Shown: piece after piece, positions 1 to 58,203 of the stretch | Layout: each line of letters begins with the position of its first letter | Position numbering within the stretch: the stretch's first letter is position 1 | DNA from: Oscillospiraceae bacterium | Lineage (GTDB): Bacteria; Bacillota; Clostridia; Oscillospirales; Ruminococcaceae | Assembly (NCBI GenBank): GCA_017472735.1 | Contig: JAFUOD010000005.1 | Location: 1-58,203, forward strand | Direction: 5' to 3' | Length of the DNA: 58,203 nucleotides | Position numbers and translations under genes: made by a program | The notes under the pieces: model-generated | Database searches by the model: none | What the model was told of the DNA's origin: nothing | Seen by the model: the letters and a program-made list of their open reading frames with translations, nothing else

Positions 1-393
1 CTTCTGACTGTCATCGCCGTAACAGGGGCAACCTGTTACCTATACCGGGAGTTCTCGCTGTTCTGCAATGCAGAAGTCACGGCGTACCCGATAAGGTGGC
101 TAAAATCATCAGAATTAAAGTCTTAGTGAATGGTTTATTCAGTTGTCAAAATACAAGTGAAAGGGCTGACCTTTTCGTGGCTCGGAATTAACCCCTTCAC
201 TTGTTTGAAATGGGAGAGCGTTTTTGGGGGGTGTTTTTTCAAAATTTCTTGAAAATTTTTTTGCTAACAAAAAAAGCCACCTACTTTCCTCTTAATTGAG
301 GTCAATAGACGGCGGGTAGAAATATTCATAATTTTGGTGTATAATAGGAAATTAAGAGAAAGACAAATTTGAATTTTTTGTGGAGGTGTTTAT
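1..393. other. Element-like left edge, no assignable gene
   Basis: Two plus-strand frames are open from the window edge. One ends at the stop at 124-126 (41 codons) and the other at the stop at 186-188. Neither has a start inside the window and I recognise neither product, so this may be the 3' end of a gene cut by the window. An imperfect inverted repeat lies at 154-165 and 192-203 (11 of 12 positions pair). The stretch from about 220 to 390 is T-rich and looks non-coding. It holds a promoter-like -10 TATAAT at 340-345 with a weak -35 TAGAAA at 317-322, spaced 17, which would serve the small gene starting at 394. Confidence 0.35.
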
Positions 394-615
394 ATGATAT
401 TCCTAAAGGTATTGGCTGTAGTTCTGGGATTGGCATTCCTTCTGTTTGGATACTTCATTTACTTTAAAAAGAAATACAATCTTATCAACGGTTTTGAGGC
501 GGATTTCAAAGCCGGTCGGAAGAAAGAAGAATACGCAAAGAAAGTGGGAATGATAGAGTTTGTTGTTGGTATAGTTCTGCTTATCACAGGTGTTGCACTT
601 ATTCTGTTTGCCTAA
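394..615 (+). CDS. DUF3784-like small membrane protein
   Basis: This encodes a 73-residue protein with two hydrophobic segments, about residues 4-24 and 50-72. They flank a basic cytoplasmic-looking loop rich in Lys and Arg with the pattern KKKYNLINGF. This arrangement resembles the DUF3784 family of small Firmicute membrane proteins, whose function is unknown. A good ribosome site (GGAGGTG) stands 6-8 bases before the ATG. A hairpin terminator follows at 651-682. It sits alone next to another accessory gene and the tRNA attachment region, so I infer it is cargo of the mobile element at the left edge. The family call is from memory of the pattern. Confidence 0.6.
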   Translation: MIFLKVLAVVLGLAFLLFGYFIYFKKKYNLINGFEADFKAGRKKEEYAKKVGMIEFVVGIVLLITGVALILFA

Positions 616-650
616 TAAATTCCAGTTTGTCTAACTTACTCTAAATTAGC

Positions 651-686
651 AAAGACCGCTTACAAAAGTGTAGGCGGTCTTTATTC
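651..686. terminator. Intrinsic terminator after DUF3784-like gene
   Basis: Arms 651-663 and 670-682 form a 13-base stem with one wobble pair and a 6-base loop, followed by TTTATT on the plus strand. It lies between two convergent small genes and could stop transcription from both sides. Confidence 0.7.
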
Positions 687-690
687 GTGT

Positions 691-870
691 TCAGATATAT
701 TTGATTTTGAACTTTCTTTTCTTGGCTGAAAGCACCTTGCAAAGAATATCATCTGCTGCGTCCGTGTATCTGCCTTGTGCTATCAGGCTGTTCTTCAAAC
801 GGATAAGTGATTGCAGCACTTCGCTGTATTCGTCCTTGGAAAGGTATAAATGATATTTTTGTTCTTTCAA
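691..870 (-). CDS. Small accessory protein, element-type
   Basis: This is a 59-residue basic protein with no membrane segment. It contains the pattern YHLYLSKDEYSEVLQSLIRL and a C-terminal run of Lys/Arg. Proteins of this look are frequent near integrases in clostridial conjugative elements, though their role is unknown to me. Start choice: an AGGAGG site at 884-879 (minus strand) overlaps the possible GTG at 879, whereas TTG at 870 lies 8 bases downstream of it. TTG at 870 is therefore the likely start. Its position between an attachment-like site and the window edge suggests it belongs to the mobile element. Confidence 0.6.
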   Translation of the reverse strand: MKEQKYHLYLSKDEYSEVLQSLIRLKNSLIAQGRYTDAADDILCKVLSAKKRKFKIKYI

Positions 871-984
871 AACAACCACCTCCTGTTACCGCAATTATAT
901 AATAAGAAATGGCATAGAAGTAGTGTGCGATTGTCGCTTGACCACCCCTAAATGAACGAATTAACAGGGTAACGAACGCCTTAT

Positions 985-1145
985 TCATTAGCAGGAATTT
1001 TGCTCGAATTTTTCTGCCATTAGCAGAGAGGGCATTTTCATTAGCAAAATAGCGAAAATCCTGCTAATTTTTATTAGCAAGTCGTTCACCTGAAAGGCGG
1101 ACGACATTCGTCCTAATTTCCATTAGCTGACGGAGATTTTGCTAA
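985..1145. repeat. Cluster of TTAGCA repeats
   Basis: Seven copies of a TTAGC(A/T) word occur in both orientations: plus strand at 988, 1020, 1041, 1074 and 1123, and as TGCTAA at 1062 and 1140. The surrounding 890-1190 stretch has no supportable gene. Short repeated words beside a tRNA attachment site resemble the arm-type binding sites of tyrosine integrases, but this assignment is inference. Confidence 0.45.
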
Positions 1146-1191
1146 TGAAAATCTGTGAATTTTACGATTTTTCACTTTTTCCGTAAAAATG

Positions 1192-1233
1192 AAAAAACGC
1201 CGGAAACCCTTGATTTTACTGGGTTTTCCGGCG
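1192..1233 (-). terminator. Terminator of tRNA-Arg
   Basis: Arms 1198-1209 and 1221-1233 form a 12-base GC-rich stem with a one-base bulge. On the minus strand it is followed by six T residues (1197-1192). It lies 8 bases beyond the CCA end of the tRNA gene. Confidence 0.8.
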
Positions 1234-1240
1234 GAGTTTT

Positions 1241-1317
1241 TGGCGTTCCCGAGGTGATTCGAACACCCGACCTACCGCTTAGGAGGCGGTCGCTCTATCC
1301 AGCTGAGCTACGGAAAC
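1241..1317 (-). tRNA. tRNA-Arg (anticodon CCU)
   Basis: The minus strand folds as a full cloverleaf. The acceptor stem GTTTCCG pairs with CGGGAAC with one G-T pair. The anticodon stem is ACCGC/GCGGT around loop CTCCTAA, giving anticodon CCT, and the T arm contains TTCGAAT. The discriminator G and CCA are encoded (1244-1241). It has its own promoter upstream and a terminator downstream. It decodes AGG arginine codons. A truncated second copy lies 84 bases upstream at 1401-1440. Confidence 0.95.
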
Positions 1318-1335
1318 ATCTTTAAAATCTATTCA

Positions 1336-1364
1336 ATTTTAGTCTTAAACTTACTCAATGTCAA
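1336..1364 (-). promoter_or_regulatory. Promoter of the complete tRNA-Arg
   Basis: On the minus strand, TTGACA (1364-1359) is separated by exactly 17 bases from TAAAAT (1341-1336), 18 bases before the tRNA 5' end. It lies between the complete tRNA and the truncated copy, so the complete tRNA is a self-contained transcription unit. Confidence 0.75.
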
Positions 1365-1400
1365 TCGCCTTTGCCCGAAAGGCGGTCGTTATAACATATT

Positions 1401-1440
1401 CTTAGGAGGCGGCCGCTCTATCCGGCTGAGCTACGGAAAC
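1401..1440 (-). pseudogene. 5' half of tRNA-Arg, truncated in anticodon loop
   Basis: This 40-base stretch matches the 5' half of the neighbouring tRNA-Arg (1278-1317) at 38 of 40 positions. The differences are C for T at 1413 and G for A at 1424. The match stops abruptly on the 3' side of the anticodon loop, a common crossover point for tRNA-targeting integrases. The remaining 3' half is absent. It still has a promoter upstream. It is probably the native host gene, split by integration. Confidence 0.8.
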
Positions 1441-1452
1441 ATATCGTTACTT

Positions 1453-1481
1453 AGTATACACCACCTTTAAAAATAAATCAA
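1453..1481 (-). promoter_or_regulatory. Promoter upstream of the tRNA-Arg fragment
   Basis: On the minus strand, TTGATT (1481-1476) and TATACT (1458-1453) are 17 bases apart, 12 bases before the tRNA fragment. This is likely the original chromosomal promoter of the split tRNA gene. Confidence 0.6.
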
Positions 1482-1558
1482 GTCAAATTCATGCCTTTCG
1501 ACACATATCTGTCACTGCTTGTACTACACTTAAGTAAAAAACAAGAAAGGTGATACCC

Positions 1559-2539
1559 ATGCGTGAATTCTTCAAAGGTCTTGTGTTCATAACTTGCGCC
1601 CTTATAATTTTTCCTGCTCTCCCGTTTTTGTCCGAGGCTTATTTCACCAAGTCCGAAGCCGTTCCTGCGATAACCGAACCGCAGGAGTCGGTGCCCATAT
1701 ACGAATTTATCGAGACTGTAAAGGTCTATGACATTGTAAAGCAAGCCACCTTTACCATGCCCATAGAGGATTACCTTGCCGCAACGCTCATGTCTTCACT
1801 TTCTCATGAGTCGCCAAAAGAAGCTTTAAAGGCTCAGGCAACACTTATGTATACATATATCCTCACAAGAAGACTTAGCGAGCTTTCTTCTCCCACGCCC
1901 GAGCTCATGGGTGCCGACATCAGCACAGACTCATCAAAATATCCGTCGCTCACTTTAAACACCGAAGTCCCGCAGGCCTATAAAACCGCAATTTCAGAGG
2001 TTTTGGGCAAATACATCGCCTATAATAACGAACCTATTCAAGCGGCATTTTGCGTATCCAGCGGGGGAGTTACAGAATCTGCACTTACAGTTTTAGGTGT
2101 CGATCTGCCTTATCTTCAAAGCGTTAAGTGCGAATTTGATGATGACTGCATCACCGAGCTTGTATACACCTCGGATGAACTTTTTGCCCGAATAGCAACA
2201 GGCTGCGAAGGCGTTACCCTTTACGGCGATGCCGCAGCATGGCTCGATATCACTTCATCATTGCCCAGCGGTTATGTAGAAAATGTCATGCTCTGCGGTG
2301 AAAATCATGTCACAGGCAGTCAGCTTGCAAGCGTTTTAAATCTGCCAAGCGCTAATTTCACATTTAGTTACAGTCCGTCATTCGACCGCTTCACTTTCAC
2401 AGTTAAAGGCTGCGGCCATCTTGTAGGTCTTTCTCTTAACGGTGCCTGCAAAATGGCGTATAACAACAAAACCTGCGAAGAAATACTAAAGCATTTCTTC
2501 ACAGGTGTTGAAATCGTTGATTCCTATATCGTTTCTTAA
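1559..2539 (+). CDS. SpoIID/LytB-like protein, catalytic site apparently lost
   Basis: This 326-residue protein has an N-terminal hydrophobic anchor (about residues 6-25) and then a SpoIID-type domain. Visible landmarks are the ALKAQA helix (residues 89-94), SSGGVTES, and GCGHLVGLS near the C-terminus. SpoIID is the lytic transglycosylase that trims peptidoglycan during spore engulfment. The position of the catalytic Glu (nine residues before ALKAQA) is Ser80 here, and the family's zinc-ligand Cys pair is not seen. It is therefore likely an inactive paralogue or a binding protein. Start: ATG 1559 lies 8 bases after AGAAAGG; the GTG at 1550 overlaps that ribosome site. Its last 4 bases overlap the convergent gene. 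Confidence 0.75.
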   Translation: MREFFKGLVFITCALIIFPALPFLSEAYFTKSEAVPAITEPQESVPIYEFIETVKVYDIVKQATFTMPIEDYLAATLMSSLSHESPKEALKAQATLMYTYILTRRLSELSSPTPELMGADISTDSSKYPSLTLNTEVPQAYKTAISEVLGKYIAYNNEPIQAAFCVSSGGVTESALTVLGVDLPYLQSVKCEFDDDCITELVYTSDELFARIATGCEGVTLYGDAAAWLDITSSLPSGYVENVMLCGENHVTGSQLASVLNLPSANFTFSYSPSFDRFTFTVKGCGHLVGLSLNGACKMAYNNKTCEEILKHFFTGVEIVDSYIVS

Positions 2540-3519
2540 AGCTCCTGCCCGGTTAAAATATCTCCAATTTTCAACGAGGTTATAACATAACCTAAATCTT
2601 TAGATTTCACGTTAAATATCATAACCTTTTCGGCACTGTTCACATTCGAGATAATAGTTGTTACAGGATAAACATAATTAACCTTAAGCTCATAACCGTC
2701 GTCAGTTTTGGTATACGATTCAAGCACAGGCAAATAAGCAACAGTCTTTGGAAAAGCAGGTATCGAGTACATACTTGTTTGCTCATTATATTCAAACAAA
2801 ATCTCGCTGTCACCAACCGTTTTGTGGCTATATGTCAGCCCTGTACCGAACAGCTTCGCAATTCGCACATCAATGTCTAAATATGAAACCGTATAATAAC
2901 CGTTTTCCAAGGTAAAAGTGCTCGAAGGATTTAAAATAACATCCCAGCAAGCGGCGGTTAAAATAACATCCTCGCTTAAAGCCGAAACATCTTCAAATAC
3001 GGCGGCATCGCACGCTGTAAGAGGCATAACAAGGCTCTCGAACGTCTTGATCAGTTTTGTGTCATCGCTTTGTGCCGCAATATAATCGTTGATCCTGTTT
3101 GCAGTGGCAATAATTCCGATAATAGCAAAAACCATTACCGCAAAACCAAAAATCGTTGTCGCAACCTGCTTTAAGCTTATATTAGCCGTCTCACTCACCG
3201 TCTCAGGCTCCGATTGTGCCAAATCTTCGGCGTTCTCGTCCAAAGCATCGTCCAGGGTTTCCTTTATCTTGCCGTCAAGCTCCTTAATAGATGCCTTTAC
3301 GCTGTCCTTTTTGCTTTCAACAGCCTTAACCTCAACGGGCTTTTCGGCGTCATCGACCATGGCAATAGGCAATGGCAGCTCCTGTGAATCTAAGTCTTCT
3401 GTGTTCTCAGAAGCTTCTTCCGTAACGGCTTCTGCTTTGTTTTTTAAAGATAAAATCTCTTCTTTAGCTTCTTCAGCAGGCAAGGGGAGATCTTTCTTTT
3501 TCCTGTTCTTTTTGCTCAT
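2536..3519 (-). CDS. Membrane protein of unknown function, proline operon end
   Basis: This 327-residue protein begins with a basic patch. A long acidic, low-complexity cytoplasmic region (to about residue 120) follows, then one membrane segment (about 125-145) and an extracellular domain of about 180 residues. I do not recognise the domain. It starts 7 bases after proA ends, so it is probably co-transcribed with proB-proA, although no link to proline synthesis is visible. It converges on, and overlaps by 4 bases, the SpoIID-like gene, so neither has room for a separate terminator. Confidence 0.7.
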   Translation of the reverse strand: MSKKNRKKKDLPLPAEEAKEEILSLKNKAEAVTEEASENTEDLDSQELPLPIAMVDDAEKPVEVKAVESKKDSVKASIKELDGKIKETLDDALDENAEDLAQSEPETVSETANISLKQVATTIFGFAVMVFAIIGIIATANRINDYIAAQSDDTKLIKTFESLVMPLTACDAAVFEDVSALSEDVILTAACWDVILNPSSTFTLENGYYTVSYLDIDVRIAKLFGTGLTYSHKTVGDSEILFEYNEQTSMYSIPAFPKTVAYLPVLESYTKTDDGYELKVNYVYPVTTIISNVNSAEKVMIFNVKSKDLGYVITSLKIGDILTGQEL

Positions 3520-3526
3520 TTCTCAA

Positions 3527-4777
3527 TCAGTTCCTTATCTGTCCGTTGCCGTTAATAAGATATTTCACGGTCGTCAGCTCCGAAAGTCCCATCGGTCCTC
3601 TTGCGTGAAGCTTCTGTGTCGAAATACCGATCTCAGCCCCCAGACCAAACTCGTTTCCGTCTGTAAATCTTGTCGAGGCATTTACATAAACTGCCGCCGA
3701 ATCAACCTGCTTCTGGAACTCCTCGGCAGCGGCTAAGCTTTGTGTAACAATGCACTCCGAATGTCCGGTCGAATACTTGCCAATGTGGTCAATGGCTTCA
3801 TAAACATTGTCAACAACCTTAACAGCCAAAATATAATCCAAAAATTCGGTCGCATAGTCTTCGTCAGTCGCAGGCTTAACGCAGTCGCCCAAAATCATCT
3901 TTGTTATCTCACAGCCTCTTAGCTCAACATTGTGCTTATCAAGTGTGCGCTTAAGCTTGGGCAAAATTTCCTCGGCAATTTCTCTGTGCAAGAGGATAGT
4001 CTCGCATGCGTTGCACACACCGGGCCGCTGAGTTTTAGCGTTGTCAATAATCTCAACCGCCATGTTAAGCTCGGCAGAGGAGTCAACATAAATGTGGCAG
4101 TTACCTGTTCCTGTTTCAATAACAGGTACGGTTGCGTTCTCAACCACCGATTTAATAAGTCCTGCACCGCCTCTGGGAATAAGCACATCCAAATATCCGT
4201 TCGCCTTCATCATAAGGTTTGCAGTTTCTCTCGAGGTATCAGTTACCAGCTGAATACAGTCTTCTGGCAAGCCTGCCTTTGCAATTGCCTCGCGCATGAT
4301 GTTGCATATAACGGTGTTAGAATAAATAGCATCACTTCCGCCTCGCAAAATAACAGCGTTGCCCGATTTAAGGCACAATGCGGCGGCATCGGCAGTAACA
4401 TTAGGTCTTGCTTCATATATAATACCTATAACGCCCAAGGGTACTCTTGTTTTTACAATTCTTATACCGTTAGGTCTTATTTCTCCCGAGTCGATAAGTC
4501 CCACAGGGTCGGAAAGAGATGCCACGCTTAAAACACCTTCGGCAATCGAGGATATTCTTTTTTCGTTTAAGTATAATCTGTCTACCAGCGAGCTTTTAAC
4601 GTTTTTTTCTTCTGCGTTCTTAACATCAATTCTGTTTTGATCAATAATAATTCTTTTGTGCTTTTCCAAAGCTTCGGCAATATTCTTTAAAGCCTCGTTT
4701 CTAACCAAAACCGAGCTTGTTGAAAGCACTTTCTTGGCTTCCTTTGCCTTTTTACCCAATTCAGAAAAATCAAACAT
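3527..4777 (-). CDS. proA: Glutamate-5-semialdehyde dehydrogenase
   Basis: This enzyme reduces glutamyl-5-phosphate to glutamate-5-semialdehyde with NADPH, the second step of proline synthesis. The 416-residue length is normal for the family. Landmarks are YEARPNVT (121-128), PRGGAGLI (201-208), and the catalytic Cys255 in RPGVCNACET. A GGGAGGA ribosome site precedes the ATG. It follows proB after 14 bases and is followed by the membrane gene after 7, forming one operon. Because ProA takes an unstable intermediate from ProB, adjacent and coupled expression is the usual arrangement. Confidence 0.96.
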   Translation of the reverse strand: MFDFSELGKKAKEAKKVLSTSSVLVRNEALKNIAEALEKHKRIIIDQNRIDVKNAEEKNVKSSLVDRLYLNEKRISSIAEGVLSVASLSDPVGLIDSGEIRPNGIRIVKTRVPLGVIGIIYEARPNVTADAAALCLKSGNAVILRGGSDAIYSNTVICNIMREAIAKAGLPEDCIQLVTDTSRETANLMMKANGYLDVLIPRGGAGLIKSVVENATVPVIETGTGNCHIYVDSSAELNMAVEIIDNAKTQRPGVCNACETILLHREIAEEILPKLKRTLDKHNVELRGCEITKMILGDCVKPATDEDYATEFLDYILAVKVVDNVYEAIDHIGKYSTGHSECIVTQSLAAAEEFQKQVDSAAVYVNASTRFTDGNEFGLGAEIGISTQKLHARGPMGLSELTTVKYLINGNGQIRN

Positions 4778-4791
4778 CGTTGTTCCTCCCG

Positions 4792-5571
4792 TTACTTTTT
4801 AGCTACAAACAATGTGCCGATGATCTTGCCGTCAAAAACGTCATAAAGATTGTCGGGGTTTGCACCGTTAATTACAAGCATATCAATTCCGTTGTCGGTC
4901 GCAATTTTTGCAGCCCTTATTTTTGTCGCCATGCCGCCTGTGCCAAGGCTTGTGCCTGCATCTCCTGCGGCGCCCACAATATCTTCGGTAATATCCTCGA
5001 CTCTCGAAATAAGCTTCGCATTTACATTTATTCTAGGGTCAGAGTCATAAAGCCCGTCGATGTCCGACATTATTATCAGCAAATCAGCATTAACAAGTGT
5101 TGCCACCATTGCCGAAAGCGAGTCGTTCTCGCCAACTTCAAGTTCTAACTCGTCAATAGCAACAACGTCGTTTTCGTTTACAATAGGCACAGCGCCCAAT
5201 GCAATGGTTCTTTCTAAAGCGTTGTCAACGTTGTCCTTGCGCTCGTCCGACAAAACATACTTTGTTAAAAGAACCTGCGCCACGGTAATGTTATATTCCT
5301 GAAAGAGCCTGTCATACATATACATCAGCTCGCACTGGCCAACCGCCGCGCACGCCTGCTTCGAGGGAGTGTCCTTCGGTCTTTCGTTAAGTCCAAGCTT
5401 TGCCATGCCAAGACCGATAGCACCCGAGGTAACCAAAACTATCTCAACCCCCGAATTCTTTATATCCGAAATCGTTTTAACAAGCCTTTCAACAAGCCTT
5501 ATGTTCATGGCTCCCGTTTTATGTGTTAAGGTCGAGGTTCCAACCTTAATAACTACTCTTTTTTTCGACAC
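4792..5571 (-). CDS. proB: Glutamate 5-kinase, short form without PUA domain
   Basis: ProB phosphorylates glutamate to glutamyl-5-phosphate, the first and normally proline-inhibited step. The N-terminus shows the kinase signature VIKVGTSTL, followed by LVTSGAIGLG and a C-terminal GTGGMATKI substrate/ATP loop. At 259 residues it has only the amino-acid-kinase domain and lacks the roughly 100-residue PUA domain present in many ProB proteins. Start: GTG 5571 lies 10 bases after AGGA. The same AGGACGTGATTT context precedes prs, where the ATG sits at the equivalent place, so I prefer 5571 to the GTG at 5580. Confidence 0.95.
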   Translation of the reverse strand: MSKKRVVIKVGTSTLTHKTGAMNIRLVERLVKTISDIKNSGVEIVLVTSGAIGLGMAKLGLNERPKDTPSKQACAAVGQCELMYMYDRLFQEYNITVAQVLLTKYVLSDERKDNVDNALERTIALGAVPIVNENDVVAIDELELEVGENDSLSAMVATLVNADLLIIMSDIDGLYDSDPRINVNAKLISRVEDITEDIVGAAGDAGTSLGTGGMATKIRAAKIATDNGIDMLVINGANPDNLYDVFDGKIIGTLFVAKK

Positions 5572-5595
5572 TGAAATCACGTCCTAAATCTTTTG

Positions 5596-6552
5596 TCATT
5601 TTGCAACATTGTTGATCACGTTGCCGTCTAAATACCCTTCAATATTCTTTTTAACAAGTTCAATAAGTCTCACTCTTGTTTCTAAAGGTGCCCATGCAAT
5701 GTGAGGGGTAATGTAGCAGTTCTTTACTTCTCTTAAAGGACAGTCAAGTCTCATTGGCTCAACTGTCAAAACATCAAGACCCGCGGCGGCAATTCTGCCT
5801 TCGTTAAGTGCATTTGCCAAGGCGTTTTCGTCAATAACGCCCCCGCGTGAGGTGTTTATCAAAATCGCACTCGGCTTCATTAAAGAGATCGTGCGCTCGT
5901 TTATCAAAAGCTTAGTTTCCTCTGTCAGTGGGCAGTGAAGCGTTACAACATCGCTTCTTTTAAGCAAATCCTCAAGCGAAACAACTTCAATTCCGTCAGC
6001 GTGCTTGGGATATGTTCTTGTATACACCAAAACATTCATATCAAACGCTTTTGCAATTTTAGTAACCGCCTTGCCAATGGCACCGTAGCCGATAATTCCC
6101 AATGTCTTGCCCGAAAGCTCAAAGAATGGGATGTTAAAATAGGTAAACAGTTTTGAATAGCACCAGTCGCCGTTTGCAACTGTGTCGGCATACTTAGAAA
6201 CCGAGCTGTAATAATGCAAAATAAGCGCAAATGTGTGCTGCGCCACCGAGTTAGTAGAATATCCCGGCACGTTGCAAACGCAAATGCCGCGCTTTTTTGC
6301 GGCAGCAATATCAATATTGTTATATCCCGTTGCAAAAACACCAATAAACTTCAAATTCGGGCATTTTTCCATAACATCTTCCGATATTACACACTTGTTT
6401 GTAATAACAGCCTCAGCATCGCCTATTCTTTCGGCAATTTCATCGGGCTTTGAAAAACCGTAGACCGTTGTGTTACAAAGCTCGGTTATAGGTTCAAGCG
6501 ATACATCACCGCCGGTTACGGTGTCCGCATCCAAAATAACAGCCTTAATCAT
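5596..6552 (-). CDS. D-2-hydroxyacid dehydrogenase, glycerate dehydrogenase-like
   Basis: This is a 318-residue NAD-dependent dehydrogenase of the D-isomer 2-hydroxyacid family. The Rossmann motif GIIGYGAIG is at 152-160. The catalytic triad is Arg236 (TSRGG), Glu265 (VEP) and His284 (TPHIAW). The closest look is hydroxypyruvate/glycerate dehydrogenase, but the substrate cannot be fixed from sequence alone. The ATG at 6552 overlaps the stop codon of the upstream membrane gene, implying translational coupling. It is followed 24 bases later by proB. A link to proline synthesis is not obvious. Confidence 0.85.
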   Translation of the reverse strand: MIKAVILDADTVTGGDVSLEPITELCNTTVYGFSKPDEIAERIGDAEAVITNKCVISEDVMEKCPNLKFIGVFATGYNNIDIAAAKKRGICVCNVPGYSTNSVAQHTFALILHYYSSVSKYADTVANGDWCYSKLFTYFNIPFFELSGKTLGIIGYGAIGKAVTKIAKAFDMNVLVYTRTYPKHADGIEVVSLEDLLKRSDVVTLHCPLTEETKLLINERTISLMKPSAILINTSRGGVIDENALANALNEGRIAAAGLDVLTVEPMRLDCPLREVKNCYITPHIAWAPLETRVRLIELVKKNIEGYLDGNVINNVAK

Positions 6553-6979
6553 TGTTTTCTGCCTCAAAAGCCTCGCCTATAACATCGATCTTTTCTTTGT
6601 TAATAGCCTTTCTTTCAGCTTTAACAACCTTCGCAATGTCGCTGAGGTCATCAACCGATTCCTCATCTTCCTTTTTATCCGAGGTCTTTTCAGCGTTCTC
6701 AGCGTCAGCCTTTTTCTCTTTTTTAAGCTCTAAAATCAAAAGAACAAACAAAACGATTTCGCATACAGCAACACCCAAAGCAGTCAATTTATCGCCATAC
6801 CACTGCAAAACAAGCGTTGCATCGCAAATAAGCATCCAATATATATTCGACATCTTTTTATTTCTCAAATATATAACCAAAAACAGCACCGTTGCCAAAA
6901 CACAGAATATAATGTGCAGGTTCATGGGCAGGGGAGCAAATCTGCTTTGTAAAGCAGGCACGTTGACCGAATTTATCAT
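6545..6979 (-). CDS. Small membrane protein with charged tail, unknown
   Basis: This 144-residue protein has about three hydrophobic segments in residues 20-85 and then a highly charged Lys/Glu/Asp-rich tail that should be cytoplasmic. I recognise no family. It is the first gene of the operon that continues with the 2-hydroxyacid dehydrogenase, proB and proA. A promoter lies 65-94 bases upstream. Its stop overlaps the start of the next gene. A similarly long plus-strand frame over the same bases is a shadow. Confidence 0.65.
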   Translation of the reverse strand: MINSVNVPALQSRFAPLPMNLHIIFCVLATVLFLVIYLRNKKMSNIYWMLICDATLVLQWYGDKLTALGVAVCEIVLFVLLILELKKEKKADAENAEKTSDKKEDEESVDDLSDIAKVVKAERKAINKEKIDVIGEAFEAENND

Positions 6980-7043
6980 AATATAACCACCTTAAAATCG
7001 TTGTGTAAACTGCAAACAACACTATCGCAGTCTAATTCTTTAT

Positions 7044-7072
7044 AGTATACCACTACATCTTATAAATTGCAA
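7044..7072 (-). promoter_or_regulatory. Promoter of the proline-containing operon
   Basis: On the minus strand, TTGCAA (7072-7067) and TATACT (7049-7044) are separated by 17 bases. Transcription would start near 7037, leaving a leader of about 58 bases before the ATG at 6979. Confidence 0.65.
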
Positions 7073-7167
7073 GAGAATTTGAAGCGTTAATGCTTTAACG
7101 CACTGATATTAGACAAAATGATGAATTTTCGGACGAAATTTTCGTCACTCGCATTTTCTCGGTTTTG

Positions 7168-7196
7168 TTGACATTGTGCCGATTTTATTATACCAT
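7168..7196 (+). promoter_or_regulatory. Promoter of the purine permease gene
   Basis: A perfect -35 TTGACA (7168-7173) is followed after 17 bases by TACCAT (7191-7196). The interval 7080-7167 holds no supportable gene, only A/T-rich sequence with a small palindrome around 7083-7101. Confidence 0.6.
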
Positions 7197-7197
7197 A

Positions 7198-7236
7198 TAT
7201 ATGTAGTGTCAGAAGTATATTCTGCCATTACATATG
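7198..7236 (+). promoter_or_regulatory. Leader hairpin before the purine permease
   Basis: Outer arms 7199-7208 and 7226-7235 pair over 10 bases with one wobble. An inner stem 7210-7214/7220-7224 closes a 5-base loop. It begins at about the predicted transcription start, so it would form the very 5' end of the mRNA or act as a DNA operator. It does not match the purine riboswitch pattern. Its role is unknown. Confidence 0.5.
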
Positions 7237-7279
7237 GGGAATGGGGGCGTTTCGCCTCCAAAAATACGAAAGGATTGAT

Positions 7280-8713
7280 TTGAAAGTGGAAAAATTATTT
7301 AAGCTGAAACAAAACGGCACCACTGTCAGAACCGAAATTCTTGCAGGCTTAACAACGTTCATGACGATGGCTTACATCATCGCTCTTAACCCTAACCTAC
7401 TCACAAACTTCGGCGCTGACGGAGGACAGGCTTTGTGGAACGGTGTGTTCTTGGCAACTTGTCTTGCTTCCGGTATCGGTACTATCTGCATGGCATTTTT
7501 GGCTAACAAGCCTTTTGCAATGGCTCCCGGTATGGGCCTTAACAGCTTCTTTGCAGTTGTTGTTTCAAACATCGCTGTAATTGCCGGCTGTGAATACACC
7601 CAGGCATTCCAGGCAGGTCTTTGCATTATTTTAATTGAGGGTGTTGTTTTCATTGTTCTGTCTGTCTTTAAGATAAGAGAAAAGATAGTTCAGGCAATTC
7701 CCTTTGGCGTGCGTGTGGCAATCGCCCCTGCAATCGGTTTAATGCTGCTTAACATCGGCTTTGGTTCTAACGTAGGCATTTATACCGAAAACGGCGGTCC
7801 CTTCTACGTTTTCCGTGATTTCTTCGGTGCCCTTGCTCCCTCTGTTGTTAAAACTAACATGGGCGCAGCTGGCTATAACACAATGGTGCTCACCGTTATT
7901 ACCATCTTCATCGGTCTCTTTGCAATGATCGTTCTCAATCATTTCAAGGTTAAGGCTAATGTACTTTTGGGTATGATCATTTCCAGCGTCATTTATTGGA
8001 TCGGTTCCTTCATTCTCGGTTCCAATCCGTTTGCTTCGTTGGAAGGCGCTTCATTCTTGCCTGCATTTGGTGATATGGCAGCAACGACCCTCTTTAAGTT
8101 CGACTTTGCAACCTTGTTCGATATTGGTTGGTTCACTACGATCACACTCATTATCACATTCTGCATGATCGATATGTTCGATACTATCGGTACTTTGGTT
8201 GGAACAGCTTCCCGTGCTAACATGATCGACGAAAACGGCAACATGCCCAAGATGAAAGAAGCACTTCTTTCCGACGCTATCGGTACTGTTGCAGGTGCTG
8301 CTACAGGTACCTCTACAGTTACCACCTTCATCGAGTCTGCATCGGGTGTTGAAGCAGGCGGCAGAACAGGTCTTACCGCACTTACAACCGGTATCCTTTT
8401 CCTTGCTTGTATCTTCTTGGCTCCTATTGCTGCTGTAATTCCCGCAGCCGCAACCTCGGCAGCACTTATTTATGTTGGTATTTTAATGCTCTCCGGCCTT
8501 AAAAAGCTCAACTTCGACGACATGACTCAGATCGTTCCTGCCGCAATCATGCTTATAGGCATGCCTATCACAGGCTCTATCGGCCATGCAATCGGTTTGG
8601 CTCTTATCGCTTATACAGTTATCAAGCTTTGCACAGGTAAGGTTAAAGAGGTTTCTTGGCTTACAATTGTTATCTCTGCAATCTTCCTTGTTAAGTTCTT
8701 CCTTGCTGTATAA
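7280..8713 (+). CDS. Purine permease, AzgA/NCS2-type
   Basis: This 477-residue polytopic membrane protein (about 12-14 hydrophobic segments) resembles the AzgA group of hypoxanthine/guanine transporters. Landmarks are the N-terminal [20 protein letters not shown], the [11 protein letters not shown] loop, GTASRA, and [15 protein letters not shown] near the middle. It imports purine bases for salvage. Start: TTG 7280 stands 5 bases after AGGA (7271-7274), and the alignable N-terminus begins there; the ATG at 7241 would add an unconserved extension. A strong terminator follows at 8729-8763. The base transported cannot be read from the sequence. Confidence 0.88.
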
Positions 8714-8728
8714 TTTTTCAGATTACAT

Positions 8729-8763
8729 AAACGCCCTTTCTGCTTTCGGAAAGGGCGTTTTTC
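8729..8763 (+). terminator. Terminator of the purine permease
   Basis: Arms 8729-8740 and 8749-8760 form a 12-base stem with an 8-base loop, followed by a run of T. Confidence 0.9.
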
Positions 8764-8769
8764 TGCTTG

Positions 8770-8830
8770 CTGCGGCGCCACCTGCTTCGTCCCGCCTCGC
8801 GTTGCTCGGCGCACTCCGCAGACGGCGCCT
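8770..8830. repeat. GC-rich intergenic repeat unit
   Basis: This is a very GC-rich stretch. It opens with GCGGCGCC and closes with GCAGACGGCGCC, with short internal palindromes. It is one of the scattered intergenic repeats also found near 16405, 29757, 34318, 40721, 46731 and 46820. Confidence 0.55.
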
Positions 8831-8909
8831 AAATGCTTTTCCACCCTTGCATTACAGCTTTTGGCATGATATAATTTACACCGGTAATAACGTTTACGGA
8901 GGGAAATAC

Positions 8910-10049
8910 ATGACCACCATAATTAAAGCCACGGCAATTCTTGCCTGCGGCGGCACCTCAACCCGAATGGGCGAAAACAAGCTTTTAATAGATCTTTGCG
9001 GCAAGTCGTGCATTCTGCGCTCGTGCGAGGCACTTGCTAACAGCCCATATGTTACAAAAATCATCGTTTCTGCCCCTTTGTCCCTCTGCCAAATCTATTC
9101 TAACGAGCTTAAATCCATAACTAAACCTATAACTTTTGTCGAGGGCGGAGCTACCCGCCAGCAGTCTGTAAAAAACGCTGTTATGGCAGCCGATGAAGAC
9201 ATTGTCATAATCCACGACGGCGCACGCCCTCTCGTTTCCACCGAAACTGTCAACAAAAGCGTGCTCGATGCTTGCAAGTTCGGCTCGTCCGTCGTTTGCA
9301 CCCCGTCTAAAGATACTGTACGTATTTTATGCGAGGGCGGCTCGTACGCCCCGAATAGGTCGGGTGTCTACATTGTGCGTACCCCTCAAACCTTTAAACG
9401 TGAGCTTTATTTATCTGCGCTAAAGGCTTCAAACGCAGACTTCACCGATGATTCCCAGCTTCTTGATAGCATCGGCATCACCCCTCACATAACTTTGGGC
9501 GAGTATGAAAACATCAAGCTCACCACACCCGAAGATATAGCAGTTGCAAAATCCATTCTCTCAAGTAAGGAGGCTAAACCCATGCGAATAGGCCACGGCT
9601 ATGATGTTCATAAGCTTGTTTCAGACCGAAAGCTGATTTTAGGCGGTGTTGAGATAGAATATGAAAAAGGGCTTCTCGGCCACTCCGACGCTGATGTCTT
9701 AACTCATGCAGTAATGGATTCCATGCTCGGTGCGGCGGCTTTGGGCGATATCGGTAAGCTTTTTCCCGATAACGATCCCGCCTATAAAGGCGCCGACAGC
9801 ATTGACCTTTTAAAAGAGGTTGCAAGGCGTGTTGCCAAAGCAGGCTTTACTGTTTCAAACATTGATGTAACGGTTATTGCACAAAAGCCAAAGCTTGCTC
9901 CATATATTGATAATATGCGTGAGCGTTTGGCAAACGCTATCGGCATAGATATCAGCCAAATTTCAGTAAAAGCCACCACCGAGGAAGGCCTCGGCTTTAC
10001 CGGCGAGGGCATGGGCATCGCTGCCCATGCAGTCTGCTTACTTGGATAG
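8910..10049 (+). CDS. ispDF: IspD-IspF fusion, non-mevalonate isoprenoid pathway
   Basis: Residues 1-220 are IspD (MEP cytidylyltransferase), shown by [20 protein letters not shown] and TPQTF. Residues 225-379 are IspF (MEcPP synthase), shown by RIGHGYDVH with metal ligands Asp232/His234, [19 protein letters not shown] and [11 protein letters not shown]. Together they supply steps 3 and 5 of the MEP pathway to isopentenyl diphosphate. The linker is only a few residues. An internal ATG at 9582 (first residue of IspF) is preceded by a perfect AAGGAGG at 9567-9573, so free IspF may also be made. Start ATG 8910 follows GGAGGG; the reading frame further upstream is not coding. Confidence 0.93.
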
Positions 10050-10057
10050 GAGGACGC

Positions 10058-10204
10058 ATGAAGAAAAACGACATAATAATACTGATCTTCTCGTTCGTTG
10101 TGTTTGCAATCATTGGATATAATGATATACTCGTTTCTCACAATGCCAATAGTAATAAAAGGATAATTTCCAAACAGTCAGCAAACCGCTGGCTGTTTTT
10201 TTAA
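10058..10204 (+). CDS. Possible 48-residue single-span membrane peptide
   Basis: An ATG 8 bases after ispDF, with a good ribosome site (AGGAGGA), opens a 48-codon frame. It encodes a short basic N-terminus, one hydrophobic span (about residues 5-20) and a polar tail. Its last 11 codons lie inside a terminator hairpin, so the tail may not be conserved. I recognise no family. The ribosome site and hydrophobic span favour a real gene, but it could be chance. Confidence 0.4.
   Translation: MKKNDIIILIFSFVVFAIIGYNDILVSHNANSNKRIISKQSANRWLFF
10172..10202 (+). terminator. Terminator after ispDF
   Basis: Arms 10172-10182 and 10188-10198 form 11 base pairs (one wobble) around loop AAACC and run into a T tract. 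It overlaps the end of the small frame at 10058-10204. Confidence 0.85.
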
Positions 10205-10206
10205 TC

Positions 10207-10225
10207 AAGGCGGCTCCGCCGCCTT
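10207..10225. repeat. Perfect GC-rich palindrome
   Basis: Eight-base arms AAGGCGGC and GCCGCCTT around TCC. It is a short member of the GC-rich intergenic palindromes of this window. Confidence 0.5.
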
Positions 10226-10317
10226 AACTCACACCCAAGCTGTTTTTTACATACAATGTCACTAAGAGCTCTGCATAAAGAGACAATAGCGTGAAAGAAC
10301 AAGGAGGATCAGTTACT

Positions 10318-10539
10318 TTGAGATATACACTAATCGCCGTTTCGTCCATAACTTATGCCATGAAAGCTAAGCGAATGCTTAACAATTTAGGCTATTTTTG
10401 CGAGATCGAGCGCACACCCAAAAACCTCGCTACAGGCTGTGGTTATTCTGTGCGAGTGCGTGACGACCCCGAAATGATTTCATCAATTCTTGAAAGAAAC
10501 GGAATTACAATCAAAGGCAAACTTTCAGTAACAAGATAA
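10318..10539 (+). CDS. DUF3343 protein, putative sulfur/selenium carrier
   Basis: This 73-residue protein has a DUF3343-like fold pattern: a beta start (RYTLIAVSSI), a helix, and a Cys-Gly-Tyr (CGYSVR) centre followed by a short helix. DUF3343 proteins are proposed carriers of sulfur or selenium and often sit next to class V aminotransferases, as here (37 bases before the desulfurase). Start TTG 10318 is 10 bases after AGGAGG (10302-10307); the GTG at 10291 lies before that site and is unlikely. No selenium genes are visible in the window, so the carrier role is inferred from family and neighbour only. Confidence 0.7.
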   Translation: MRYTLIAVSSITYAMKAKRMLNNLGYFCEIERTPKNLATGCGYSVRVRDDPEMISSILERNGITIKGKLSVTR

Positions 10540-10576
10540 ATTACAAGCCGTATCCGGCAGAACGGAGCAGATAATA

Positions 10577-11716
10577 ATGAACAAAAATGTCTATTTCGAC
10601 AATGCAGCGACAGGCTTTCCTAAACCGCCGTCAGTAAAAAGCGCCGTTTTGCTGGCTCTCGAGGAATACGGCGGAAACCCCGGCAGGGGAGGACACAGCT
10701 ACTCAATAAAGGCTGCCGAAAAGGTCTATTCAGCACGGTGCACAGCCGCAGATTTCTTCTGCGCCGAGCCCGAAAACGTCGTTTTTACCCAAAACTGCAC
10801 TCACGCCCTTAACCTTGCAATTAAAGGTATCGTTTCAAAAGGCGACAGCGTTGTCATCTCCTCAATGGAGCACAACTCCGTTGCACGTCCGTGCTTTGCC
10901 CTTGCTCACGAGGATACAACAGTCAACATTGCCCAGGTCGGAAAGTGCGATGAAGCGACCGTTGAAAATTTCAAAAGGTGTATTACCCCCAAAACCAAGT
11001 GCGTTGTTTTAACTGCCGCAAGCAATGTAACCGGCAGGGTCATGCCTATTCGTGAAATCGCAGAAATCACAAAAAAGTTCGGTATATGCCTTATTGTCGA
11101 TGCCGCGCAGGCGGCAGGAGTTATTCCCGTAACACTTGATATGGGAGCAAACATTATCTGCGTTCCCGGTCATAAAGGTCTTTGCGGTCCCACGGGTACA
11201 GGCATGCTCATTACCGATGGCAAATATCCGCTTAAAACTATCATCGAGGGAGGAACCGGCGCTACCTCGTTAGAGCTTACCCAAACCGACTTTATGCCCG
11301 AGCATTTAGAAAGCGGTACGCTTAACACTGCAGGCATCTGCGGGCTAGAGGCAGGACTAAAATATGTCAGCATGATGGGACTTGAAAACATCTATCACCA
11401 CGAAAACGCTCTTTGTGAGATCTTTCTTGACGGTGTTAAGCGAAACAGCGAAATAATAACCTTGCGTACAGGCGAGCATTTTGTGCCAATCGTGTCCTTC
11501 AACCTAAAAGGCATAGCTGCTCACGAGCTTGCAACCGCCTTAAGTAACGAAGGTTTTGCTCTTCGCGGAGGGCTTCACTGTGCGCCTCTTGCACATAAAA
11601 CCATCGGCACTCTGCCCGAAGGCACCGTCCGCTTTTCCCCCGGTGTTTTCAATTCTCAAAAAGATACGGTAAACCTTGTAAATACATTAAAAAAATTCGC
11701 AAAATCGGGCATTTAG
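10577..11716 (+). CDS. Cysteine desulfurase-like class V aminotransferase
   Basis: This is a 379-residue PLP enzyme. Asp175 in VDAAQ and Lys200 in PGHKG form the PLP site, and Cys335 in RGGLHC is at the position of the persulfide-carrying cysteine. The C-terminal TVRFSPGVFN is typical of the NifS/CsdA-type subgroup found with DUF3343. It would release sulfur (or selenium) from cysteine (or selenocysteine) and pass it to the preceding carrier. It is not the IscS-type enzyme of an isc or suf operon, since no scaffold gene is nearby. Confidence 0.85.
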   Translation: MNKNVYFDNAATGFPKPPSVKSAVLLALEEYGGNPGRGGHSYSIKAAEKVYSARCTAADFFCAEPENVVFTQNCTHALNLAIKGIVSKGDSVVISSMEHNSVARPCFALAHEDTTVNIAQVGKCDEATVENFKRCITPKTKCVVLTAASNVTGRVMPIREIAEITKKFGICLIVDAAQAAGVIPVTLDMGANIICVPGHKGLCGPTGTGMLITDGKYPLKTIIEGGTGATSLELTQTDFMPEHLESGTLNTAGICGLEAGLKYVSMMGLENIYHHENALCEIFLDGVKRNSEIITLRTGEHFVPIVSFNLKGIAAHELATALSNEGFALRGGLHCAPLAHKTIGTLPEGTVRFSPGVFNSQKDTVNLVNTLKKFAKSGI

Positions 11717-11798
11717 CTATTGTAATTTTAATCGTTTACTGTTAAAATAAAGATGTATAAATTAAACTGCCGCAGTTTCGGGCAGTGAGGAAGGGGAA

Positions 11799-12701
11799 AT
11801 GAACTTGGAGCGTATTTTAGACCTCTTGTCCAGATTAACGAGCACCTTGACAACGATCACTTTTATCGACATCATTGACATGCTTTTGCTCGCTTACATC
11901 ATTTACAAAGGCATCAAGTTCATACGAGAAACCAAGGCTCAGCAACTTATAATAGGCATATTTATTCTTGTAGGAATTTATATCATTTCATCAACGTTCG
12001 AGCTTAAGGTAATGTCATTCCTGTTAGAAAACTTCTTCCAGATCGGTATTTTAGCGCTTATCATCGTGTTCCAGCCCGAATTAAGACGAATTTTGGAACG
12101 TGTGGGAAGAGCCAACGTTAAATCATTCAGCGTGTTCGGCGACCAGTCTCATGTTCAGGATTCCGATCACAACTGGTCAACAGCTATCGAAGCAATCGGC
12201 GAGGCTGTCGATCAGCTTTCCGACACCAACACAGGTGCACTCATCGTTATCGAGCGTACGATCCGCTTAGGCGAACAAATAGATACAGGTACAGTCCTTG
12301 ATTGCCAACCCAGCGTTGCAACCTTTGGCAGCATCTTCTTCCCCAAGACCCCTTTGCACGACGGTGCTGTCATTATCCGTGATGCGAGAATCCATGCTGC
12401 AGGCTGTTTCCTTCCCACCCCTCAAAAAGAGGATAGAATAAACAAACTTCTCGGCTCACGTCACCGTGCCGCAATTGGCATGAGCGAAAACTCTGATGCT
12501 ATCGTAATCGTCGTTTCCGAGGAAACAGGCACAGTATCCATCGCCGAAAACGGCGAGCTTACAAGAGGTTATACTAAAGAACGCCTTGTTCAATACCTCA
12601 GATCTCAGCTCGTACCCGACAGCACACACGATAATAAGTTCTTTGGCATGTTAAGATCGGGAAAGGAGCGTTTAAATGGAAGAAAAAACAAAAAAGACTA
12701 A
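11799..12701 (+). CDS. cdaA: Diadenylate cyclase CdaA
   Basis: This membrane enzyme makes cyclic di-AMP from two ATP. It has three hydrophobic segments in residues 20-92, a linker, and the DAC domain. The domain shows the catalytic DGA at 188-190 (HDGAVI) and RHR at 221-223. The 300-residue length is slightly longer than usual because of a basic Lys-rich C-terminal tail. The ribosome site is AAGGGGA. The next gene, cdaR, begins 26 bases inside it, and this pair is conserved in Firmicutes, where CdaR controls CdaA activity. Cyclic di-AMP governs potassium and osmolyte balance and wall stress. Confidence 0.95.
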   Translation: MNLERILDLLSRLTSTLTTITFIDIIDMLLLAYIIYKGIKFIRETKAQQLIIGIFILVGIYIISSTFELKVMSFLLENFFQIGILALIIVFQPELRRILERVGRANVKSFSVFGDQSHVQDSDHNWSTAIEAIGEAVDQLSDTNTGALIVIERTIRLGEQIDTGTVLDCQPSVATFGSIFFPKTPLHDGAVIIRDARIHAAGCFLPTPQKEDRINKLLGSRHRAAIGMSENSDAIVIVVSEETGTVSIAENGELTRGYTKERLVQYLRSQLVPDSTHDNKFFGMLRSGKERLNGRKNKKD

Positions 12702-14052
12702 AAAATTTTCCTTTAGAGACAGCAAGGTTGCGAACGCCGTTTTTTCATTTGTTATTGCTGTTGTTCTTTGGTTTGTCTTAACGCTTACCGCTTTCCCCGA
12801 AATCTCCATTGTTATTAAAAATGTCCCCATTGACTTCTCACTTGACGGTTCTTATGCCGATGTTGCAGGCCTTTCTATTGTTAATTTAGAAGACACCACC
12901 GTTAACGTAAAGCTCAGCGGCTTGCGTTATGTCATCGGTGACTATACAGCCGAGGATTTAAAGGTCAGTCTTAATCTTGATGCTGTGCGTGCTTCCGGTT
13001 CATACGAGCTTGCTCTTAACGTCTCAAGCGTAAACGGCGACTCCATTACTATCGATGAAATCGGGCCCGAGACCGTTCACGTCGAATTTGACCACCTTAT
13101 AACCAAAACCTTCTCTGTTGCCGACGGCACATTAGCTGCCGACCTTTCAAAGGTTAAGGCGCAAATGGGTTATATCTTAGATGCTGACGAAGTTACCATC
13201 ACCCCAAGCGAGGTTACTGTTTCAGGCCCTAAGGATTATGTTGATCAGGTGACTTCATGCGTTATCACCTTTAACGATGAATACGTTTTTAACAAACCAA
13301 CAAATTCTTCAAACACAACACCCATACTTTACAGCAGCGGTGCCGTGTTTGAAAATCCCAAGGTAACACTCGATACCGAAACCTTTAACGTGCTTGTCCC
13401 TGTCTATATGAAAAAGGCTCTCAATCTCGATGTCGAGGTTCAGCCCTCATTCGACAGCTTTGATCTGTCGTCGCTTTCTTACACCATAACTCCTCCCGGA
13501 ATTACTGTAAGAACTCAGGATGAAAGCGTTGAAAATCTTTCCGAGATTTTCTTGGGTTATATCGACCTTCGACAGGTAGGGCTTGGTATAAATTCCGTTT
13601 TCGAGTTCGATATTCCCGAAAGTGACCGTTACACCAACATTTCGGGTAACGAAACCGCTCAGGTCATCTTTAATCTTGACGGTTATGCCAGCAAGGATAT
13701 AACCATTCCTAATTCTCGAATTTACTTTATTAACGTACCCGAGAATTACAGATGTACCGTTGAACAGGAAAAGATAAGAAACGTAACAGTTGTCGGCCCT
13801 GCCGAAATTATCAATCAGATCGATGTTTCAGATGTTGTCGCTCAGATCGACTTATCAGACTACAATGTTGTCGAGGGTGACCAGATAATGACAGTAACCG
13901 TTTACCTGCCAAATTACAATAATGTATGGTGCATGGGTATCCACAAGGTATACTGCAGCATAAGCGAGGTCGTTCCCGTGGCAACCGAAGAACCCGAGGA
14001 TGAAGATGTCGCCGAAAACGGCGATGAAGCTGCTCAGCAGCCTAACGAATAA
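12676..14052 (+). CDS. cdaR: CdaR-like YbbR-domain regulator of CdaA
   Basis: This 458-residue protein has a short cytoplasmic tail, one membrane segment (about residues 20-38) and an extracellular region with about four YbbR-type repeats, for example TITPSEVTVSGP and RNVTVVGPAE. It ends in an acidic Glu/Asp tail. CdaR binds CdaA and tunes cyclic di-AMP synthesis. It overlaps cdaA by 26 bases. The third gene usual in this cluster, glmM, is absent; a FAD oxidoreductase follows instead after a hairpin. Confidence 0.88.
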   Translation: MEEKTKKTKKFSFRDSKVANAVFSFVIAVVLWFVLTLTAFPEISIVIKNVPIDFSLDGSYADVAGLSIVNLEDTTVNVKLSGLRYVIGDYTAEDLKVSLNLDAVRASGSYELALNVSSVNGDSITIDEIGPETVHVEFDHLITKTFSVADGTLAADLSKVKAQMGYILDADEVTITPSEVTVSGPKDYVDQVTSCVITFNDEYVFNKPTNSSNTTPILYSSGAVFENPKVTLDTETFNVLVPVYMKKALNLDVEVQPSFDSFDLSSLSYTITPPGITVRTQDESVENLSEIFLGYIDLRQVGLGINSVFEFDIPESDRYTNISGNETAQVIFNLDGYASKDITIPNSRIYFINVPENYRCTVEQEKIRNVTVVGPAEIINQIDVSDVVAQIDLSDYNVVEGDQIMTVTVYLPNYNNVWCMGIHKVYCSISEVVPVATEEPEDEDVAENGDEAAQQPNE

Positions 14053-14063
14053 ATAATACTTAT

Positions 14064-14097
14064 GTAGGATGAGGGTGCGCCTTCATCCTACTGTGTT
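14064..14097 (+). terminator. Hairpin terminator after cdaR
   Basis: Arms 14064-14074 and 14081-14091 form a stem with a short loop, followed by TGTGTTTT. The T tract is interrupted, so termination may be partial. Confidence 0.6.
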
Positions 14098-14116
14098 TTA
14101 AAAAGGAAGTGAAAAA

Positions 14117-15706
14117 ATGTCTCTGATTCTTCAAAATATAAAAACAAAAGTCGGCGCTTCTAAAGATGAAATTATTTCCTCGGCAATTATGCTTTTCGGA
14201 ATTAAAAAGAGCGATGTTAAATCGGCAGGCATTTATAAAATCTCGGTCGATGCCAGAAAACGTGATGATATTCACTTTGTCAGCTCTGTTTCAGTCACTC
14301 TATCTAACGAGGGACTTGAAAAATCGGTTGCCAAGCGAAACAAAAATGCACGCTTCCATGAAGAGACTAAGATAAACCCCACGGTATCCACCAATAAAAA
14401 ATCGGGCAGGGTAGTGGTCGCAGGCTTCGGCCCAGCAGGTATGTTCTGCGCCTTGCTTCTCTCTGAATACGGTTATAACCCCATCGTCCTCGAGCGCGGA
14501 GATGAAGTCGATGCACGTGTTAAAAAAGTTGAATCGTTTTTTGCAGGAGGGGAGCTTGACACCGAAACCAACGTCCAGTTCGGCGAGGGCGGTGCAGGCA
14601 CTTTTTCCGACGGTAAGCTTATGACCCGAATCAGCGACCCGCTTTGCCGATATATTCTTAACCGCCTTGTCGAGCTTGGCGCACCCGAAGAGATTATGTT
14701 CGAGGCTAAGCCACATATCGGAACGGACAAGCTCCGCTCGGTAGTAAAAGCCATACGCCAAAGAATCATTCAAAACGGCGGCGAGATCCGCTTTTTAACA
14801 AAGCTTGAAGAAATCAACCTCGTAAATAATGAAATCAAAAGCGTTACCGCTTCAAATAACGATATCGAAACCTCGGCACTTGTTCTTGCAGTCGGTCACT
14901 CTGCCCGAGACACCTTTGAAATGCTTTTAAACAAAGGCGTTATAATGGAGCCTAAGGCTTTCTCGGTAGGCGCACGAATCGAGCATAAGCAGGCAAGCAT
15001 TGATAAAAGTCTTTACGGCGATTTAGCCGATAGTTTGTCTCTTCCCAAGGGTGAATATCAGCTTTCGCACCGCCGCCCCGATGGCAGGGCTGTTTATACA
15101 TTCTGTATGTGCCCCGGCGGCACGGTCGTTGCCGCTGCAAGCGAGCGTAACACTGTCGTCACCAACGGCATGAGCGAGTATCTGCGCGACGGCGAGAACG
15201 CAAACGCAGCCCTTGTTGTCAGCGTTTCTAAAGAGGATTTCGGCTCAGGCGTGTTAGACGGTGTAGACTTTGCACGAAGCCTCGAGAGGCGTGCATATTC
15301 TCTTAGCGGTGGGTACAAAGCTCCTGCTACAACTGTCGGCACGTTTTTAGAGGGAAAAACACAAGGCGCAAGCGTCATTCCCTCATACCGTCCGGGCGTG
15401 ACTGAAACAGATCTTAATAAACTTTTCCCCGATTTTGTTAGTGACATGATGCGTGAGGGATTACGCAAATTCTCCCGTCAAATGGCGTGCTATGGCGATA
15501 TGGGTGCAGTTTTAACCGCCCCCGAGACCCGAACTTCATCACCCGTTAGGATAACAAGAGGGGAGAACTTGACTGCTCTTGGTATATCTAACCTATACCC
15601 TTGCGGTGAAGGCGCAGGATATGCAGGCGGTATCGTCTCTGCTGCCGTCGACGGCATTAAGGTTGCAATAAAAATTATCGAATCTATAGCGCCTAATAAC
15701 GGGTAA
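14117..15706 (+). CDS. FAD-dependent oxidoreductase, COG2509-type
   Basis: This is a 529-residue protein. After an N-terminal domain of about 90 residues (similar to the small alpha/beta domain found in this family) comes a dinucleotide-binding site, VVAGFGPAGM, followed by GEGGAGTFSDGKL. Near the C-terminus, PCGEGAGYAGGI is the second FAD contact. These proteins are annotated as uncharacterised FAD dehydrogenases in many Firmicutes; the substrate is unknown. It has its own AAGGAAG ribosome site and stands alone between a terminator and an XRE regulator. Confidence 0.8.
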   Translation: MSLILQNIKTKVGASKDEIISSAIMLFGIKKSDVKSAGIYKISVDARKRDDIHFVSSVSVTLSNEGLEKSVAKRNKNARFHEETKINPTVSTNKKSGRVVVAGFGPAGMFCALLLSEYGYNPIVLERGDEVDARVKKVESFFAGGELDTETNVQFGEGGAGTFSDGKLMTRISDPLCRYILNRLVELGAPEEIMFEAKPHIGTDKLRSVVKAIRQRIIQNGGEIRFLTKLEEINLVNNEIKSVTASNNDIETSALVLAVGHSARDTFEMLLNKGVIMEPKAFSVGARIEHKQASIDKSLYGDLADSLSLPKGEYQLSHRRPDGRAVYTFCMCPGGTVVAAASERNTVVTNGMSEYLRDGENANAALVVSVSKEDFGSGVLDGVDFARSLERRAYSLSGGYKAPATTVGTFLEGKTQGASVIPSYRPGVTETDLNKLFPDFVSDMMREGLRKFSRQMACYGDMGAVLTAPETRTSSPVRITRGENLTALGISNLYPCGEGAGYAGGIVSAAVDGIKVAIKIIESIAPNNG

Positions 15707-15846
15707 AAAGCCGAAGAGAACGGAAATTCGGCTTATGCAACCGCAGGTTGACAAATTGAAAGCCCGCAGTTGGTGGATATAACCGATTTTAAGTGGTATT
15801 ATGAACTCACAGCAAAGATGAAATTTACAGCAAAGGAGTTCTATTA

Positions 15847-16347
15847 ATGATTTTAGCAGATAAGATAATTTGGTTGAGAAAGCGCGAGGGAATGTCGCAG
15901 GAGGAACTTGCCGAAAAGATGAATGTTTCACGTCAGGCAGTCTCAAAGTGGGAGAGCGCACAATCACTTCCGGATATAGATAAAATTCTTCAAATAAGCC
16001 GAATGTTCAATGTAACTACAGATTATCTTCTTAAAGATGAGATCGATGAGGTCAATTTTTCCTCTATATCGAATATGAGCGACGACACGAGGATAGAGAA
16101 AATAGATACAGACGATAAATCCAATCGTACTGAGACATATTGCAATGTTCAGCAAAAGCATAATAACTACCCTCTTAGTAGAATAGTTTCTTCAAGTTAT
16201 TGGTCGCTTGTTACGGCGATTTATCTGATTTGGAGCTTTGTGGGTGACGCTTGGGATATTAGTTGGCTTATTTGGCCTCTTTCACCTCTGCTTTACACCC
16301 CGATCGTCATACTTTGTCGTGAGATAGATAAAAAATTACAAAAATAA
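15847..16347 (+). CDS. XRE-family regulator with membrane tail
   Basis: This 166-residue protein has an N-terminal helix-turn-helix (residues about 5-60; SQEELAEKMNVSRQAVSKWE). After an acidic linker, the C-terminal region contains two hydrophobic segments (about 115-155). This layout is common in Firmicute membrane-tethered XRE regulators that sense envelope or small-molecule signals. No obvious target gene lies beside it. A TTGACA box occurs at 15748-15753, but a well-spaced -10 is not clear. The ribosome site is AAAGGAG and a terminator follows. Confidence 0.8.
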   Translation: MILADKIIWLRKREGMSQEELAEKMNVSRQAVSKWESAQSLPDIDKILQISRMFNVTTDYLLKDEIDEVNFSSISNMSDDTRIEKIDTDDKSNRTETYCNVQQKHNNYPLSRIVSSSYWSLVTAIYLIWSFVGDAWDISWLIWPLSPLLYTPIVILCREIDKKLQK

Positions 16348-16356
16348 GCTTAAATA

Positions 16357-16394
16357 AAAAGCTCCCTCCAAGTATTAACTGGCGGGAGCTTTTA
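16357..16394. terminator. Terminator after the XRE regulator
   Basis: Arms 16357-16366 and 16384-16393 pair perfectly over 10 bases, ending in T on the plus strand and flanked by A on the other side. It could work in both directions. Confidence 0.8.
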
Positions 16395-16404
16395 TATTCT
16401 TCAA

Positions 16405-16466
16405 AGGTGCGCCACCCATCGCCGACACTTGCACCTTCGGCGCAAGCGCTTCGCCGTCGGACGGCG
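16405..16466. repeat. GC-rich intergenic repeat unit
   Basis: GC-rich stretch with a hairpin-forming TGCACCTTCGGCGCA and the phrase GCTTCGCCGTCGGACGGCGCC. It belongs with the other scattered palindromic units. No gene is visible in 16394-16738. Confidence 0.55.
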
Positions 16467-16568
16467 CCGCATTTTGCTAACGCAAAACCGAAATATTTCA
16501 AACTGCCATCGAATCAACGCTCGGCACGAAACCGCACTCCGCCTTCGGCGGGCGCGCTCCCACGCCTC
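16467..16568. repeat. 102-bp direct repeat, copy 1
   Basis: It matches copy 2 at 16646-16747 at 97 of 102 positions. Inside are two palindromes: TTTTGC-GCAAAA and a CCGCCTTCGGCGGGCG hairpin. The 77 bases between the copies are unrelated. Confidence 0.85.
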
Positions 16569-16645
16569 ACAATCGGCGGGCACATTTTGCTCACAGCTTC
16601 ACTGCCTACACCGCCGATATAAATATTTCTTGCGGTTCTGTCAAA

Positions 16646-16747
16646 CCGCATTTTGCTAACGCAAAACCGAAATATTTCAAACTGCCATCGCATTCACGCT
16701 CGGCACGAAACCGCACTCCGCCTTCGGCGGGCGCGCTTTCACGCCTC
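16646..16747. repeat. 102-bp direct repeat, copy 2, overlaps ATPase stop
   Basis: This is the second copy, offset by 179 bases. Its last nine bases (16739-16747) include the stop and final codons of the Ca2+ ATPase on the minus strand, so insertion of the unit may have set the end of that protein. Confidence 0.85.
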
Positions 16748-19282
16748 GCTTTTCACAAACAACTGCACAATTCCCGAAACTACAGGCACTGCCGCCGCAA
16801 ATCCCAAAGAAATCAGCATATCATTCCACGAAAGTGCCACTGTTTGCATAACGCTTTGCAACGGCACAATGTAAATGCACGCCGCTAAAACAGCGGCAGA
16901 TACCATAACCGACCATATCAGCGACCTATTTCCAAAGGGGTTAAGCGCAAACACCGATTTTTCCTCGCTTCTGCACTCAAAAACATGAATCAACTGCGAC
17001 ATTATCAGCGTCACAAGCGCCGCGGTTCGTGCAGTTTCAATTGTTTCCCCCGTTTGCAAGAGGTATACAAAGCACCCAAGCGTGCAAAGCCCGATCAATA
17101 TACCTCGTGTGATTATTTTGCGAAGCAAACCACGGCTGAAAAAGTCGCCCGAGAAATCTCTCGGCTTGCGGTGCATAATGCTCTCTTCACTGCCCTCAAG
17201 TCCCAAAGCAATGGCAGGCAAGCCGTCTGTCACAAGGTTAACAAGCAAAAGCTGTGTCGGCAAAAGCACAACAGGCAGTCCCAAAATGATTGACAGAAAC
17301 ATTACCATAACCTCGCCTATGTTGCACGAGATAAGGTATCTCACAAACTTTCTAATGTTCGAATATATCGTGCGCCCTTGCCTAACTGCCGAGCATAGTG
17401 TTGCAAAGTTGTCGTCCAACAGAATAATGTCCGCTGCTTGCTTACTCACATCCGTGCCCGAAATTCCCATCGCAACACCAATGTCAGCCTCTTTAATGGC
17501 GGCCGCATCGTTAACACCGTCACCTGTCATCGCAACTGTTTCACCCGATTCTTTATACGTCGAAACGATCCTCAGCTTATCCTCGGGGCTGACCCGCGCA
17601 AACACTCTTATATTATTTATCTTAGTCTTAAACTCCTCGTCCGAAAGCTTTTGCAGCTCCTCGCTCGAAATTACCATATCTCCTTTCTCTAAAAGCCCCA
17701 CCTGTTTCGCAATTGCCGAGGCGGTAAGCTTGTGGTCTCCGGTAATCATAACCACCTTTATACCGGCTTTTTTGCACGCTGTTACCGCACGCCTTGCCTC
17801 TTTTCGGGGAGGGTCCTGCATACCCATAAGCCCCAAGAACACCTCGTTTCCGTTTGCATCTGTAAAGCTAAATGCCAGTACACGCAAGGCGTTTGCGGCA
17901 TATCTGTCCGCTTGTTCAAAAACCTCTTTTTTAGCCTTTTTAGTGAGGGGTACAGCACCGGAATCGTTCATTATCATATCGCATCTGTTTAAAACAACAT
18001 CGCAAGCGCCTTTTGTAAATGTTGTAACCTCGCCTAAACATTTCACCTTAACGCTCATCATTTTTGTTTCACTGTCAAAAGGCACTTCGCTCAATCTTAT
18101 ATAGCTTTTAAGCGACTGCTTCGTAATTCCGCATTTTGCCGCCGCCACCAAAAGTGCCGCTTCTGTAGGGTCGCCAATCGCTGCACCTTCGGTTAAAGAG
18201 GGTAGCGTTGCGTTGTTACACAGCACCGCACACTTCAAAAGCATGTTAACAGCATCAGAGGTTTCGGCTTTCTTGCCTTCGCAAAGCAATTCACCTCTTG
18301 CAGAATTGCCGCTGCCTGTAAAGCTGTAATCCTTGTCAAATATCCACAGCGATGTCACCGTCATTTTGTTCTGCGTTAGCGTGCCTGTCTTGTCTGTGCA
18401 AATAACAGTTGTGCAGCCAAGAGTCTCGACCGAGTGCAGCTTGTGAACCAAAGCCTTTTGTTTAAGCATTCGTCTAACGGCAAGTGCCAAAGCAATGGTA
18501 ACAGTTGCAGGCAAACCCTCGGGAATTGCCGCAATTGCAATGGTTATACCCGTCATCAGCATGTCAAAAATCGGTTCTCCTCTTAAAACTCCCGCTGCAG
18601 CAACCACCAGACAAACCCCAATACAAATAATCGAAAGCACCACGCCAAGCTTGCCAAGCTTTTTTTGCAAAGGCGTTTTGTCGTCTCCCGCATTCTCAAT
18701 CAGCTTCGATACCTTGCCCATTTCGGTGTTCATTCCTGTCGCAGTAACCTCGCAAACCGCAGTGCCCTTTGTTACCGCAGTGCCCATATATGTAAAGTCG
18801 TCTTTCTTTACAGCTTCCGATTCCCCTGTAAGCATAGATTCATCGCAATTAAGCTCGTTCGAGGTTATAATTCTGCCGTCTGCAGGCACTCTGTCACCGG
18901 CTTCAAGCAAAAAAACATCACCCACAACAAGCTCGCTCGCTTCAATCTTTTGTTTCTTTCCATCTCTTATAACCGTTGCCGTCGGTGCAGTCATAGTTTC
19001 TAAAGCTTCTAAAGTTTTCTCTGTCTTATACTCCTGCACAAACCCAAGCACGGCGTCCATCAAAACAATTGCAATCATTGTAAGTGCGTCATAGACCTCG
19101 CCCATAAATGCCGAAATTATAGTCGCTGCCAGCAAAATCAGCACCATAACATCTTTAAATTGCGACAAAAACAGAGATATCAGACTTTGCTTTTTGCCGC
19201 TTTCAAGTCGGTTTTCGCCGTCCTCTTTCAGCCTTTTCTTTGCGTCAAGCGAGGTCAGTCCCATTTGATAAATATCCTGCAT
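16739..19282 (-). CDS. Ca2+-translocating P-type ATPase
   Basis: This 847-residue P2-type pump exports cations, most likely Ca2+. The actuator loop LTGESEAV is at 151-158, the phosphorylated Asp297 is in DKTGTLT, and the PEGLP kink is at 254-258 in the fourth membrane helix. Further on, MTGDGVNDAAA and ten hydrophobic segments are visible. Length and motifs fit the SERCA/PMCA-like bacterial group. Start: the ATG at 19300 lies inside the arm of a terminator hairpin, while ATG 19282 follows AAAGGGAG at a good distance, so I use 19282. The C-terminus runs into a repeat unit. Confidence 0.93.
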   Translation of the reverse strand: MQDIYQMGLTSLDAKKRLKEDGENRLESGKKQSLISLFLSQFKDVMVLILLAATIISAFMGEVYDALTMIAIVLMDAVLGFVQEYKTEKTLEALETMTAPTATVIRDGKKQKIEASELVVGDVFLLEAGDRVPADGRIITSNELNCDESMLTGESEAVKKDDFTYMGTAVTKGTAVCEVTATGMNTEMGKVSKLIENAGDDKTPLQKKLGKLGVVLSIICIGVCLVVAAAGVLRGEPIFDMLMTGITIAIAAIPEGLPATVTIALALAVRRMLKQKALVHKLHSVETLGCTTVICTDKTGTLTQNKMTVTSLWIFDKDYSFTGSGNSARGELLCEGKKAETSDAVNMLLKCAVLCNNATLPSLTEGAAIGDPTEAALLVAAAKCGITKQSLKSYIRLSEVPFDSETKMMSVKVKCLGEVTTFTKGACDVVLNRCDMIMNDSGAVPLTKKAKKEVFEQADRYAANALRVLAFSFTDANGNEVFLGLMGMQDPPRKEARRAVTACKKAGIKVVMITGDHKLTASAIAKQVGLLEKGDMVISSEELQKLSDEEFKTKINNIRVFARVSPEDKLRIVSTYKESGETVAMTGDGVNDAAAIKEADIGVAMGISGTDVSKQAADIILLDDNFATLCSAVRQGRTIYSNIRKFVRYLISCNIGEVMVMFLSIILGLPVVLLPTQLLLVNLVTDGLPAIALGLEGSEESIMHRKPRDFSGDFFSRGLLRKIITRGILIGLCTLGCFVYLLQTGETIETARTAALVTLIMSQLIHVFECRSEEKSVFALNPFGNRSLIWSVMVSAAVLAACIYIVPLQSVMQTVALSWNDMLISLGFAAAVPVVSGIVQLFVKSEA

Positions 19283-19284
19283 AT

Positions 19285-19334
19285 AAAAACTCCCTTTCAT
19301 TAACTCGTCCTTGTAACGAGTCTATGAAAGGGAG
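19285..19334 (-). terminator. Terminator hairpin that contains the ATPase ribosome site
   Basis: On the minus strand, arms 19334-19324 and 19300-19290 (11 bp), plus 19321-19316 and 19308-19303 (6 bp), form a long stem with a two-base mismatch, a 7-base loop and five T (19289-19285). It stops the aldo-keto reductase transcript. The same 3' arm holds AAAGGGAG, the ribosome site of the ATPase, so read-through mRNA would have that site hidden. Confidence 0.8.
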
Positions 19335-19354
19335 CATCATTTTATTCTTAAAAA

Positions 19355-20356
19355 CTATCCTGCCAAAACAGCTTCAATCATTGCAAGCTCTTCATCTGTA
19401 AATCCAAGCTTATCAACAATTTTTGCATTGTCCTCAATCTGGCTTACCTTGCTTGCTCCAATCAAAACAGTTGTAACCCTGTCGTTTCTTAACACCCACG
19501 AAAGCGCCATCTGTGCCAAAGTCTGACCTCTAAGCGAGGCAATCTTGTTCAGCGCTTCAATCTTTTCAAGAAGCTTTGGCGTAATAGACGACGACTTCAA
19601 AAAATGCTCTCTTGCCGCCCTGCTGTCCGAGGGGATACCTTTTAGGTATTTGTCAGTAAGCAAGCCCTGTGCCAATGGGCTGAAGCAAATACAACCGGCG
19701 CCTACTTCCTCAAGCGTATCAAGCAAGCCGTCACTTTCAACCCAGCGGTTAAGCATGCTATAGCTTACTTGGTTTATCAAAAGAGGAACACCGTTTTCTT
19801 TCAAGAGGTGTGCGGCTTCTTTCGTTCCTGCCGAACCATAGTTCGAAATTCCAACATAAAGCGCCTTGCCCTGTTTAACAATGTCCGATAAAGCAGTCAT
19901 CGTTTCCTCTAAAGGCGTATTTCCGTCGGGCACATGATGATAGAAAATATCAACATAATCAAGCTTCATTCGCTTAAGGCTCTGGTCAAGGCTCGCCATT
20001 AAATATTTTCTCGAACCGCCTATCCCATAAGGACCTTTCCACATGTCATATCCCGCTTTTGTCGAAATTATCATTTCATCTCTGTATGGACGCATATCGC
20101 TGTCCATAATTCTTCCAAAGTTTTCTTCAGCCGAGCCGTACACAGGGCCGTAGTTATTTGCAAGGTCAAAATGAGTAATGCCAAGGTCAAAGGCGCGTCT
20201 TATCATGGCTTTCTGGTTTTCAAAATCATCAACCGAGCCAAAGTTGTGCCAAAGCCCCAATGCAACTCTTGGAAGCTGTAAACCGCTTCTTCCGCATCTT
20301 ATATATTTCATTCTGCCGTCATATCGGTCTTTATCCGCTTTATAAACGTTATGCAT
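19355..20356 (-). CDS. Aldo/keto reductase, YghZ-like
   Basis: This 333-residue TIM-barrel oxidoreductase uses NADPH to reduce carbonyls. The catalytic tetrad is visible as Asp64, Tyr69 (FDLANNYG), Lys100 (ISTKAGYD) and His140/141 (FYHH). The N-terminal GRSGLQLPRVALGLW and the NNYGPVYGSAEENFG loop place it near YghZ (glyceraldehyde-3-phosphate/methylglyoxal reductase) and Kv-beta-type members. The natural substrate is uncertain. A GGGGAGG ribosome site precedes the ATG. It lies 21 bases after the flavin reductase gene, so the two are probably co-transcribed. Confidence 0.9.
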   Translation of the reverse strand: MHNVYKADKDRYDGRMKYIRCGRSGLQLPRVALGLWHNFGSVDDFENQKAMIRRAFDLGITHFDLANNYGPVYGSAEENFGRIMDSDMRPYRDEMIISTKAGYDMWKGPYGIGGSRKYLMASLDQSLKRMKLDYVDIFYHHVPDGNTPLEETMTALSDIVKQGKALYVGISNYGSAGTKEAAHLLKENGVPLLINQVSYSMLNRWVESDGLLDTLEEVGAGCICFSPLAQGLLTDKYLKGIPSDSRAAREHFLKSSSITPKLLEKIEALNKIASLRGQTLAQMALSWVLRNDRVTTVLIGASKVSQIEDNAKIVDKLGFTDEELAMIEAVLAG

Positions 20357-20377
20357 TTTTAAACCTCCCCAAAAGAT

Positions 20378-20878
20378 TTATCTGCAATATGCCTTTACGA
20401 TCTCGCCTACATAAACCGTGTGCAGGTCGTTAGCAGGGTAGTTCTTATTAAGAACATCCTTATCAACAAAGCTGTCAGCGCTCATTTCCTGAGCATAAAG
20501 CTTGCGGCACACAATAACAAGGTCAGCTTCTTCAAAAGCAACACTTCCGTCAACAAACCAAGGGGTCAATCCTGTTTCCTTCGGCTTGTCATAATCTCTT
20601 CCCGAATATTTTCCGCAAAAAGCAAGCGCATCTCTGTAACCCTCAGGGAAGAACGCAAGCGTAAACATATCAGCCTCATCAACAAATTTCTTTGTATATC
20701 TCTGAGGTCTTATGTAAACAGTGGCAACGCACTTGTTCCACAAAATGCCCACGCCGCCCCACGAGGCTGTCATTGTGTTAAACGATTCCTCATTTCCTGC
20801 CGAAATCAAACACCAATCCTTGCCGATCCTCTCAAAGGGATTGAAAGTCAGCTTGCTAATATCAAATTCCTTAAGCAT
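20378..20878 (-). CDS. Flavin reductase family protein (flavoredoxin-like)
   Basis: This 166-residue protein has the split-barrel flavin-binding pattern: an N-terminal WCLISAG, then NTMTASWGGVG and ATVYIRPQRYT. It probably binds FMN and passes electrons between NAD(P)H or ferredoxin-type donors and flavin. The partner is unknown. It is the first gene of a two-gene unit with the aldo-keto reductase, downstream of the prs terminator. A GAAAGGACTGAG ribosome region precedes the ATG. Confidence 0.85.
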   Translation of the reverse strand: MLKEFDISKLTFNPFERIGKDWCLISAGNEESFNTMTASWGGVGILWNKCVATVYIRPQRYTKKFVDEADMFTLAFFPEGYRDALAFCGKYSGRDYDKPKETGLTPWFVDGSVAFEEADLVIVCRKLYAQEMSADSFVDKDVLNKNYPANDLHTVYVGEIVKAYCR

Positions 20879-20911
20879 AAACTCAGTCCTTTCGTGTTTG
20901 TTGTTTTATTA

Positions 20912-20946
20912 AAAAGAGTGATAAACCGTGCGCTTATCACTCTTTT
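20912..20946 (-). terminator. Terminator of prs
   Basis: Arms 20912-20924 and 20934-20946 pair over about 13 bases around a short loop. On the minus strand the stem ends in TTTTT. It separates prs from the flavin reductase gene. Confidence 0.85.
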
Positions 20947-20954
20947 AAATCCAT

Positions 20955-22103
20955 TTACTTCTTATGCTGCTCTAAAAGCACTTTTACCTTTGCCGAGGGG
21001 TCAATAATATCGCTTACCGACATATCATGGTTAAGTGCCGCAACAAAGTAAGATACATACTTTGTGCAGTCAACCTGATGGAACCATTCACGGCTTTTAA
21101 GCTCTTCTGTCGCATAGGTCAGATTTGTGCCGTAAACACCGTCAATTATTCCGTCATTATAAGCCTTGTCAAAGCTATCCAGTCCGTTTGTGAATATAGA
21201 GTATGTGGCATATGCAAACACTCTTTTTGCTTTTCTGTTCTTAAGCTCATAAGCCAAATCAAGCATAGATTCACCGGATGAAATAATATCGTCAGCAATA
21301 AACACATCCTTGCCCGAAACATCATCGCCCAAATATTCGTGAGCAACAATGGGGTTACGGCCGTTAACGATCACCGAATAATCGCGTCTTTTATAGAACA
21401 TACCAAGGTCAACGCCCATAACCGAAGCATAGTACATATTTCTTGCCATAGCGCCTTCGTCGGGTGATACAACCATCATATGCTCCTTATCGCAGATGAT
21501 GTCATCCTTCGAGTTAAGAAGGGTCTTAAGCACCTGGTAAGAGGGGATAATGTTGTCAAATCCCATAAGAGGTACAGCATTCATAACTCTGGGGTCGTGT
21601 GCGTCAAATGTCAGAATGTTTTCAACACCCATCGACTGAAGCTCCTGAAGCATCCATGCACAGTCCAAAGATTCACGGTAGCTTCTTCTGTGCTGTCTGC
21701 CGCCGTAAAGCAAAGGCATAATAACGTTAATTCTATGCGCCTTACCGCCTGCAGCCTGAATGATTCTCTTAAGGTCCTGGTAATGGTCATCGGGTGACAT
21801 ATGGTTCTCATGTCCGAATAACGGGTAAGTGCAGGAATAGTTGCCTGTATCGCAAACAATAAACAGGTCATATCCTCTTACGGTTTTCGAGATAAGAGCC
21901 TTTGCATCGCCCGACTGGAATCTTGGGCACTTTGTGGGAATGAGGAAGGTGTCTACATCCTGTCCTGACTGCTTAGCCCATGTTACAAGATAGTCATTGA
22001 TCTTTTCGCCGAGCTCTTTGGCGCCATCCATTGCGATGATGCCCAAGGGTGCTACACTCGCCAACGGGTTAAACACCTGAGCAGTCTTTTTGAGTTTTGA
22101 CAT
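20955..22103 (-). CDS. prs: Ribose-phosphate pyrophosphokinase, long clostridial form
   Basis: PRPP synthetase joins ATP pyrophosphate to ribose-5-phosphate, feeding purine, pyrimidine, histidine and tryptophan synthesis. Visible features are GGRQHRRSYRESLDC (ATP loop region), LTFDAHDPR, and the PRPP-binding loop DVFIADDIISSGES. At 382 residues it is longer than the roughly 315-residue classical form and has an extended N-terminus, as in several clostridia. Start ATG 22103 follows AAAGGA; the TTG at 22106 is an alternative. It lies 39 bases after potD without a visible terminator, so some read-through from the pot operon is possible. Confidence 0.9.
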   Translation of the reverse strand: MSKLKKTAQVFNPLASVAPLGIIAMDGAKELGEKINDYLVTWAKQSGQDVDTFLIPTKCPRFQSGDAKALISKTVRGYDLFIVCDTGNYSCTYPLFGHENHMSPDDHYQDLKRIIQAAGGKAHRINVIMPLLYGGRQHRRSYRESLDCAWMLQELQSMGVENILTFDAHDPRVMNAVPLMGFDNIIPSYQVLKTLLNSKDDIICDKEHMMVVSPDEGAMARNMYYASVMGVDLGMFYKRRDYSVIVNGRNPIVAHEYLGDDVSGKDVFIADDIISSGESMLDLAYELKNRKAKRVFAYATYSIFTNGLDSFDKAYNDGIIDGVYGTNLTYATEELKSREWFHQVDCTKYVSYFVAALNHDMSVSDIIDPSAKVKVLLEQHKK

Positions 22104-22142
22104 CAAATCACGTCCTTTAGTTTTTTGTATGATAATTAAAAA

Positions 22143-23387
22143 TTAAAACGAATCTCGTTTTTTCTTTCTTGCGCGCAAAACATTAACCAAAACGGTTGCC
22201 GCAATCAAGGCAAGCAAGAACAAAGGTACAAACCACGGGTTCGACTGTCCGATCTTAAGCTGATTCCAAAGCGTCTGCGTCAGCTCGTTGGTTTCGGGCG
22301 AGAGGTTAATAAACACTTCGGTATTGTTCATCAAATATTCGTCCGAGGGGTAGGAAAGCGGGTTGTTTTGTACCTCTTCGTCCAAAAGCTCAAATGCAGC
22401 CGAGTTCGGTGTCGAATATCCTGTATAGTCGCAGTTTAAGTAAGCTACCTCAGCCTCGCACAAAAAGTTTATATACATCTCAGCAGCTTCTTTATTCTTA
22501 GCTGTTACGGGAATGCACATTGCATCAACAAACTGGTTAGTGCCCTCTTCGGGAACGCAGTAGGTAAGATCGGGGTTATCCTCGATCATAATAAGTGCGT
22601 CACCTGCATAATAAGGCGCAATAGCAGCGCTTCCGCCCTCCATCTTGTCAAAAATCTCGTCCATTACATATCCCTGAACGATCTCTTTTTGCTCCTGTAA
22701 AATCACCGATGCGTGCTCAAGCTCTGCAACATTTTCGGTATTCATCGAATATCCCAAATAAGTCAGCGCAATGCCAAAAGCGTCACGAGGGTTATTAAAC
22801 ATCAAAATATTGCCGGCATATTTTTCATCCCAAAGCGAGCTCCAGCCGGTGATCTCTTCATCCACCATTGCGGTGTTATAAATAATACACACCATACCCC
22901 AAAGGTAGGGCACGGAATACTCGTTTTCAGGGTCATATTCGGGGTTCAAAAATGTAGGATTAATGTTTTTAAGATTGGGAATATTGTCATAATCAAGCTT
23001 TTGCAAAAGATCTTCCTCAATCATCTTCGAAAGCATGTAGTCGCTGGGGAATATAACGTCATAGCTTGCGCCGCCCGAGCGAAGCTTTGAATAAAGCGTC
23101 TCGTTGCTGGCATAGGTTTTATAGTTTACCGTAATTCCCGTAATAGCTTCAAAAGCCTTGTTAACATCAAGCATATCAGGCTCGTTGATCGACAGATATT
23201 CGCCCCAGTTTGCAACGTTTAAGGTAATGCCCTCGTCTTTTAACTTAGAATAGTCATAATCCGAGAAAAGCTCGGGGTCAAGCCCTGCCTCCTCAGGCGT
23301 AAGAACAGTCACAGGCTCTTTGCTGCAGCCTGCAAGCAAAAGGGTAAGCACCGCTAAAAAAAGCGCTAAAAATCTTTTCATAACCAT
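22143..23387 (-). CDS. potD: Spermidine/putrescine-binding lipoprotein with C-terminal anchor
   Basis: This 414-residue substrate-binding protein starts with a signal peptide ending in a lipobox (LLAGC), so Cys is lipidated at the cell surface. The PotD-like domain shows NVANWGEYL, YDVIFPSDYM and VPYLWGM. Unusually, a second hydrophobic segment (PWFVPLFLLALIAATVLV) and a basic tail follow at the C-terminus, so the protein would be anchored at both ends. It is the last gene of potABCD. Start ATG 23387 lies 4 bases after GGAGC, with ATG 23381 as an alternative. Confidence 0.9.
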   Translation of the reverse strand: MVMKRFLALFLAVLTLLLAGCSKEPVTVLTPEEAGLDPELFSDYDYSKLKDEGITLNVANWGEYLSINEPDMLDVNKAFEAITGITVNYKTYASNETLYSKLRSGGASYDVIFPSDYMLSKMIEEDLLQKLDYDNIPNLKNINPTFLNPEYDPENEYSVPYLWGMVCIIYNTAMVDEEITGWSSLWDEKYAGNILMFNNPRDAFGIALTYLGYSMNTENVAELEHASVILQEQKEIVQGYVMDEIFDKMEGGSAAIAPYYAGDALIMIEDNPDLTYCVPEEGTNQFVDAMCIPVTAKNKEAAEMYINFLCEAEVAYLNCDYTGYSTPNSAAFELLDEEVQNNPLSYPSDEYLMNNTEVFINLSPETNELTQTLWNQLKIGQSNPWFVPLFLLALIAATVLVNVLRARKKKRDSF

Positions 23388-23400
23388 CAAGCTCCTTTCC

Positions 23401-24225
23401 TTAGTGATGCACAGCAGCTCTTGCCAAAGCTCTGTCATGACGAAGCTTGCGGTTCTGCAAAAAGTTCTTGCCGATAAGAACTATTGCAATAACAACAAAT
23501 ATAATTGCCGATAAAGCGTTTATCTCCGGCGAAACTTTTCTTCTTGTCATCGAGTCGATGGTGATAGAAAGAGTCTCAATATTCTCGCCTGCGGTGAAAT
23601 AGCTGACGATAAAGTCATCAATCGAATATGTCATCGCCATTAAAAAGCCCGAGAAGATACCGGGCATGATCTCAGGCACAACAACCTTAAAGAATGCCAT
23701 TTTGCTGTCACAGCCAAGGTCCATTGCCGCCTCAACAAGATTGGGATTCATTGTCCTTAACTTGGGCAAAACGTTATAAATAACATAAGGCACGTCAAAC
23801 GAGATATGCGCCAAAATAAGCGAAACAAAGCCGAATTCAAATCCTGAGCGATCCACCAAATATCTGAACAAAAGCATCAGCGAAACACCCATGATGATCT
23901 CGGGACTGATAACAGGAATATAGGTTAAGTTCATCAAAATCGTTCTCGAGGTCTTTCTCATGTTATAAATTCCTATCGCCGCCATTGTTCCCAAAATCGT
24001 TGAGAAGACAGAAGCCGCAACCGCAACAATAATCGTGTTCATCAAAGATGTCATTATTGTTTCATTCTGGAACAGCTTTATGTACCAATCAAAGGTGAAA
24101 CCTGTCCAGTTAGCGCGCGATTTCGATTGGTTGAACGAGAAAACGATCAACACAAAAATCGGAATATAAAGGAATGCATAGACTGCATATAAATAAAGCT
24201 TCGAGCTAAAACGCATTTTTGTCAT
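23401..24225 (-). CDS. potC: Polyamine ABC transporter permease PotC
   Basis: This is a 274-residue membrane permease with about six spans and the cytoplasmic EAA-type loop EAAMDLGCDSKMAFFKVVVPEIMPG that contacts the ATPase. It pairs with PotB to form the channel for spermidine/putrescine import. It overlaps potB by 4 bases (ATGA), implying coupled translation, and is followed 13 bases later by potD. The C-terminus is basic. Confidence 0.92.
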   Translation of the reverse strand: MTKMRFSSKLYLYAVYAFLYIPIFVLIVFSFNQSKSRANWTGFTFDWYIKLFQNETIMTSLMNTIIVAVAASVFSTILGTMAAIGIYNMRKTSRTILMNLTYIPVISPEIIMGVSLMLLFRYLVDRSGFEFGFVSLILAHISFDVPYVIYNVLPKLRTMNPNLVEAAMDLGCDSKMAFFKVVVPEIMPGIFSGFLMAMTYSIDDFIVSYFTAGENIETLSITIDSMTRRKVSPEINALSAIIFVVIAIVLIGKNFLQNRKLRHDRALARAAVHH

Positions 24226-25028
24226 ACTGCACCCTCCTCACTGCCAAACTGGTTGAACAAGCTCATCATAAAGAGAACAATTACCATTAATACCAGCGCC
24301 ATTGCCGAGCCGAGATGCGGGTTATAAGAGTTACCCAAAAACTGCGACTCAATAAAGTCGCCTATAAGGTCGTTGGTGCCGCCGCCAAGCATTCTTGAAA
24401 TTACAAAGGTCGAAACACTGGGCACAAACACTGCAACAATACCGGTAGAAATACCGGGCATGGAAAGAGGCAAAATTACCTTTCTTACAAGGTTTATCTT
24501 GTTGCAGCCAAGGTCCTGTGCCGCTTCAACCGTGTGAGGCTCGATCTTCGTCATTACCGAATGCAAGGGTAAGATCATAAAAGGCAGGTAGTTATAAACC
24601 ATACCCAAAATAACAGCGCCTGCATTGTTGATAAGGTCAAACGGTCCTAATCCAACAAGGCTGAACATCTTGTTAATAAGTCCGTTGGGCTCCAAAAGGG
24701 TCATCCAGGCATAAGTTCTCAAAAGAAAGCTTATCCACATGGGTACCATGATAAGAATTATCAAGCTTGACTGGTTCATCGAACTCACTCGCGAAATTAT
24801 ATAAGCAGCAGGGAAGGCGATAACCAGACAGATGACCGTTGCGATAATCGCAAAAACTATCGAACGGAACAGCACTGACATATAGTCGGACATCTGAAAC
24901 AAATTGTCTAACGTAAAGTTTCCGTCGCTGTCAGTCAGCGCAAAAAACACAACGAGCGACAAGGGAATGATGGTAAAAATCAAGACCCATGCAATATAGG
25001 GAACAGCAAGAAATTTAGAAGCCTTCAT
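24222..25028 (-). CDS. potB: Polyamine ABC transporter permease PotB
   Basis: This 268-residue permease has about six spans, and its EAA loop is EAAQDLGCNKINLVRKVILP. It forms the transport channel with PotC. The start ATG 25028 is one base after the potA stop. The ribosome site AGGAGGAAGA lies in the last codons of potA, so the longer frame starting at 25079 is not the gene. Confidence 0.92.
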   Translation of the reverse strand: MKASKFLAVPYIAWVLIFTIIPLSLVVFFALTDSDGNFTLDNLFQMSDYMSVLFRSIVFAIIATVICLVIAFPAAYIISRVSSMNQSSLIILIMVPMWISFLLRTYAWMTLLEPNGLINKMFSLVGLGPFDLINNAGAVILGMVYNYLPFMILPLHSVMTKIEPHTVEAAQDLGCNKINLVRKVILPLSMPGISTGIVAVFVPSVSTFVISRMLGGGTNDLIGDFIESQFLGNSYNPHLGSAMALVLMVIVLFMMSLFNQFGSEEGAV

Positions 25029-25029
25029 C

Positions 25030-26076
25030 TTACTCTTCCTCCTGCTTGTGCATGATATGTATATCTGTAGGAGTGACATTCATGCCGATGATCGAGCCGA
25101 CCTCCTCACTCTGTGTCGAATGGATTATCCACTTATATCCCAAAGCATCAACACTTATCTCATAGTGAACGCCTTTAAAGATAACGTTTTCAACAACACC
25201 GATAATTGCGCCCTGATACTGAGGTACGACCTTAATATCTTCAGGTCTTATTACAACGTCAACAAGCTCATCCTTTTCAAAGCCCTTGTCAACGCAGGCA
25301 AATTCCTTGCCGGCAAATTCAACCAAAAAGTCACGGCGCATAATACCGTCAATAATGTTCGATTCACCGATAAAGTCGGCAATAAAAGCATTATTGGGCT
25401 CGTTATAAATATCCTGAGGTGTGCCTATCTGCTGAATGGTACCGTCCTTCATAACAACAACGGTATCCGACATCGTCAAAGCTTCCTCTTGGTCATGTGT
25501 TACATAAATAAATGTAATCTCAAGCTCCTGCTGAATTCTCTTAAGCTCGATCTGCATTTCTTTTCTAAGCTTAAGGTCCAACGCACCCAAAGGCTCATCT
25601 AAAAGCAAAACCTTAGGTCTGTTTACAAGCGCTCTTGCAATAGCGATTCGCTGCTGCTGACCGCCCGAAAGGGAATTGATAGATCGCTTTTCAAACCCCT
25701 CCATGTTAACGAGCTTAAGCATTTCTTCAACTCGTGCCTTAATTTCTTTTTCGGGAAGCTTCTGTATCCTTAGACCAAATGCAATATTCTCGAAAATGTT
25801 AAGGTGAGGGAAGAGGGCATACTTCTGGAAGACCGTGTTAACCTGTCTTTTGTGGGGAGGCAGATTATTGATCTTCACGCCATTAAAAAATAACTCACCG
25901 CTTGCCATTTCAGCAAAGCCACCAATGATACGTAGGGTAGTAGTTTTTCCGCACCCGGACGGACCTAAAAGTGTAACGAACTGCTTGTCTATGATATCAA
26001 GGTTAATATCCTTTAAGATCTTCTCCCCGTCATACTCGACCACAGCATTTCGTAAGCTGATGATAGTATTTTTCAA
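25030..26076 (-). CDS. potA: Polyamine ABC transporter ATPase PotA
   Basis: This 348-residue ATPase powers the transporter. It shows Walker [10 protein letters not shown], signature LSGGQQQR, Walker [12 protein letters not shown] and the switch His in [12 protein letters not shown]-terminal TOBE-type regulatory domain follows from about residue 240. It is first in the operon potA-potB-potC-potD. Its own promoter lies 67-95 bases upstream. Confidence 0.95.
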
Positions 26077-26142
26077 TTACTTTCTTTGTCTCCTTTTATG
26101 TTCAATTTTTGTGACAAACGAACCAACATTTTGTCAACGATA

Positions 26143-26171
26143 ATTATATACTAAAACTCTTATTATTACAA
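26143..26171 (-). promoter_or_regulatory. Promoter of potABCD
   Basis: On the minus strand, TTGTAA (26171-26166) and a perfect TATAAT (26148-26143) are 17 bases apart. The interval between the divergent genes (26077-26340) is A/T-rich and contains only the two promoters. Confidence 0.7.
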
Positions 26172-26252
26172 TAGAAATATTTAATTTTTACATTCTCACA
26201 AAAAACGCTTTAAAAAACTAAATTCTTTTTTTATAATAACCAAATTTATCGG

Positions 26253-26281
26253 TTGAATTTTCTAAAGGTTTAGTATATAAT
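26253..26281 (+). promoter_or_regulatory. Promoter of the murD gene group
   Basis: TTGAAT (26253-26258) and a perfect TATAAT (26276-26281) are 17 bases apart, about 60 bases before murD. Confidence 0.75.
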
Positions 26282-26340
26282 ATCATTGGATAATAGCGTA
26301 AAAAGCTAAAACAATTATCTTTCAACAAAGGACTGATCTC

Positions 26341-27735
26341 ATGAGTAAAACCGCAAGATTTTTTGAATCTTTAACCAACAAAAAAGTGGCATTCATCGGC
26401 ACAGGTGTCAGCCACACCGAGCTTATAAAGCTCTTTCTCTCAAAAAAGATAGATGTTACGATTTTAGATAAAAAAACAAAAGAGAATTTCGACCCCAAGC
26501 TTTATTCCGAGCTTGAGTCTTTGGGTGCCAAATTCATTCTGGGCGAGGTATATCTCGATTCGCTCTGCGATTTCGATGTTATTTACCGCACACCCGGTAT
26601 GTATTACAACAATCCCAAGCTTGTTGAAGCACGACAGAAGGGAATAGTCATCACCTCTGAAATGGAATCCTTCTTTGAGCTTTGCCCCTGCCGCATTTAT
26701 GCCGTAACAGGCTCGGACGGTAAGACCACCACGACCACCTTGATCTCCGAGCTTTTAAAGGCCGAGGGCTTCAAAGTCTGGCTCGGCGGCAACATCGGCA
26801 AAGCACTTTTGCCCCGAATCGAATCCATGTCCGAAAGCGACGTTGCCGTTGTCGAGCTTTCAAGCTTTCAGCTCATTTCAATGCGCTCCTCGCCCGATGT
26901 AGCTGTTATCACAAACATCGCGCCCAACCATCTCGATGTTCACGGTACTATGGAGGAGTACATCGGCTCTAAGTGCAATTTATTAGATCATCAGAGCGCT
27001 TTTTCAAAGGCTGTTTTAAACCTCGATAACGAAGAGACAATGAAGTTAAGCAGCAGGGTAAGAGGAAGCTTGTCCCTCTTTTCCCGTCACGAGGCTGTTC
27101 GTGTCGGAGCTTATTTAGACAGTGACAACAACCTTTGCTACTCCGACGGCAGAAAGACCAAAACCATAATCAATGCCAAAGAGATCAAAATTCCCGGCGT
27201 TCACAATGTCGAGAATTATCTGGCTGCGATCTCTGCAGTTTGGGGAGATGTTAAAACATCATCCATTTGCAAGGTAGCCCGCACCTTTGGCGGCGTCGAA
27301 CACAGAATCGAATTTGTCCGCGAGCTTGACGGCGTTAAATATTATAACGACTCAATAGCTTCTAACCCCACCCGTGTAATCGCAGGCCTTAAATCGTTTA
27401 ACAAAAAGATGATTATTATTGCCGGCGGCTACGATAAACTCATTCCGTTCGAGCCTTTGGCAGAGCCTGTTAACAAGCATGTAAAGCTTCTTATTTTAAT
27501 GGGCGTTACCGCCGATAAGATCGAGCGTGCCGTAACCGAAACTCCGCTTTATAACCCCAACGAGCTTAAGATACTTCGAGCATCTTCAATGGAAGAGGCA
27601 GTTGCTCTCGCAAAAGAAAACGCCAAAGAGGGCGACATAGTTTCGCTTTCACCTGCGTGCGCATCGTTCGATATGTACCCCAATTTCGAAGCAAGAGGCA
27701 AGCATTTCAAGCAGCTTGTCAAAGGTCTTAAGTAA
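26341..27735 (+). CDS. murD: UDP-N-acetylmuramoylalanine-D-glutamate ligase
   Basis: MurD adds D-glutamate to UDP-MurNAc-L-Ala in cytoplasmic peptidoglycan synthesis. The 464-residue protein has an N-terminal Rossmann-like domain (FIGTGVSHTE), the ATP loop TGSDGKTTTTT, and the central Mur ligase motifs NIAPNHLDVHG and GVEHRIEFV. Then come YNDSIASNPT and the C-terminal Glu-ligase domain. Here it is not in a dcw cluster but heads a mixed run with GNAT, PLP enzyme, hprK, murB and others. The following gene starts at its stop codon. Confidence 0.94.
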   Translation: MSKTARFFESLTNKKVAFIGTGVSHTELIKLFLSKKIDVTILDKKTKENFDPKLYSELESLGAKFILGEVYLDSLCDFDVIYRTPGMYYNNPKLVEARQKGIVITSEMESFFELCPCRIYAVTGSDGKTTTTTLISELLKAEGFKVWLGGNIGKALLPRIESMSESDVAVVELSSFQLISMRSSPDVAVITNIAPNHLDVHGTMEEYIGSKCNLLDHQSAFSKAVLNLDNEETMKLSSRVRGSLSLFSRHEAVRVGAYLDSDNNLCYSDGRKTKTIINAKEIKIPGVHNVENYLAAISAVWGDVKTSSICKVARTFGGVEHRIEFVRELDGVKYYNDSIASNPTRVIAGLKSFNKKMIIIAGGYDKLIPFEPLAEPVNKHVKLLILMGVTADKIERAVTETPLYNPNELKILRASSMEEAVALAKENAKEGDIVSLSPACASFDMYPNFEARGKHFKQLVKGLK

Positions 27736-28475
27736 TGATAAGAAGAATTGAAAACATCGAGCGTGTTAAGCTCAGGCTCAGAGACAGTCACTATTCTCGG
27801 CTTTTGCTTTCGCATATCCGCACTTACGGCACTGAATTTGACTTTTGCGAGATTTTCGAAATTGCAACCTCAAAAAAGCGCATCGGCTATATTGCCTGCT
27901 TCAACAGCGCTATGGTCGCCGATATCATCGAGGGCGCAAAGGTCACTAATGCCTGCTTAAGAGAGATTAAGGCGTTTATTGCTTTTAAATCTCCCGTAAG
28001 CATCGAGATCTGCCCCGAGCTTTGCACACGCTTGGGATTTAGAAACTATATAAAGCACCACCGCACATTTTTCGAGGTCATAAAAGGCGAGGATTCTTTT
28101 GAACTTGACCCTGCCCCTAAATATGATTACGTTTTTTCCACCGCTTTCGATTCCTCGAAAGAAAGCTACGGCCTTTGGCTTACCGACACCGTAAGGCGTG
28201 TAAACCGTTCGCTTTCAAAGGTTTATTCTTATCGGTCGTCTGTGCTCACGGTCAGGTGCTATTCGTCGGGACAAGCCTATATCACCGATGTTGCCACCCC
28301 CGAAGCAGACAGAGGCAAAGGCTATGCCCGCAAGCTTTTGCAAAAGGTTGCTTTCGAGCTTGACAAAGAAGGTTACAAAACTTATCTTGCCGCAACCGAT
28401 GAAACAGCAGGCTTTTATCGCTCACTTTATTTCCCCGAAAAGGGAAGCGACTATATTTATAAATTGAAGGAATGA
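27735..28475 (+). CDS. GNAT-family acetyltransferase
   Basis: This 246-residue protein has a C-terminal GNAT fold. The acetyl-CoA loop is DVATPEADRGKGYARKLL, followed by a final FYRSLYFP strand-helix pattern. The N-terminal 100 residues are a divergent half. The substrate is not predictable. The ATG overlaps the murD stop (TAATG), so translation is likely coupled, and the next gene begins 3 bases after its end. Confidence 0.8.
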   Translation: MIRRIENIERVKLRLRDSHYSRLLLSHIRTYGTEFDFCEIFEIATSKKRIGYIACFNSAMVADIIEGAKVTNACLREIKAFIAFKSPVSIEICPELCTRLGFRNYIKHHRTFFEVIKGEDSFELDPAPKYDYVFSTAFDSSKESYGLWLTDTVRRVNRSLSKVYSYRSSVLTVRCYSSGQAYITDVATPEADRGKGYARKLLQKVAFELDKEGYKTYLAATDETAGFYRSLYFPEKGSDYIYKLKE

Positions 28476-28478
28476 CAT

Positions 28479-29747
28479 ATGGAAAACTTTTTTAATATCG
28501 ACCCCCGTCTGGTCGAGCTTGCAAACCGTGCCGAGGCTGAGTGTAAAGAAACCTTCGCCCGAATCGATGCCGTTGCCGAATATAACGGCTTTAAGGTTTT
28601 AAAAGCTTTCACCGATAACCGAGTCAGCGAGGTTGCGCTTCACGGCACTACAGGCTATGGTTACGGTGACGAAGGCAGAGACATTTTAGATAAGGTTTAT
28701 GCCCAAGCCTTCGGAGGAGAGGATGCACTTGTTCGCCACACGTTTGCAAACGGTACCCACACGCTGGCTGTTTCATTGTTTGGCGTTTTGCGCCCCGGAG
28801 ATAAGCTTTTAATGCTTTGCGGCGCACCTTATGACACCTTGGAAGAAATTATCGGTAAAAGAGGTCAAAAGGGCAACGGTTCGTTAAAAGACTTCGGTAT
28901 CGAGTATGAAGAGATCGACCTTTTGCCGAACGGTATGCCTAATCTTGAAAAGATTGAAGAACGTGTAAAGGACGCTAAGGTTGCTTACATTCAACGCTCG
29001 CGCGGATATTCGACCCGACCCTCTTACACCGTTTCGGATATTGAGAAAATCGTTAAAGCTGCACGCAAGGGCAATCCAAATGTTTATATTTTAGTAGATA
29101 ATTGCTACGGCGAATTTGTTGAAGAACGTGAACCCTTAGATGTCGGCGCCGACCTTATAATGGGCTCTCTTATTAAAAACCCCGGCGGAGGGATCGCTTC
29201 GACAGGCGGTTACATTGCAGGCAAAAAAGAGCTTGTTGAAAAATGTGCCGACCGCTTAACTTGCGTTGGCATGGGAAAAGAGATAGGCGCGACACTTCAC
29301 CAAAACCGTGAGATGTTTTTAGGCTTCTTCCTCGCCCCTCAAACGGTTGCAAATGCCGTTAAAACCAGCGAGTTTGCCTGCAAGCTGTTCGAGCTTTTAG
29401 GCTTTGAGACCCTGCCCAAAGCAGGCGAGCCGAGAGCCGACGTTATCGCTTCACTTTTGCTTAAAGATGAAAAAACTCTTACATCATTTGTAAAGGGTAT
29501 TCAAAAGGGCGCACCGGTTGATAGTTTTGTAACTCCCGAGGCTTGGGATATGCCGGGTTATGACAGCAAGGTTATCATGGCAGCGGGAGCATTTACAATG
29601 GGCTCGTCTATCGAGCTTTCTGCAGACGCTCCGATTCGTGAGCCTTATGCCGCATGGCTTCAGGGCGGAATTACATACCCATCGGGCAAAGCAGGCGTTT
29701 TGTTAGCCGCACAGCAAATGCTTGATGACGGCACCCTGACCCTTTAA
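28479..29747 (+). CDS. PLP-dependent lyase of the methionine gamma-lyase/aluminium resistance family
   Basis: This 422-residue fold-type I PLP enzyme has HGTTGYGYGDEGRD near the N-terminus, the PLP Asp in ILVDNCYGEF, and the probable Schiff-base Lys in MGSLIKNPGGG. Members are annotated as methionine gamma-lyase family or aluminium-resistance proteins (YnbB type). The actual reaction is little studied. It follows the GNAT gene by 3 bases and is followed by a GC-rich repeat. Confidence 0.85.
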   Translation: MENFFNIDPRLVELANRAEAECKETFARIDAVAEYNGFKVLKAFTDNRVSEVALHGTTGYGYGDEGRDILDKVYAQAFGGEDALVRHTFANGTHTLAVSLFGVLRPGDKLLMLCGAPYDTLEEIIGKRGQKGNGSLKDFGIEYEEIDLLPNGMPNLEKIEERVKDAKVAYIQRSRGYSTRPSYTVSDIEKIVKAARKGNPNVYILVDNCYGEFVEEREPLDVGADLIMGSLIKNPGGGIASTGGYIAGKKELVEKCADRLTCVGMGKEIGATLHQNREMFLGFFLAPQTVANAVKTSEFACKLFELLGFETLPKAGEPRADVIASLLLKDEKTLTSFVKGIQKGAPVDSFVTPEAWDMPGYDSKVIMAAGAFTMGSSIELSADAPIREPYAAWLQGGITYPSGKAGVLLAAQQMLDDGTLTL

Positions 29748-29756
29748 CCGAAACCC

Positions 29757-29820
29757 TCGGCGGCTCCACCCTCGCACACTCCGCCCCCTTCGGGGGCGCG
29801 CGTGCTCGGACGTCGCCGCC
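29757..29820. repeat. GC-rich intergenic repeat unit
   Basis: It begins CGGCGGCTCCACC, has an inner hairpin CGCCCCCTTCGGGGGCG, and ends GGACGTCGCCGCC. It is nearly the same design as the unit at 46820-46880. Confidence 0.65.
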
Positions 29821-29854
29821 AACACATAAATCACACAAAAAAGGAGACACGACC

Positions 29855-30814
29855 ATGGCAGAAAAATACAGTGTATCGCTTGCTGAAATTGCAAACGAGC
29901 TTAACCTTGAAACCGTTTACACCCCAAAAAGCTTAGACCTTTTGTACGTCAGTAATAACGACATCAACCGTCCCGGTTTGCAGTTAACGGGGTTTTACAA
30001 TTATTTTAACGCCGAGAAGATCCAGCTTTGCGGTAACACCGAATTTGCATATATGGACAGACTCGATGTTGAAGAGCGTACTGCCGCTTTATACGAGCTT
30101 TTCTCTTACAAATTCCCCGCAATGATAATTACCCGAAACCACGAGCCTTTCCCCGAAATGATTGAAGCTGCCAAGCAATACGGCGTACCTGTTTTAAGAA
30201 CTGAACTTGATACTTCAGATACTCTTGCCAGAACTATCGCATTTTTAAACCTGCATTTGGCTCAAAGAATCACCCGCCACGGCGTATTGATCGAAATTTA
30301 CGGTGAAGGTGTTCTTATTGTCGGTGAAAGCGGAGTAGGTAAGTCCGAAACCGCAATCGAGCTTGTTAAGCGCGGCCATCGCCTTGTTGCCGATGACGCT
30401 GTTGAAATTAAAAAAGTTTCCGCAATTTCTCTTGTCGGCTCCTCGCCCGATAATATCCGCCATTTCATCGAGCTCCGCGGTATCGGTATTGTAAACGCAC
30501 GCCGTCTGTTTGGTATGGGTGCCGTTAAGCTTACCGAAAAAATCGACCTTGTTGTAAAGCTCGAGCCTTGGGATGCTGAAAAGGTCTACGATCGCATGGG
30601 AGTTGACAGCGAATATACAAGCATTCTGGGTGTTAAGGTGCCCTCGCTTACAATTCCCGTTAAGCCCGGTCGTAACACTGCTGTTATTTTAGAGGTCGCA
30701 GCCATGAACAACCGTCAGAAAAAGATGGGTTACAACGCCGCACAAGAGCTTTTAAGCAACTTAGGCCTTGATATGCAGGGCAAAGAAACCGTTTCAAACT
30801 GGGAAGATTTTTAA
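29855..30814 (+). CDS. hprK: HPr kinase/phosphorylase
   Basis: HprK phosphorylates or dephosphorylates Ser46 of HPr and so sets carbon catabolite repression. The 319-residue protein has an N-terminal domain (1-130), the conserved His142 region RHGVLIEIYG, Walker A GESGVGKS (157-164), and the signature ELRGIGIVNARRLFG. The length is normal. The ribosome site AAGGAG lies before ATG 29855. It leads into the PHP phosphatase gene after 9 bases. Confidence 0.95.
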   Translation: MAEKYSVSLAEIANELNLETVYTPKSLDLLYVSNNDINRPGLQLTGFYNYFNAEKIQLCGNTEFAYMDRLDVEERTAALYELFSYKFPAMIITRNHEPFPEMIEAAKQYGVPVLRTELDTSDTLARTIAFLNLHLAQRITRHGVLIEIYGEGVLIVGESGVGKSETAIELVKRGHRLVADDAVEIKKVSAISLVGSSPDNIRHFIELRGIGIVNARRLFGMGAVKLTEKIDLVVKLEPWDAEKVYDRMGVDSEYTSILGVKVPSLTIPVKPGRNTAVILEVAAMNNRQKKMGYNAAQELLSNLGLDMQGKETVSNWEDF

Positions 30815-30823
30815 GGAGATACC

Positions 30824-31555
30824 GTGATTATTCAAGCAGATCTGCACACACATACCATTGCCTCGACGCACGCCTATTCAACCATAACCGAAAACTGCCT
30901 TTATGCCGATCAGATCGGCTTAAAAGCCATTGCCATGACCGATCACGCAATGCAAATGCCCGATTCTCCGCATTATTGGCACTTTGGCAATCTGCGAGTT
31001 TTGCCTCGAAAGATACACGGCGTAACCGTTCTTAAAGGTGCCGAGGTTAACATATATAACTATAACGGCGACCTCGATCTAACTAACGACGAGCTTAAAA
31101 AGCTCGAATGGGTCGTTGCGTCTTATCACAAATATACTTTCCCCGATTTTGCTCCTGCCGACCCCAAAATCGTCACCGACGGTTATCTTAAGGCAATTCA
31201 AAATCCGCATATCGACGTTATCGGCCATCCCACGACGGATTTCTTCCCGTTCGAGCATGAGCGTGCAATTAAAGCCTTCAAAGAGTATGAAAAGCTGATT
31301 GAAATAAACGAAAGCTCAATTAAGCGCAAACCGGGTGCCGCTAAAACCGTTGTGCCTGTTTTGCAGCTTTGCAAAAGGTTTGAGGTTCCCGTCGTTCTCA
31401 ATTCCGATGCTCATTTTTGGACAGAAGTCGGCACAACCCCTGTCGCTGAACAGATACTTAAGGATATCGACTTTCCGCAAAGCCTTATTGCCAATGCAGA
31501 CTGGGACTCGCTTCGTGAAAGAATATTAAAAAAGCGACCTCATCTTGATATTTAA
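30824..31555 (+). CDS. PHP-domain metal-dependent phosphatase, YcdX-like
   Basis: This 243-residue PHP protein has the metal-binding HTHT pattern (DLHTHT), TDHA, GHPTTDFF and NSDAHFWTE motifs spread in order, as in YcdX-type phosphoesterases. The substrate is unknown. The start is GTG 30824, 6 bases after AAGGAGA. It lies between hprK and murB in a tight run. Confidence 0.85.
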   Translation: MIIQADLHTHTIASTHAYSTITENCLYADQIGLKAIAMTDHAMQMPDSPHYWHFGNLRVLPRKIHGVTVLKGAEVNIYNYNGDLDLTNDELKKLEWVVASYHKYTFPDFAPADPKIVTDGYLKAIQNPHIDVIGHPTTDFFPFEHERAIKAFKEYEKLIEINESSIKRKPGAAKTVVPVLQLCKRFEVPVVLNSDAHFWTEVGTTPVAEQILKDIDFPQSLIANADWDSLRERILKKRPHLDI

Positions 31556-31578
31556 CAAACCCGAAAGGACTGAATTTG

Positions 31579-32499
31579 ATGAACCATGCACAAAAGCTGT
31601 CGGCAGTCAAATCACTTGCAGAATCCTTAAATTGCAAAGTTATGCAAAACGAGCCTCTTGCCAACCACACCTCCTTTAAAGTAGGAGGATCATGCGATAT
31701 GCTCATTTACCCAAACAGCCCCCAAAGCCTTTGCCTTCTTTATTCTAAGTGTAAAGAGGTTTCGCTTAACAGCTGCATTTTAGGTAACGGCACAAACGTC
31801 CTGTTTACAGACCTCGGTTTCAGAGGAGTGACCTTTGTCATTTCAGGCGAAATGGGCGAGATCACCGCCCATGGCGATACTATTACGGCACAGGCAGGAG
31901 CATCTCTTAAAAAGCTTTGTTTAACCGCATTAGATAACGGTTTAACCGGTGCTGAATTTGCTTACGGAATACCCGGAACTGTCGGCGGCGCTGTATATAT
32001 GAACGCAGGCGCTTACGGCGGTGAGATAAACGATATAATAAAATCTGTAACTGCTGCCGATTCTTGCGGCAATGTTATTACCTTTACACACGATCAGCTC
32101 GAAATGGGCTATCGCAAAAGCGTTTTTACCGATAAAGACTACCTTATCCTTTGGGCAACCTTCGAATTGTCTAAGGGCGATAAGACTGAAATTAAAGCGA
32201 AGATGGACGATTTAATGTCCCGCCGTAAAGATAAACAGCCGCTTGAATATCCTTCCGCAGGCTCAACCTTTAAACGACCCGAAGGAACATATGCCGGCCT
32301 TGTGATCGAGCAAAGCGGCTTAAAGGGTTACACAGTCGGCGGCGCTCAGGTCAGCCAAAAGCACGCTAACTTTGTTATCAACAAGGGCGGCGCAACGGCA
32401 TCCGATATTATTAAGCTTATCGAAGACGTTAAAAAAACAGTTAAAGAAAAAACAGGCTATGACCTTGAATGCGAGGTCAAGCTGATTAAGGACATGTAA
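31579..32499 (+). CDS. murB: UDP-N-acetylenolpyruvoylglucosamine reductase
   Basis: MurB uses FAD and NADPH to make UDP-MurNAc. The 306-residue protein has the FAD contacts GNGTNVLF and YGIPGTVGGAVYMNAGAYGG, and the catalytic Ser in PSAGSTFKRP. The NHTSFKVGG N-terminus fits. It is of the short type II form. Start: ATG 31579 is 9 bases after AAAGGA; a TTG one codon earlier is also possible. It leads to rapZ after 13 bases. Confidence 0.94.
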   Translation: MNHAQKLSAVKSLAESLNCKVMQNEPLANHTSFKVGGSCDMLIYPNSPQSLCLLYSKCKEVSLNSCILGNGTNVLFTDLGFRGVTFVISGEMGEITAHGDTITAQAGASLKKLCLTALDNGLTGAEFAYGIPGTVGGAVYMNAGAYGGEINDIIKSVTAADSCGNVITFTHDQLEMGYRKSVFTDKDYLILWATFELSKGDKTEIKAKMDDLMSRRKDKQPLEYPSAGSTFKRPEGTYAGLVIEQSGLKGYTVGGAQVSQKHANFVINKGGATASDIIKLIEDVKKTVKEKTGYDLECEVKLIKDM

Positions 32500-32512
32500 A
32501 GAAGGTGAGTGC

Positions 32513-33367
32513 ATGAAAATCGTAGTTGTAACTGGAATGTCAGGTGCAGGCAAATCAAGCGCCATTAACTTTTTCGAGGATATGGATTACTACTGCATTG
32601 ATAACATGCCGCCCGAGCTTCTTATTAAGTTTACCGACCTTATTTCCAATTCCGATTCAAACATAGATAAAATCGCAGTTGCTGTCGATATGCGCTCGGG
32701 TGAAATGTTTGCCCGTTTCGAGGACAGCATTAACGAGCTTAAAGCCATGGGCATTGATGTAAGCGTTCTGTTTATCGACTGCGATGACGATAAGCTTTTA
32801 AACCGTTATAAAGAGACCCGTCGTAAACACCCTCTTGACAGCGAAGCTTCGGGCAACCTTGTTGCCGCCATCGAAATTGAGCGTAAGGCTACCTCTCACG
32901 CAAAGGAGATCGCCGATTTTTACATCGACTCAACAAATTTAAAGATTGCCGATTTCAAAGATATGCTTCGCGAGGCATTTTTCGAGAAAAAAACAGGCAT
33001 GGTCATCAACGTCATCTCGTTTGGCTTTAAATACGGAAATGCCAAGGATGCCGACCTCGTTTTCGATGTCAGATGCCTGCCTAACCCGTTCTATATTCCT
33101 AATCTTAAGCTTAAAACGGGTTTAAACGACGATGTTTATAACTATGTTATGGGCTTTAGCGAAGCAGATATGTTGTTTAACAAAATCTATGACATGATTA
33201 AATTCCTTATCCCTCTTTATGAAAAAGAGGGTAAATCACGCCTTACAATTGCATTTGGCTGCACGGGCGGTAAACACCGCAGTGTCAGCTTTGCACGCCG
33301 CCTTTCCGAAGCGTTGGAGAGAGACGGCTTACACATAAGAACCGAACACCGACATATTGAATTTTAA
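32513..33367 (+). CDS. rapZ: RapZ/YvcJ-type nucleotide-binding protein
   Basis: This 284-residue P-loop protein has Walker A GMSGAGKS at residues 7-14 and the family pattern YYCIDNMPPELL. The C-terminal domain has DVRCLPNPF and FGCTGGKHRSV. In E. coli RapZ is an RNase adaptor controlling glmS; in Bacillus YvcJ affects competence. It is directly followed by whiA; the gene that usually sits between them in Firmicutes (yvcK/mgfK) is missing here. Confidence 0.93.
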   Translation: MKIVVVTGMSGAGKSSAINFFEDMDYYCIDNMPPELLIKFTDLISNSDSNIDKIAVAVDMRSGEMFARFEDSINELKAMGIDVSVLFIDCDDDKLLNRYKETRRKHPLDSEASGNLVAAIEIERKATSHAKEIADFYIDSTNLKIADFKDMLREAFFEKKTGMVINVISFGFKYGNAKDADLVFDVRCLPNPFYIPNLKLKTGLNDDVYNYVMGFSEADMLFNKIYDMIKFLIPLYEKEGKSRLTIAFGCTGGKHRSVSFARRLSEALERDGLHIRTEHRHIEF

Positions 33368-33370
33368 ACT

Positions 33371-34318
33371 ATGGCTAAAATTTCAAACACCGAAACATTC
33401 TCTTATAAAGTAAAATCAGAAACGGCAGGCAACATAATCGGCAGAAAGCGCAGTGATGCCTGCCTTTTAGGCATGCTTTTGTTTTGCAACACCTTAGAGG
33501 CCGACAGCATTGTCTTTCAGACCGAAAACGATGTTTGCCGAGATCTGTTTATTCGCATGGTGACCCACGCAACACAAAATGAAAAAGCAGTAACCATCAC
33601 CGAGATTAAAAAGAGGGGAAGACCCCGTCTTTTCTCTTTAAGGATAGACAAGCCTTCGGACAGGCGTGCTGTTTATGAAAGAGTGGGCATCGACCCGGCA
33701 AATCCCTCAAGATATTTCAAAGATAACCGTCTTCCCAAGGAAAAAGACTTAGGTGCATTTGTTGCAGGTGCGTTTTTAGCTTGCGGCAGTGTTTTACATC
33801 CCGAAAAAGAATATCATTTGGAATTTGTAATGAGCGAGCTTAGCCTTTGCAACGATTTGGGGCAAATGTTTATCGACCGCTTGGGCATAATAGGCAAATA
33901 TGCTCAGCGCCGTTCTTCACACATATTGTACCTGAAAGAAAGCGAGCACATAGAAGATGTTTTAACTCTCATTGGTGCAACATTAAATGCATTAGAGATT
34001 ATGAACGTTAAAATTTTGAAAGATATAAGAAACCACGTTAACCGTGCGGCTAATTGCGATGTTGCCAATGCCGAAAAACAGTCCCGATCGTCAGAAAGGC
34101 AGATAAATGCCATTCAAATTATTGAACAAAGTGATGGCGGTCTTTCTCAGCTTTCTGATGAGCTTAGAGAAATTGCAGAAATGCGCCTTGAAAACCCCGA
34201 ATTTACACTTGCCGAAATTGCCGAAGCTTTCGACCCGCCACTCTCACGCTCGGGTGCTAACCACCGCTTCAAACGCCTTGAACAAATTGCAAGCGAACTT
34301 ACAAAAAAGCCGGTTTAA
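33371..34318 (+). CDS. whiA: WhiA DNA-binding protein
   Basis: This 315-residue protein has an N-terminal LAGLIDADG-like domain without nuclease residues (KSDACLLGMLLF and GAFLACGSV are the two halves). A C-terminal helix-turn-helix follows (FTLAEIAEAFDPPLSRSGANHR). It is a sporulation/division regulator in Gram-positives. It starts 3 bases after rapZ with no clear ribosome site, suggesting translation depends on ribosomes finishing rapZ. Confidence 0.93.
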   Translation: MAKISNTETFSYKVKSETAGNIIGRKRSDACLLGMLLFCNTLEADSIVFQTENDVCRDLFIRMVTHATQNEKAVTITEIKKRGRPRLFSLRIDKPSDRRAVYERVGIDPANPSRYFKDNRLPKEKDLGAFVAGAFLACGSVLHPEKEYHLEFVMSELSLCNDLGQMFIDRLGIIGKYAQRRSSHILYLKESEHIEDVLTLIGATLNALEIMNVKILKDIRNHVNRAANCDVANAEKQSRSSERQINAIQIIEQSDGGLSQLSDELREIAEMRLENPEFTLAEIAEAFDPPLSRSGANHRFKRLEQIASELTKKPV

Positions 34319-34440
34319 CCGCGCTCCACCGCTTGGTTACTGCCGCTAAAGCGCCGCAAACCAAGCGACGTCGCTTAAAACGGGTCCCCTCCACACCTGC
34401 CGCCCGGCGGCAGCCGTGGCCTCCGCCCCGTCACCAAATT
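34318..34440. repeat. GC-rich intergenic repeat region
   Basis: It shows the CGCTCCACCGCTTGG...CCAAGCGACGTCGC arrangement (arms CGCTTGG and CCAAGCG) and then a CTGCCGCCCGGCGGCAG palindrome. No gene is visible; dnaE begins after it. Confidence 0.55.
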
Positions 34441-34460
34441 CCCCCAAAAAAGGAGCCCAT

Positions 34461-37400
34461 ATGTCCCACTTCGTTCATTTACATGTTCACAGCGAATACT
34501 CGCTGCTTGACGGCGCATGCCGAATCAAGCGGCTTGTTTCGCGTGCAAAAGAACTTGGAATGAACGCTGTTGCCATTACCGACCACGGCAATGTTTACGG
34601 CGCTGTCGAATTTTATAACGAGTGTAAAGCACAGGGTATAAAACCCATTATCGGCTGCGAGGTATATGTTGCTCCACGCACCCGATTTGATAAAGCAGGA
34701 AAGATCGACTTAACTCCTTACCACTTAGTCCTTCTTTGCAAAAACGAGGAGGGCTATAAAAACCTTTGCCGCTTGGTTTCACTCGCTTATATCGACGGCT
34801 TTTACAACCGCCCCCGAATCGACTTTGACCTTTTAGAAAAATATCACAATGGCTTAGTCTGCCTTTCGGGCTGCTTGGCAGGCGAGGTTGCTCGTAACCT
34901 CACAAATAACGATTATAACGGTGCGCTCGAAACCGCACTGCGTTATAGATCTCTCTTTGGCGAGGATTATTACATCGAGATTCAAAACCAGATGTTCGAT
35001 GAACAGCGTGCGATCCTCCCGTATCAATATAAACTCTGCCGCGAAACAGGCATAAAGCCTGTTGCAACAAACGATGCCCATTATATCAACCGTCAAGATG
35101 CTAAAGCGCAAAAGATTTTAATGTGCATTTCAACCAACGCAACCGTTAACGACCCCGACGCCATGAGCTTCCCGAATGACGAATTTTATTTCAAGTCCGA
35201 AGATGAAATGCGTTCTTGCTTTATCGGGCATGAGGATGCTATCGAAAACACACTTGAGATCGCCCAAAAGTGCAATTTTAATTTCGAATTCGGCCACACA
35301 AAGCTCCCTTATTTCTCACTTGAGGGCGTAACCGATAACGAAGCATTCCTTCGCAAAATGAGCTTTGACGGTCTTAACAAGCTCTATCCAAACCCCACTC
35401 AAGAGGCAACAGAGAGATTGGAATATGAGCTTTCAGTTGTCTCAAAAATGGGATATGTAAATTACTATCTTATTGTCTGGGATTTTATTAACTATGCAAA
35501 AACTCACGGAATCCCCGTAGGCCCCGGAAGAGGCTCGGGCGCAGGAAGCTTGATCGCTTATTGCATCGGCATTACGGGAATCGACCCGCTTAAATATAAC
35601 CTTTTGTTTGAAAGATTCTTAAACCCCGAACGTGTTTCAATGCCCGACTTTGATATAGATTTCTGTATCGAAGGCAGACAGGACGTTATCGACTATGTCA
35701 AACGTCGTTACGGGCAAGACCACGTTGCACAAATTATAACCTTTGGCACAATGGCTGCTCGCAACTCTATCCGAGATTGTGCTCGTGCAATGGCGCTTCC
35801 TTACAGCCTTGCCGACCGTGCCGCAAAAGCCATACCCTTTGGAATGAGCATAACCGAGGCAAAAGAGAAATCAAAAGAGTTCCGAGAAATGTATTTTGGC
35901 GATGCCCAAATTCACGAGCTTTGTGATATGGCAGTCCAAATCGAGGACATGCCCCGCCACACCTCGACCCATGCCGCCGCAGTTGTCATCACCGAAAATC
36001 CAACTATCGAATATGTGCCCTTGCAGTCTAACGACGGTCAGCTTGTCACACAATATGCAATGGGTGCGGTCGAAGCTTTGGGTTTATTGAAGATCGACTT
36101 TTTAGGGCTTCGCAACCTTACTGTAATTCGCGACTGCGTTAATTCCATTCACAAAACCAACCCCGATTTCGATATTGCCAAAATCCCTTATAACGATAAA
36201 GGCGTTTTCAAAATGCTCTCTAAGGGCGATACCTCGGGTGTCTTTCAGTTTGAATCGGGCGGCATGACCTCAACCATCATGCGCCTTGGCCCCGAAAGCT
36301 TAGAGGATCTGATTGCTGTTATCTCGCTCTTCCGTCCCGGACCTATGGACTCGATTGCCACATATATTGATAACTGCCATAACCCCTCGCACATCAAATA
36401 TAAAACTCCGCTTTTAAAGCCTATTTTAGATGTAACCTACGGTGTAATAGTCTATCAAGAGCAGGTAATGCAGATTTTTCGCACGCTTGCAGGCTACACT
36501 TTCGGCAGGGCAGATATCGTCCGCCGTGCCATGGCAAAAAAGAAACACAGCGTTTTAGAGGCAGAGCGCAAAGCCTTTGTATATGGCGAGCGTAACCCCG
36601 ACGGCTCGGTAAACTGCTGTGGTTGTGTTGCCAACGGCGTGCCCGAAGATGTTGCTAACCGGCTTTTCGATGAAATGATGTCATTTGCTTCTTATGCCTT
36701 CAACAAATCTCACGCCGCGGCATATGCCACCGTTGCTTACCAAACAGCATATTTAAAGCTTCACTATTTCAAAGAATATATGGCGGCGCTTTTAACAAGC
36801 GTTTTAGATAACTTATCTAAAGTAATCGAATATTCCGAAGCCTGCGAGGCTAAAGGCGTCAAGATCCTATGCCCCGATGTCAACGCCAGCGAAGATAAAT
36901 TTGTTGCCTCGCCCCAAGGCATTCGCTTTGGCTTGCTTGCAATTAAAAGTCTTGGCAGAGGAGCTATTAACGCCCTTATTGAGGAACGCACAAAAAACGG
37001 TAACTTCACATCTCTTTATGATTTTATCTCCCGTATGTACGGCAAAGAACTTAATTCCCGTGCTATCGAGGCACTTATAATGAGCGGCGCCTTCGATTCT
37101 TTCCCCACAAACCGCAAGCAAATGCTCACAAACTATGACCTTATATTAAACGCTGTTGCCGACCGTGAACGAGGAAATCTCGAAGGTCAGCTCGACCTTT
37201 TCGGCTTTTCCAACGGTGACAGCTATGCATCTGCCGCTGTTATCGAAATTCCGCCTGCCGAGGAATACTCCTTCTCAGAACTGTTAGAGATGGAAAAGGA
37301 CACCATAGGTATTTACGTTTCGGGTCACCCTTTAAACGAATATACCCCGTGGCTCACTTCAAATTCTATGACAACCGTCAGAAGGATTTTTGAAAACTCA

Positions 37401-37919
37401 AAAGAACTTGCTAAGGGCTTCCGTGACGGTGATACGGTTTCAATTATCGGTCTTTTCCGCAACAAAAAAATGCTTACTACCAAGCAAAACCGTCAAATGT
37501 GCTTTGCCGATGTTGAAGACGTTTCCGGTAATATCGAGGTCGTAGTCTTTCCCAATGTTTACGATAAAGCAAAAATTCTTCTTATCCCAAACGAGAGAAT
37601 TGCCATAAGCGGAAAAATAAGCGTTAAAGACGAAGAAGACCCTAAAATTTTAGCAGACAGTATCGAAAGAGTAAAGCCTTTTGTCGAGGGCTTGAAAAAA
37701 CGTACACTCTGCGTCCGACTTCGCTCGTCCGATAAAGACGGCATCGAAAAAATCAAGGAACTTTCAGCTCGTTATAACGGCGATGGCAAGCTCACAGTTT
37801 GGCTCGACGATCTAAAAAAGCTTACCGCTGTTAAAGGTGCTTCGCAAATCGAGATCTGCAACGAATCGCTTTCCGAACTTATCAGCATTTTCGGCGCAGA
37901 CAATGTAAAATTCAAATAG
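34461..37919 (+). CDS. dnaE: DNA polymerase III alpha subunit, DnaE type
   Basis: This is a 1152-residue polymerase. The N-terminal PHP domain starts HLHVHSEYSLLDG. The polymerase active site MPDFDIDF supplies Asp398 and Asp400. GPGRGSGAGS and the FNKSHAAAYA palm region follow, and an OB domain lies near residues 990-1060. The C-terminus is short. In Gram-positives with PolC, DnaE extends primers and handles lesions. ATG 34461 follows AAAGGAG; the reading frame from 34416 lies in the repeat and is not used. The gene after it starts 13 bases later. Confidence 0.96.
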   Translation: MSHFVHLHVHSEYSLLDGACRIKRLVSRAKELGMNAVAITDHGNVYGAVEFYNECKAQGIKPIIGCEVYVAPRTRFDKAGKIDLTPYHLVLLCKNEEGYKNLCRLVSLAYIDGFYNRPRIDFDLLEKYHNGLVCLSGCLAGEVARNLTNNDYNGALETALRYRSLFGEDYYIEIQNQMFDEQRAILPYQYKLCRETGIKPVATNDAHYINRQDAKAQKILMCISTNATVNDPDAMSFPNDEFYFKSEDEMRSCFIGHEDAIENTLEIAQKCNFNFEFGHTKLPYFSLEGVTDNEAFLRKMSFDGLNKLYPNPTQEATERLEYELSVVSKMGYVNYYLIVWDFINYAKTHGIPVGPGRGSGAGSLIAYCIGITGIDPLKYNLLFERFLNPERVSMPDFDIDFCIEGRQDVIDYVKRRYGQDHVAQIITFGTMAARNSIRDCARAMALPYSLADRAAKAIPFGMSITEAKEKSKEFREMYFGDAQIHELCDMAVQIEDMPRHTSTHAAAVVITENPTIEYVPLQSNDGQLVTQYAMGAVEALGLLKIDFLGLRNLTVIRDCVNSIHKTNPDFDIAKIPYNDKGVFKMLSKGDTSGVFQFESGGMTSTIMRLGPESLEDLIAVISLFRPGPMDSIATYIDNCHNPSHIKYKTPLLKPILDVTYGVIVYQEQVMQIFRTLAGYTFGRADIVRRAMAKKKHSVLEAERKAFVYGERNPDGSVNCCGCVANGVPEDVANRLFDEMMSFASYAFNKSHAAAYATVAYQTAYLKLHYFKEYMAALLTSVLDNLSKVIEYSEACEAKGVKILCPDVNASEDKFVASPQGIRFGLLAIKSLGRGAINALIEERTKNGNFTSLYDFISRMYGKELNSRAIEALIMSGAFDSFPTNRKQMLTNYDLILNAVADRERGNLEGQLDLFGFSNGDSYASAAVIEIPPAEEYSFSELLEMEKDTIGIYVSGHPLNEYTPWLTSNSMTTVRRIFENSKELAKGFRDGDTVSIIGLFRNKKMLTTKQNRQMCFADVEDVSGNIEVVVFPNVYDKAKILLIPNERIAISGKISVKDEEDPKILADSIERVKPFVEGLKKRTLCVRLRSSDKDGIEKIKELSARYNGDGKLTVWLDDLKKLTAVKGASQIEICNESLSELISIFGADNVKFK

Positions 37920-37932
37920 GGGAGATAACAAC

Positions 37933-39495
37933 ATGAAAAGATTTTTAAAGCTTTTGTTAGCTTTTTCGGTTACGTTATGTGTTCTTCTGTTTAGCTCGTG
38001 CGGATACGGCATTAAAGCAAGCTTTGGCGAAAAACGCACCGAGTTTAACGATAGCTTCACTGTTAACAAAGTCCCTCTTTCGGGTAGCGGTGTTTCTGAC
38101 ACCGTAACCTATTTTTACGAGGCAGAAGAAGGCGAGCTTACAGGCACAGCTTCCGTTAAAACCGATGGTTTATATTCCGATGGAAAGGGCGTTACAGGTC
38201 TTAACAGCAAAGATTCAACACTGACTTTTAATGTTAACATCGAAAGCAGCGGAATGTATGACCTTTATTTCACTTATTGGTCGGTTGACGAATTTAAGAT
38301 CAACAGCGTTCATGTTGACGGCATTCAGGTCGGCGACTTAAAGTGCAATGTCGGCAGAGAGCTTGACGTGACGCAGCTTTCAAATGTTTATCTTTCTTCC
38401 GGCGAGCACAAGATTTCAATCGTTCCATCATGGGGCTGGGTCGATTATGACTGCCTCGAAATCAAAAAGTCAAATCTCATAACAGATGATACCTACAACG
38501 TAACCTGCAGTCTTACCAATCCCAACGCCGATGAAAACACAAGAAGGCTTTATAGATTCCTTTGCGATATTTACGGCAATTACAGCTTAACAGGTCAGTT
38601 TGCCGATAAGGGCAGAGAGTCACCTGAGTTAAGCGCAATACGTTACGAAACAGGGGAGAGCTTTGCTGTTTTAGGTCTTGATATGATGAACTATTCAGCA
38701 ATAAACCGCAAAAACGGTTCTTCGCCCAATTCTGTCGAATACGCATTTGATTGGTATACAAATGCCGGAGGTATCGTTCAAATGTGCTGGCACTGGAATG
38801 TTCCCGACAGCGATTATATAGCTGATGGCTCTTACTATTGGAATACCTTCTATGCCGAAAACACCACCCTCAACCTCGACAAAATTATGAACGGTGAGGA
38901 TGACCGTGGTTATGAGCTTTTAATGACAGATATCGACAACATATCAGCCGAGCTTGCACGCTTGCGTGATGACGGAGTGCCGATAATCTGGCGTCCTCTT
39001 CACGAGGCGTCGGGTGGTTGGTTCTGGTGGGGAGACTGCAAACCCGAAAGCTTTATTAAGCTTTGGCGCATCATGTATGATAAAATGACCAACGAGCACA
39101 ACTTAACTAATCTTATTTGGATGTGGAACGGACAGAACGCCGATTGGTATCCCGGAGATGATTATGTTGATATCGTATCTTGGGATATATATGCGGGCGA
39201 GCGCCAATATGGCAGTCAAAGCGGCACCTTTGCCGAGGCTGTTTCGTGTTATGATGAGACGAAGCTTGTTGCACTTAGCGAAAACGGCACTGTAATGGAC
39301 CCTGATCTTATGTTCAGAGATAATGCGCGCTGGTTATTCTGGGGCACATGGAGCGGTGAGTTTGTTCTTAAGGAGGGAGACATATTCCTTTCTCAAAAAT
39401 ATACCGAAAACTCAATGATTAAAAAAGCTTATGAAAGCGAATATACTTTAACTTTAGATGAGTTGCCGAACTTAAAAAAATACCCCTTGGATTAA
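37933..39495 (+). CDS. GH26 beta-mannanase lipoprotein with CBM35-like domain
   Basis: This 520-residue secreted enzyme has a lipoprotein signal ending LFSSCG. A carbohydrate-binding-like beta domain follows (about residues 55-180; YFYEAEEGEL and the GVTGL pattern as in CBM35), then a GH26 catalytic barrel. The acid/base is Glu358 in WRPLHEASGGWFWWG and the nucleophile is Glu450 in LSENG. GH26 enzymes mostly cut beta-mannan. It would act at the cell surface. It sits 13 bases after dnaE, an odd place, and is followed by a metallo-hydrolase and an SGNH esterase that may help process the same glycan. Confidence 0.88.
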   Translation: MKRFLKLLLAFSVTLCVLLFSSCGYGIKASFGEKRTEFNDSFTVNKVPLSGSGVSDTVTYFYEAEEGELTGTASVKTDGLYSDGKGVTGLNSKDSTLTFNVNIESSGMYDLYFTYWSVDEFKINSVHVDGIQVGDLKCNVGRELDVTQLSNVYLSSGEHKISIVPSWGWVDYDCLEIKKSNLITDDTYNVTCSLTNPNADENTRRLYRFLCDIYGNYSLTGQFADKGRESPELSAIRYETGESFAVLGLDMMNYSAINRKNGSSPNSVEYAFDWYTNAGGIVQMCWHWNVPDSDYIADGSYYWNTFYAENTTLNLDKIMNGEDDRGYELLMTDIDNISAELARLRDDGVPIIWRPLHEASGGWFWWGDCKPESFIKLWRIMYDKMTNEHNLTNLIWMWNGQNADWYPGDDYVDIVSWDIYAGERQYGSQSGTFAEAVSCYDETKLVALSENGTVMDPDLMFRDNARWLFWGTWSGEFVLKEGDIFLSQKYTENSMIKKAYESEYTLTLDELPNLKKYPLD

Positions 39496-39510
39496 TATGT
39501 AGGTATCATT

Positions 39511-40065
39511 ATGAAACTCATAAACGATTACATTAAATACATTCCGGCATCAAATGACCCTCTTTCGGCAGATGTTTTCTTCATTGAGGGCGATAAATGC
39601 ACATACATATTTGATGTCGGAAACAACGAGCAATCGCTTGCCGAAATATCTAAAATCGACAAAGACAAGGTGATAATCCTTTCCCATTTTCACCGCGACC
39701 ATATCGGTAATATCGAAAAGCTTAGTTATAAAGAACTGTATCTCGGCAGCACAACTTATGAAAAAGTAGGGCAGGGAAGTGTTGTAAGGGACTCGGTTAC
39801 AATTAACGACGGCGTGAGGATAGATATTATGCATTGCCCGTCACCTCATGCAAAAGGCAGTTTAATTGCAACAGTAAACAATGAATATACTTTTATAGGC
39901 GACCTTTATTACACCAAACCCGATTTTGATAAAAACCTCGCACACATGATGCTTTTGGCTTTGGAAAAGATAGATACAAAATACTTTGTAATCAGTCACG
40001 AGCCAAAAGACAACATCATTGAAAAACAGGGGCTTTTATATAAGCTTATAGAATATTTTAAATAA
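39511..40065 (+). CDS. Metallo-beta-lactamase-fold hydrolase
   Basis: This 184-residue cytoplasmic protein has the zinc motif SHFHRDH (His59, His61, Asp63, His64) and later His residues in SPHAKGS and SHEPKD, with GDLYYTK at the bridging Asp. The reaction is not identifiable; no signal peptide is present. It lies between the mannanase and the SGNH esterase with 15-17 base gaps, so all three are likely one transcript. Confidence 0.8.
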   Translation: MKLINDYIKYIPASNDPLSADVFFIEGDKCTYIFDVGNNEQSLAEISKIDKDKVIILSHFHRDHIGNIEKLSYKELYLGSTTYEKVGQGSVVRDSVTINDGVRIDIMHCPSPHAKGSLIATVNNEYTFIGDLYYTKPDFDKNLAHMMLLALEKIDTKYFVISHEPKDNIIEKQGLLYKLIEYFK

Positions 40066-40082
40066 AGAAAGGAACGTGCAAA

Positions 40083-40703
40083 ATGATAAGAATTCTATTT
40101 CAGGGCGACAGTATAACCGACTGGGGCAGAAACTATGAAGAATACTTCTCGCTGGGTCATGGCTACGTAAAATTCGCAAGCGAGTACATAAAACAGATGT
40201 TCCCTAATGAAGAATTTGAATTTGTTAACCGAGGTATCGGCGGCAACAAGGTGCTCGACCTTGTGAACCGCTTAGATACTGATTTCATCGAAATTCAACC
40301 CGATATCGTTTCTATCCTCATTGGCATTAACGATGTTTGGCACCTTGCAGGCGACCGCAACTGGTTACCCAACGATGTTTTTGAAGCTCAGTTCAGAACT
40401 GTTTTAGATGCTGTTAAAGAAAAGACCAACGCAAAAATTATGCTTATCGAACCCTTCTTGATCCCCGTTGAAGACAAGCTCCATTTCCGTGAGGATTTAG
40501 CCCCAAAGATCGAAATAATAAGAAAATTAGCCCGCGAATATGCAGTAGCTTACCTTCCCACAGACGGTTTGCTAAACGCCGCATTCATTGGCGATGATCC
40601 GATCTCATTCGCTCAGGACGGCGTTCACCCCACCGAAAAGGGTGCAAAGTTCATCGGCAAAAAATATGCTGAATGTATAAAACCCATAATCGAATCGCTT
40701 TAA
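40083..40703 (+). CDS. SGNH/GDSL hydrolase, probable carbohydrate esterase
   Basis: This 206-residue hydrolase shows all SGNH blocks: GDSITD (Ser10), GIGGNKV, GIND, and the C-terminal DGVHPT with the catalytic Asp/His. It lacks a signal peptide, so it acts in the cytoplasm. Beside a mannanase, a role in removing acetyl groups from imported manno-oligosaccharides is plausible but inferred. The ribosome site is AAAGGAA. Confidence 0.85.
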   Translation: MIRILFQGDSITDWGRNYEEYFSLGHGYVKFASEYIKQMFPNEEFEFVNRGIGGNKVLDLVNRLDTDFIEIQPDIVSILIGINDVWHLAGDRNWLPNDVFEAQFRTVLDAVKEKTNAKIMLIEPFLIPVEDKLHFREDLAPKIEIIRKLAREYAVAYLPTDGLLNAAFIGDDPISFAQDGVHPTEKGAKFIGKKYAECIKPIIESL

Positions 40704-40720
40704 AAAACTATGCGCTTCCA

Positions 40721-40787
40721 TCGCCGCGGCCACCAGCCGCCGACTCACACACTTTCAGCGTGTGAGCTCCGCCGCCTGACGGCCGCT
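40721..40787. repeat. GC-rich intergenic repeat unit
   Basis: Opens with CGCCGCGGCCACC, contains a perfect hairpin with arms CTCACAC (40744-40750) and GTGTGAG (40760-40766), and closes CTGACGGCCGC. Confidence 0.6.
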
Positions 40788-40800
40788 AAAAAAATACCAT

Positions 40801-40838
40801 AAAAAACATCCGCAGGTTGATCCTACGGATGTTTTCTC
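40801..40838. terminator. Bidirectional terminator between the esterase and stomatin genes
   Basis: Arms 40803-40812 and 40826-40835 pair perfectly, extended by AGG/CCT. T runs follow on the plus strand and A runs precede, so it can serve both converging genes. Confidence 0.85.
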
Positions 40839-40853
40839 TATTCTAAGTTTAAA

Positions 40854-41780
40854 TCAGTTACTTTCGCCGTCGGTAAGTGCTTTTAAGCTTGTAGCTAAAC
40901 CTGCGAGCGATTGTATCTCGCTGGGAATAATGATCTTTGTAGCCTTGCCGTCAGCAGCCTTCTGGAATGCTTCAAGGCTCTTAAGTGCAATAACCTGCTC
41001 CGAGGGCGAAGCCTCGTTAAGCTTCTTAATACTTTCAGCCAAAGCAGTCTGAACAGCCTCAATAGCCATAGCTTCACCTTCAGCACGCAAAACCTCTGCC
41101 TGTCTGTCAGCCTCAGCCTTCAAAATCTCAGCTTCCTTGTCGGCCTGTGCCTTCAAGATCTTCGATTCCTTTTCGCCTTCGGCAACCAAGATCTGAGCCT
41201 TCTTTTCACCTTCAGCCTGCAAGATCTTTTCACGGCGCTCACGTTCAGCCTTCATCTGCTTTTCCATTGCGTCCTGAATTTCTCTCGGAGGTAAAATATT
41301 CTTAAGCTCAACACGGTTAACCTTAATGCCCCAACGGTCGGTTGCTTCGTCCAAAATCATGGTGATCTTAGAGTTTACGTTATCGCGCGAGGTAAGTGTT
41401 GCATCAAGCTCCATTTCACCAATTATGTTACGCAAGGTGGTAGCAGTAAGGTTTTCAATAGCAGCCATAGGTCTTTCCACACCGTAAGTATAAAGCTTTG
41501 CATTCGTGATCTGGAAGAACACAACGGTGTCTATCTGCATGGTTACGTTATCCTTTGTAATAACCGGCTGAGGCTTAAAATCTGCAACCTGTTCTTTAAT
41601 AGATACTTTCTTAACGACCCTGTCAATAAAGGGAATAATAAGATGAGGGCCTGTGTGAAGCTCCTTGTTGAATGCGCCTAAACGCTCAACAACATAAACC
41701 TGTGCCTGCGGCACGATCTTAAAGTTCGCAATAATCAAAATGAGTATAAGCAAAATAACACCAATAATAACATATTCCAT
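40854..41780 (-). CDS. SPFH/stomatin-like membrane protein
   Basis: This 308-residue protein has an N-terminal membrane hairpin (about residues 3-18). The band-7 domain follows (PQAQVYVVERLGAF), then a long coiled coil rich in Ala/Glu/Lys (about 180-260) and a short C-terminal part. Such proteins form oligomeric scaffolds in membrane microdomains. It is paired with the upstream NfeD-like gene, the standard partner, 20 bases apart. Confidence 0.9.
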   Translation of the reverse strand: MEYVIIGVILLILILIIANFKIVPQAQVYVVERLGAFNKELHTGPHLIIPFIDRVVKKVSIKEQVADFKPQPVITKDNVTMQIDTVVFFQITNAKLYTYGVERPMAAIENLTATTLRNIIGEMELDATLTSRDNVNSKITMILDEATDRWGIKVNRVELKNILPPREIQDAMEKQMKAERERREKILQAEGEKKAQILVAEGEKESKILKAQADKEAEILKAEADRQAEVLRAEGEAMAIEAVQTALAESIKKLNEASPSEQVIALKSLEAFQKAADGKATKIIIPSEIQSLAGLATSLKALTDGESN

Positions 41781-41800
41781 TTATAAGTACCTCCAATAAA

Positions 41801-42235
41801 TTAATTTTTTAAAGAAACGATGAGCTTTGCGCCATCAATATCTTCAATAATAACAATACTATCCTTTGCAATCTCGCTGCCGTCAATGCTTCTTGCCATC
41901 CACGAAACGCCGGCAACCGTTGCTCTTCCTTTCGCACGGGAGTTATTTATGTCTTCGGTCACAACAGCAGTCTTGCCAATGTTAATGTCTGCATTGGTTT
42001 TCGAATGCTTTCCCTGAATTCTGCGAACAAAAGGCTTTGTTAAAATCAGCAGCAATGCCACAACTGCTGCAAATACTGCTACCTGTGCCCACAAAGGTGC
42101 ATTTAAGCACGCCAAAATAAGCGATGCAAGCGAAGCAACAGCAAACCATATAGAAATCATCTGCACTGTTGAGATCTCAGCTATGATTGCAACCACAAGG
42201 ACAACGCTCCAAAGAACAACCATTATACTATCCAT
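41801..42235 (-). CDS. NfeD-like membrane protein
   Basis: This 144-residue protein has two to three membrane segments in residues 3-75 and a C-terminal OB-like soluble domain (about 85-144; GKTAVVTEDI and GRATVAGVSW). NfeD proteins act with stomatin/SPFH partners. Start ATG 42235 is 7 bases after AGGAGG; earlier in-frame starts overlap that site or precede it. Confidence 0.85.
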   Translation of the reverse strand: MDSIMVVLWSVVLVVAIIAEISTVQMISIWFAVASLASLILACLNAPLWAQVAVFAAVVALLLILTKPFVRRIQGKHSKTNADINIGKTAVVTEDINNSRAKGRATVAGVSWMARSIDGSEIAKDSIVIIEDIDGAKLIVSLKN

Positions 42236-42264
42236 ACACATACCTCCTTTTATTGTGCATAATA

Positions 42265-42293
42265 ATTTTACCACATATTAGTTTAAATTGCAA
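42265..42293 (-). promoter_or_regulatory. Promoter of nfeD-stomatin operon
   Basis: On the minus strand, TTGCAA (42293-42288) and TAAAAT (42270-42265) are 17 bases apart, 30 bases before the start of the NfeD-like gene. Confidence 0.65.
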
Positions 42294-42303
42294 CAGCACT
42301 AAA

Positions 42304-42320
42304 GTGAAATTTTATTTCAC
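42304..42320. promoter_or_regulatory. Perfect palindrome in divergent region
   Basis: GTGAAA and TTTCAC arms around TTTTA lie between the two divergent promoters. It could be a repressor operator; nothing else supports this. Confidence 0.3.
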
Positions 42321-42370
42321 ACTGTTACCCAAAATTATAGCCTTTATAGTCTGTTTTAATGCTTTGCCTA

Positions 42371-42399
42371 TTGTAAAAATCTCGCCTTTATGCTACAAT
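42371..42399 (+). promoter_or_regulatory. Promoter of recJ-rel
   Basis: TTGTAA (42371-42376), 17 bases, then TACAAT (42394-42399) preceded by TGC, an extended -10. recJ starts about 90 bases downstream. Confidence 0.7.
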
Positions 42400-42490
42400 A
42401 ATTATATGTTTTTATTTTGGAGTATTATTGCGAAAATTCGGTTTTTCCATTCCATATATCTATAAACAGGCAGGAAAGAGGAAGATATTG

Positions 42491-44518
42491 ATGAAAAAAT
42501 GGGTAGTCTCGATGCCCGACCGGGAAAAAGTTAATAACATTACCAAGCGCACCGATTTAGGCAGCCTTGTTGCCGAGGTTATGGTTGCTCGAGGTTACAG
42601 CGATATCGACGATCTCGCTTCCTTCTTTAATAACGAGGAGTTAAGCGACCCTTTCTTGCTTTTGGATATGCCAAAGGCGGTAAAAGTTATTAACGATGCT
42701 ATTGAATCGGGCGAGCTTATCTGTATTTACGGCGACTATGACTGCGACGGTGTTACCTCAACAGCGGTCTTGCACAATTATTTAAGCGCAATGGGCGCCA
42801 ATGTTTGTGAGTATATCCCCGAAAGGGAAGAAGGCTACGGTCTTAACTTTAAAGCCATTGATGAAATAAAAGCAAACGGCGTTTCGCTTATCATCACTGT
42901 CGATAACGGCATTTCAGCTATCAAAGAGGCTGAGTATATCGCCGAGTGCGGCATAAAGCTTGTTATTACCGACCACCACCAGCCCCAGGCTGAAATTCCA
43001 AAAGCATTGGCAGTTGTCGATCCTTTCCGTCCCGGCTGCCCCTCGCCATTTAAAAATCTTGCAGGCGTCGGCGTTGTGCTAAAGCTCTGCGCCGCCCTTG
43101 ATTACGGAAATTATGACCTTGTTTTAGAACAGTATGCCGACCTTGTCGCAATCGGCACCATTGCCGATGTCGTGCCCTTGATCGGCGAGAACAGAACTAT
43201 TGTCCGTCACGGTCTCAGACTTCTCAAAAACACCGAAAATTACGGCTTGTTATCCTTGTTAGAGGGTAACTGTGTTAACCTTGATAACCTAACATCAAAC
43301 GTCGTTGCTTTTTGCATTTCGCCCCGAATCAATGCTGCAGGTCGCTTCGGCTCGCCCATAACAGCGCTTGAAGCCCTTATTACCGAGGATGAATCTGCTT
43401 ATCAATATGCAAACGAGCTCTGCCGATTAAACGATCTTCGCAAATCCTGCGAATGTGACATTGTCAGCGACATCAAAGCTCAGATCGCCGCTAATGCCGA
43501 AATTTTGAACGAACGTGTATTAATCGTTTCAGGCAGCGGCTGGCACCACGGCGTTATCGGTATTGTAGCCTCTAAGCTTATGGAGGAATACGAAAAGCCT
43601 GTTGTCATTCTTTCAAGCGACGGTAACGGCATTTCGCGTGGCTCTGCCCGCAGTATGCCCGGATTTAACATATTCAAATGCTTCGACTATTGCCGCGATT
43701 TAATGATAAAGTACGGCGGACATGAATGTGCAGGCGGCCTAACGATTTCCGATGAAAATATCCCTGCTTTCCGCCAAATGGTAAGTGAATATGCAAAAGT
43801 TAACCACGATTCAATGCCAAAGATAACAATTGCTGCCGATAAGCTTTTGCGAGGCGCCGATATTTCGGTCCCTTTGGTCGAGGAGCTTTCAAAAATCGAA
43901 CCCTATGGCACCTGCAATACCGAACCTGTTTTTGCGATCTCGGGTGCCGAGATTAGAAGTATTATCCCTCTTAAAAACGGCGAGCATACTAAGCTTGAAA
44001 TATCTTACGACGGTGTTAAAGCTTATGCTTTAATGTTTAAAGCTAAAACCGCCGAACTGCCTTATAAGGTAGGCGACAGGATAGACCTTATGGTAAACTT
44101 AAGCGCTAACGAATTCAAAGGCACAAAAAGCGTCACGTTAAAGGTTATCGACTCCCGACTTCACGGTGTTAAGCAGGAAAGATTTTTCGCCGCTATGGAT
44201 GCTTACGAACGCTTTGTAAGAAGCGAAGACCAACCTAAAGAGATTCTTGCAAAAGGCAACCCCACCCGCGAGGAGCTTGTTGCGGTTTATAAATACATAG
44301 CATCTTTAGGCTCAAAAATCACTTTTGAAGCGCTCTATGCCCGACTTTTGCCGTTGGATATGAATGCCTTTAAGCTTCGCATTATTATCGAGGCTTTTGC
44401 CGATACAGGTTTGCTTACTTATTCCAAACACACACGTTCGATCGAAATCAGCACGCCGACAGCAAGAGTTGATATCGAATCAAGCGTTACACTTAAGAAA
44501 TTACGAAACCTACTCTAA
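42491..44518 (+). CDS. recJ: Single-strand-specific 5'-3' exonuclease RecJ
   Basis: This 675-residue nuclease has the DHH motifs GDYDCDG (81-87), VDNG and DHH (161-163). A DHHA1 domain follows with KYGGHECAGG, and then an OB domain. It degrades single strands in recombination and repair. Start ATG 42491 follows GAGGAAG; the frame from 42428 is upstream leader. It is followed by rel after 17 bases. Confidence 0.95.
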   Translation: MKKWVVSMPDREKVNNITKRTDLGSLVAEVMVARGYSDIDDLASFFNNEELSDPFLLLDMPKAVKVINDAIESGELICIYGDYDCDGVTSTAVLHNYLSAMGANVCEYIPEREEGYGLNFKAIDEIKANGVSLIITVDNGISAIKEAEYIAECGIKLVITDHHQPQAEIPKALAVVDPFRPGCPSPFKNLAGVGVVLKLCAALDYGNYDLVLEQYADLVAIGTIADVVPLIGENRTIVRHGLRLLKNTENYGLLSLLEGNCVNLDNLTSNVVAFCISPRINAAGRFGSPITALEALITEDESAYQYANELCRLNDLRKSCECDIVSDIKAQIAANAEILNERVLIVSGSGWHHGVIGIVASKLMEEYEKPVVILSSDGNGISRGSARSMPGFNIFKCFDYCRDLMIKYGGHECAGGLTISDENIPAFRQMVSEYAKVNHDSMPKITIAADKLLRGADISVPLVEELSKIEPYGTCNTEPVFAISGAEIRSIIPLKNGEHTKLEISYDGVKAYALMFKAKTAELPYKVGDRIDLMVNLSANEFKGTKSVTLKVIDSRLHGVKQERFFAAMDAYERFVRSEDQPKEILAKGNPTREELVAVYKYIASLGSKITFEALYARLLPLDMNAFKLRIIIEAFADTGLLTYSKHTRSIEISTPTARVDIESSVTLKKLRNLL

Positions 44519-44535
44519 TAAAGAAGGAACTTTTT

Positions 44536-46722
44536 ATGTTAAAACCCTCATGTATCACCATTGATAGCTTAGTAGCCAAGCTCGAAAGCTCCGATAAGAA
44601 TTATCAGGTCTCAAAAATCCGCTCGGCATACGAGTTTGCAAACGAAATGCACAAAGAACAAAAACGCGAATCGGGCGAGCCGTATATTACTCACCCTCTT
44701 TCGGTTGCCGATATTCTTGTCAACCTTGGCATGGATACCGACACCATTTGTGCTGCCCTTTTGCACGACGTTGTTGAAGATACCGATGCTACTCTTGATG
44801 ACCTTAAAAAACGCTTTGGCGCAGATGTTGCAAACCTTGTTGACGGTGTTACCAAGCTCGAACAAATCGCCCTTTTCTCTAAAGAGGAACAGCAAGCTGA
44901 AAATATCCGTAAAATTTTCCTTTCCATGGCAAAAGATATCAGAGTAATTATTATTAAATTAAGCGACAGACTTCACAACATGAGAACTTTGGGCTTCCGT
45001 TCCGAAGAAAAGCGCAGGGTAGTTTCGCTCGAAACCATGAATATCTTTGTGCCGCTTGCAAACCGCTTGGGTATTCGCCAGCTTAAAGAGGAGTTAGAGG
45101 ATATCTCGTTTGGTTATTTAGATTCTTTTGCTTACAATGAAATTGAGCAGATGCTTGAAAAGAACAAGGACGAAAGAGAGGAGTTCATTCAGCTCATTAA
45201 GTCCCGAATTTCGGCACGCCTTGCTTCTGATTTCGACCCCGTTCCCACTATCGAGGGCCGTGTTAAATCGGCATACGGCATTTATAAAAAGGTTTACGAG
45301 CAGGGCAGAAGCTTTGAAGAGATTTACGATAAATACGCAGTTCGTGTAATTGTAAACGACGTTACCGAGTGTTACTTTGTTCTCGGCATCGTCCACGATA
45401 TGTTCCAGCCCATTCCAAATCGCTTTAAAGATTATATTTCAACTCCCAAAGCTAACATGTATCAGAGCCTTCACACAACCGTTGTCGGTCGAGAGGGCAT
45501 ACCTTTCGAGGTTCAGATCCGTACATGGGAAATGCACCACACCGCCGAGTTCGGTATCGCTGCCCACTGGAAATATAAAGAGGGCATGAAGGGCAAATAT
45601 AAGTTCGATAACCGCTTGGCTTGGGTGCGTCAGATCCTTGACACCCAGCAGGATTCTAACGATGCCGAGGATATTGTAAGAGCGATTAAAGAAGATCTTG
45701 CCCCCGAAGATGTTTTTGCAATGACCCCGAAAGGCGATGTGATCTCACTTCCTTTAGGTTCAACTGTCATCGACTTCGCTTATGCTATCCACACTCAGGT
45801 AGGGCACAGAATGACCGGTGCCAAAGCCGATAAAAAGCTTGTTCCGCTTGATTATCAGATAAAAACCGGCGAGATTATTGAAATTGTCACTACAAAAGAC
45901 CCCAACCACGGCCCAAACCGTGCATGGCTTAATATCTGCCACACTAACGAGGCTAAATCAAAGATTCGTTCGTGGTTTAAAAAAGAACGCCGTGAAGAAA
46001 ACATTGCCGAGGGTAAGAACGAAATCGAGCGTGAATTTAAGCGCAACATGATTCGCGTACCCGAAGCTGATATGGAGGATTTCCTCTCACTTGATATGAA
46101 ACGCCATAACTGCGACAGCTTAGAAGACTTCTATGCCGCAATCGGTTACGGTGGCGTTGTTCTCTCAAAAATCCTCCCCAGACTTAAGGATGATTATAAT
46201 AAAAAATACGTTCAGGTTCAGCCCGAAGCTAAAATCACAGATTTTGTGCCAAAGTCCAACAAGGCGAATTCCGGCGTTATCGTTGACGGCATTGATAACT
46301 GCGTGGTTAAGTTTTCACAGTGCTGCTCACCTTTGCCGGGCGATGAAATTATAGGATTTATTACCCGCGGCCACGGCGTATCTGTCCACAAAAAGGACTG
46401 TGTTAACTATCTTGCTCAAAAAGATTCTGCCCCCGAGCGTTGGATCGGCGTTCGTTGGGCTAAGGAACAGGTTGCTTCAAGCTATTATAAAGTAGTTCTC
46501 GATGTTGTGGGCCACGACCGCCTCGGAATTTTCGTAGATATAATGGCAACTTTAAATGAGAGCAAGATAATGACACATGAGGCTTCGGCACGAACTCTTA
46601 AAAACGGTAACTTCAGCGCAATGCTTACTGTCAGCGTTGGCGGAACAGCCGAGCTTTCCGGCATTATGACAAAAATTAAAAAGATTGACGGAGTCCTCTC
46701 CGTTGACAGAAGCAATAAATAA
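44536..46722 (+). CDS. rel: Bifunctional (p)ppGpp synthetase/hydrolase Rel
   Basis: This 728-residue alarmone enzyme has an HD hydrolase (LLHDVVEDT, His77-Asp78), a synthetase domain (YAVRVIVND, YQSLHTTV), a TGS domain (VISLPLGSTVIDFAYAIH), a zinc-finger region and a C-terminal ACT domain. It makes and removes (p)ppGpp during amino-acid starvation. Both catalytic halves look intact. The recJ-rel order is common in Firmicutes. Confidence 0.96.
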   Translation: MLKPSCITIDSLVAKLESSDKNYQVSKIRSAYEFANEMHKEQKRESGEPYITHPLSVADILVNLGMDTDTICAALLHDVVEDTDATLDDLKKRFGADVANLVDGVTKLEQIALFSKEEQQAENIRKIFLSMAKDIRVIIIKLSDRLHNMRTLGFRSEEKRRVVSLETMNIFVPLANRLGIRQLKEELEDISFGYLDSFAYNEIEQMLEKNKDEREEFIQLIKSRISARLASDFDPVPTIEGRVKSAYGIYKKVYEQGRSFEEIYDKYAVRVIVNDVTECYFVLGIVHDMFQPIPNRFKDYISTPKANMYQSLHTTVVGREGIPFEVQIRTWEMHHTAEFGIAAHWKYKEGMKGKYKFDNRLAWVRQILDTQQDSNDAEDIVRAIKEDLAPEDVFAMTPKGDVISLPLGSTVIDFAYAIHTQVGHRMTGAKADKKLVPLDYQIKTGEIIEIVTTKDPNHGPNRAWLNICHTNEAKSKIRSWFKKERREENIAEGKNEIEREFKRNMIRVPEADMEDFLSLDMKRHNCDSLEDFYAAIGYGGVVLSKILPRLKDDYNKKYVQVQPEAKITDFVPKSNKANSGVIVDGIDNCVVKFSQCCSPLPGDEIIGFITRGHGVSVHKKDCVNYLAQKDSAPERWIGVRWAKEQVASSYYKVVLDVVGHDRLGIFVDIMATLNESKIMTHEASARTLKNGNFSAMLTVSVGGTAELSGIMTKIKKIDGVLSVDRSNK

Positions 46723-46730
46723 CAGGGCTA

Positions 46731-46780
46731 CCCGCCGCCGACCGCTGCACCTTCGGTGCAGCGGCTCCGCCGTCGGACAG
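46731..46780. repeat. GC-rich intergenic repeat unit
   Basis: Contains a perfect CCGCTGCAC-CTTCG-GTGCAGCGG hairpin and ends CTCCGCCGTCGGA. It is very like the unit at 16405. Confidence 0.65.
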
Positions 46781-46819
46781 CCTAAGATCCGTGTTTTCAA
46801 TAAATAATACTGCCTGCCC

Positions 46820-46880
46820 CACGCGGCTCCACCGCCGCACACAGCCCCCTTCGGGGCGCGTGCGCCGACGTCGCCGCTAC
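46820..46880. repeat. GC-rich intergenic repeat unit
   Basis: It reads CGCGGCTCCACCGCCG...CCCCCTTCGGGG...GCCGACGTCGCCGC, nearly the same plan as the unit at 29757-29820. It lies only 40 bases after another unit. Confidence 0.65.
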
Positions 46881-46908
46881 TCATTCCACCCCTCAGGAGA
46901 AAAATTCA

Positions 46909-47535
46909 ATGACCATTCACAAGCTATCATCTTTAGGTGCATTCGGCACCAATTGCTATATTGTTGAAACAGATAACAAAAGCGCCATACTTATCGACGC
47001 TCCATGTCAGCCAAAGCACATTCTTTCAGCCGTTAACAACTTGGGCTTAACCCTTAAAGTAATTTTACTCACTCACGGTCATTGCGACCACATCGAGGCA
47101 CTGAACGATCTGGTAAATGCAACAGGCTGCAAGGTCTATATTCACAAGGCCGACATAGGCATGCTTAACGACAAAATGCTTTCTCTTGCAGGATATTTCG
47201 GCACACCTTTCACTAAGTTCGAGGGTGCGCTCACATTAACCAACGGCGACACGGTAACAGTTGATGAGGCTGAATTTAAGGTCATTTCAACCCCGGGTCA
47301 CACAGCAGGCTCTGTCTGCTATGTAATAGATGATGTTATCTTCTCGGGTGATACTCTTTTTTATAACTCCATCGGCAGAACCGATTTCCCGGGAGGAGAC
47401 TATAAAACCATCATCAGCTCCATTGCCTTGCTTAAAAACCTTGGCAGGAATTATATCGTTCACCCCGGTCACGAACGTTCAACCGACCTTTATTTTGAAC
47501 TTGAAACAAACCCATTTTTAGATGCCTTAAGATAG
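46909..47535 (+). CDS. MBL-fold hydrolase, glyoxalase II-like
   Basis: This 208-residue protein has the full dinuclear zinc set: THGHCDH, later STPGHTAGS, SGDTLF and a final HPGHERS. It resembles the hydroxyacylglutathione-hydrolase branch. As glutathione is unusual in clostridia, the true thioester substrate is uncertain. It leads into hemZ after 25 bases. Confidence 0.85.
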   Translation: MTIHKLSSLGAFGTNCYIVETDNKSAILIDAPCQPKHILSAVNNLGLTLKVILLTHGHCDHIEALNDLVNATGCKVYIHKADIGMLNDKMLSLAGYFGTPFTKFEGALTLTNGDTVTVDEAEFKVISTPGHTAGSVCYVIDDVIFSGDTLFYNSIGRTDFPGGDYKTIISSIALLKNLGRNYIVHPGHERSTDLYFELETNPFLDALR

Positions 47536-47560
47536 AATCGCATCGAAAGGAAGCACCGCA

Positions 47561-49060
47561 ATGACACTGATTTTTAAAGGAAACGACTTTAAATACGAGC
47601 TTGAAGCAGTATGTAAGCTATTTTTTCCTGTAAAAACCTTTAACTTTTTCTTTGCCGATATCGAAACAGTCCCCGACCTTAACGGTGAGGACTATTGCTA
47701 TATTGCAAGACAAAAACGCCGTGCAAACACTTTGCTGTCGGTCTATGCAAAAATCGGCGGCAAGCGTTATGCCCTAACCGAAATTGTAGATAACGGAATC
47801 AATGATTATGACGATACCTGCGAGTTTATTCTCGGCAAAATCATGTATCGTGTCTTGTCTCATATAACAGGCATCACTCCAAAGTGGGGGATACTTACAG
47901 GCGTGCGCCCTGTTAAGCTTGTTAACAAGCTGATGAAAACAGGCATGACTCGGGATGAAATTCAAAACCTTTTAAAAACCAAGTATCTCATGTCTGAAGA
48001 AAAAATCAACATCGCTTATGCCACAGCCAAAAATCAAGAAGATATAATGTCAGGCGTTGACGAAAGATCCTTCAGCTTATATGTCTCAATTCCTTTTTGC
48101 CCAACACGCTGTGCTTATTGCTCATTCGTGTCGCAAACCGTTTCCAGCTTTAAAAAACTCATGCCCGAATACGTCAAAAAACTTTGCCAGGAGATCCGCT
48201 ACACAGCATCTCTTGTAAAGGATAAAGGCTTTACTCTTGATACTGTCTATTTCGGCGGAGGAACACCGACTTCTATTGAGGCTAAGGATTTAGACACCAT
48301 AATGAAAACCATAGCCGAGTGCTTCGATCTATCTCACCTTCGTGAATACACTGTCGAAGCAGGACGCCCCGACACCATAACCGCCGATAAATTAAAGGCT
48401 ATAAAGCAAAACGGCGGCACCCGTGTAAGCATCAATCCTCAAACAATGCACGATAGCGTGCTTGAAGCTATCGGCAGAAAGCATACCGTTTCCGAGTTTT
48501 TGGATAGCTATAGTCTTGCAAAAAGTATCGGATTTGATTGCGTAAACGTCGACCTAATAGCAGGCCTTCCTACAGATACTGTTAACGACTTTAAAGAGAC
48601 TGTGGAAAGCATAATTGCTTTACAGCCTGAAAATATAACTATCCACGCACTTTCAATCAAACGTGCCGCAGATCTCATGCAAGACCAGCGAGATGTCAGC
48701 TCACAGGTGGCATCCGATATGATTGATTACGCCACCACCCGTCTTACCGAGGAGGGCTACCTGCCTTATTACCTCTACCGCCAGAAAAACCAGCTCGGCA
48801 ACCAAGAAAACATCGGCTGGACAAAGAAGGGTAAGGCAAGTGTTTATAACATCACTATTATGGAGGAAGTGCAAACTATAATTGCTGTAGGTGCAGGCGG
48901 CTCAACCAAATTGGTAGACCTTAAAAACCGCGAGCTCGAGCGATTCTTCAATCCAAAATATCCGCTTGAATATTTAAAGCATTTCGAAGATATGGTTATC
49001 CCCAGAAAAGAAAAGGCAATAGCTCTTTTAGGAGAGATGTTTAATGATAAAAAAGAATGA
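47561..49060 (+). CDS. hemZ: Coproporphyrinogen III dehydrogenase HemZ-type radical SAM protein
   Basis: This 499-residue radical SAM enzyme has an N-terminal domain of about 165 residues typical of HemZ. The cluster motif CPTRCAYC (Cys180, 184, 187) is followed by FGGGTPTS and VDLIAGLP. It is proposed to oxidise coproporphyrinogen III in haem synthesis, but many HemZ homologues lie in species without a haem pathway and may do something else. It overlaps rlmD by 17 bases. Confidence 0.88.
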   Translation: MTLIFKGNDFKYELEAVCKLFFPVKTFNFFFADIETVPDLNGEDYCYIARQKRRANTLLSVYAKIGGKRYALTEIVDNGINDYDDTCEFILGKIMYRVLSHITGITPKWGILTGVRPVKLVNKLMKTGMTRDEIQNLLKTKYLMSEEKINIAYATAKNQEDIMSGVDERSFSLYVSIPFCPTRCAYCSFVSQTVSSFKKLMPEYVKKLCQEIRYTASLVKDKGFTLDTVYFGGGTPTSIEAKDLDTIMKTIAECFDLSHLREYTVEAGRPDTITADKLKAIKQNGGTRVSINPQTMHDSVLEAIGRKHTVSEFLDSYSLAKSIGFDCVNVDLIAGLPTDTVNDFKETVESIIALQPENITIHALSIKRAADLMQDQRDVSSQVASDMIDYATTRLTEEGYLPYYLYRQKNQLGNQENIGWTKKGKASVYNITIMEEVQTIIAVGAGGSTKLVDLKNRELERFFNPKYPLEYLKHFEDMVIPRKEKAIALLGEMFNDKKE

Positions 49061-50669
49061 TATAGTCCGCCTTACCGTAACCGCCCTCACTAACGAGGGT
49101 AACGGTGTCGGCAGATATGAAGGAATGGCAGTTTTTGTTCCGTTCACCGCAGTAGGTGACGAGATAGACTGCAAAATTTTGAAAGTAAACAAATCCGTAG
49201 CTTACGGCAAGGTCGAAAAGCTCATTTCTTCGGGCGATAACCGTATTGTGCCCGATTGCCCCGTATACAACAAATGCGGCGGTTGTTCTTTCAGGCATAT
49301 CACTTATGAAGCCGAACTTGAAGCAAAGTTCGGTTTTGTTGCCGATTGCTTTAAAAGGTTGGGTGGGTTTAACATAACCCTCGACCCGATTCTTCCTGCC
49401 AAAAACGAAACCAGATACCGTAACAAGGCACAGCTTCCTGTTTCCGATTTTGAAGGCAAGGCTAAATACGGCTTCTTTTCGCCCCGTTCCCACAGAGTTA
49501 TTCCTTTTGATGATTGCCTCATCCAACCCAACGTCTTCTGTCAAATTGCCGACGAAGTATTAGCTTACCACAACCGCCTCGGTTTAAAGACATATGACGA
49601 ACAATCGGGTAGGGGACTTTTGCGCCATATTTACATTCGCATGGGTCACCACAGCGGTGAAATAATGCTCACCCTTGTTGTTACCCAAAACACATCGGCA
49701 TATAACGCTTTGGCAGAGGACTTGTGCACCAAATACCCTCAAATAAAAACGGTTCTGTTAAACGTCAACCCCAAAAACACCAATGTCATTTTGGGCGAGG
49801 AGGAAATAACCCTCATCGGCAACGGAACAATTAATGATACCATGTGCGGCAATGTAATTTCCATTTCATCAAAGTCGTTCTATCAGGTAAACACTCCTGC
49901 CGCCGAGGGCGTGTACCAAATCGCTAAAGAATACGCCGATTTAAAAGGCAACGAAACCCTGCTCGATTTATATTGCGGCGCAGGCACGGTCGGCATTTCT
50001 ATGGCAGATAAGGTAAAAAAGCTCATCGGTGTCGAGATAATCCCGCAAGCTATCGAAAACGCAAAAGCTAACGCCAAAGCTAACGGTGTTACTAACGCCG
50101 AATTTATCTGCGGAGACGCAGGCACAGTCGCTCAAACCCTCGCTAAAAGAGGGGAGAGACCAAATGTCATTGTCATCGATCCACCACGCAAAGGCTGTGA
50201 TAACAAAACGCTCGATGCTATTATCGAAATGTCTCCCGAGCGTGTTGTCTATATCTCCTGCAACCCTGCCACCGCCGCTAGAGACTGTAAATATCTTTGT
50301 GAAAACGGCTATACTCTTAAACGTATCCGTCCGGCGGATATGTTCCCAAGAACTACACACGTCGAGACGGTATGTTTATTGTCCAAACTTAATACCAAGC
50401 AACATATCGAGGTAGACATCCACATGGACGAGCTTGATCTCACCGATGCGGAGAAGAAAGCAACCTACGGGGAAATCAAGGACTATGTGCTGGAGCATAC
50501 CGGACTCAAGGTCAGCAGCTTGTATATCGCTCAGGTGAAGCAGAAATGCGGCATTATCGAGCGGGAAAATTACAACAAACCGAAGTCCGAGGATGCGAAA
50601 CAGCCCCAATGTCCACCCGATAAGGAAAAAGCAATCAAGGAGGCGCTTCTGCACTTCGGCATGATCTAA
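49044..50669 (+). CDS. rlmD: 23S rRNA uracil-5-methyltransferase with foreign C-terminal tail
   Basis: Residues 1-449 are a normal RlmCD/RumA enzyme. They have an N-terminal TRAM domain, iron-sulfur cysteines 72, 78, 81 (DCPVYNKCGGC) and a later FDDC, the SAM site DLYCGAGTVG, and the catalytic Cys406 in SCNPAT. The protein should end soon after HVETVCLLSKL (ends at 449). Instead about 92 residues follow. They contain ATYGEIKDYVLEHTGLKVSS and a KCGIIERENYN segment, and the codon style differs. I recall such tails at element insertions in this gene. The enzyme core is complete, so activity may survive. Confidence 0.9.
   Translation: MIKKNDIVRLTVTALTNEGNGVGRYEGMAVFVPFTAVGDEIDCKILKVNKSVAYGKVEKLISSGDNRIVPDCPVYNKCGGCSFRHITYEAELEAKFGFVADCFKRLGGFNITLDPILPAKNETRYRNKAQLPVSDFEGKAKYGFFSPRSHRVIPFDDCLIQPNVFCQIADEVLAYHNRLGLKTYDEQSGRGLLRHIYIRMGHHSGEIMLTLVVTQNTSAYNALAEDLCTKYPQIKTVLLNVNPKNTNVILGEEEITLIGNGTINDTMCGNVISISSKSFYQVNTPAAEGVYQIAKEYADLKGNETLLDLYCGAGTVGISMADKVKKLIGVEIIPQAIENAKANAKANGVTNAEFICGDAGTVAQTLAKRGERPNVIVIDPPRKGCDNKTLDAIIEMSPERVVYISCNPATAARDCKYLCENGYTLKRIRPADMFPRTTHVETVCLLSKLNTKQHIEVDIHMDELDLTDAEKKATYGEIKDYVLEHTGLKVSSLYIAQVKQKCGIIERENYNKPKSEDAKQPQCPPDKEKAIKEALLHFGMI
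50342..50400 (+). other. Probable attachment junction inside rlmD
   Basis: The switch from conserved rlmD codons (ending about codon 449, base 50390) to the foreign tail falls here. The match to rlmD stops after the FPRTTHVETV region. The other element end would be expected to repeat part of this segment; it is not in the window. Confidence 0.5.
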
Positions 50670-50679
50670 GGAGGTCAAA

Positions 50680-50925
50680 ATGAAGCGTTTACTTTCTTGC
50701 GAGTTCAACATGGATACTGCTTGTGTGGAGCTGAAATTCACCGATGGTAGCATGATTGCCATTGACACCATCGCTGTGGAGAACGAGGTTGCCGACAATA
50801 TGTATCAGCGGTCAGAGCTTGACTATCTGATTTACAATGATCCGATTGGATATGCGGATTTGATACTGAACGGCGATCCGGAAACGTATCTGAAAACTGC
50901 AACAGAGTATAAGAGCCTTGATTAA
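50680..50925 (+). CDS. DUF6061-like small protein
   Basis: This 81-residue acidic protein has an N-terminal beta pattern (LLSCEFNMDTACVELKF) and the conserved-looking YNDPIGYADLILNGDPETYL. I recall this as the DUF6061 type, seen in clostridial integrative elements; function unknown. It follows rlmD by 10 bases with the AAGGAGG ribosome site, so it is read with the recombinant rlmD gene. Confidence 0.65.
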   Translation: MKRLLSCEFNMDTACVELKFTDGSMIAIDTIAVENEVADNMYQRSELDYLIYNDPIGYADLILNGDPETYLKTATEYKSLD

Positions 50926-50976
50926 ACACTTTATATAGCAAAGTGTGAACAAATTGTAACAATCCACACATACCCA

Positions 50977-51005
50977 TTGACAAGGTATGTAAAACCGAGT
51001 ATAAT
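50977..51005 (+). promoter_or_regulatory. Consensus promoter of the trp operon
   Basis: TTGACA (50977-50982), exactly 17 bases, then TATAAT (51000-51005): a perfect match to the housekeeping consensus. Transcription would start near 51012, just before the T-box stem. Confidence 0.9.
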
Positions 51006-51024
51006 TATAAATAATTTAATACAT

Positions 51025-51303
51025 CAAACCGTTGAAGCGGAGATAACGGCAATGATGCCTTTACAGAGAACCTGTGGTGCTGAGAGTCAGGTAAGAAACA
51101 AGTTGTCAAATGGACCGCTGAGGGCGCAGTCAAATGTGAATTTCACAAAGTATTCTGCGACGTTGTAGGCAGGCGTAACTTGCCGAGGATATGTTGGTAT
51201 CCTGCTAAGTGCACGGGGCAAACCCGTGAATCAAGGTGGCACCGCGGATAAGTGTTTTTATTCGTCCTTGACAGAGTGTATATCTCTGTCAAGGACGTTT
51301 TTG
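51025..51303 (+). promoter_or_regulatory. Tryptophan T-box leader (UGG specifier)
   Basis: The stem I base pairs AGCGG (51036-51040) with CCGCT (51115-51119), and the triplet immediately before that strand is TGG (51111-51113), the Trp specifier, followed by A. The conserved T-box sequence AAGGTGGCACCGCGG stands at 51234-51248. The terminator stem 51263-51275/51285-51297 is 13 bp with a run of T. Uncharged tRNA-Trp should pair with the specifier and T-box and prevent termination. The leader lies directly after a consensus promoter and before trpE. Confidence 0.93.
51263..51302 (+). terminator. T-box-controlled terminator
   Basis: Arms 51263-51275 and 51285-51297, 13 bp, 9-base loop, five T after it. 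It is mutually exclusive with an antiterminator using the T-box sequence. Confidence 0.9.
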
Positions 51304-51312
51304 CTTTATAAG

Positions 51313-51357
51313 ACTCCTTTGACTGAGATAGAAGTTCAAAGGGGTATTTTCTTTGTT
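51313..51357 (+). terminator. Second terminator-like hairpin
   Basis: Arms 51313-51322 and 51336-51345 form 10 bp with one wobble and a 13-base loop, followed by ATTTTCTTTG. It lies between the T-box terminator and the leader peptide. It may be a weaker second stop or a structure controlled by leader-peptide translation. Confidence 0.55.
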
Positions 51358-51372
51358 TCAGGAGGTTGCGAT

Positions 51373-51423
51373 ATGCTGTATACAAAACGTTGGTGGCGCA
51401 CTGTGCGCCGAATATTGAAATAG
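51373..51423 (+). CDS. trpL: trp leader peptide with two adjacent Trp codons
   Basis: A 16-residue frame (MLYTKRWWRTVRRILK) starts 6-7 bases after a perfect AGGAGG and ends 52 bases before trpE. Two Trp codons in tandem (TGGTGG, residues 7-8) are expected in a peptide that senses tryptophan supply by ribosome stalling. The codons sit in a GGCGCAC/GTGCGCC-type hairpin. It lies downstream of the T-box terminator, so it would act only on transcripts that passed it, as a second checkpoint. Confidence 0.8.
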   Translation: MLYTKRWWRTVRRILK

Positions 51424-51475
51424 AATCATCCCAATAAATAACCAACTTTACTATACCTATTTGGAGGAACTGATT

Positions 51476-52942
51476 ATGAAAATACAGCCAACTTTTGCCC
51501 GAGTCAAAGAAATCGCAGCAGCCGGTCATTATAACGTATTGCCGGTCAGCCTTGAAATCCTTTCTGACTTCACCACACCGATTGAAACGATGAAGATACT
51601 GAAAAATGTATCTACTCATTGCTATATGCTGGAATCCGCTCAAGCAAATGAAACTTGGGGACGTTACACCTTCCTCGGATTTGACCCGAAATTGGAGATT
51701 ACCTGTATTGACGGAGAAATGAAGATTGGCAATCTCAAGATTAAGACAGATAACCCATCCGACTATCTCCGCCAGATTCTTGCCGATTATAAAAGTCCCC
51801 GTTTCGATTATCTTCCTTCCTTTACAGGCGGTCTTGTCGGATACTTCTCCTATGATTATCTCACCTACAGCGAGCCGACCGTCAAATGTGATGTAGAGGA
51901 CAGCGAAGCGTTCAAGGATGTCGATCTGATGCTGTTTGATAAAGTTATCGCATTCGATCATCTACGCCAGAAAATTATTCTCATCGTCAATATGTCGCTG
52001 GATGATCCGGAAACTGGTTACAACAAAGCGGTTATGGAATTGAAACAGCTTGTTCATCTTCTCCGTCACGGTGAAAAAACGAATGAACCGGGTGGCAAGC
52101 TGCTTGGAGAAGTTACGCCGTTGTTCAACAAAGAGCAATTCTGCGGTATGGTGGAAAAGGCAAAGCACTACATCCGTGAGGGCGATATCTTCCAAATCGT
52201 GCTTTCCAACCGACTGAGCGCTCCCTTTGAGGGAAGCCTACTTAACACCTATCGCGTACTCCGCACCATCAATCCCTCACCGTATATGTTTTATTTTTCG
52301 GGAACCGACGTGGAGGTTGCAGGTGCTTCCCCAGAAACTCTTGTAAAATTAGAAAACGTTGTACTTCACACTTTTCCGCTTGCAGGAACAAGACCGAGGG
52401 GCAAAACCGACGAGGAAGACAAAGCACTCGAAGCAGAACTGCTTGCTGACGAAAAAGAGCTTGCCGAGCACAATATGCTCGTTGACCTCGGAAGAAACGA
52501 TCTCGGAAAGATCAGCAAATTCGGCACGGTGCAGGTGGAAAAGCTACATTCCATCGAACGGTTCTCCCACGTCATGCACATCGGCTCTACGGTGCGTGGT
52601 GAAATTGATGATAACCACGATGCATTGGATGCCATCGAAGCTGTACTTCCTGCAGGAACTCTGTCGGGTGCGCCGAAGATAAGAGCTTGCCAGCTCATCG
52701 GAAAACTGGAAAACAACAAGCGTGGCATCTATGGCGGTGCCATCGGATATATCGACTTCACAGGCAATATGGATACCTGTATTGCTATCCGCATTGCTTA
52801 TAAGAAGAACGGTAAAGTATTCGTGAGAAGCGGAGCCGGAATTGTGGCGGATTCTGTACCCGAAAAGGAATATGAGGAATGCCTGAACAAAGCCAAATCT
52901 TCACTTAAAGCATTAGAACTTGCACAGGAGGTGGAATTATGA
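51476..52942 (+). CDS. trpE: Anthranilate synthase component I
   Basis: TrpE converts chorismate to anthranilate with ammonia from TrpG. The 488-residue protein has the Trp-binding feedback motif LESA near residue 52, then the chorismate-binding domain with IFQIVLSNR, LAGTRPRG, AEHNMLVDLGRNDLG and GIVADSVPEKEYEE. The retained LES motif predicts inhibition by tryptophan. Start ATG 51476 lies 6 bases after GGAGGAA; the TTG at 51461 overlaps that site. It overlaps trpG by 4 bases. Proline codons are mostly CCG, unlike the chromosomal genes to the left. Confidence 0.96.
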   Translation: MKIQPTFARVKEIAAAGHYNVLPVSLEILSDFTTPIETMKILKNVSTHCYMLESAQANETWGRYTFLGFDPKLEITCIDGEMKIGNLKIKTDNPSDYLRQILADYKSPRFDYLPSFTGGLVGYFSYDYLTYSEPTVKCDVEDSEAFKDVDLMLFDKVIAFDHLRQKIILIVNMSLDDPETGYNKAVMELKQLVHLLRHGEKTNEPGGKLLGEVTPLFNKEQFCGMVEKAKHYIREGDIFQIVLSNRLSAPFEGSLLNTYRVLRTINPSPYMFYFSGTDVEVAGASPETLVKLENVVLHTFPLAGTRPRGKTDEEDKALEAELLADEKELAEHNMLVDLGRNDLGKISKFGTVQVEKLHSIERFSHVMHIGSTVRGEIDDNHDALDAIEAVLPAGTLSGAPKIRACQLIGKLENNKRGIYGGAIGYIDFTGNMDTCIAIRIAYKKNGKVFVRSGAGIVADSVPEKEYEECLNKAKSSLKALELAQEVEL

Positions 52943-53505
52943 TTTTACTGATTGATAACTACGACAGTTTTTCTTACAACCTATATCAGCTCATCGGAGA
53001 GATCGACCCGAATATCAAGGTCATCCGCAACGACGAAATGACGGTAGAGGAAATCAAAAAATTGAACCCGAACCGCATCATTCTCTCGCCCGGCCCGGGC
53101 AGACCGGAGGATGCAGGCGTGATCGTCGATGTGGTAAAGCAAATCCACGACATCCCGATTTTAGGTGTGTGCCTCGGTCATCAGGCGATATGTGCCGCAT
53201 TCGGTGCGACTGTCACCTACGCAAAAGAGCTTATGCACGGCAAGCAGTCAGATGTAAAATTTGATTCCGAATGTCCGCTATTTAAAAGCTGTCCCGAGGT
53301 TGCTCCCGTAGCAAGATATCATTCTCTTGCAGCGGATGCCGACACTATTCCCGAAGAATTGAAGGTTACTGCGCTCACCACTGACGGTGAGATAATGGCG
53401 GTACAGCACAAAGAATATCCCATCTATGGCGTGCAATTCCATCCCGAATCGATTATGACGCCGGACGGTAAACAGATGCTAATGAATTTCATAAAGGAGA
53501 TATGA
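52939..53505 (+). CDS. trpG: Anthranilate synthase component II (glutaminase)
   Basis: This 188-residue class I glutamine amidotransferase supplies ammonia to TrpE. The oxyanion site is LSPGPGRPEDAG, the catalytic Cys is in GVCLGHQA, and His/Glu are in VQFHPES. It could also serve folate synthesis (PabA role), but its place inside the trp operon argues for TrpG. The start overlaps the trpE stop by ATGA. Confidence 0.96.
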   Translation: MILLIDNYDSFSYNLYQLIGEIDPNIKVIRNDEMTVEEIKKLNPNRIILSPGPGRPEDAGVIVDVVKQIHDIPILGVCLGHQAICAAFGATVTYAKELMHGKQSDVKFDSECPLFKSCPEVAPVARYHSLAADADTIPEELKVTALTTDGEIMAVQHKEYPIYGVQFHPESIMTPDGKQMLMNFIKEI

Positions 53506-53508
53506 GCT

Positions 53509-54540
53509 ATGATTAAGGAAGCTATTGTAAAAATCGTAAACAAAGAAGACCTCACCTATGATGAGGCATACGCCGTTATGAACGAGATCATGAGCGGCGA
53601 GACCACACCAACGCAAAACGCCGCCTTTCTCGCTGCACTTTCCACCAAAAGCGCCAGAGCCGAAACCACCGATGAGATCGCAGGCTGTGCGGCGGCAATG
53701 AGAGCCCATGCTACCAAGGTCGAAACAGGAATGGAGCTTTTTGAGATCGTAGGTACAGGCGGCGACAATGCCCACAGCTTTAATATTTCCACCACCTCTG
53801 CGCTCGTTGCGGCGGCAGGCGGAATGAAGGTCGCAAAGCACGGCAACCGCGCCGCATCCTCACAGTGCGGAACGGCAGACTGCTTGGAAGCGCTCGGCGT
53901 CAATATCAACCAAAGCCCCGAAAAATGTATAGAACTTCTGAATGAAGTTGGAATGTGTTTCTTCTTCGCTCAGAAATACCACACATCCATGAAGTATGTC
54001 GGTGCTATTCGCAAGGAGTTGGGCTTTAGAACCGTGTTCAACATTCTCGGCCCTTTAACTAACCCCGGCACACCGTCTATGCAGCTTCTCGGCGTGTATG
54101 ATGATTATCTTGTAGAGCCGTTGGCACAGGTGCTTATTAACCTTGGCGTCAAGCGCGGTATGGTAGTGTACGGTCAGGAAAAACTGGACGAGATCTCTAT
54201 GAGCGCACCGACGACGGTCTGCGAGATAAGAGACGGCTGGTTCAAATCCTCCGTTATTACCCCCGAGGACTTCGGATTTGAGCGTTGCACCAAAGAAGAC
54301 CTGAAGGGCGGTACTCCCGAAGAAAATGCGAGAATTACCCGTGCTATTTTGGGCGGAGAAAAAGGTCATAAGAGAAATGCCGTACTAATGAACGCCGGTG
54401 CCGCACTATATATCGGCGGCAAGGCAGACAGTATGAAGGACGGTATCGCACTGGCGGCTGAGATCATCGATTCCGGTAAAGCACTGAGGACGCTTGAAAA
54501 ACTAATCGAGGTCAGCAATCGTCCGGAGGTGGAAGCATGA
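53509..54540 (+). CDS. trpD: Anthranilate phosphoribosyltransferase
   Basis: TrpD joins anthranilate and PRPP. The 343-residue protein shows the PRPP loop [29 protein letters not shown] and GPLTNPG. The length is normal and it is not fused to trpG. A ribosome site AAGGAG lies in the end of trpG. It overlaps trpC by 4 bases. The PRPP it uses is made by the prs product, also in this window. Confidence 0.96.
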
Positions 54541-55319
54541 CGATATTAGATCAGCTTGCCGACTATGCCAGAGAACGTACCGAGCAAGCAAAATTGAAAA
54601 TACCACTTGAAGAAATCAGACGGAAAGCCTTATCCCTCCCCAAAGGCTCTTTCACTTTTGAAAATGCACTGAAGAAAACTGGTATTTCTTTTATTTGTGA
54701 GTGCAAAAAGGCATCTCCCTCAAAAGGATTGATAGCTCCCGATTTTCCGTATCTGCAAATTGCAAAGGAGTACGAAGCGGCAGAAGCAGACTGTATTTCT
54801 GTGCTGACAGAACCGAAATGGTTTCTCGGAAGTGACGAGTATCTGAAAGCTATCGCCTCCAATGTTTCTATCCCTTGTCTGCGGAAAGACTTCACAGTAG
54901 ATGAATATATGATATACGAAGCAAAGGTACTTGGTGCATCGGCGGTTTTGCTGATCTGCTCAATTCTGACCGAAGAGGAACTGCGGGAATATATGTGTCT
55001 TTGCGACGAGTTGGGGTTATCTGCTTTGGTAGAAGCACACGACGAGACAGAAGTAAGGGTGGCTGTCAAAGCAGGGGCGCATATCATCGGTGTCAACAAC
55101 CGTAATCTCAAAGATTTTTCTGTTGATACGGATAATAGCCGCCGACTGCGTGAACTCATCCCCGAAAACGTGTTGTTTGTTTCCGAGAGCGGTGTAAGTT
55201 GTGCTGAGGATGTAACAAAGCTCCGTGAAATCGGTGCGGATGCTGTTTTGATTGGCGAAACCCTTATGCGAGCACTCGACAAAAAAACCAAGCTCGATGA
55301 ACTGCGAGGTACGATATGA
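54537..55319 (+). CDS. trpC: Indole-3-glycerol phosphate synthase
   Basis: This 260-residue TIM-barrel enzyme closes the indole ring. It shows [18 protein letters not shown], and the catalytic Glu regions VEAHDE and [10 protein letters not shown], with SESGVS at the phosphate site. It is separate from trpF. It overlaps both neighbours by 4 bases. A long antisense frame over it is a shadow. Confidence 0.96.
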
Positions 55320-55924
55320 CGAAGATTAAACTTTGCGGACTTTCCCGACTTTGTGATATTGAGGCTGCAAATGAACTAAAGCCCGAATATATCGGCTTCG
55401 TATTCGCTACGAAAAGTAAGCGTTACGTGAAGCCCGAAACAGCGGCAAAACTTAAAGCAAAACTTTCCTCCGATATCAAGGCGGTCGGTGTGTTTGTGAA
55501 TGAGTCTGTGGACACAGTAGCAGAACTGCTCAGAGAACACATCATAGATATTGCACAGCTTCACGGTAACGAAGATGAAACATATATCGCCGAGCTACGA
55601 AAGCGCACGGATAAGCCGATTATCAAGGCATTCCGTATTGATTCTCTAAGCGATATCTCAGCAGCTGAACAAAGCACAGCGGATTATATCCTGCTTGATT
55701 CGGGTACAGGTACGGGAATGGTATTTGATTGGGACCTCGTAAAAAGTATCAGAAGACCGTATTTTCTTGCTGGAGGTCTTGATGCCCGCAACGTTGCAGA
55801 TGCGGTCAAAACACTCCATCCATTTGCAGTCGATGTCAGTTCAGGAATCGAAACGGGTGGGGTAAAAGATATAACAAAAATGGCAGCATTTGTTGCCGCT
55901 GTAAGAAAGGAAGAAAGATTATGA
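55316..55924 (+). CDS. trpF: Phosphoribosylanthranilate isomerase
   Basis: This 202-residue barrel isomerises PRA to CdRP. KLCGLSR (catalytic Cys in KxCG), [16 protein letters not shown] and the final [13 protein letters not shown] are typical. The start and stop overlap trpC and trpB by 4 bases each. Confidence 0.96.
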
Positions 55925-57111
55925 CAAATCCAAACGGACGCTTCGGTATTCACGGCGGTCAGTACATTCCCGAAACGCTGATGAATGCGGTCATCGAACT
56001 GGAAGAAGCGTATAATCACTATAAAAACGATCCCGAATTTAACCGAGAGCTTACCGAGCTTTTCAATGAATACGCAGGCAGACCGTCAAGACTGTACTTT
56101 GCTGAGAAAATGACCAAAGACCTCGGCGGTGCGAAAATTTATCTGAAACGTGAAGACCTCAACCACACAGGTGCTCACAAGATCAACAACGTACTCGGTC
56201 AGGCACTCCTCGCAAAGAAAATGGGCAAAACTCGATTGATCGCTGAAACAGGTGCCGGTCAGCACGGCGTTGCAACCGCTACCGCTGCCGCTTTGATGGG
56301 GATGGAATGCGTAGTCTTTATGGGCGAAGAAGATACCATTCGTCAGGCGCTTAATGTGTACCGTATGAGATTGCTTGGCGCTGAGGTTATTCCCGTAAAG
56401 ACCGGTACGGCAACCCTCAAGGACGCAGTTTCCGAAGCCATGCGTGAATGGACTTCCCGTATTGCCGATACCCACTATTGCCTTGGCTCGGTGATGGGTC
56501 CCAATCCGTTCCCGACAATCGTTCGTGATTTTCAGGCAATTATCTCCAAAGAGATTAAGGAGCAGCTTCAAGAGAAAGAAGGCAGACTGCCTGATGCAGT
56601 TATCGCTTGTGTAGGCGGCGGCTCTAACGCTATCGGCAGTTTCTATCACTTTATCGAAGATGAGGGCGTTCGTCTGATCGGTTGTGAAGCGGCAGGCCGA
56701 GGCATTGATACCTTTGAAACGGCGGCAACCATTGCCACCGGCAGAGTTGGCATCTTCCACGGAATGAAATCCTACTTCTGTCAGGATAAGGACGGACAGA
56801 TCGCTCCCGTTTACTCCATTTCCGCAGGTCTTGATTATCCGGGTGTTGGTCCCGAGCACGCCCATCTTCACGACATCGGTAGAGCCGAGTATGTTCCCGT
56901 AACCGATGATGAAGCGGTAAATGCTTTTGAATATCTTGCTAAAACTGAGGGTATTATTCCTGCCATCGAATCGGCTCACGCCGTTGCACACGCTATAAAA
57001 ATAGCACCGACAATGGATAAAGACAAGATCATCGTTATCACCATATCCGGCAGAGGCGACAAGGACTGTGCCGCCATTGCCCGTTACAGAGGGGAGGATA
57101 TACATGAGTAA
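55921..57111 (+). CDS. trpB: Tryptophan synthase beta chain
   Basis: TrpB condenses indole and serine to tryptophan with PLP. The 396-residue protein has the PLP Lys in [20 protein letters not shown], and GGGSNAIG. It is the main TrpB1-type chain that pairs with TrpA. It overlaps trpF by 4 bases and trpA by 8. The 397-codon antisense frame across it is a codon-bias shadow. Confidence 0.97.
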
Positions 57112-57874
57112 TATCAGAAAAGCATTTGAAAACGGCAAGGCTTTCATCGCCTTTATCACCTGCGGTGATCCCGATCTGGAAACCACAGCCGACGCTATCC
57201 GTGCCGCCGTAGAAAACGGTGCCGACCTTATCGAGCTTGGCATCCCGTTCTCCGATCCCACAGCAGAGGGACCTGTCATTCAAGGAGCCAATCTACGTGC
57301 ACTGAACGGTGGTATTACAACAGATAAGATATTCGCCTTTGTAAAAGAGCTTCGTCGTGATGTAAAAGTACCGATGGTGTTTATGACCTATGCAAACGTG
57401 GTATTTTCCTACGGTGCGGAAAAATTTATCTCCACCTGCCGTGATATCGCTATTGACGGACTCATTCTGCCTGACTTACCTTATGAGGAAAAGGAAGAGT
57501 TTCAGCCACTTTGCAAGAAGTACGGTGTGGATCTTGTGTCGCTGATCGCACCTACTTCCGAAAACCGTATAGCAATGATTGCAAAAGAAGCCGAAGGTTT
57601 CCTATATATCGTTTCAAGTCTGGGTGTAACGGGTACGAGAAGCGAGATCAAGACCGATCTTGCTTCCATTGTGGAGGTCGTCAGACAGAACACAAGTATT
57701 CCTTGCGCCATCGGCTTCGGTATCTCCACGCCCGAGCAGGCGAAGAAAATGGCGGATATTTCCGACGGTGCCATCGTCGGCTCGGCAATCATCAAGCTAC
57801 TGGAAAAGTACGGCAAGGACGCACCTAAGTATGTCGGTGAGTATGTAAAGTCTATGAAGGATGCTATGAGATAA
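57104..57874 (+). CDS. trpA: Tryptophan synthase alpha chain
   Basis: TrpA splits indole-3-glycerol phosphate to indole, which is channelled to TrpB. The 256-residue barrel has the catalytic Glu in [11 protein letters not shown] (usual spacing), PDLPYEE, and GFGISTPEQ near the phosphate site. Start ATG 57104 follows GGGGAGG; the 57068 frame start lies inside trpB. It is the last gene before a strong terminator. Confidence 0.96.
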
Positions 57875-57902
57875 AACTGAGATTTATCTTATGGCATACA
57901 AG

Positions 57903-57957
57903 AAACCGCTGCAATTTTTATCCCCGTGTAGGATGGAAGTTGCAGCGGTTTTGTATT
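57903..57957 (+). terminator. Terminator of the trp operon
   Basis: Arms 57903-57914 and 57940-57951 pair perfectly over 12 bases; the stem is followed by TGTATTTTC. Confidence 0.85.
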
Positions 57958-58203
57958 TTCTGAGGAAAGGTGTCAAACTGCATTTTTACAGTTTGGGTAC
58001 CATTTGCGAAGAAAATATGCGGGTGTCCAGAGGGGTGCGGGTCTCCGGTGGAGACCTCAAAATGCGAAGCATTTTGAAGCACCGACCGAGCCGGCAGGCG
58101 AGACGCATCCCTCGGCTCTGGGTTCCCAATAGGGGCGAGAAGCATCCCTGTTGGCACACGATTTTGCTTGCAAAGTCTAGTGTGTTATACCTTTTGCGAC
58201 CGC
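57958..58203. other. Palindrome-dense element backbone, possible transfer origin
   Basis: No supportable gene is visible. Four short palindromes lie close together. The clearest are CAAACTG...CAGTTTG (57976-57997), GGTCTCCGGTGGAGACC (58041-58057) and CAAAATGCGAAGCATTTTG (58059-58077). Weaker pairs are GAGCCG/CGGCTC and CACAC/GTGTG near 58157-58183. The style resembles the non-coding region before relaxase genes in clostridial conjugative elements, which I infer from memory rather than from a match. A 79-codon minus-strand frame across it is probably not a gene. Confidence 0.4.

Follow-up and report, generated by a model that had tools for sequence, protein, structure and literature searches.

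The leader upstream of the tryptophan operon trpEGDCFBA in the analyzed window, i.e., the whole stretch of 58,203 nucleotides, is best explained as a stacked sensor of tryptophan starvation, a reading that we regard as probable and under which the operon may test how much tryptophan is available at several stages in turn. The anatomy of this leader is real and confirmed: the T-box, the second hairpin and the peptide with its Trp codons are all present, stacked within one leader as an earlier sequence-only reading had described. Judged by sequence comparison, the peptide belongs to a leader family that is at home mainly before T-box-controlled genes for tryptophan synthase beta (trpB), whereas the window carries it upstream of trpE. 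The leader contains the following features.

50977..51005, forward strand: sigma-70-type promoter TTGACA-17-TATAAT, matching the consensus at 12/12 positions
51023..51272, forward strand: T-box leader specific for tRNA-Trp (RF00230, 94.3 bits, cut-off 93)
51111-51113, forward strand: T-box specifier TGG, within AAATGGACC
51263..51297, forward strand: T1, the intrinsic terminator of the T-box, 14 pairs followed by TTTTT, with its 3' arm at 51284-51297
51313..51345, forward strand: T2, a second hairpin predicted by folding, whose 5' half contains segment S (51314-51327)
51360..51365, forward strand: Shine-Dalgarno sequence (SD) AGGAGG of the leader peptide, read from the sequence
51373..51423, forward strand: leader peptide open reading frame (ORF) MLYTKRWWRTVRRILK, 16 codons from ATG at 51373 to a TAG ending at 51423, supported by family conservation
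51391-51396, forward strand: Trp codons 7 and 8 of this ORF, read from the sequence
51394..51410, forward strand: GGCGC...GCGCC hairpin with its 5' end inside the second Trp codon, from folding, with a stem that recurs in relatives
51463..51467, forward strand: SD GGAGG of trpE, read from the sequence, 39 nt past the leader stop
51476..52942, forward strand: trpE (TIGR00564, over cut-off), opening gene of trpEGDCFBA, an operon that extends to about 57874

The consensus promoter, the T-box with a UGG specifier and terminator, and the 16-residue peptide with neighbouring Trp codons had all been named from the sequence alone, and each was borne out. The specifier fits the regulated pathway, and the T1 fold (51264-51310) reached -23.6 kcal/mol with z -9.7 vs shuffles. 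A second T-box aptamer was not found, i.e., 50930-51600 gave a single RF00230 match even at E<=5. Like trpE, the genes trpG, trpD, trpC, trpB and trpA scored over the cut-offs of their protein models; trpF was assigned by its best match, with a score below its model cut-off. The second terminator-like hairpin held up in part only. T2 does fold (-14.6 kcal/mol, z -2.5, equalled by 7/200 shuffles), but its U-run is broken in the window (ATTTTC), and a terminator scan of 50850-51600 left it unflagged, with T1 as the sole terminator-like site there. L061, the closest relative, has a longer, unbroken T2 stem.

In Escherichia coli, the trpL attenuator places a short Trp-Trp-Arg peptide before trpE, with a hairpin starting in the Trp codons. 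The window peptide likewise carries Trp-Trp-Arg before trpE and a hairpin that starts from its Trp codons, and the stretch around these codons (51389-51402, GTTGGTGGCGCACT) resembles trpL, presumably by convergence or chance. Unlike in trpL, the scan of 50850-51600 found no terminator after the window peptide, T1 and T2 both lying upstream of it, and this argues against control by transcription attenuation of the trpL type.

A covariance model built from four leaders was run on 391 genomes of the class and matched in 15. Of eight loci inspected, four were T-box leaders before stand-alone trpB (L196, L198, L199, L203) and four were not. A trpB protein search gave matches in 339 of the same 391 genomes, and 84 upstream regions were read (30 plus 54 fetched), or 85 with the query's own locus; the 54 comprised 47 close matches and, for contrast, 7 distant ones, leaving out a few contig-end fragments and most distant matches. 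A T-box lay nearby in 38/85 regions. When 20 fetched regions were scanned with Rfam, T-boxes over or under the cut-off appeared in 13, and all six scanned motif-bearing regions had them (L241, L242, L243, L271, L285, L287).

Between the T-box and trpB, an SD-preceded ORF with the motif [KR][RC]W was present in 27 of the 38 T-box-led loci, where 0.07 were expected from dinucleotide shuffles (26/37 without the query's own locus L154); ORFs containing any Trp were found in 30/38 loci vs 6.3 expected. The family shares the consensus L-T-K-R-W-R, most members having a single Trp, and the 27 motif-bearing trpB leaders spread over 18 family labels. Of the 11/38 trpB T-box loci without such an ORF, two (L219, L238) carry a variant form of the Trp leader. 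L226 (G692:C1) carries TGA in place of the Trp codon (MFLLIKR followed by the stop), apparently a natural loss of this codon.

For trpE, 110 upstream regions were sampled (30 including the window plus 80, sets that were not de-duplicated), 104 of them with a T-box nearby. The motif occurred in three of these 104, namely the window, L061 (the same site as G069:C25) and L062; a fourth pattern match, L113, was judged to be chance. Trp-containing ORFs in general were not enriched after trpE T-boxes (17/104 vs 15.1 expected). In all 30 motif-bearing leaders (27 trpB, 3 trpE) the TGG specifier context is found at the same place. The assertion that few trp operons have both devices hence stands for trpE and falls for trpB, where the design is common and therefore not peculiar to the window operon. 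The window's own genome holds a second case, MLLTKRWRSLIF ahead of a stand-alone trpB (G000:C8).

The gapped pattern SD-ATG-AARCGATGGCG gave 24 rows in the 391 genomes, representing 23 distinct sites in 22 genomes. At sixteen of the 23 the match was a leader in frame, followed by trpB or a TrpB-like gene, and 15 of these were known from the trpB search; the remaining seven were not in-frame leader ORFs. The sixteenth leader site, L329:1223-1612 (G078:C2), combines a T-box of 103.5 bits with a leader MFILVKRWR...; the gene that follows is TrpB-like and belongs to another model than the trpB genes of the remaining loci (first 120 residues compared).

Translation of the 16-codon frame, proposed from the window sequence, is supported by synonymous codon changes in the related leaders. 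For 27 distinct seven-codon blocks the BLOSUM score was 3.51 in frame vs 1.81 and 1.74 in the two shifted frames. Codons in the blocks that differed by a single base did so synonymously in 329 and nonsynonymously in 192 cases, counted pairwise, so that related sequences enter repeatedly. The family makes use of every one of the four Thr codons and of five of the six for Leu. Taken together, these sequence comparisons strongly suggest translation of the leader. Rare CGA encodes the Arg before Trp in 24/26 leaders, the two others, window included, having CGT and one further row having Cys; CGA makes up only 5 of 248 Arg codons in 17 trpB genes, and therefore this codon, or the RNA around it, appears to be under a constraint of its own. 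The 17 TrpB proteins checked, one of which (L223) has an in-frame stop, contain no Trp, and hence the leader Trp would be the only translated Trp codon until the end of trpB. From the Trp codon, the restriction to Trp genes in our searches and the anti-TRAP precedent, we infer that the leader senses Trp, and uncharged tRNA-Trp would then be sensed twice, as had been suggested. Counting of tandem Trp codons falls short as a full account, since most relatives have one Trp and have kept its flanking residues.

As in TnaC, where the nascent peptide arrests the ribosome, L-T-K-R-W-R might itself cause arrest, e.g., with Trp or indole bound and with CGA aiding the pause. The residues around the single Trp are kept via synonymous codons, which codon counting does not need, and this agrees with such an arrest, as do the CGA bias before Trp and the fact that indole is a substrate of tryptophan synthase beta. 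We nevertheless consider it unlikely that the peptide acts in this way, as the first Trp is found at residue 6-10 in 30/30 leaders, and therefore little of the chain would be within the exit tunnel; furthermore, in L212, L227, L271 and L287 this Trp is followed by a residue other than Arg or Trp.

The position of the leader relative to the next gene bears on a different proposal, i.e., that a finishing ribosome covers the next start or passes to it and a Trp-stalled one does not, as in anti-TRAP. Stop-to-SD spacing is not conserved, with values between -39 and 120 nt in the 30 loci. Eight of the 30 leaders end <=15 nt from the SD or overlap it, and the leader stop of L329 shares bases with the start codon of the gene (ATGA), which would suit such steric or coupled control; in contrast, the other 22 end >=20 nt upstream of the SD, the window with its 39 nt among them, and we find this proposal rather doubtful.

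It had also been suggested that CCAA...TATTTGG sequences fold over the trpE ribosome site. This did not survive comparison with shuffled sequences: the SD region (51425-51500) folds with -3.5 kcal/mol, and 171/200 shuffles were at least as stable. More broadly, a stall at Trp-Trp could melt the GGCGC hairpin and a GUUGGU:ACCAAC pairing and in this way free or mask the trpE SD. The hairpin stem is common to the window, L061, L062, L154 and L211, with a different loop in these relatives, and GUUGGU/ACCAAC are paired in the folds of the window and L154 (L061 has AUCAAC by eye, not in the fold). Taken alone, the hairpin in the window has a z of only -1.3, and by eye it is mostly missing from single-Trp relatives. 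A stall would moreover release ACCAAC to pair with the SD region, i.e., act with the wrong sign. Modelled stalling did not raise the predicted accessibility of the trpE SD in the window (0.44 to 0.37), and over 30 loci the mean SD accessibility was 0.49 with no ribosome, 0.51 with a stalled ribosome and 0.61 with a ribosome at the stop, with stalling moving 4 loci up and 3 down. A structural link from Trp stall to SD exposure was hence dropped as unsupported, since the SD is not opened upon modelled stalling, and structural attenuation of this kind appears improbable to us.

Segment S is complementary to the T1 3' arm in the window (-12.9 kcal/mol), with marginal significance (P 0.06 and 0.075 in two analyses). 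In the 127 Trp T-box leaders with limits that could be set for T1, the stretch following T1 paired with the T1 3' arm at P<=0.05 vs shuffles in 58 (trpE 40/91, trpB 18/36) and at P<=0.01 in 31. As control we used 41 T-boxes from the own genome and relatives, where T1 was found slightly differently and could be delimited in 27, two of them Trp. Of the other 25, called non-Trp from their genes where visible and not from specifiers, three paired at P<=0.05, all in the window's genome, and the mean z was -0.04. When regions were exchanged among the 127 loci, the pairing energy summed over the own regions was -1472.7 vs an exchanged mean of -1262.8 (s.d. 24.2) and none of 5000 exchanges was as low, a result that includes base-composition effects. 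With GC-matched exchange, own pairing beat the median in only 77/124 loci (60/124 for a control arm), and many loci therefore lack the pairing. Among the 58 selected loci it did so in 50/57, in a set that is biased. Compensatory changes between the T1 3' arm and S are visible, e.g., in L224 (GTTAAGG with CCTTTAAC), L135 (CTCTTCAGGGG with CCCCGGAGAG), L105 and L110.

These changes in relatives also bear on whether the small ORF arose by accident, with T2 being a decayed T1 duplicate without a role. The interrupted U-run of T2 in the window, the silent terminator scan and the likeness of T1 and T2 would fit such decay; given the compensatory changes, the excess of motif-bearing ORFs before trpB and their codon pattern, we hold it to be very improbable.

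In predicted folds of the window, the T1 arm pairs with the T2 5' half in the ON state, and T2 forms in the OFF state. With the T1 arm set free or removed in folding, T2 switches in the window and in L003; in L061, where the relay pairing has P 0.124, and in L213 and L229, T2 still formed in the predicted ON state. Other loci switch an SD: in L008 the gene SD changes on folding (accessibility 0.80 vs 0.30), and in L224 the leader SD switches by structure, with a mean accessibility of only 0.24 vs 0.11. Over 17 leaders with S, leader SD accessibility was 0.35 ON vs 0.25 OFF (6 up, 2 down), and over 56 loci that of the gene SD was 0.44 vs 0.37 (20 up, 6 down). Both sets of predicted accessibilities are no more than suggestive of a relay that exposes the leader SD or the gene SD. 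T2-like hairpins also occur without the peptide at 13 further trpE loci, which were picked by eye and then measured, and they look tied to the T-box terminator. Pairing and modelled folds together suggest that T2, or an SD-masking hairpin, may be switched by the T-box via strand displacement.

For the stacked sensor we propose the following course. T-box antitermination by uncharged tRNA is established for the T-box family, and by family membership we assign to the window T-box that it would bind uncharged tRNA-Trp, favouring the antiterminator so that T1 does not form. The free T1 3' arm would then pair with S and block T2, as sequence and folding indicate; with T1 formed, T2 would stop leaky transcripts. 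In some relatives S appears instead to sit in a hairpin that would mask either the leader SD or the gene SD. Read-through transcripts would carry the translated leader, with the consensus L-T-K-R-W(-W)-R and mostly CGA before the Trp codon. By analogy to anti-TRAP, scarce Trp-tRNA would most likely slow the ribosome at the Trp codon, adjusting translation of the next gene. A more specific combination is a tentative idea that we hold with less than even confidence: an L-T-K-R-W-R nascent-chain Trp sensor, tied to T-box-controlled trpB across Clostridia, would have moved to trpE in the window's lineage, and strand displacement by the T1 arm would govern a second terminator or a hairpin over an SD, applying a single tRNA decision first to transcription and afterwards to translation.

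The nearest known plan, as the sequence-only reading had recognized, is that of Bacillus anti-TRAP, which has a T-box and a Trp leader peptide in the same order. Chen and Yanofsky reportedly described in 2003 and 2004 that the Bacillus subtilis rtpA (anti-TRAP) leader combines the two. The leaders studied here similarly have an SD-preceded short ORF with a Trp codon between T-box terminator and gene, and a tRNA-Trp T-box followed by a putatively translated Trp leader peptide would likewise place transcription and translation control in series. Unlike in rtpA, where the leader stop lies close to the next SD, the next genes are trpB or trpE and not anti-TRAP, the family usually has a single Trp within conserved L-T-K-R-W-R, the stop-to-SD distance varies and is not short in the window, and the window has the additional hairpin T2 in between. 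The anti-TRAP layout is outlined in PMC11255114. In bacilli, trpE and thrZ leaders with two to three adjacent T-boxes are described (PMC2494555); these share serial control in one leader, whereas T2 has no T-box of its own and is linked to T1 by complementarity. Histidine leader peptides of bacilli (PMC2965389) are also amino-acid leader peptides in Firmicutes, but there they replace the T-box and here both are present. A T-box review treats terminator and sequestrator platforms as separate types (PMC7583486), and contiguous riboswitches have been surveyed (PMC12452182).

Among the titles and abstract openings listed by literature searches, none revealed such a trpB leader peptide or relay, which does not show absence from print, and 'KRWR' did not occur in the papers listed. 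Descriptions of T-boxes usually give them a single expression platform, and a recurrent second platform has so far been seen mainly in Trp T-boxes. If the stacked sensor is real, many Clostridia would control tryptophan synthesis by successive checks on transcription and on translation, and the anti-TRAP layout of Bacillus would extend to biosynthetic genes of another bacterial class. Some thirty natural leader variants are at hand for testing the peptide sequence vs the Trp codon alone.

Several searches were set aside. The pattern AARCGNTGGTGGCGCNNNNNGCGCC matched eight stretches in viral contigs, which we attribute to chance (the contigs have a GC of 0.60-0.64 and show no trp leader); one viral contig, L157, holds a T-box-core-like string. 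With two mismatches, the pattern matched in 52 of 193 genomes drawn as relatives of G423, where a reversed-pattern control was also common, and nothing was kept from this search except the own site of L062. In 20 genomes of the family of G069, exact matches occurred only in G069 and two-mismatch matches in two others. A DNA search of 394 genomes of the order gave E<=0.1 in 63, and <1e-6 only in G000 and G069 (two places). Over the T-box, the window is 94.8% similar to L211 and 94.5% to L061, other trpE leaders reaching <=91%; an argument for T-box transfer from the two high values was rejected because the alignment is too loose. L153 (G000:C6:11529-11699), another T-box match within the window's genome, looks by eye like a Trp T-box, in a fetched sequence that ends before the terminator. 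In a genome of the same genus, the trpE match G012:C2:69224-69730 is a fragment with an in-frame TGA.

L062 (JAAZBM010000009.1) comes from a metagenome-assembled genome labelled Sumerlaeota. Its trpE locus is 90% identical to that of the window and has the same kind of leader, the frame of which overlaps the trpE start; it may be a mis-binned contig or reflect a transfer. L212 and L287 (G772:C12, G694:C77) carry two serial leader ORFs, MFIFSKRWQGLKHE and MYILSKCWRTGKVLKEIK, between T-box and trpB. In L287 the last residues differ, and in the second ORF a hairpin, seen by eye, follows right after the Trp codon.
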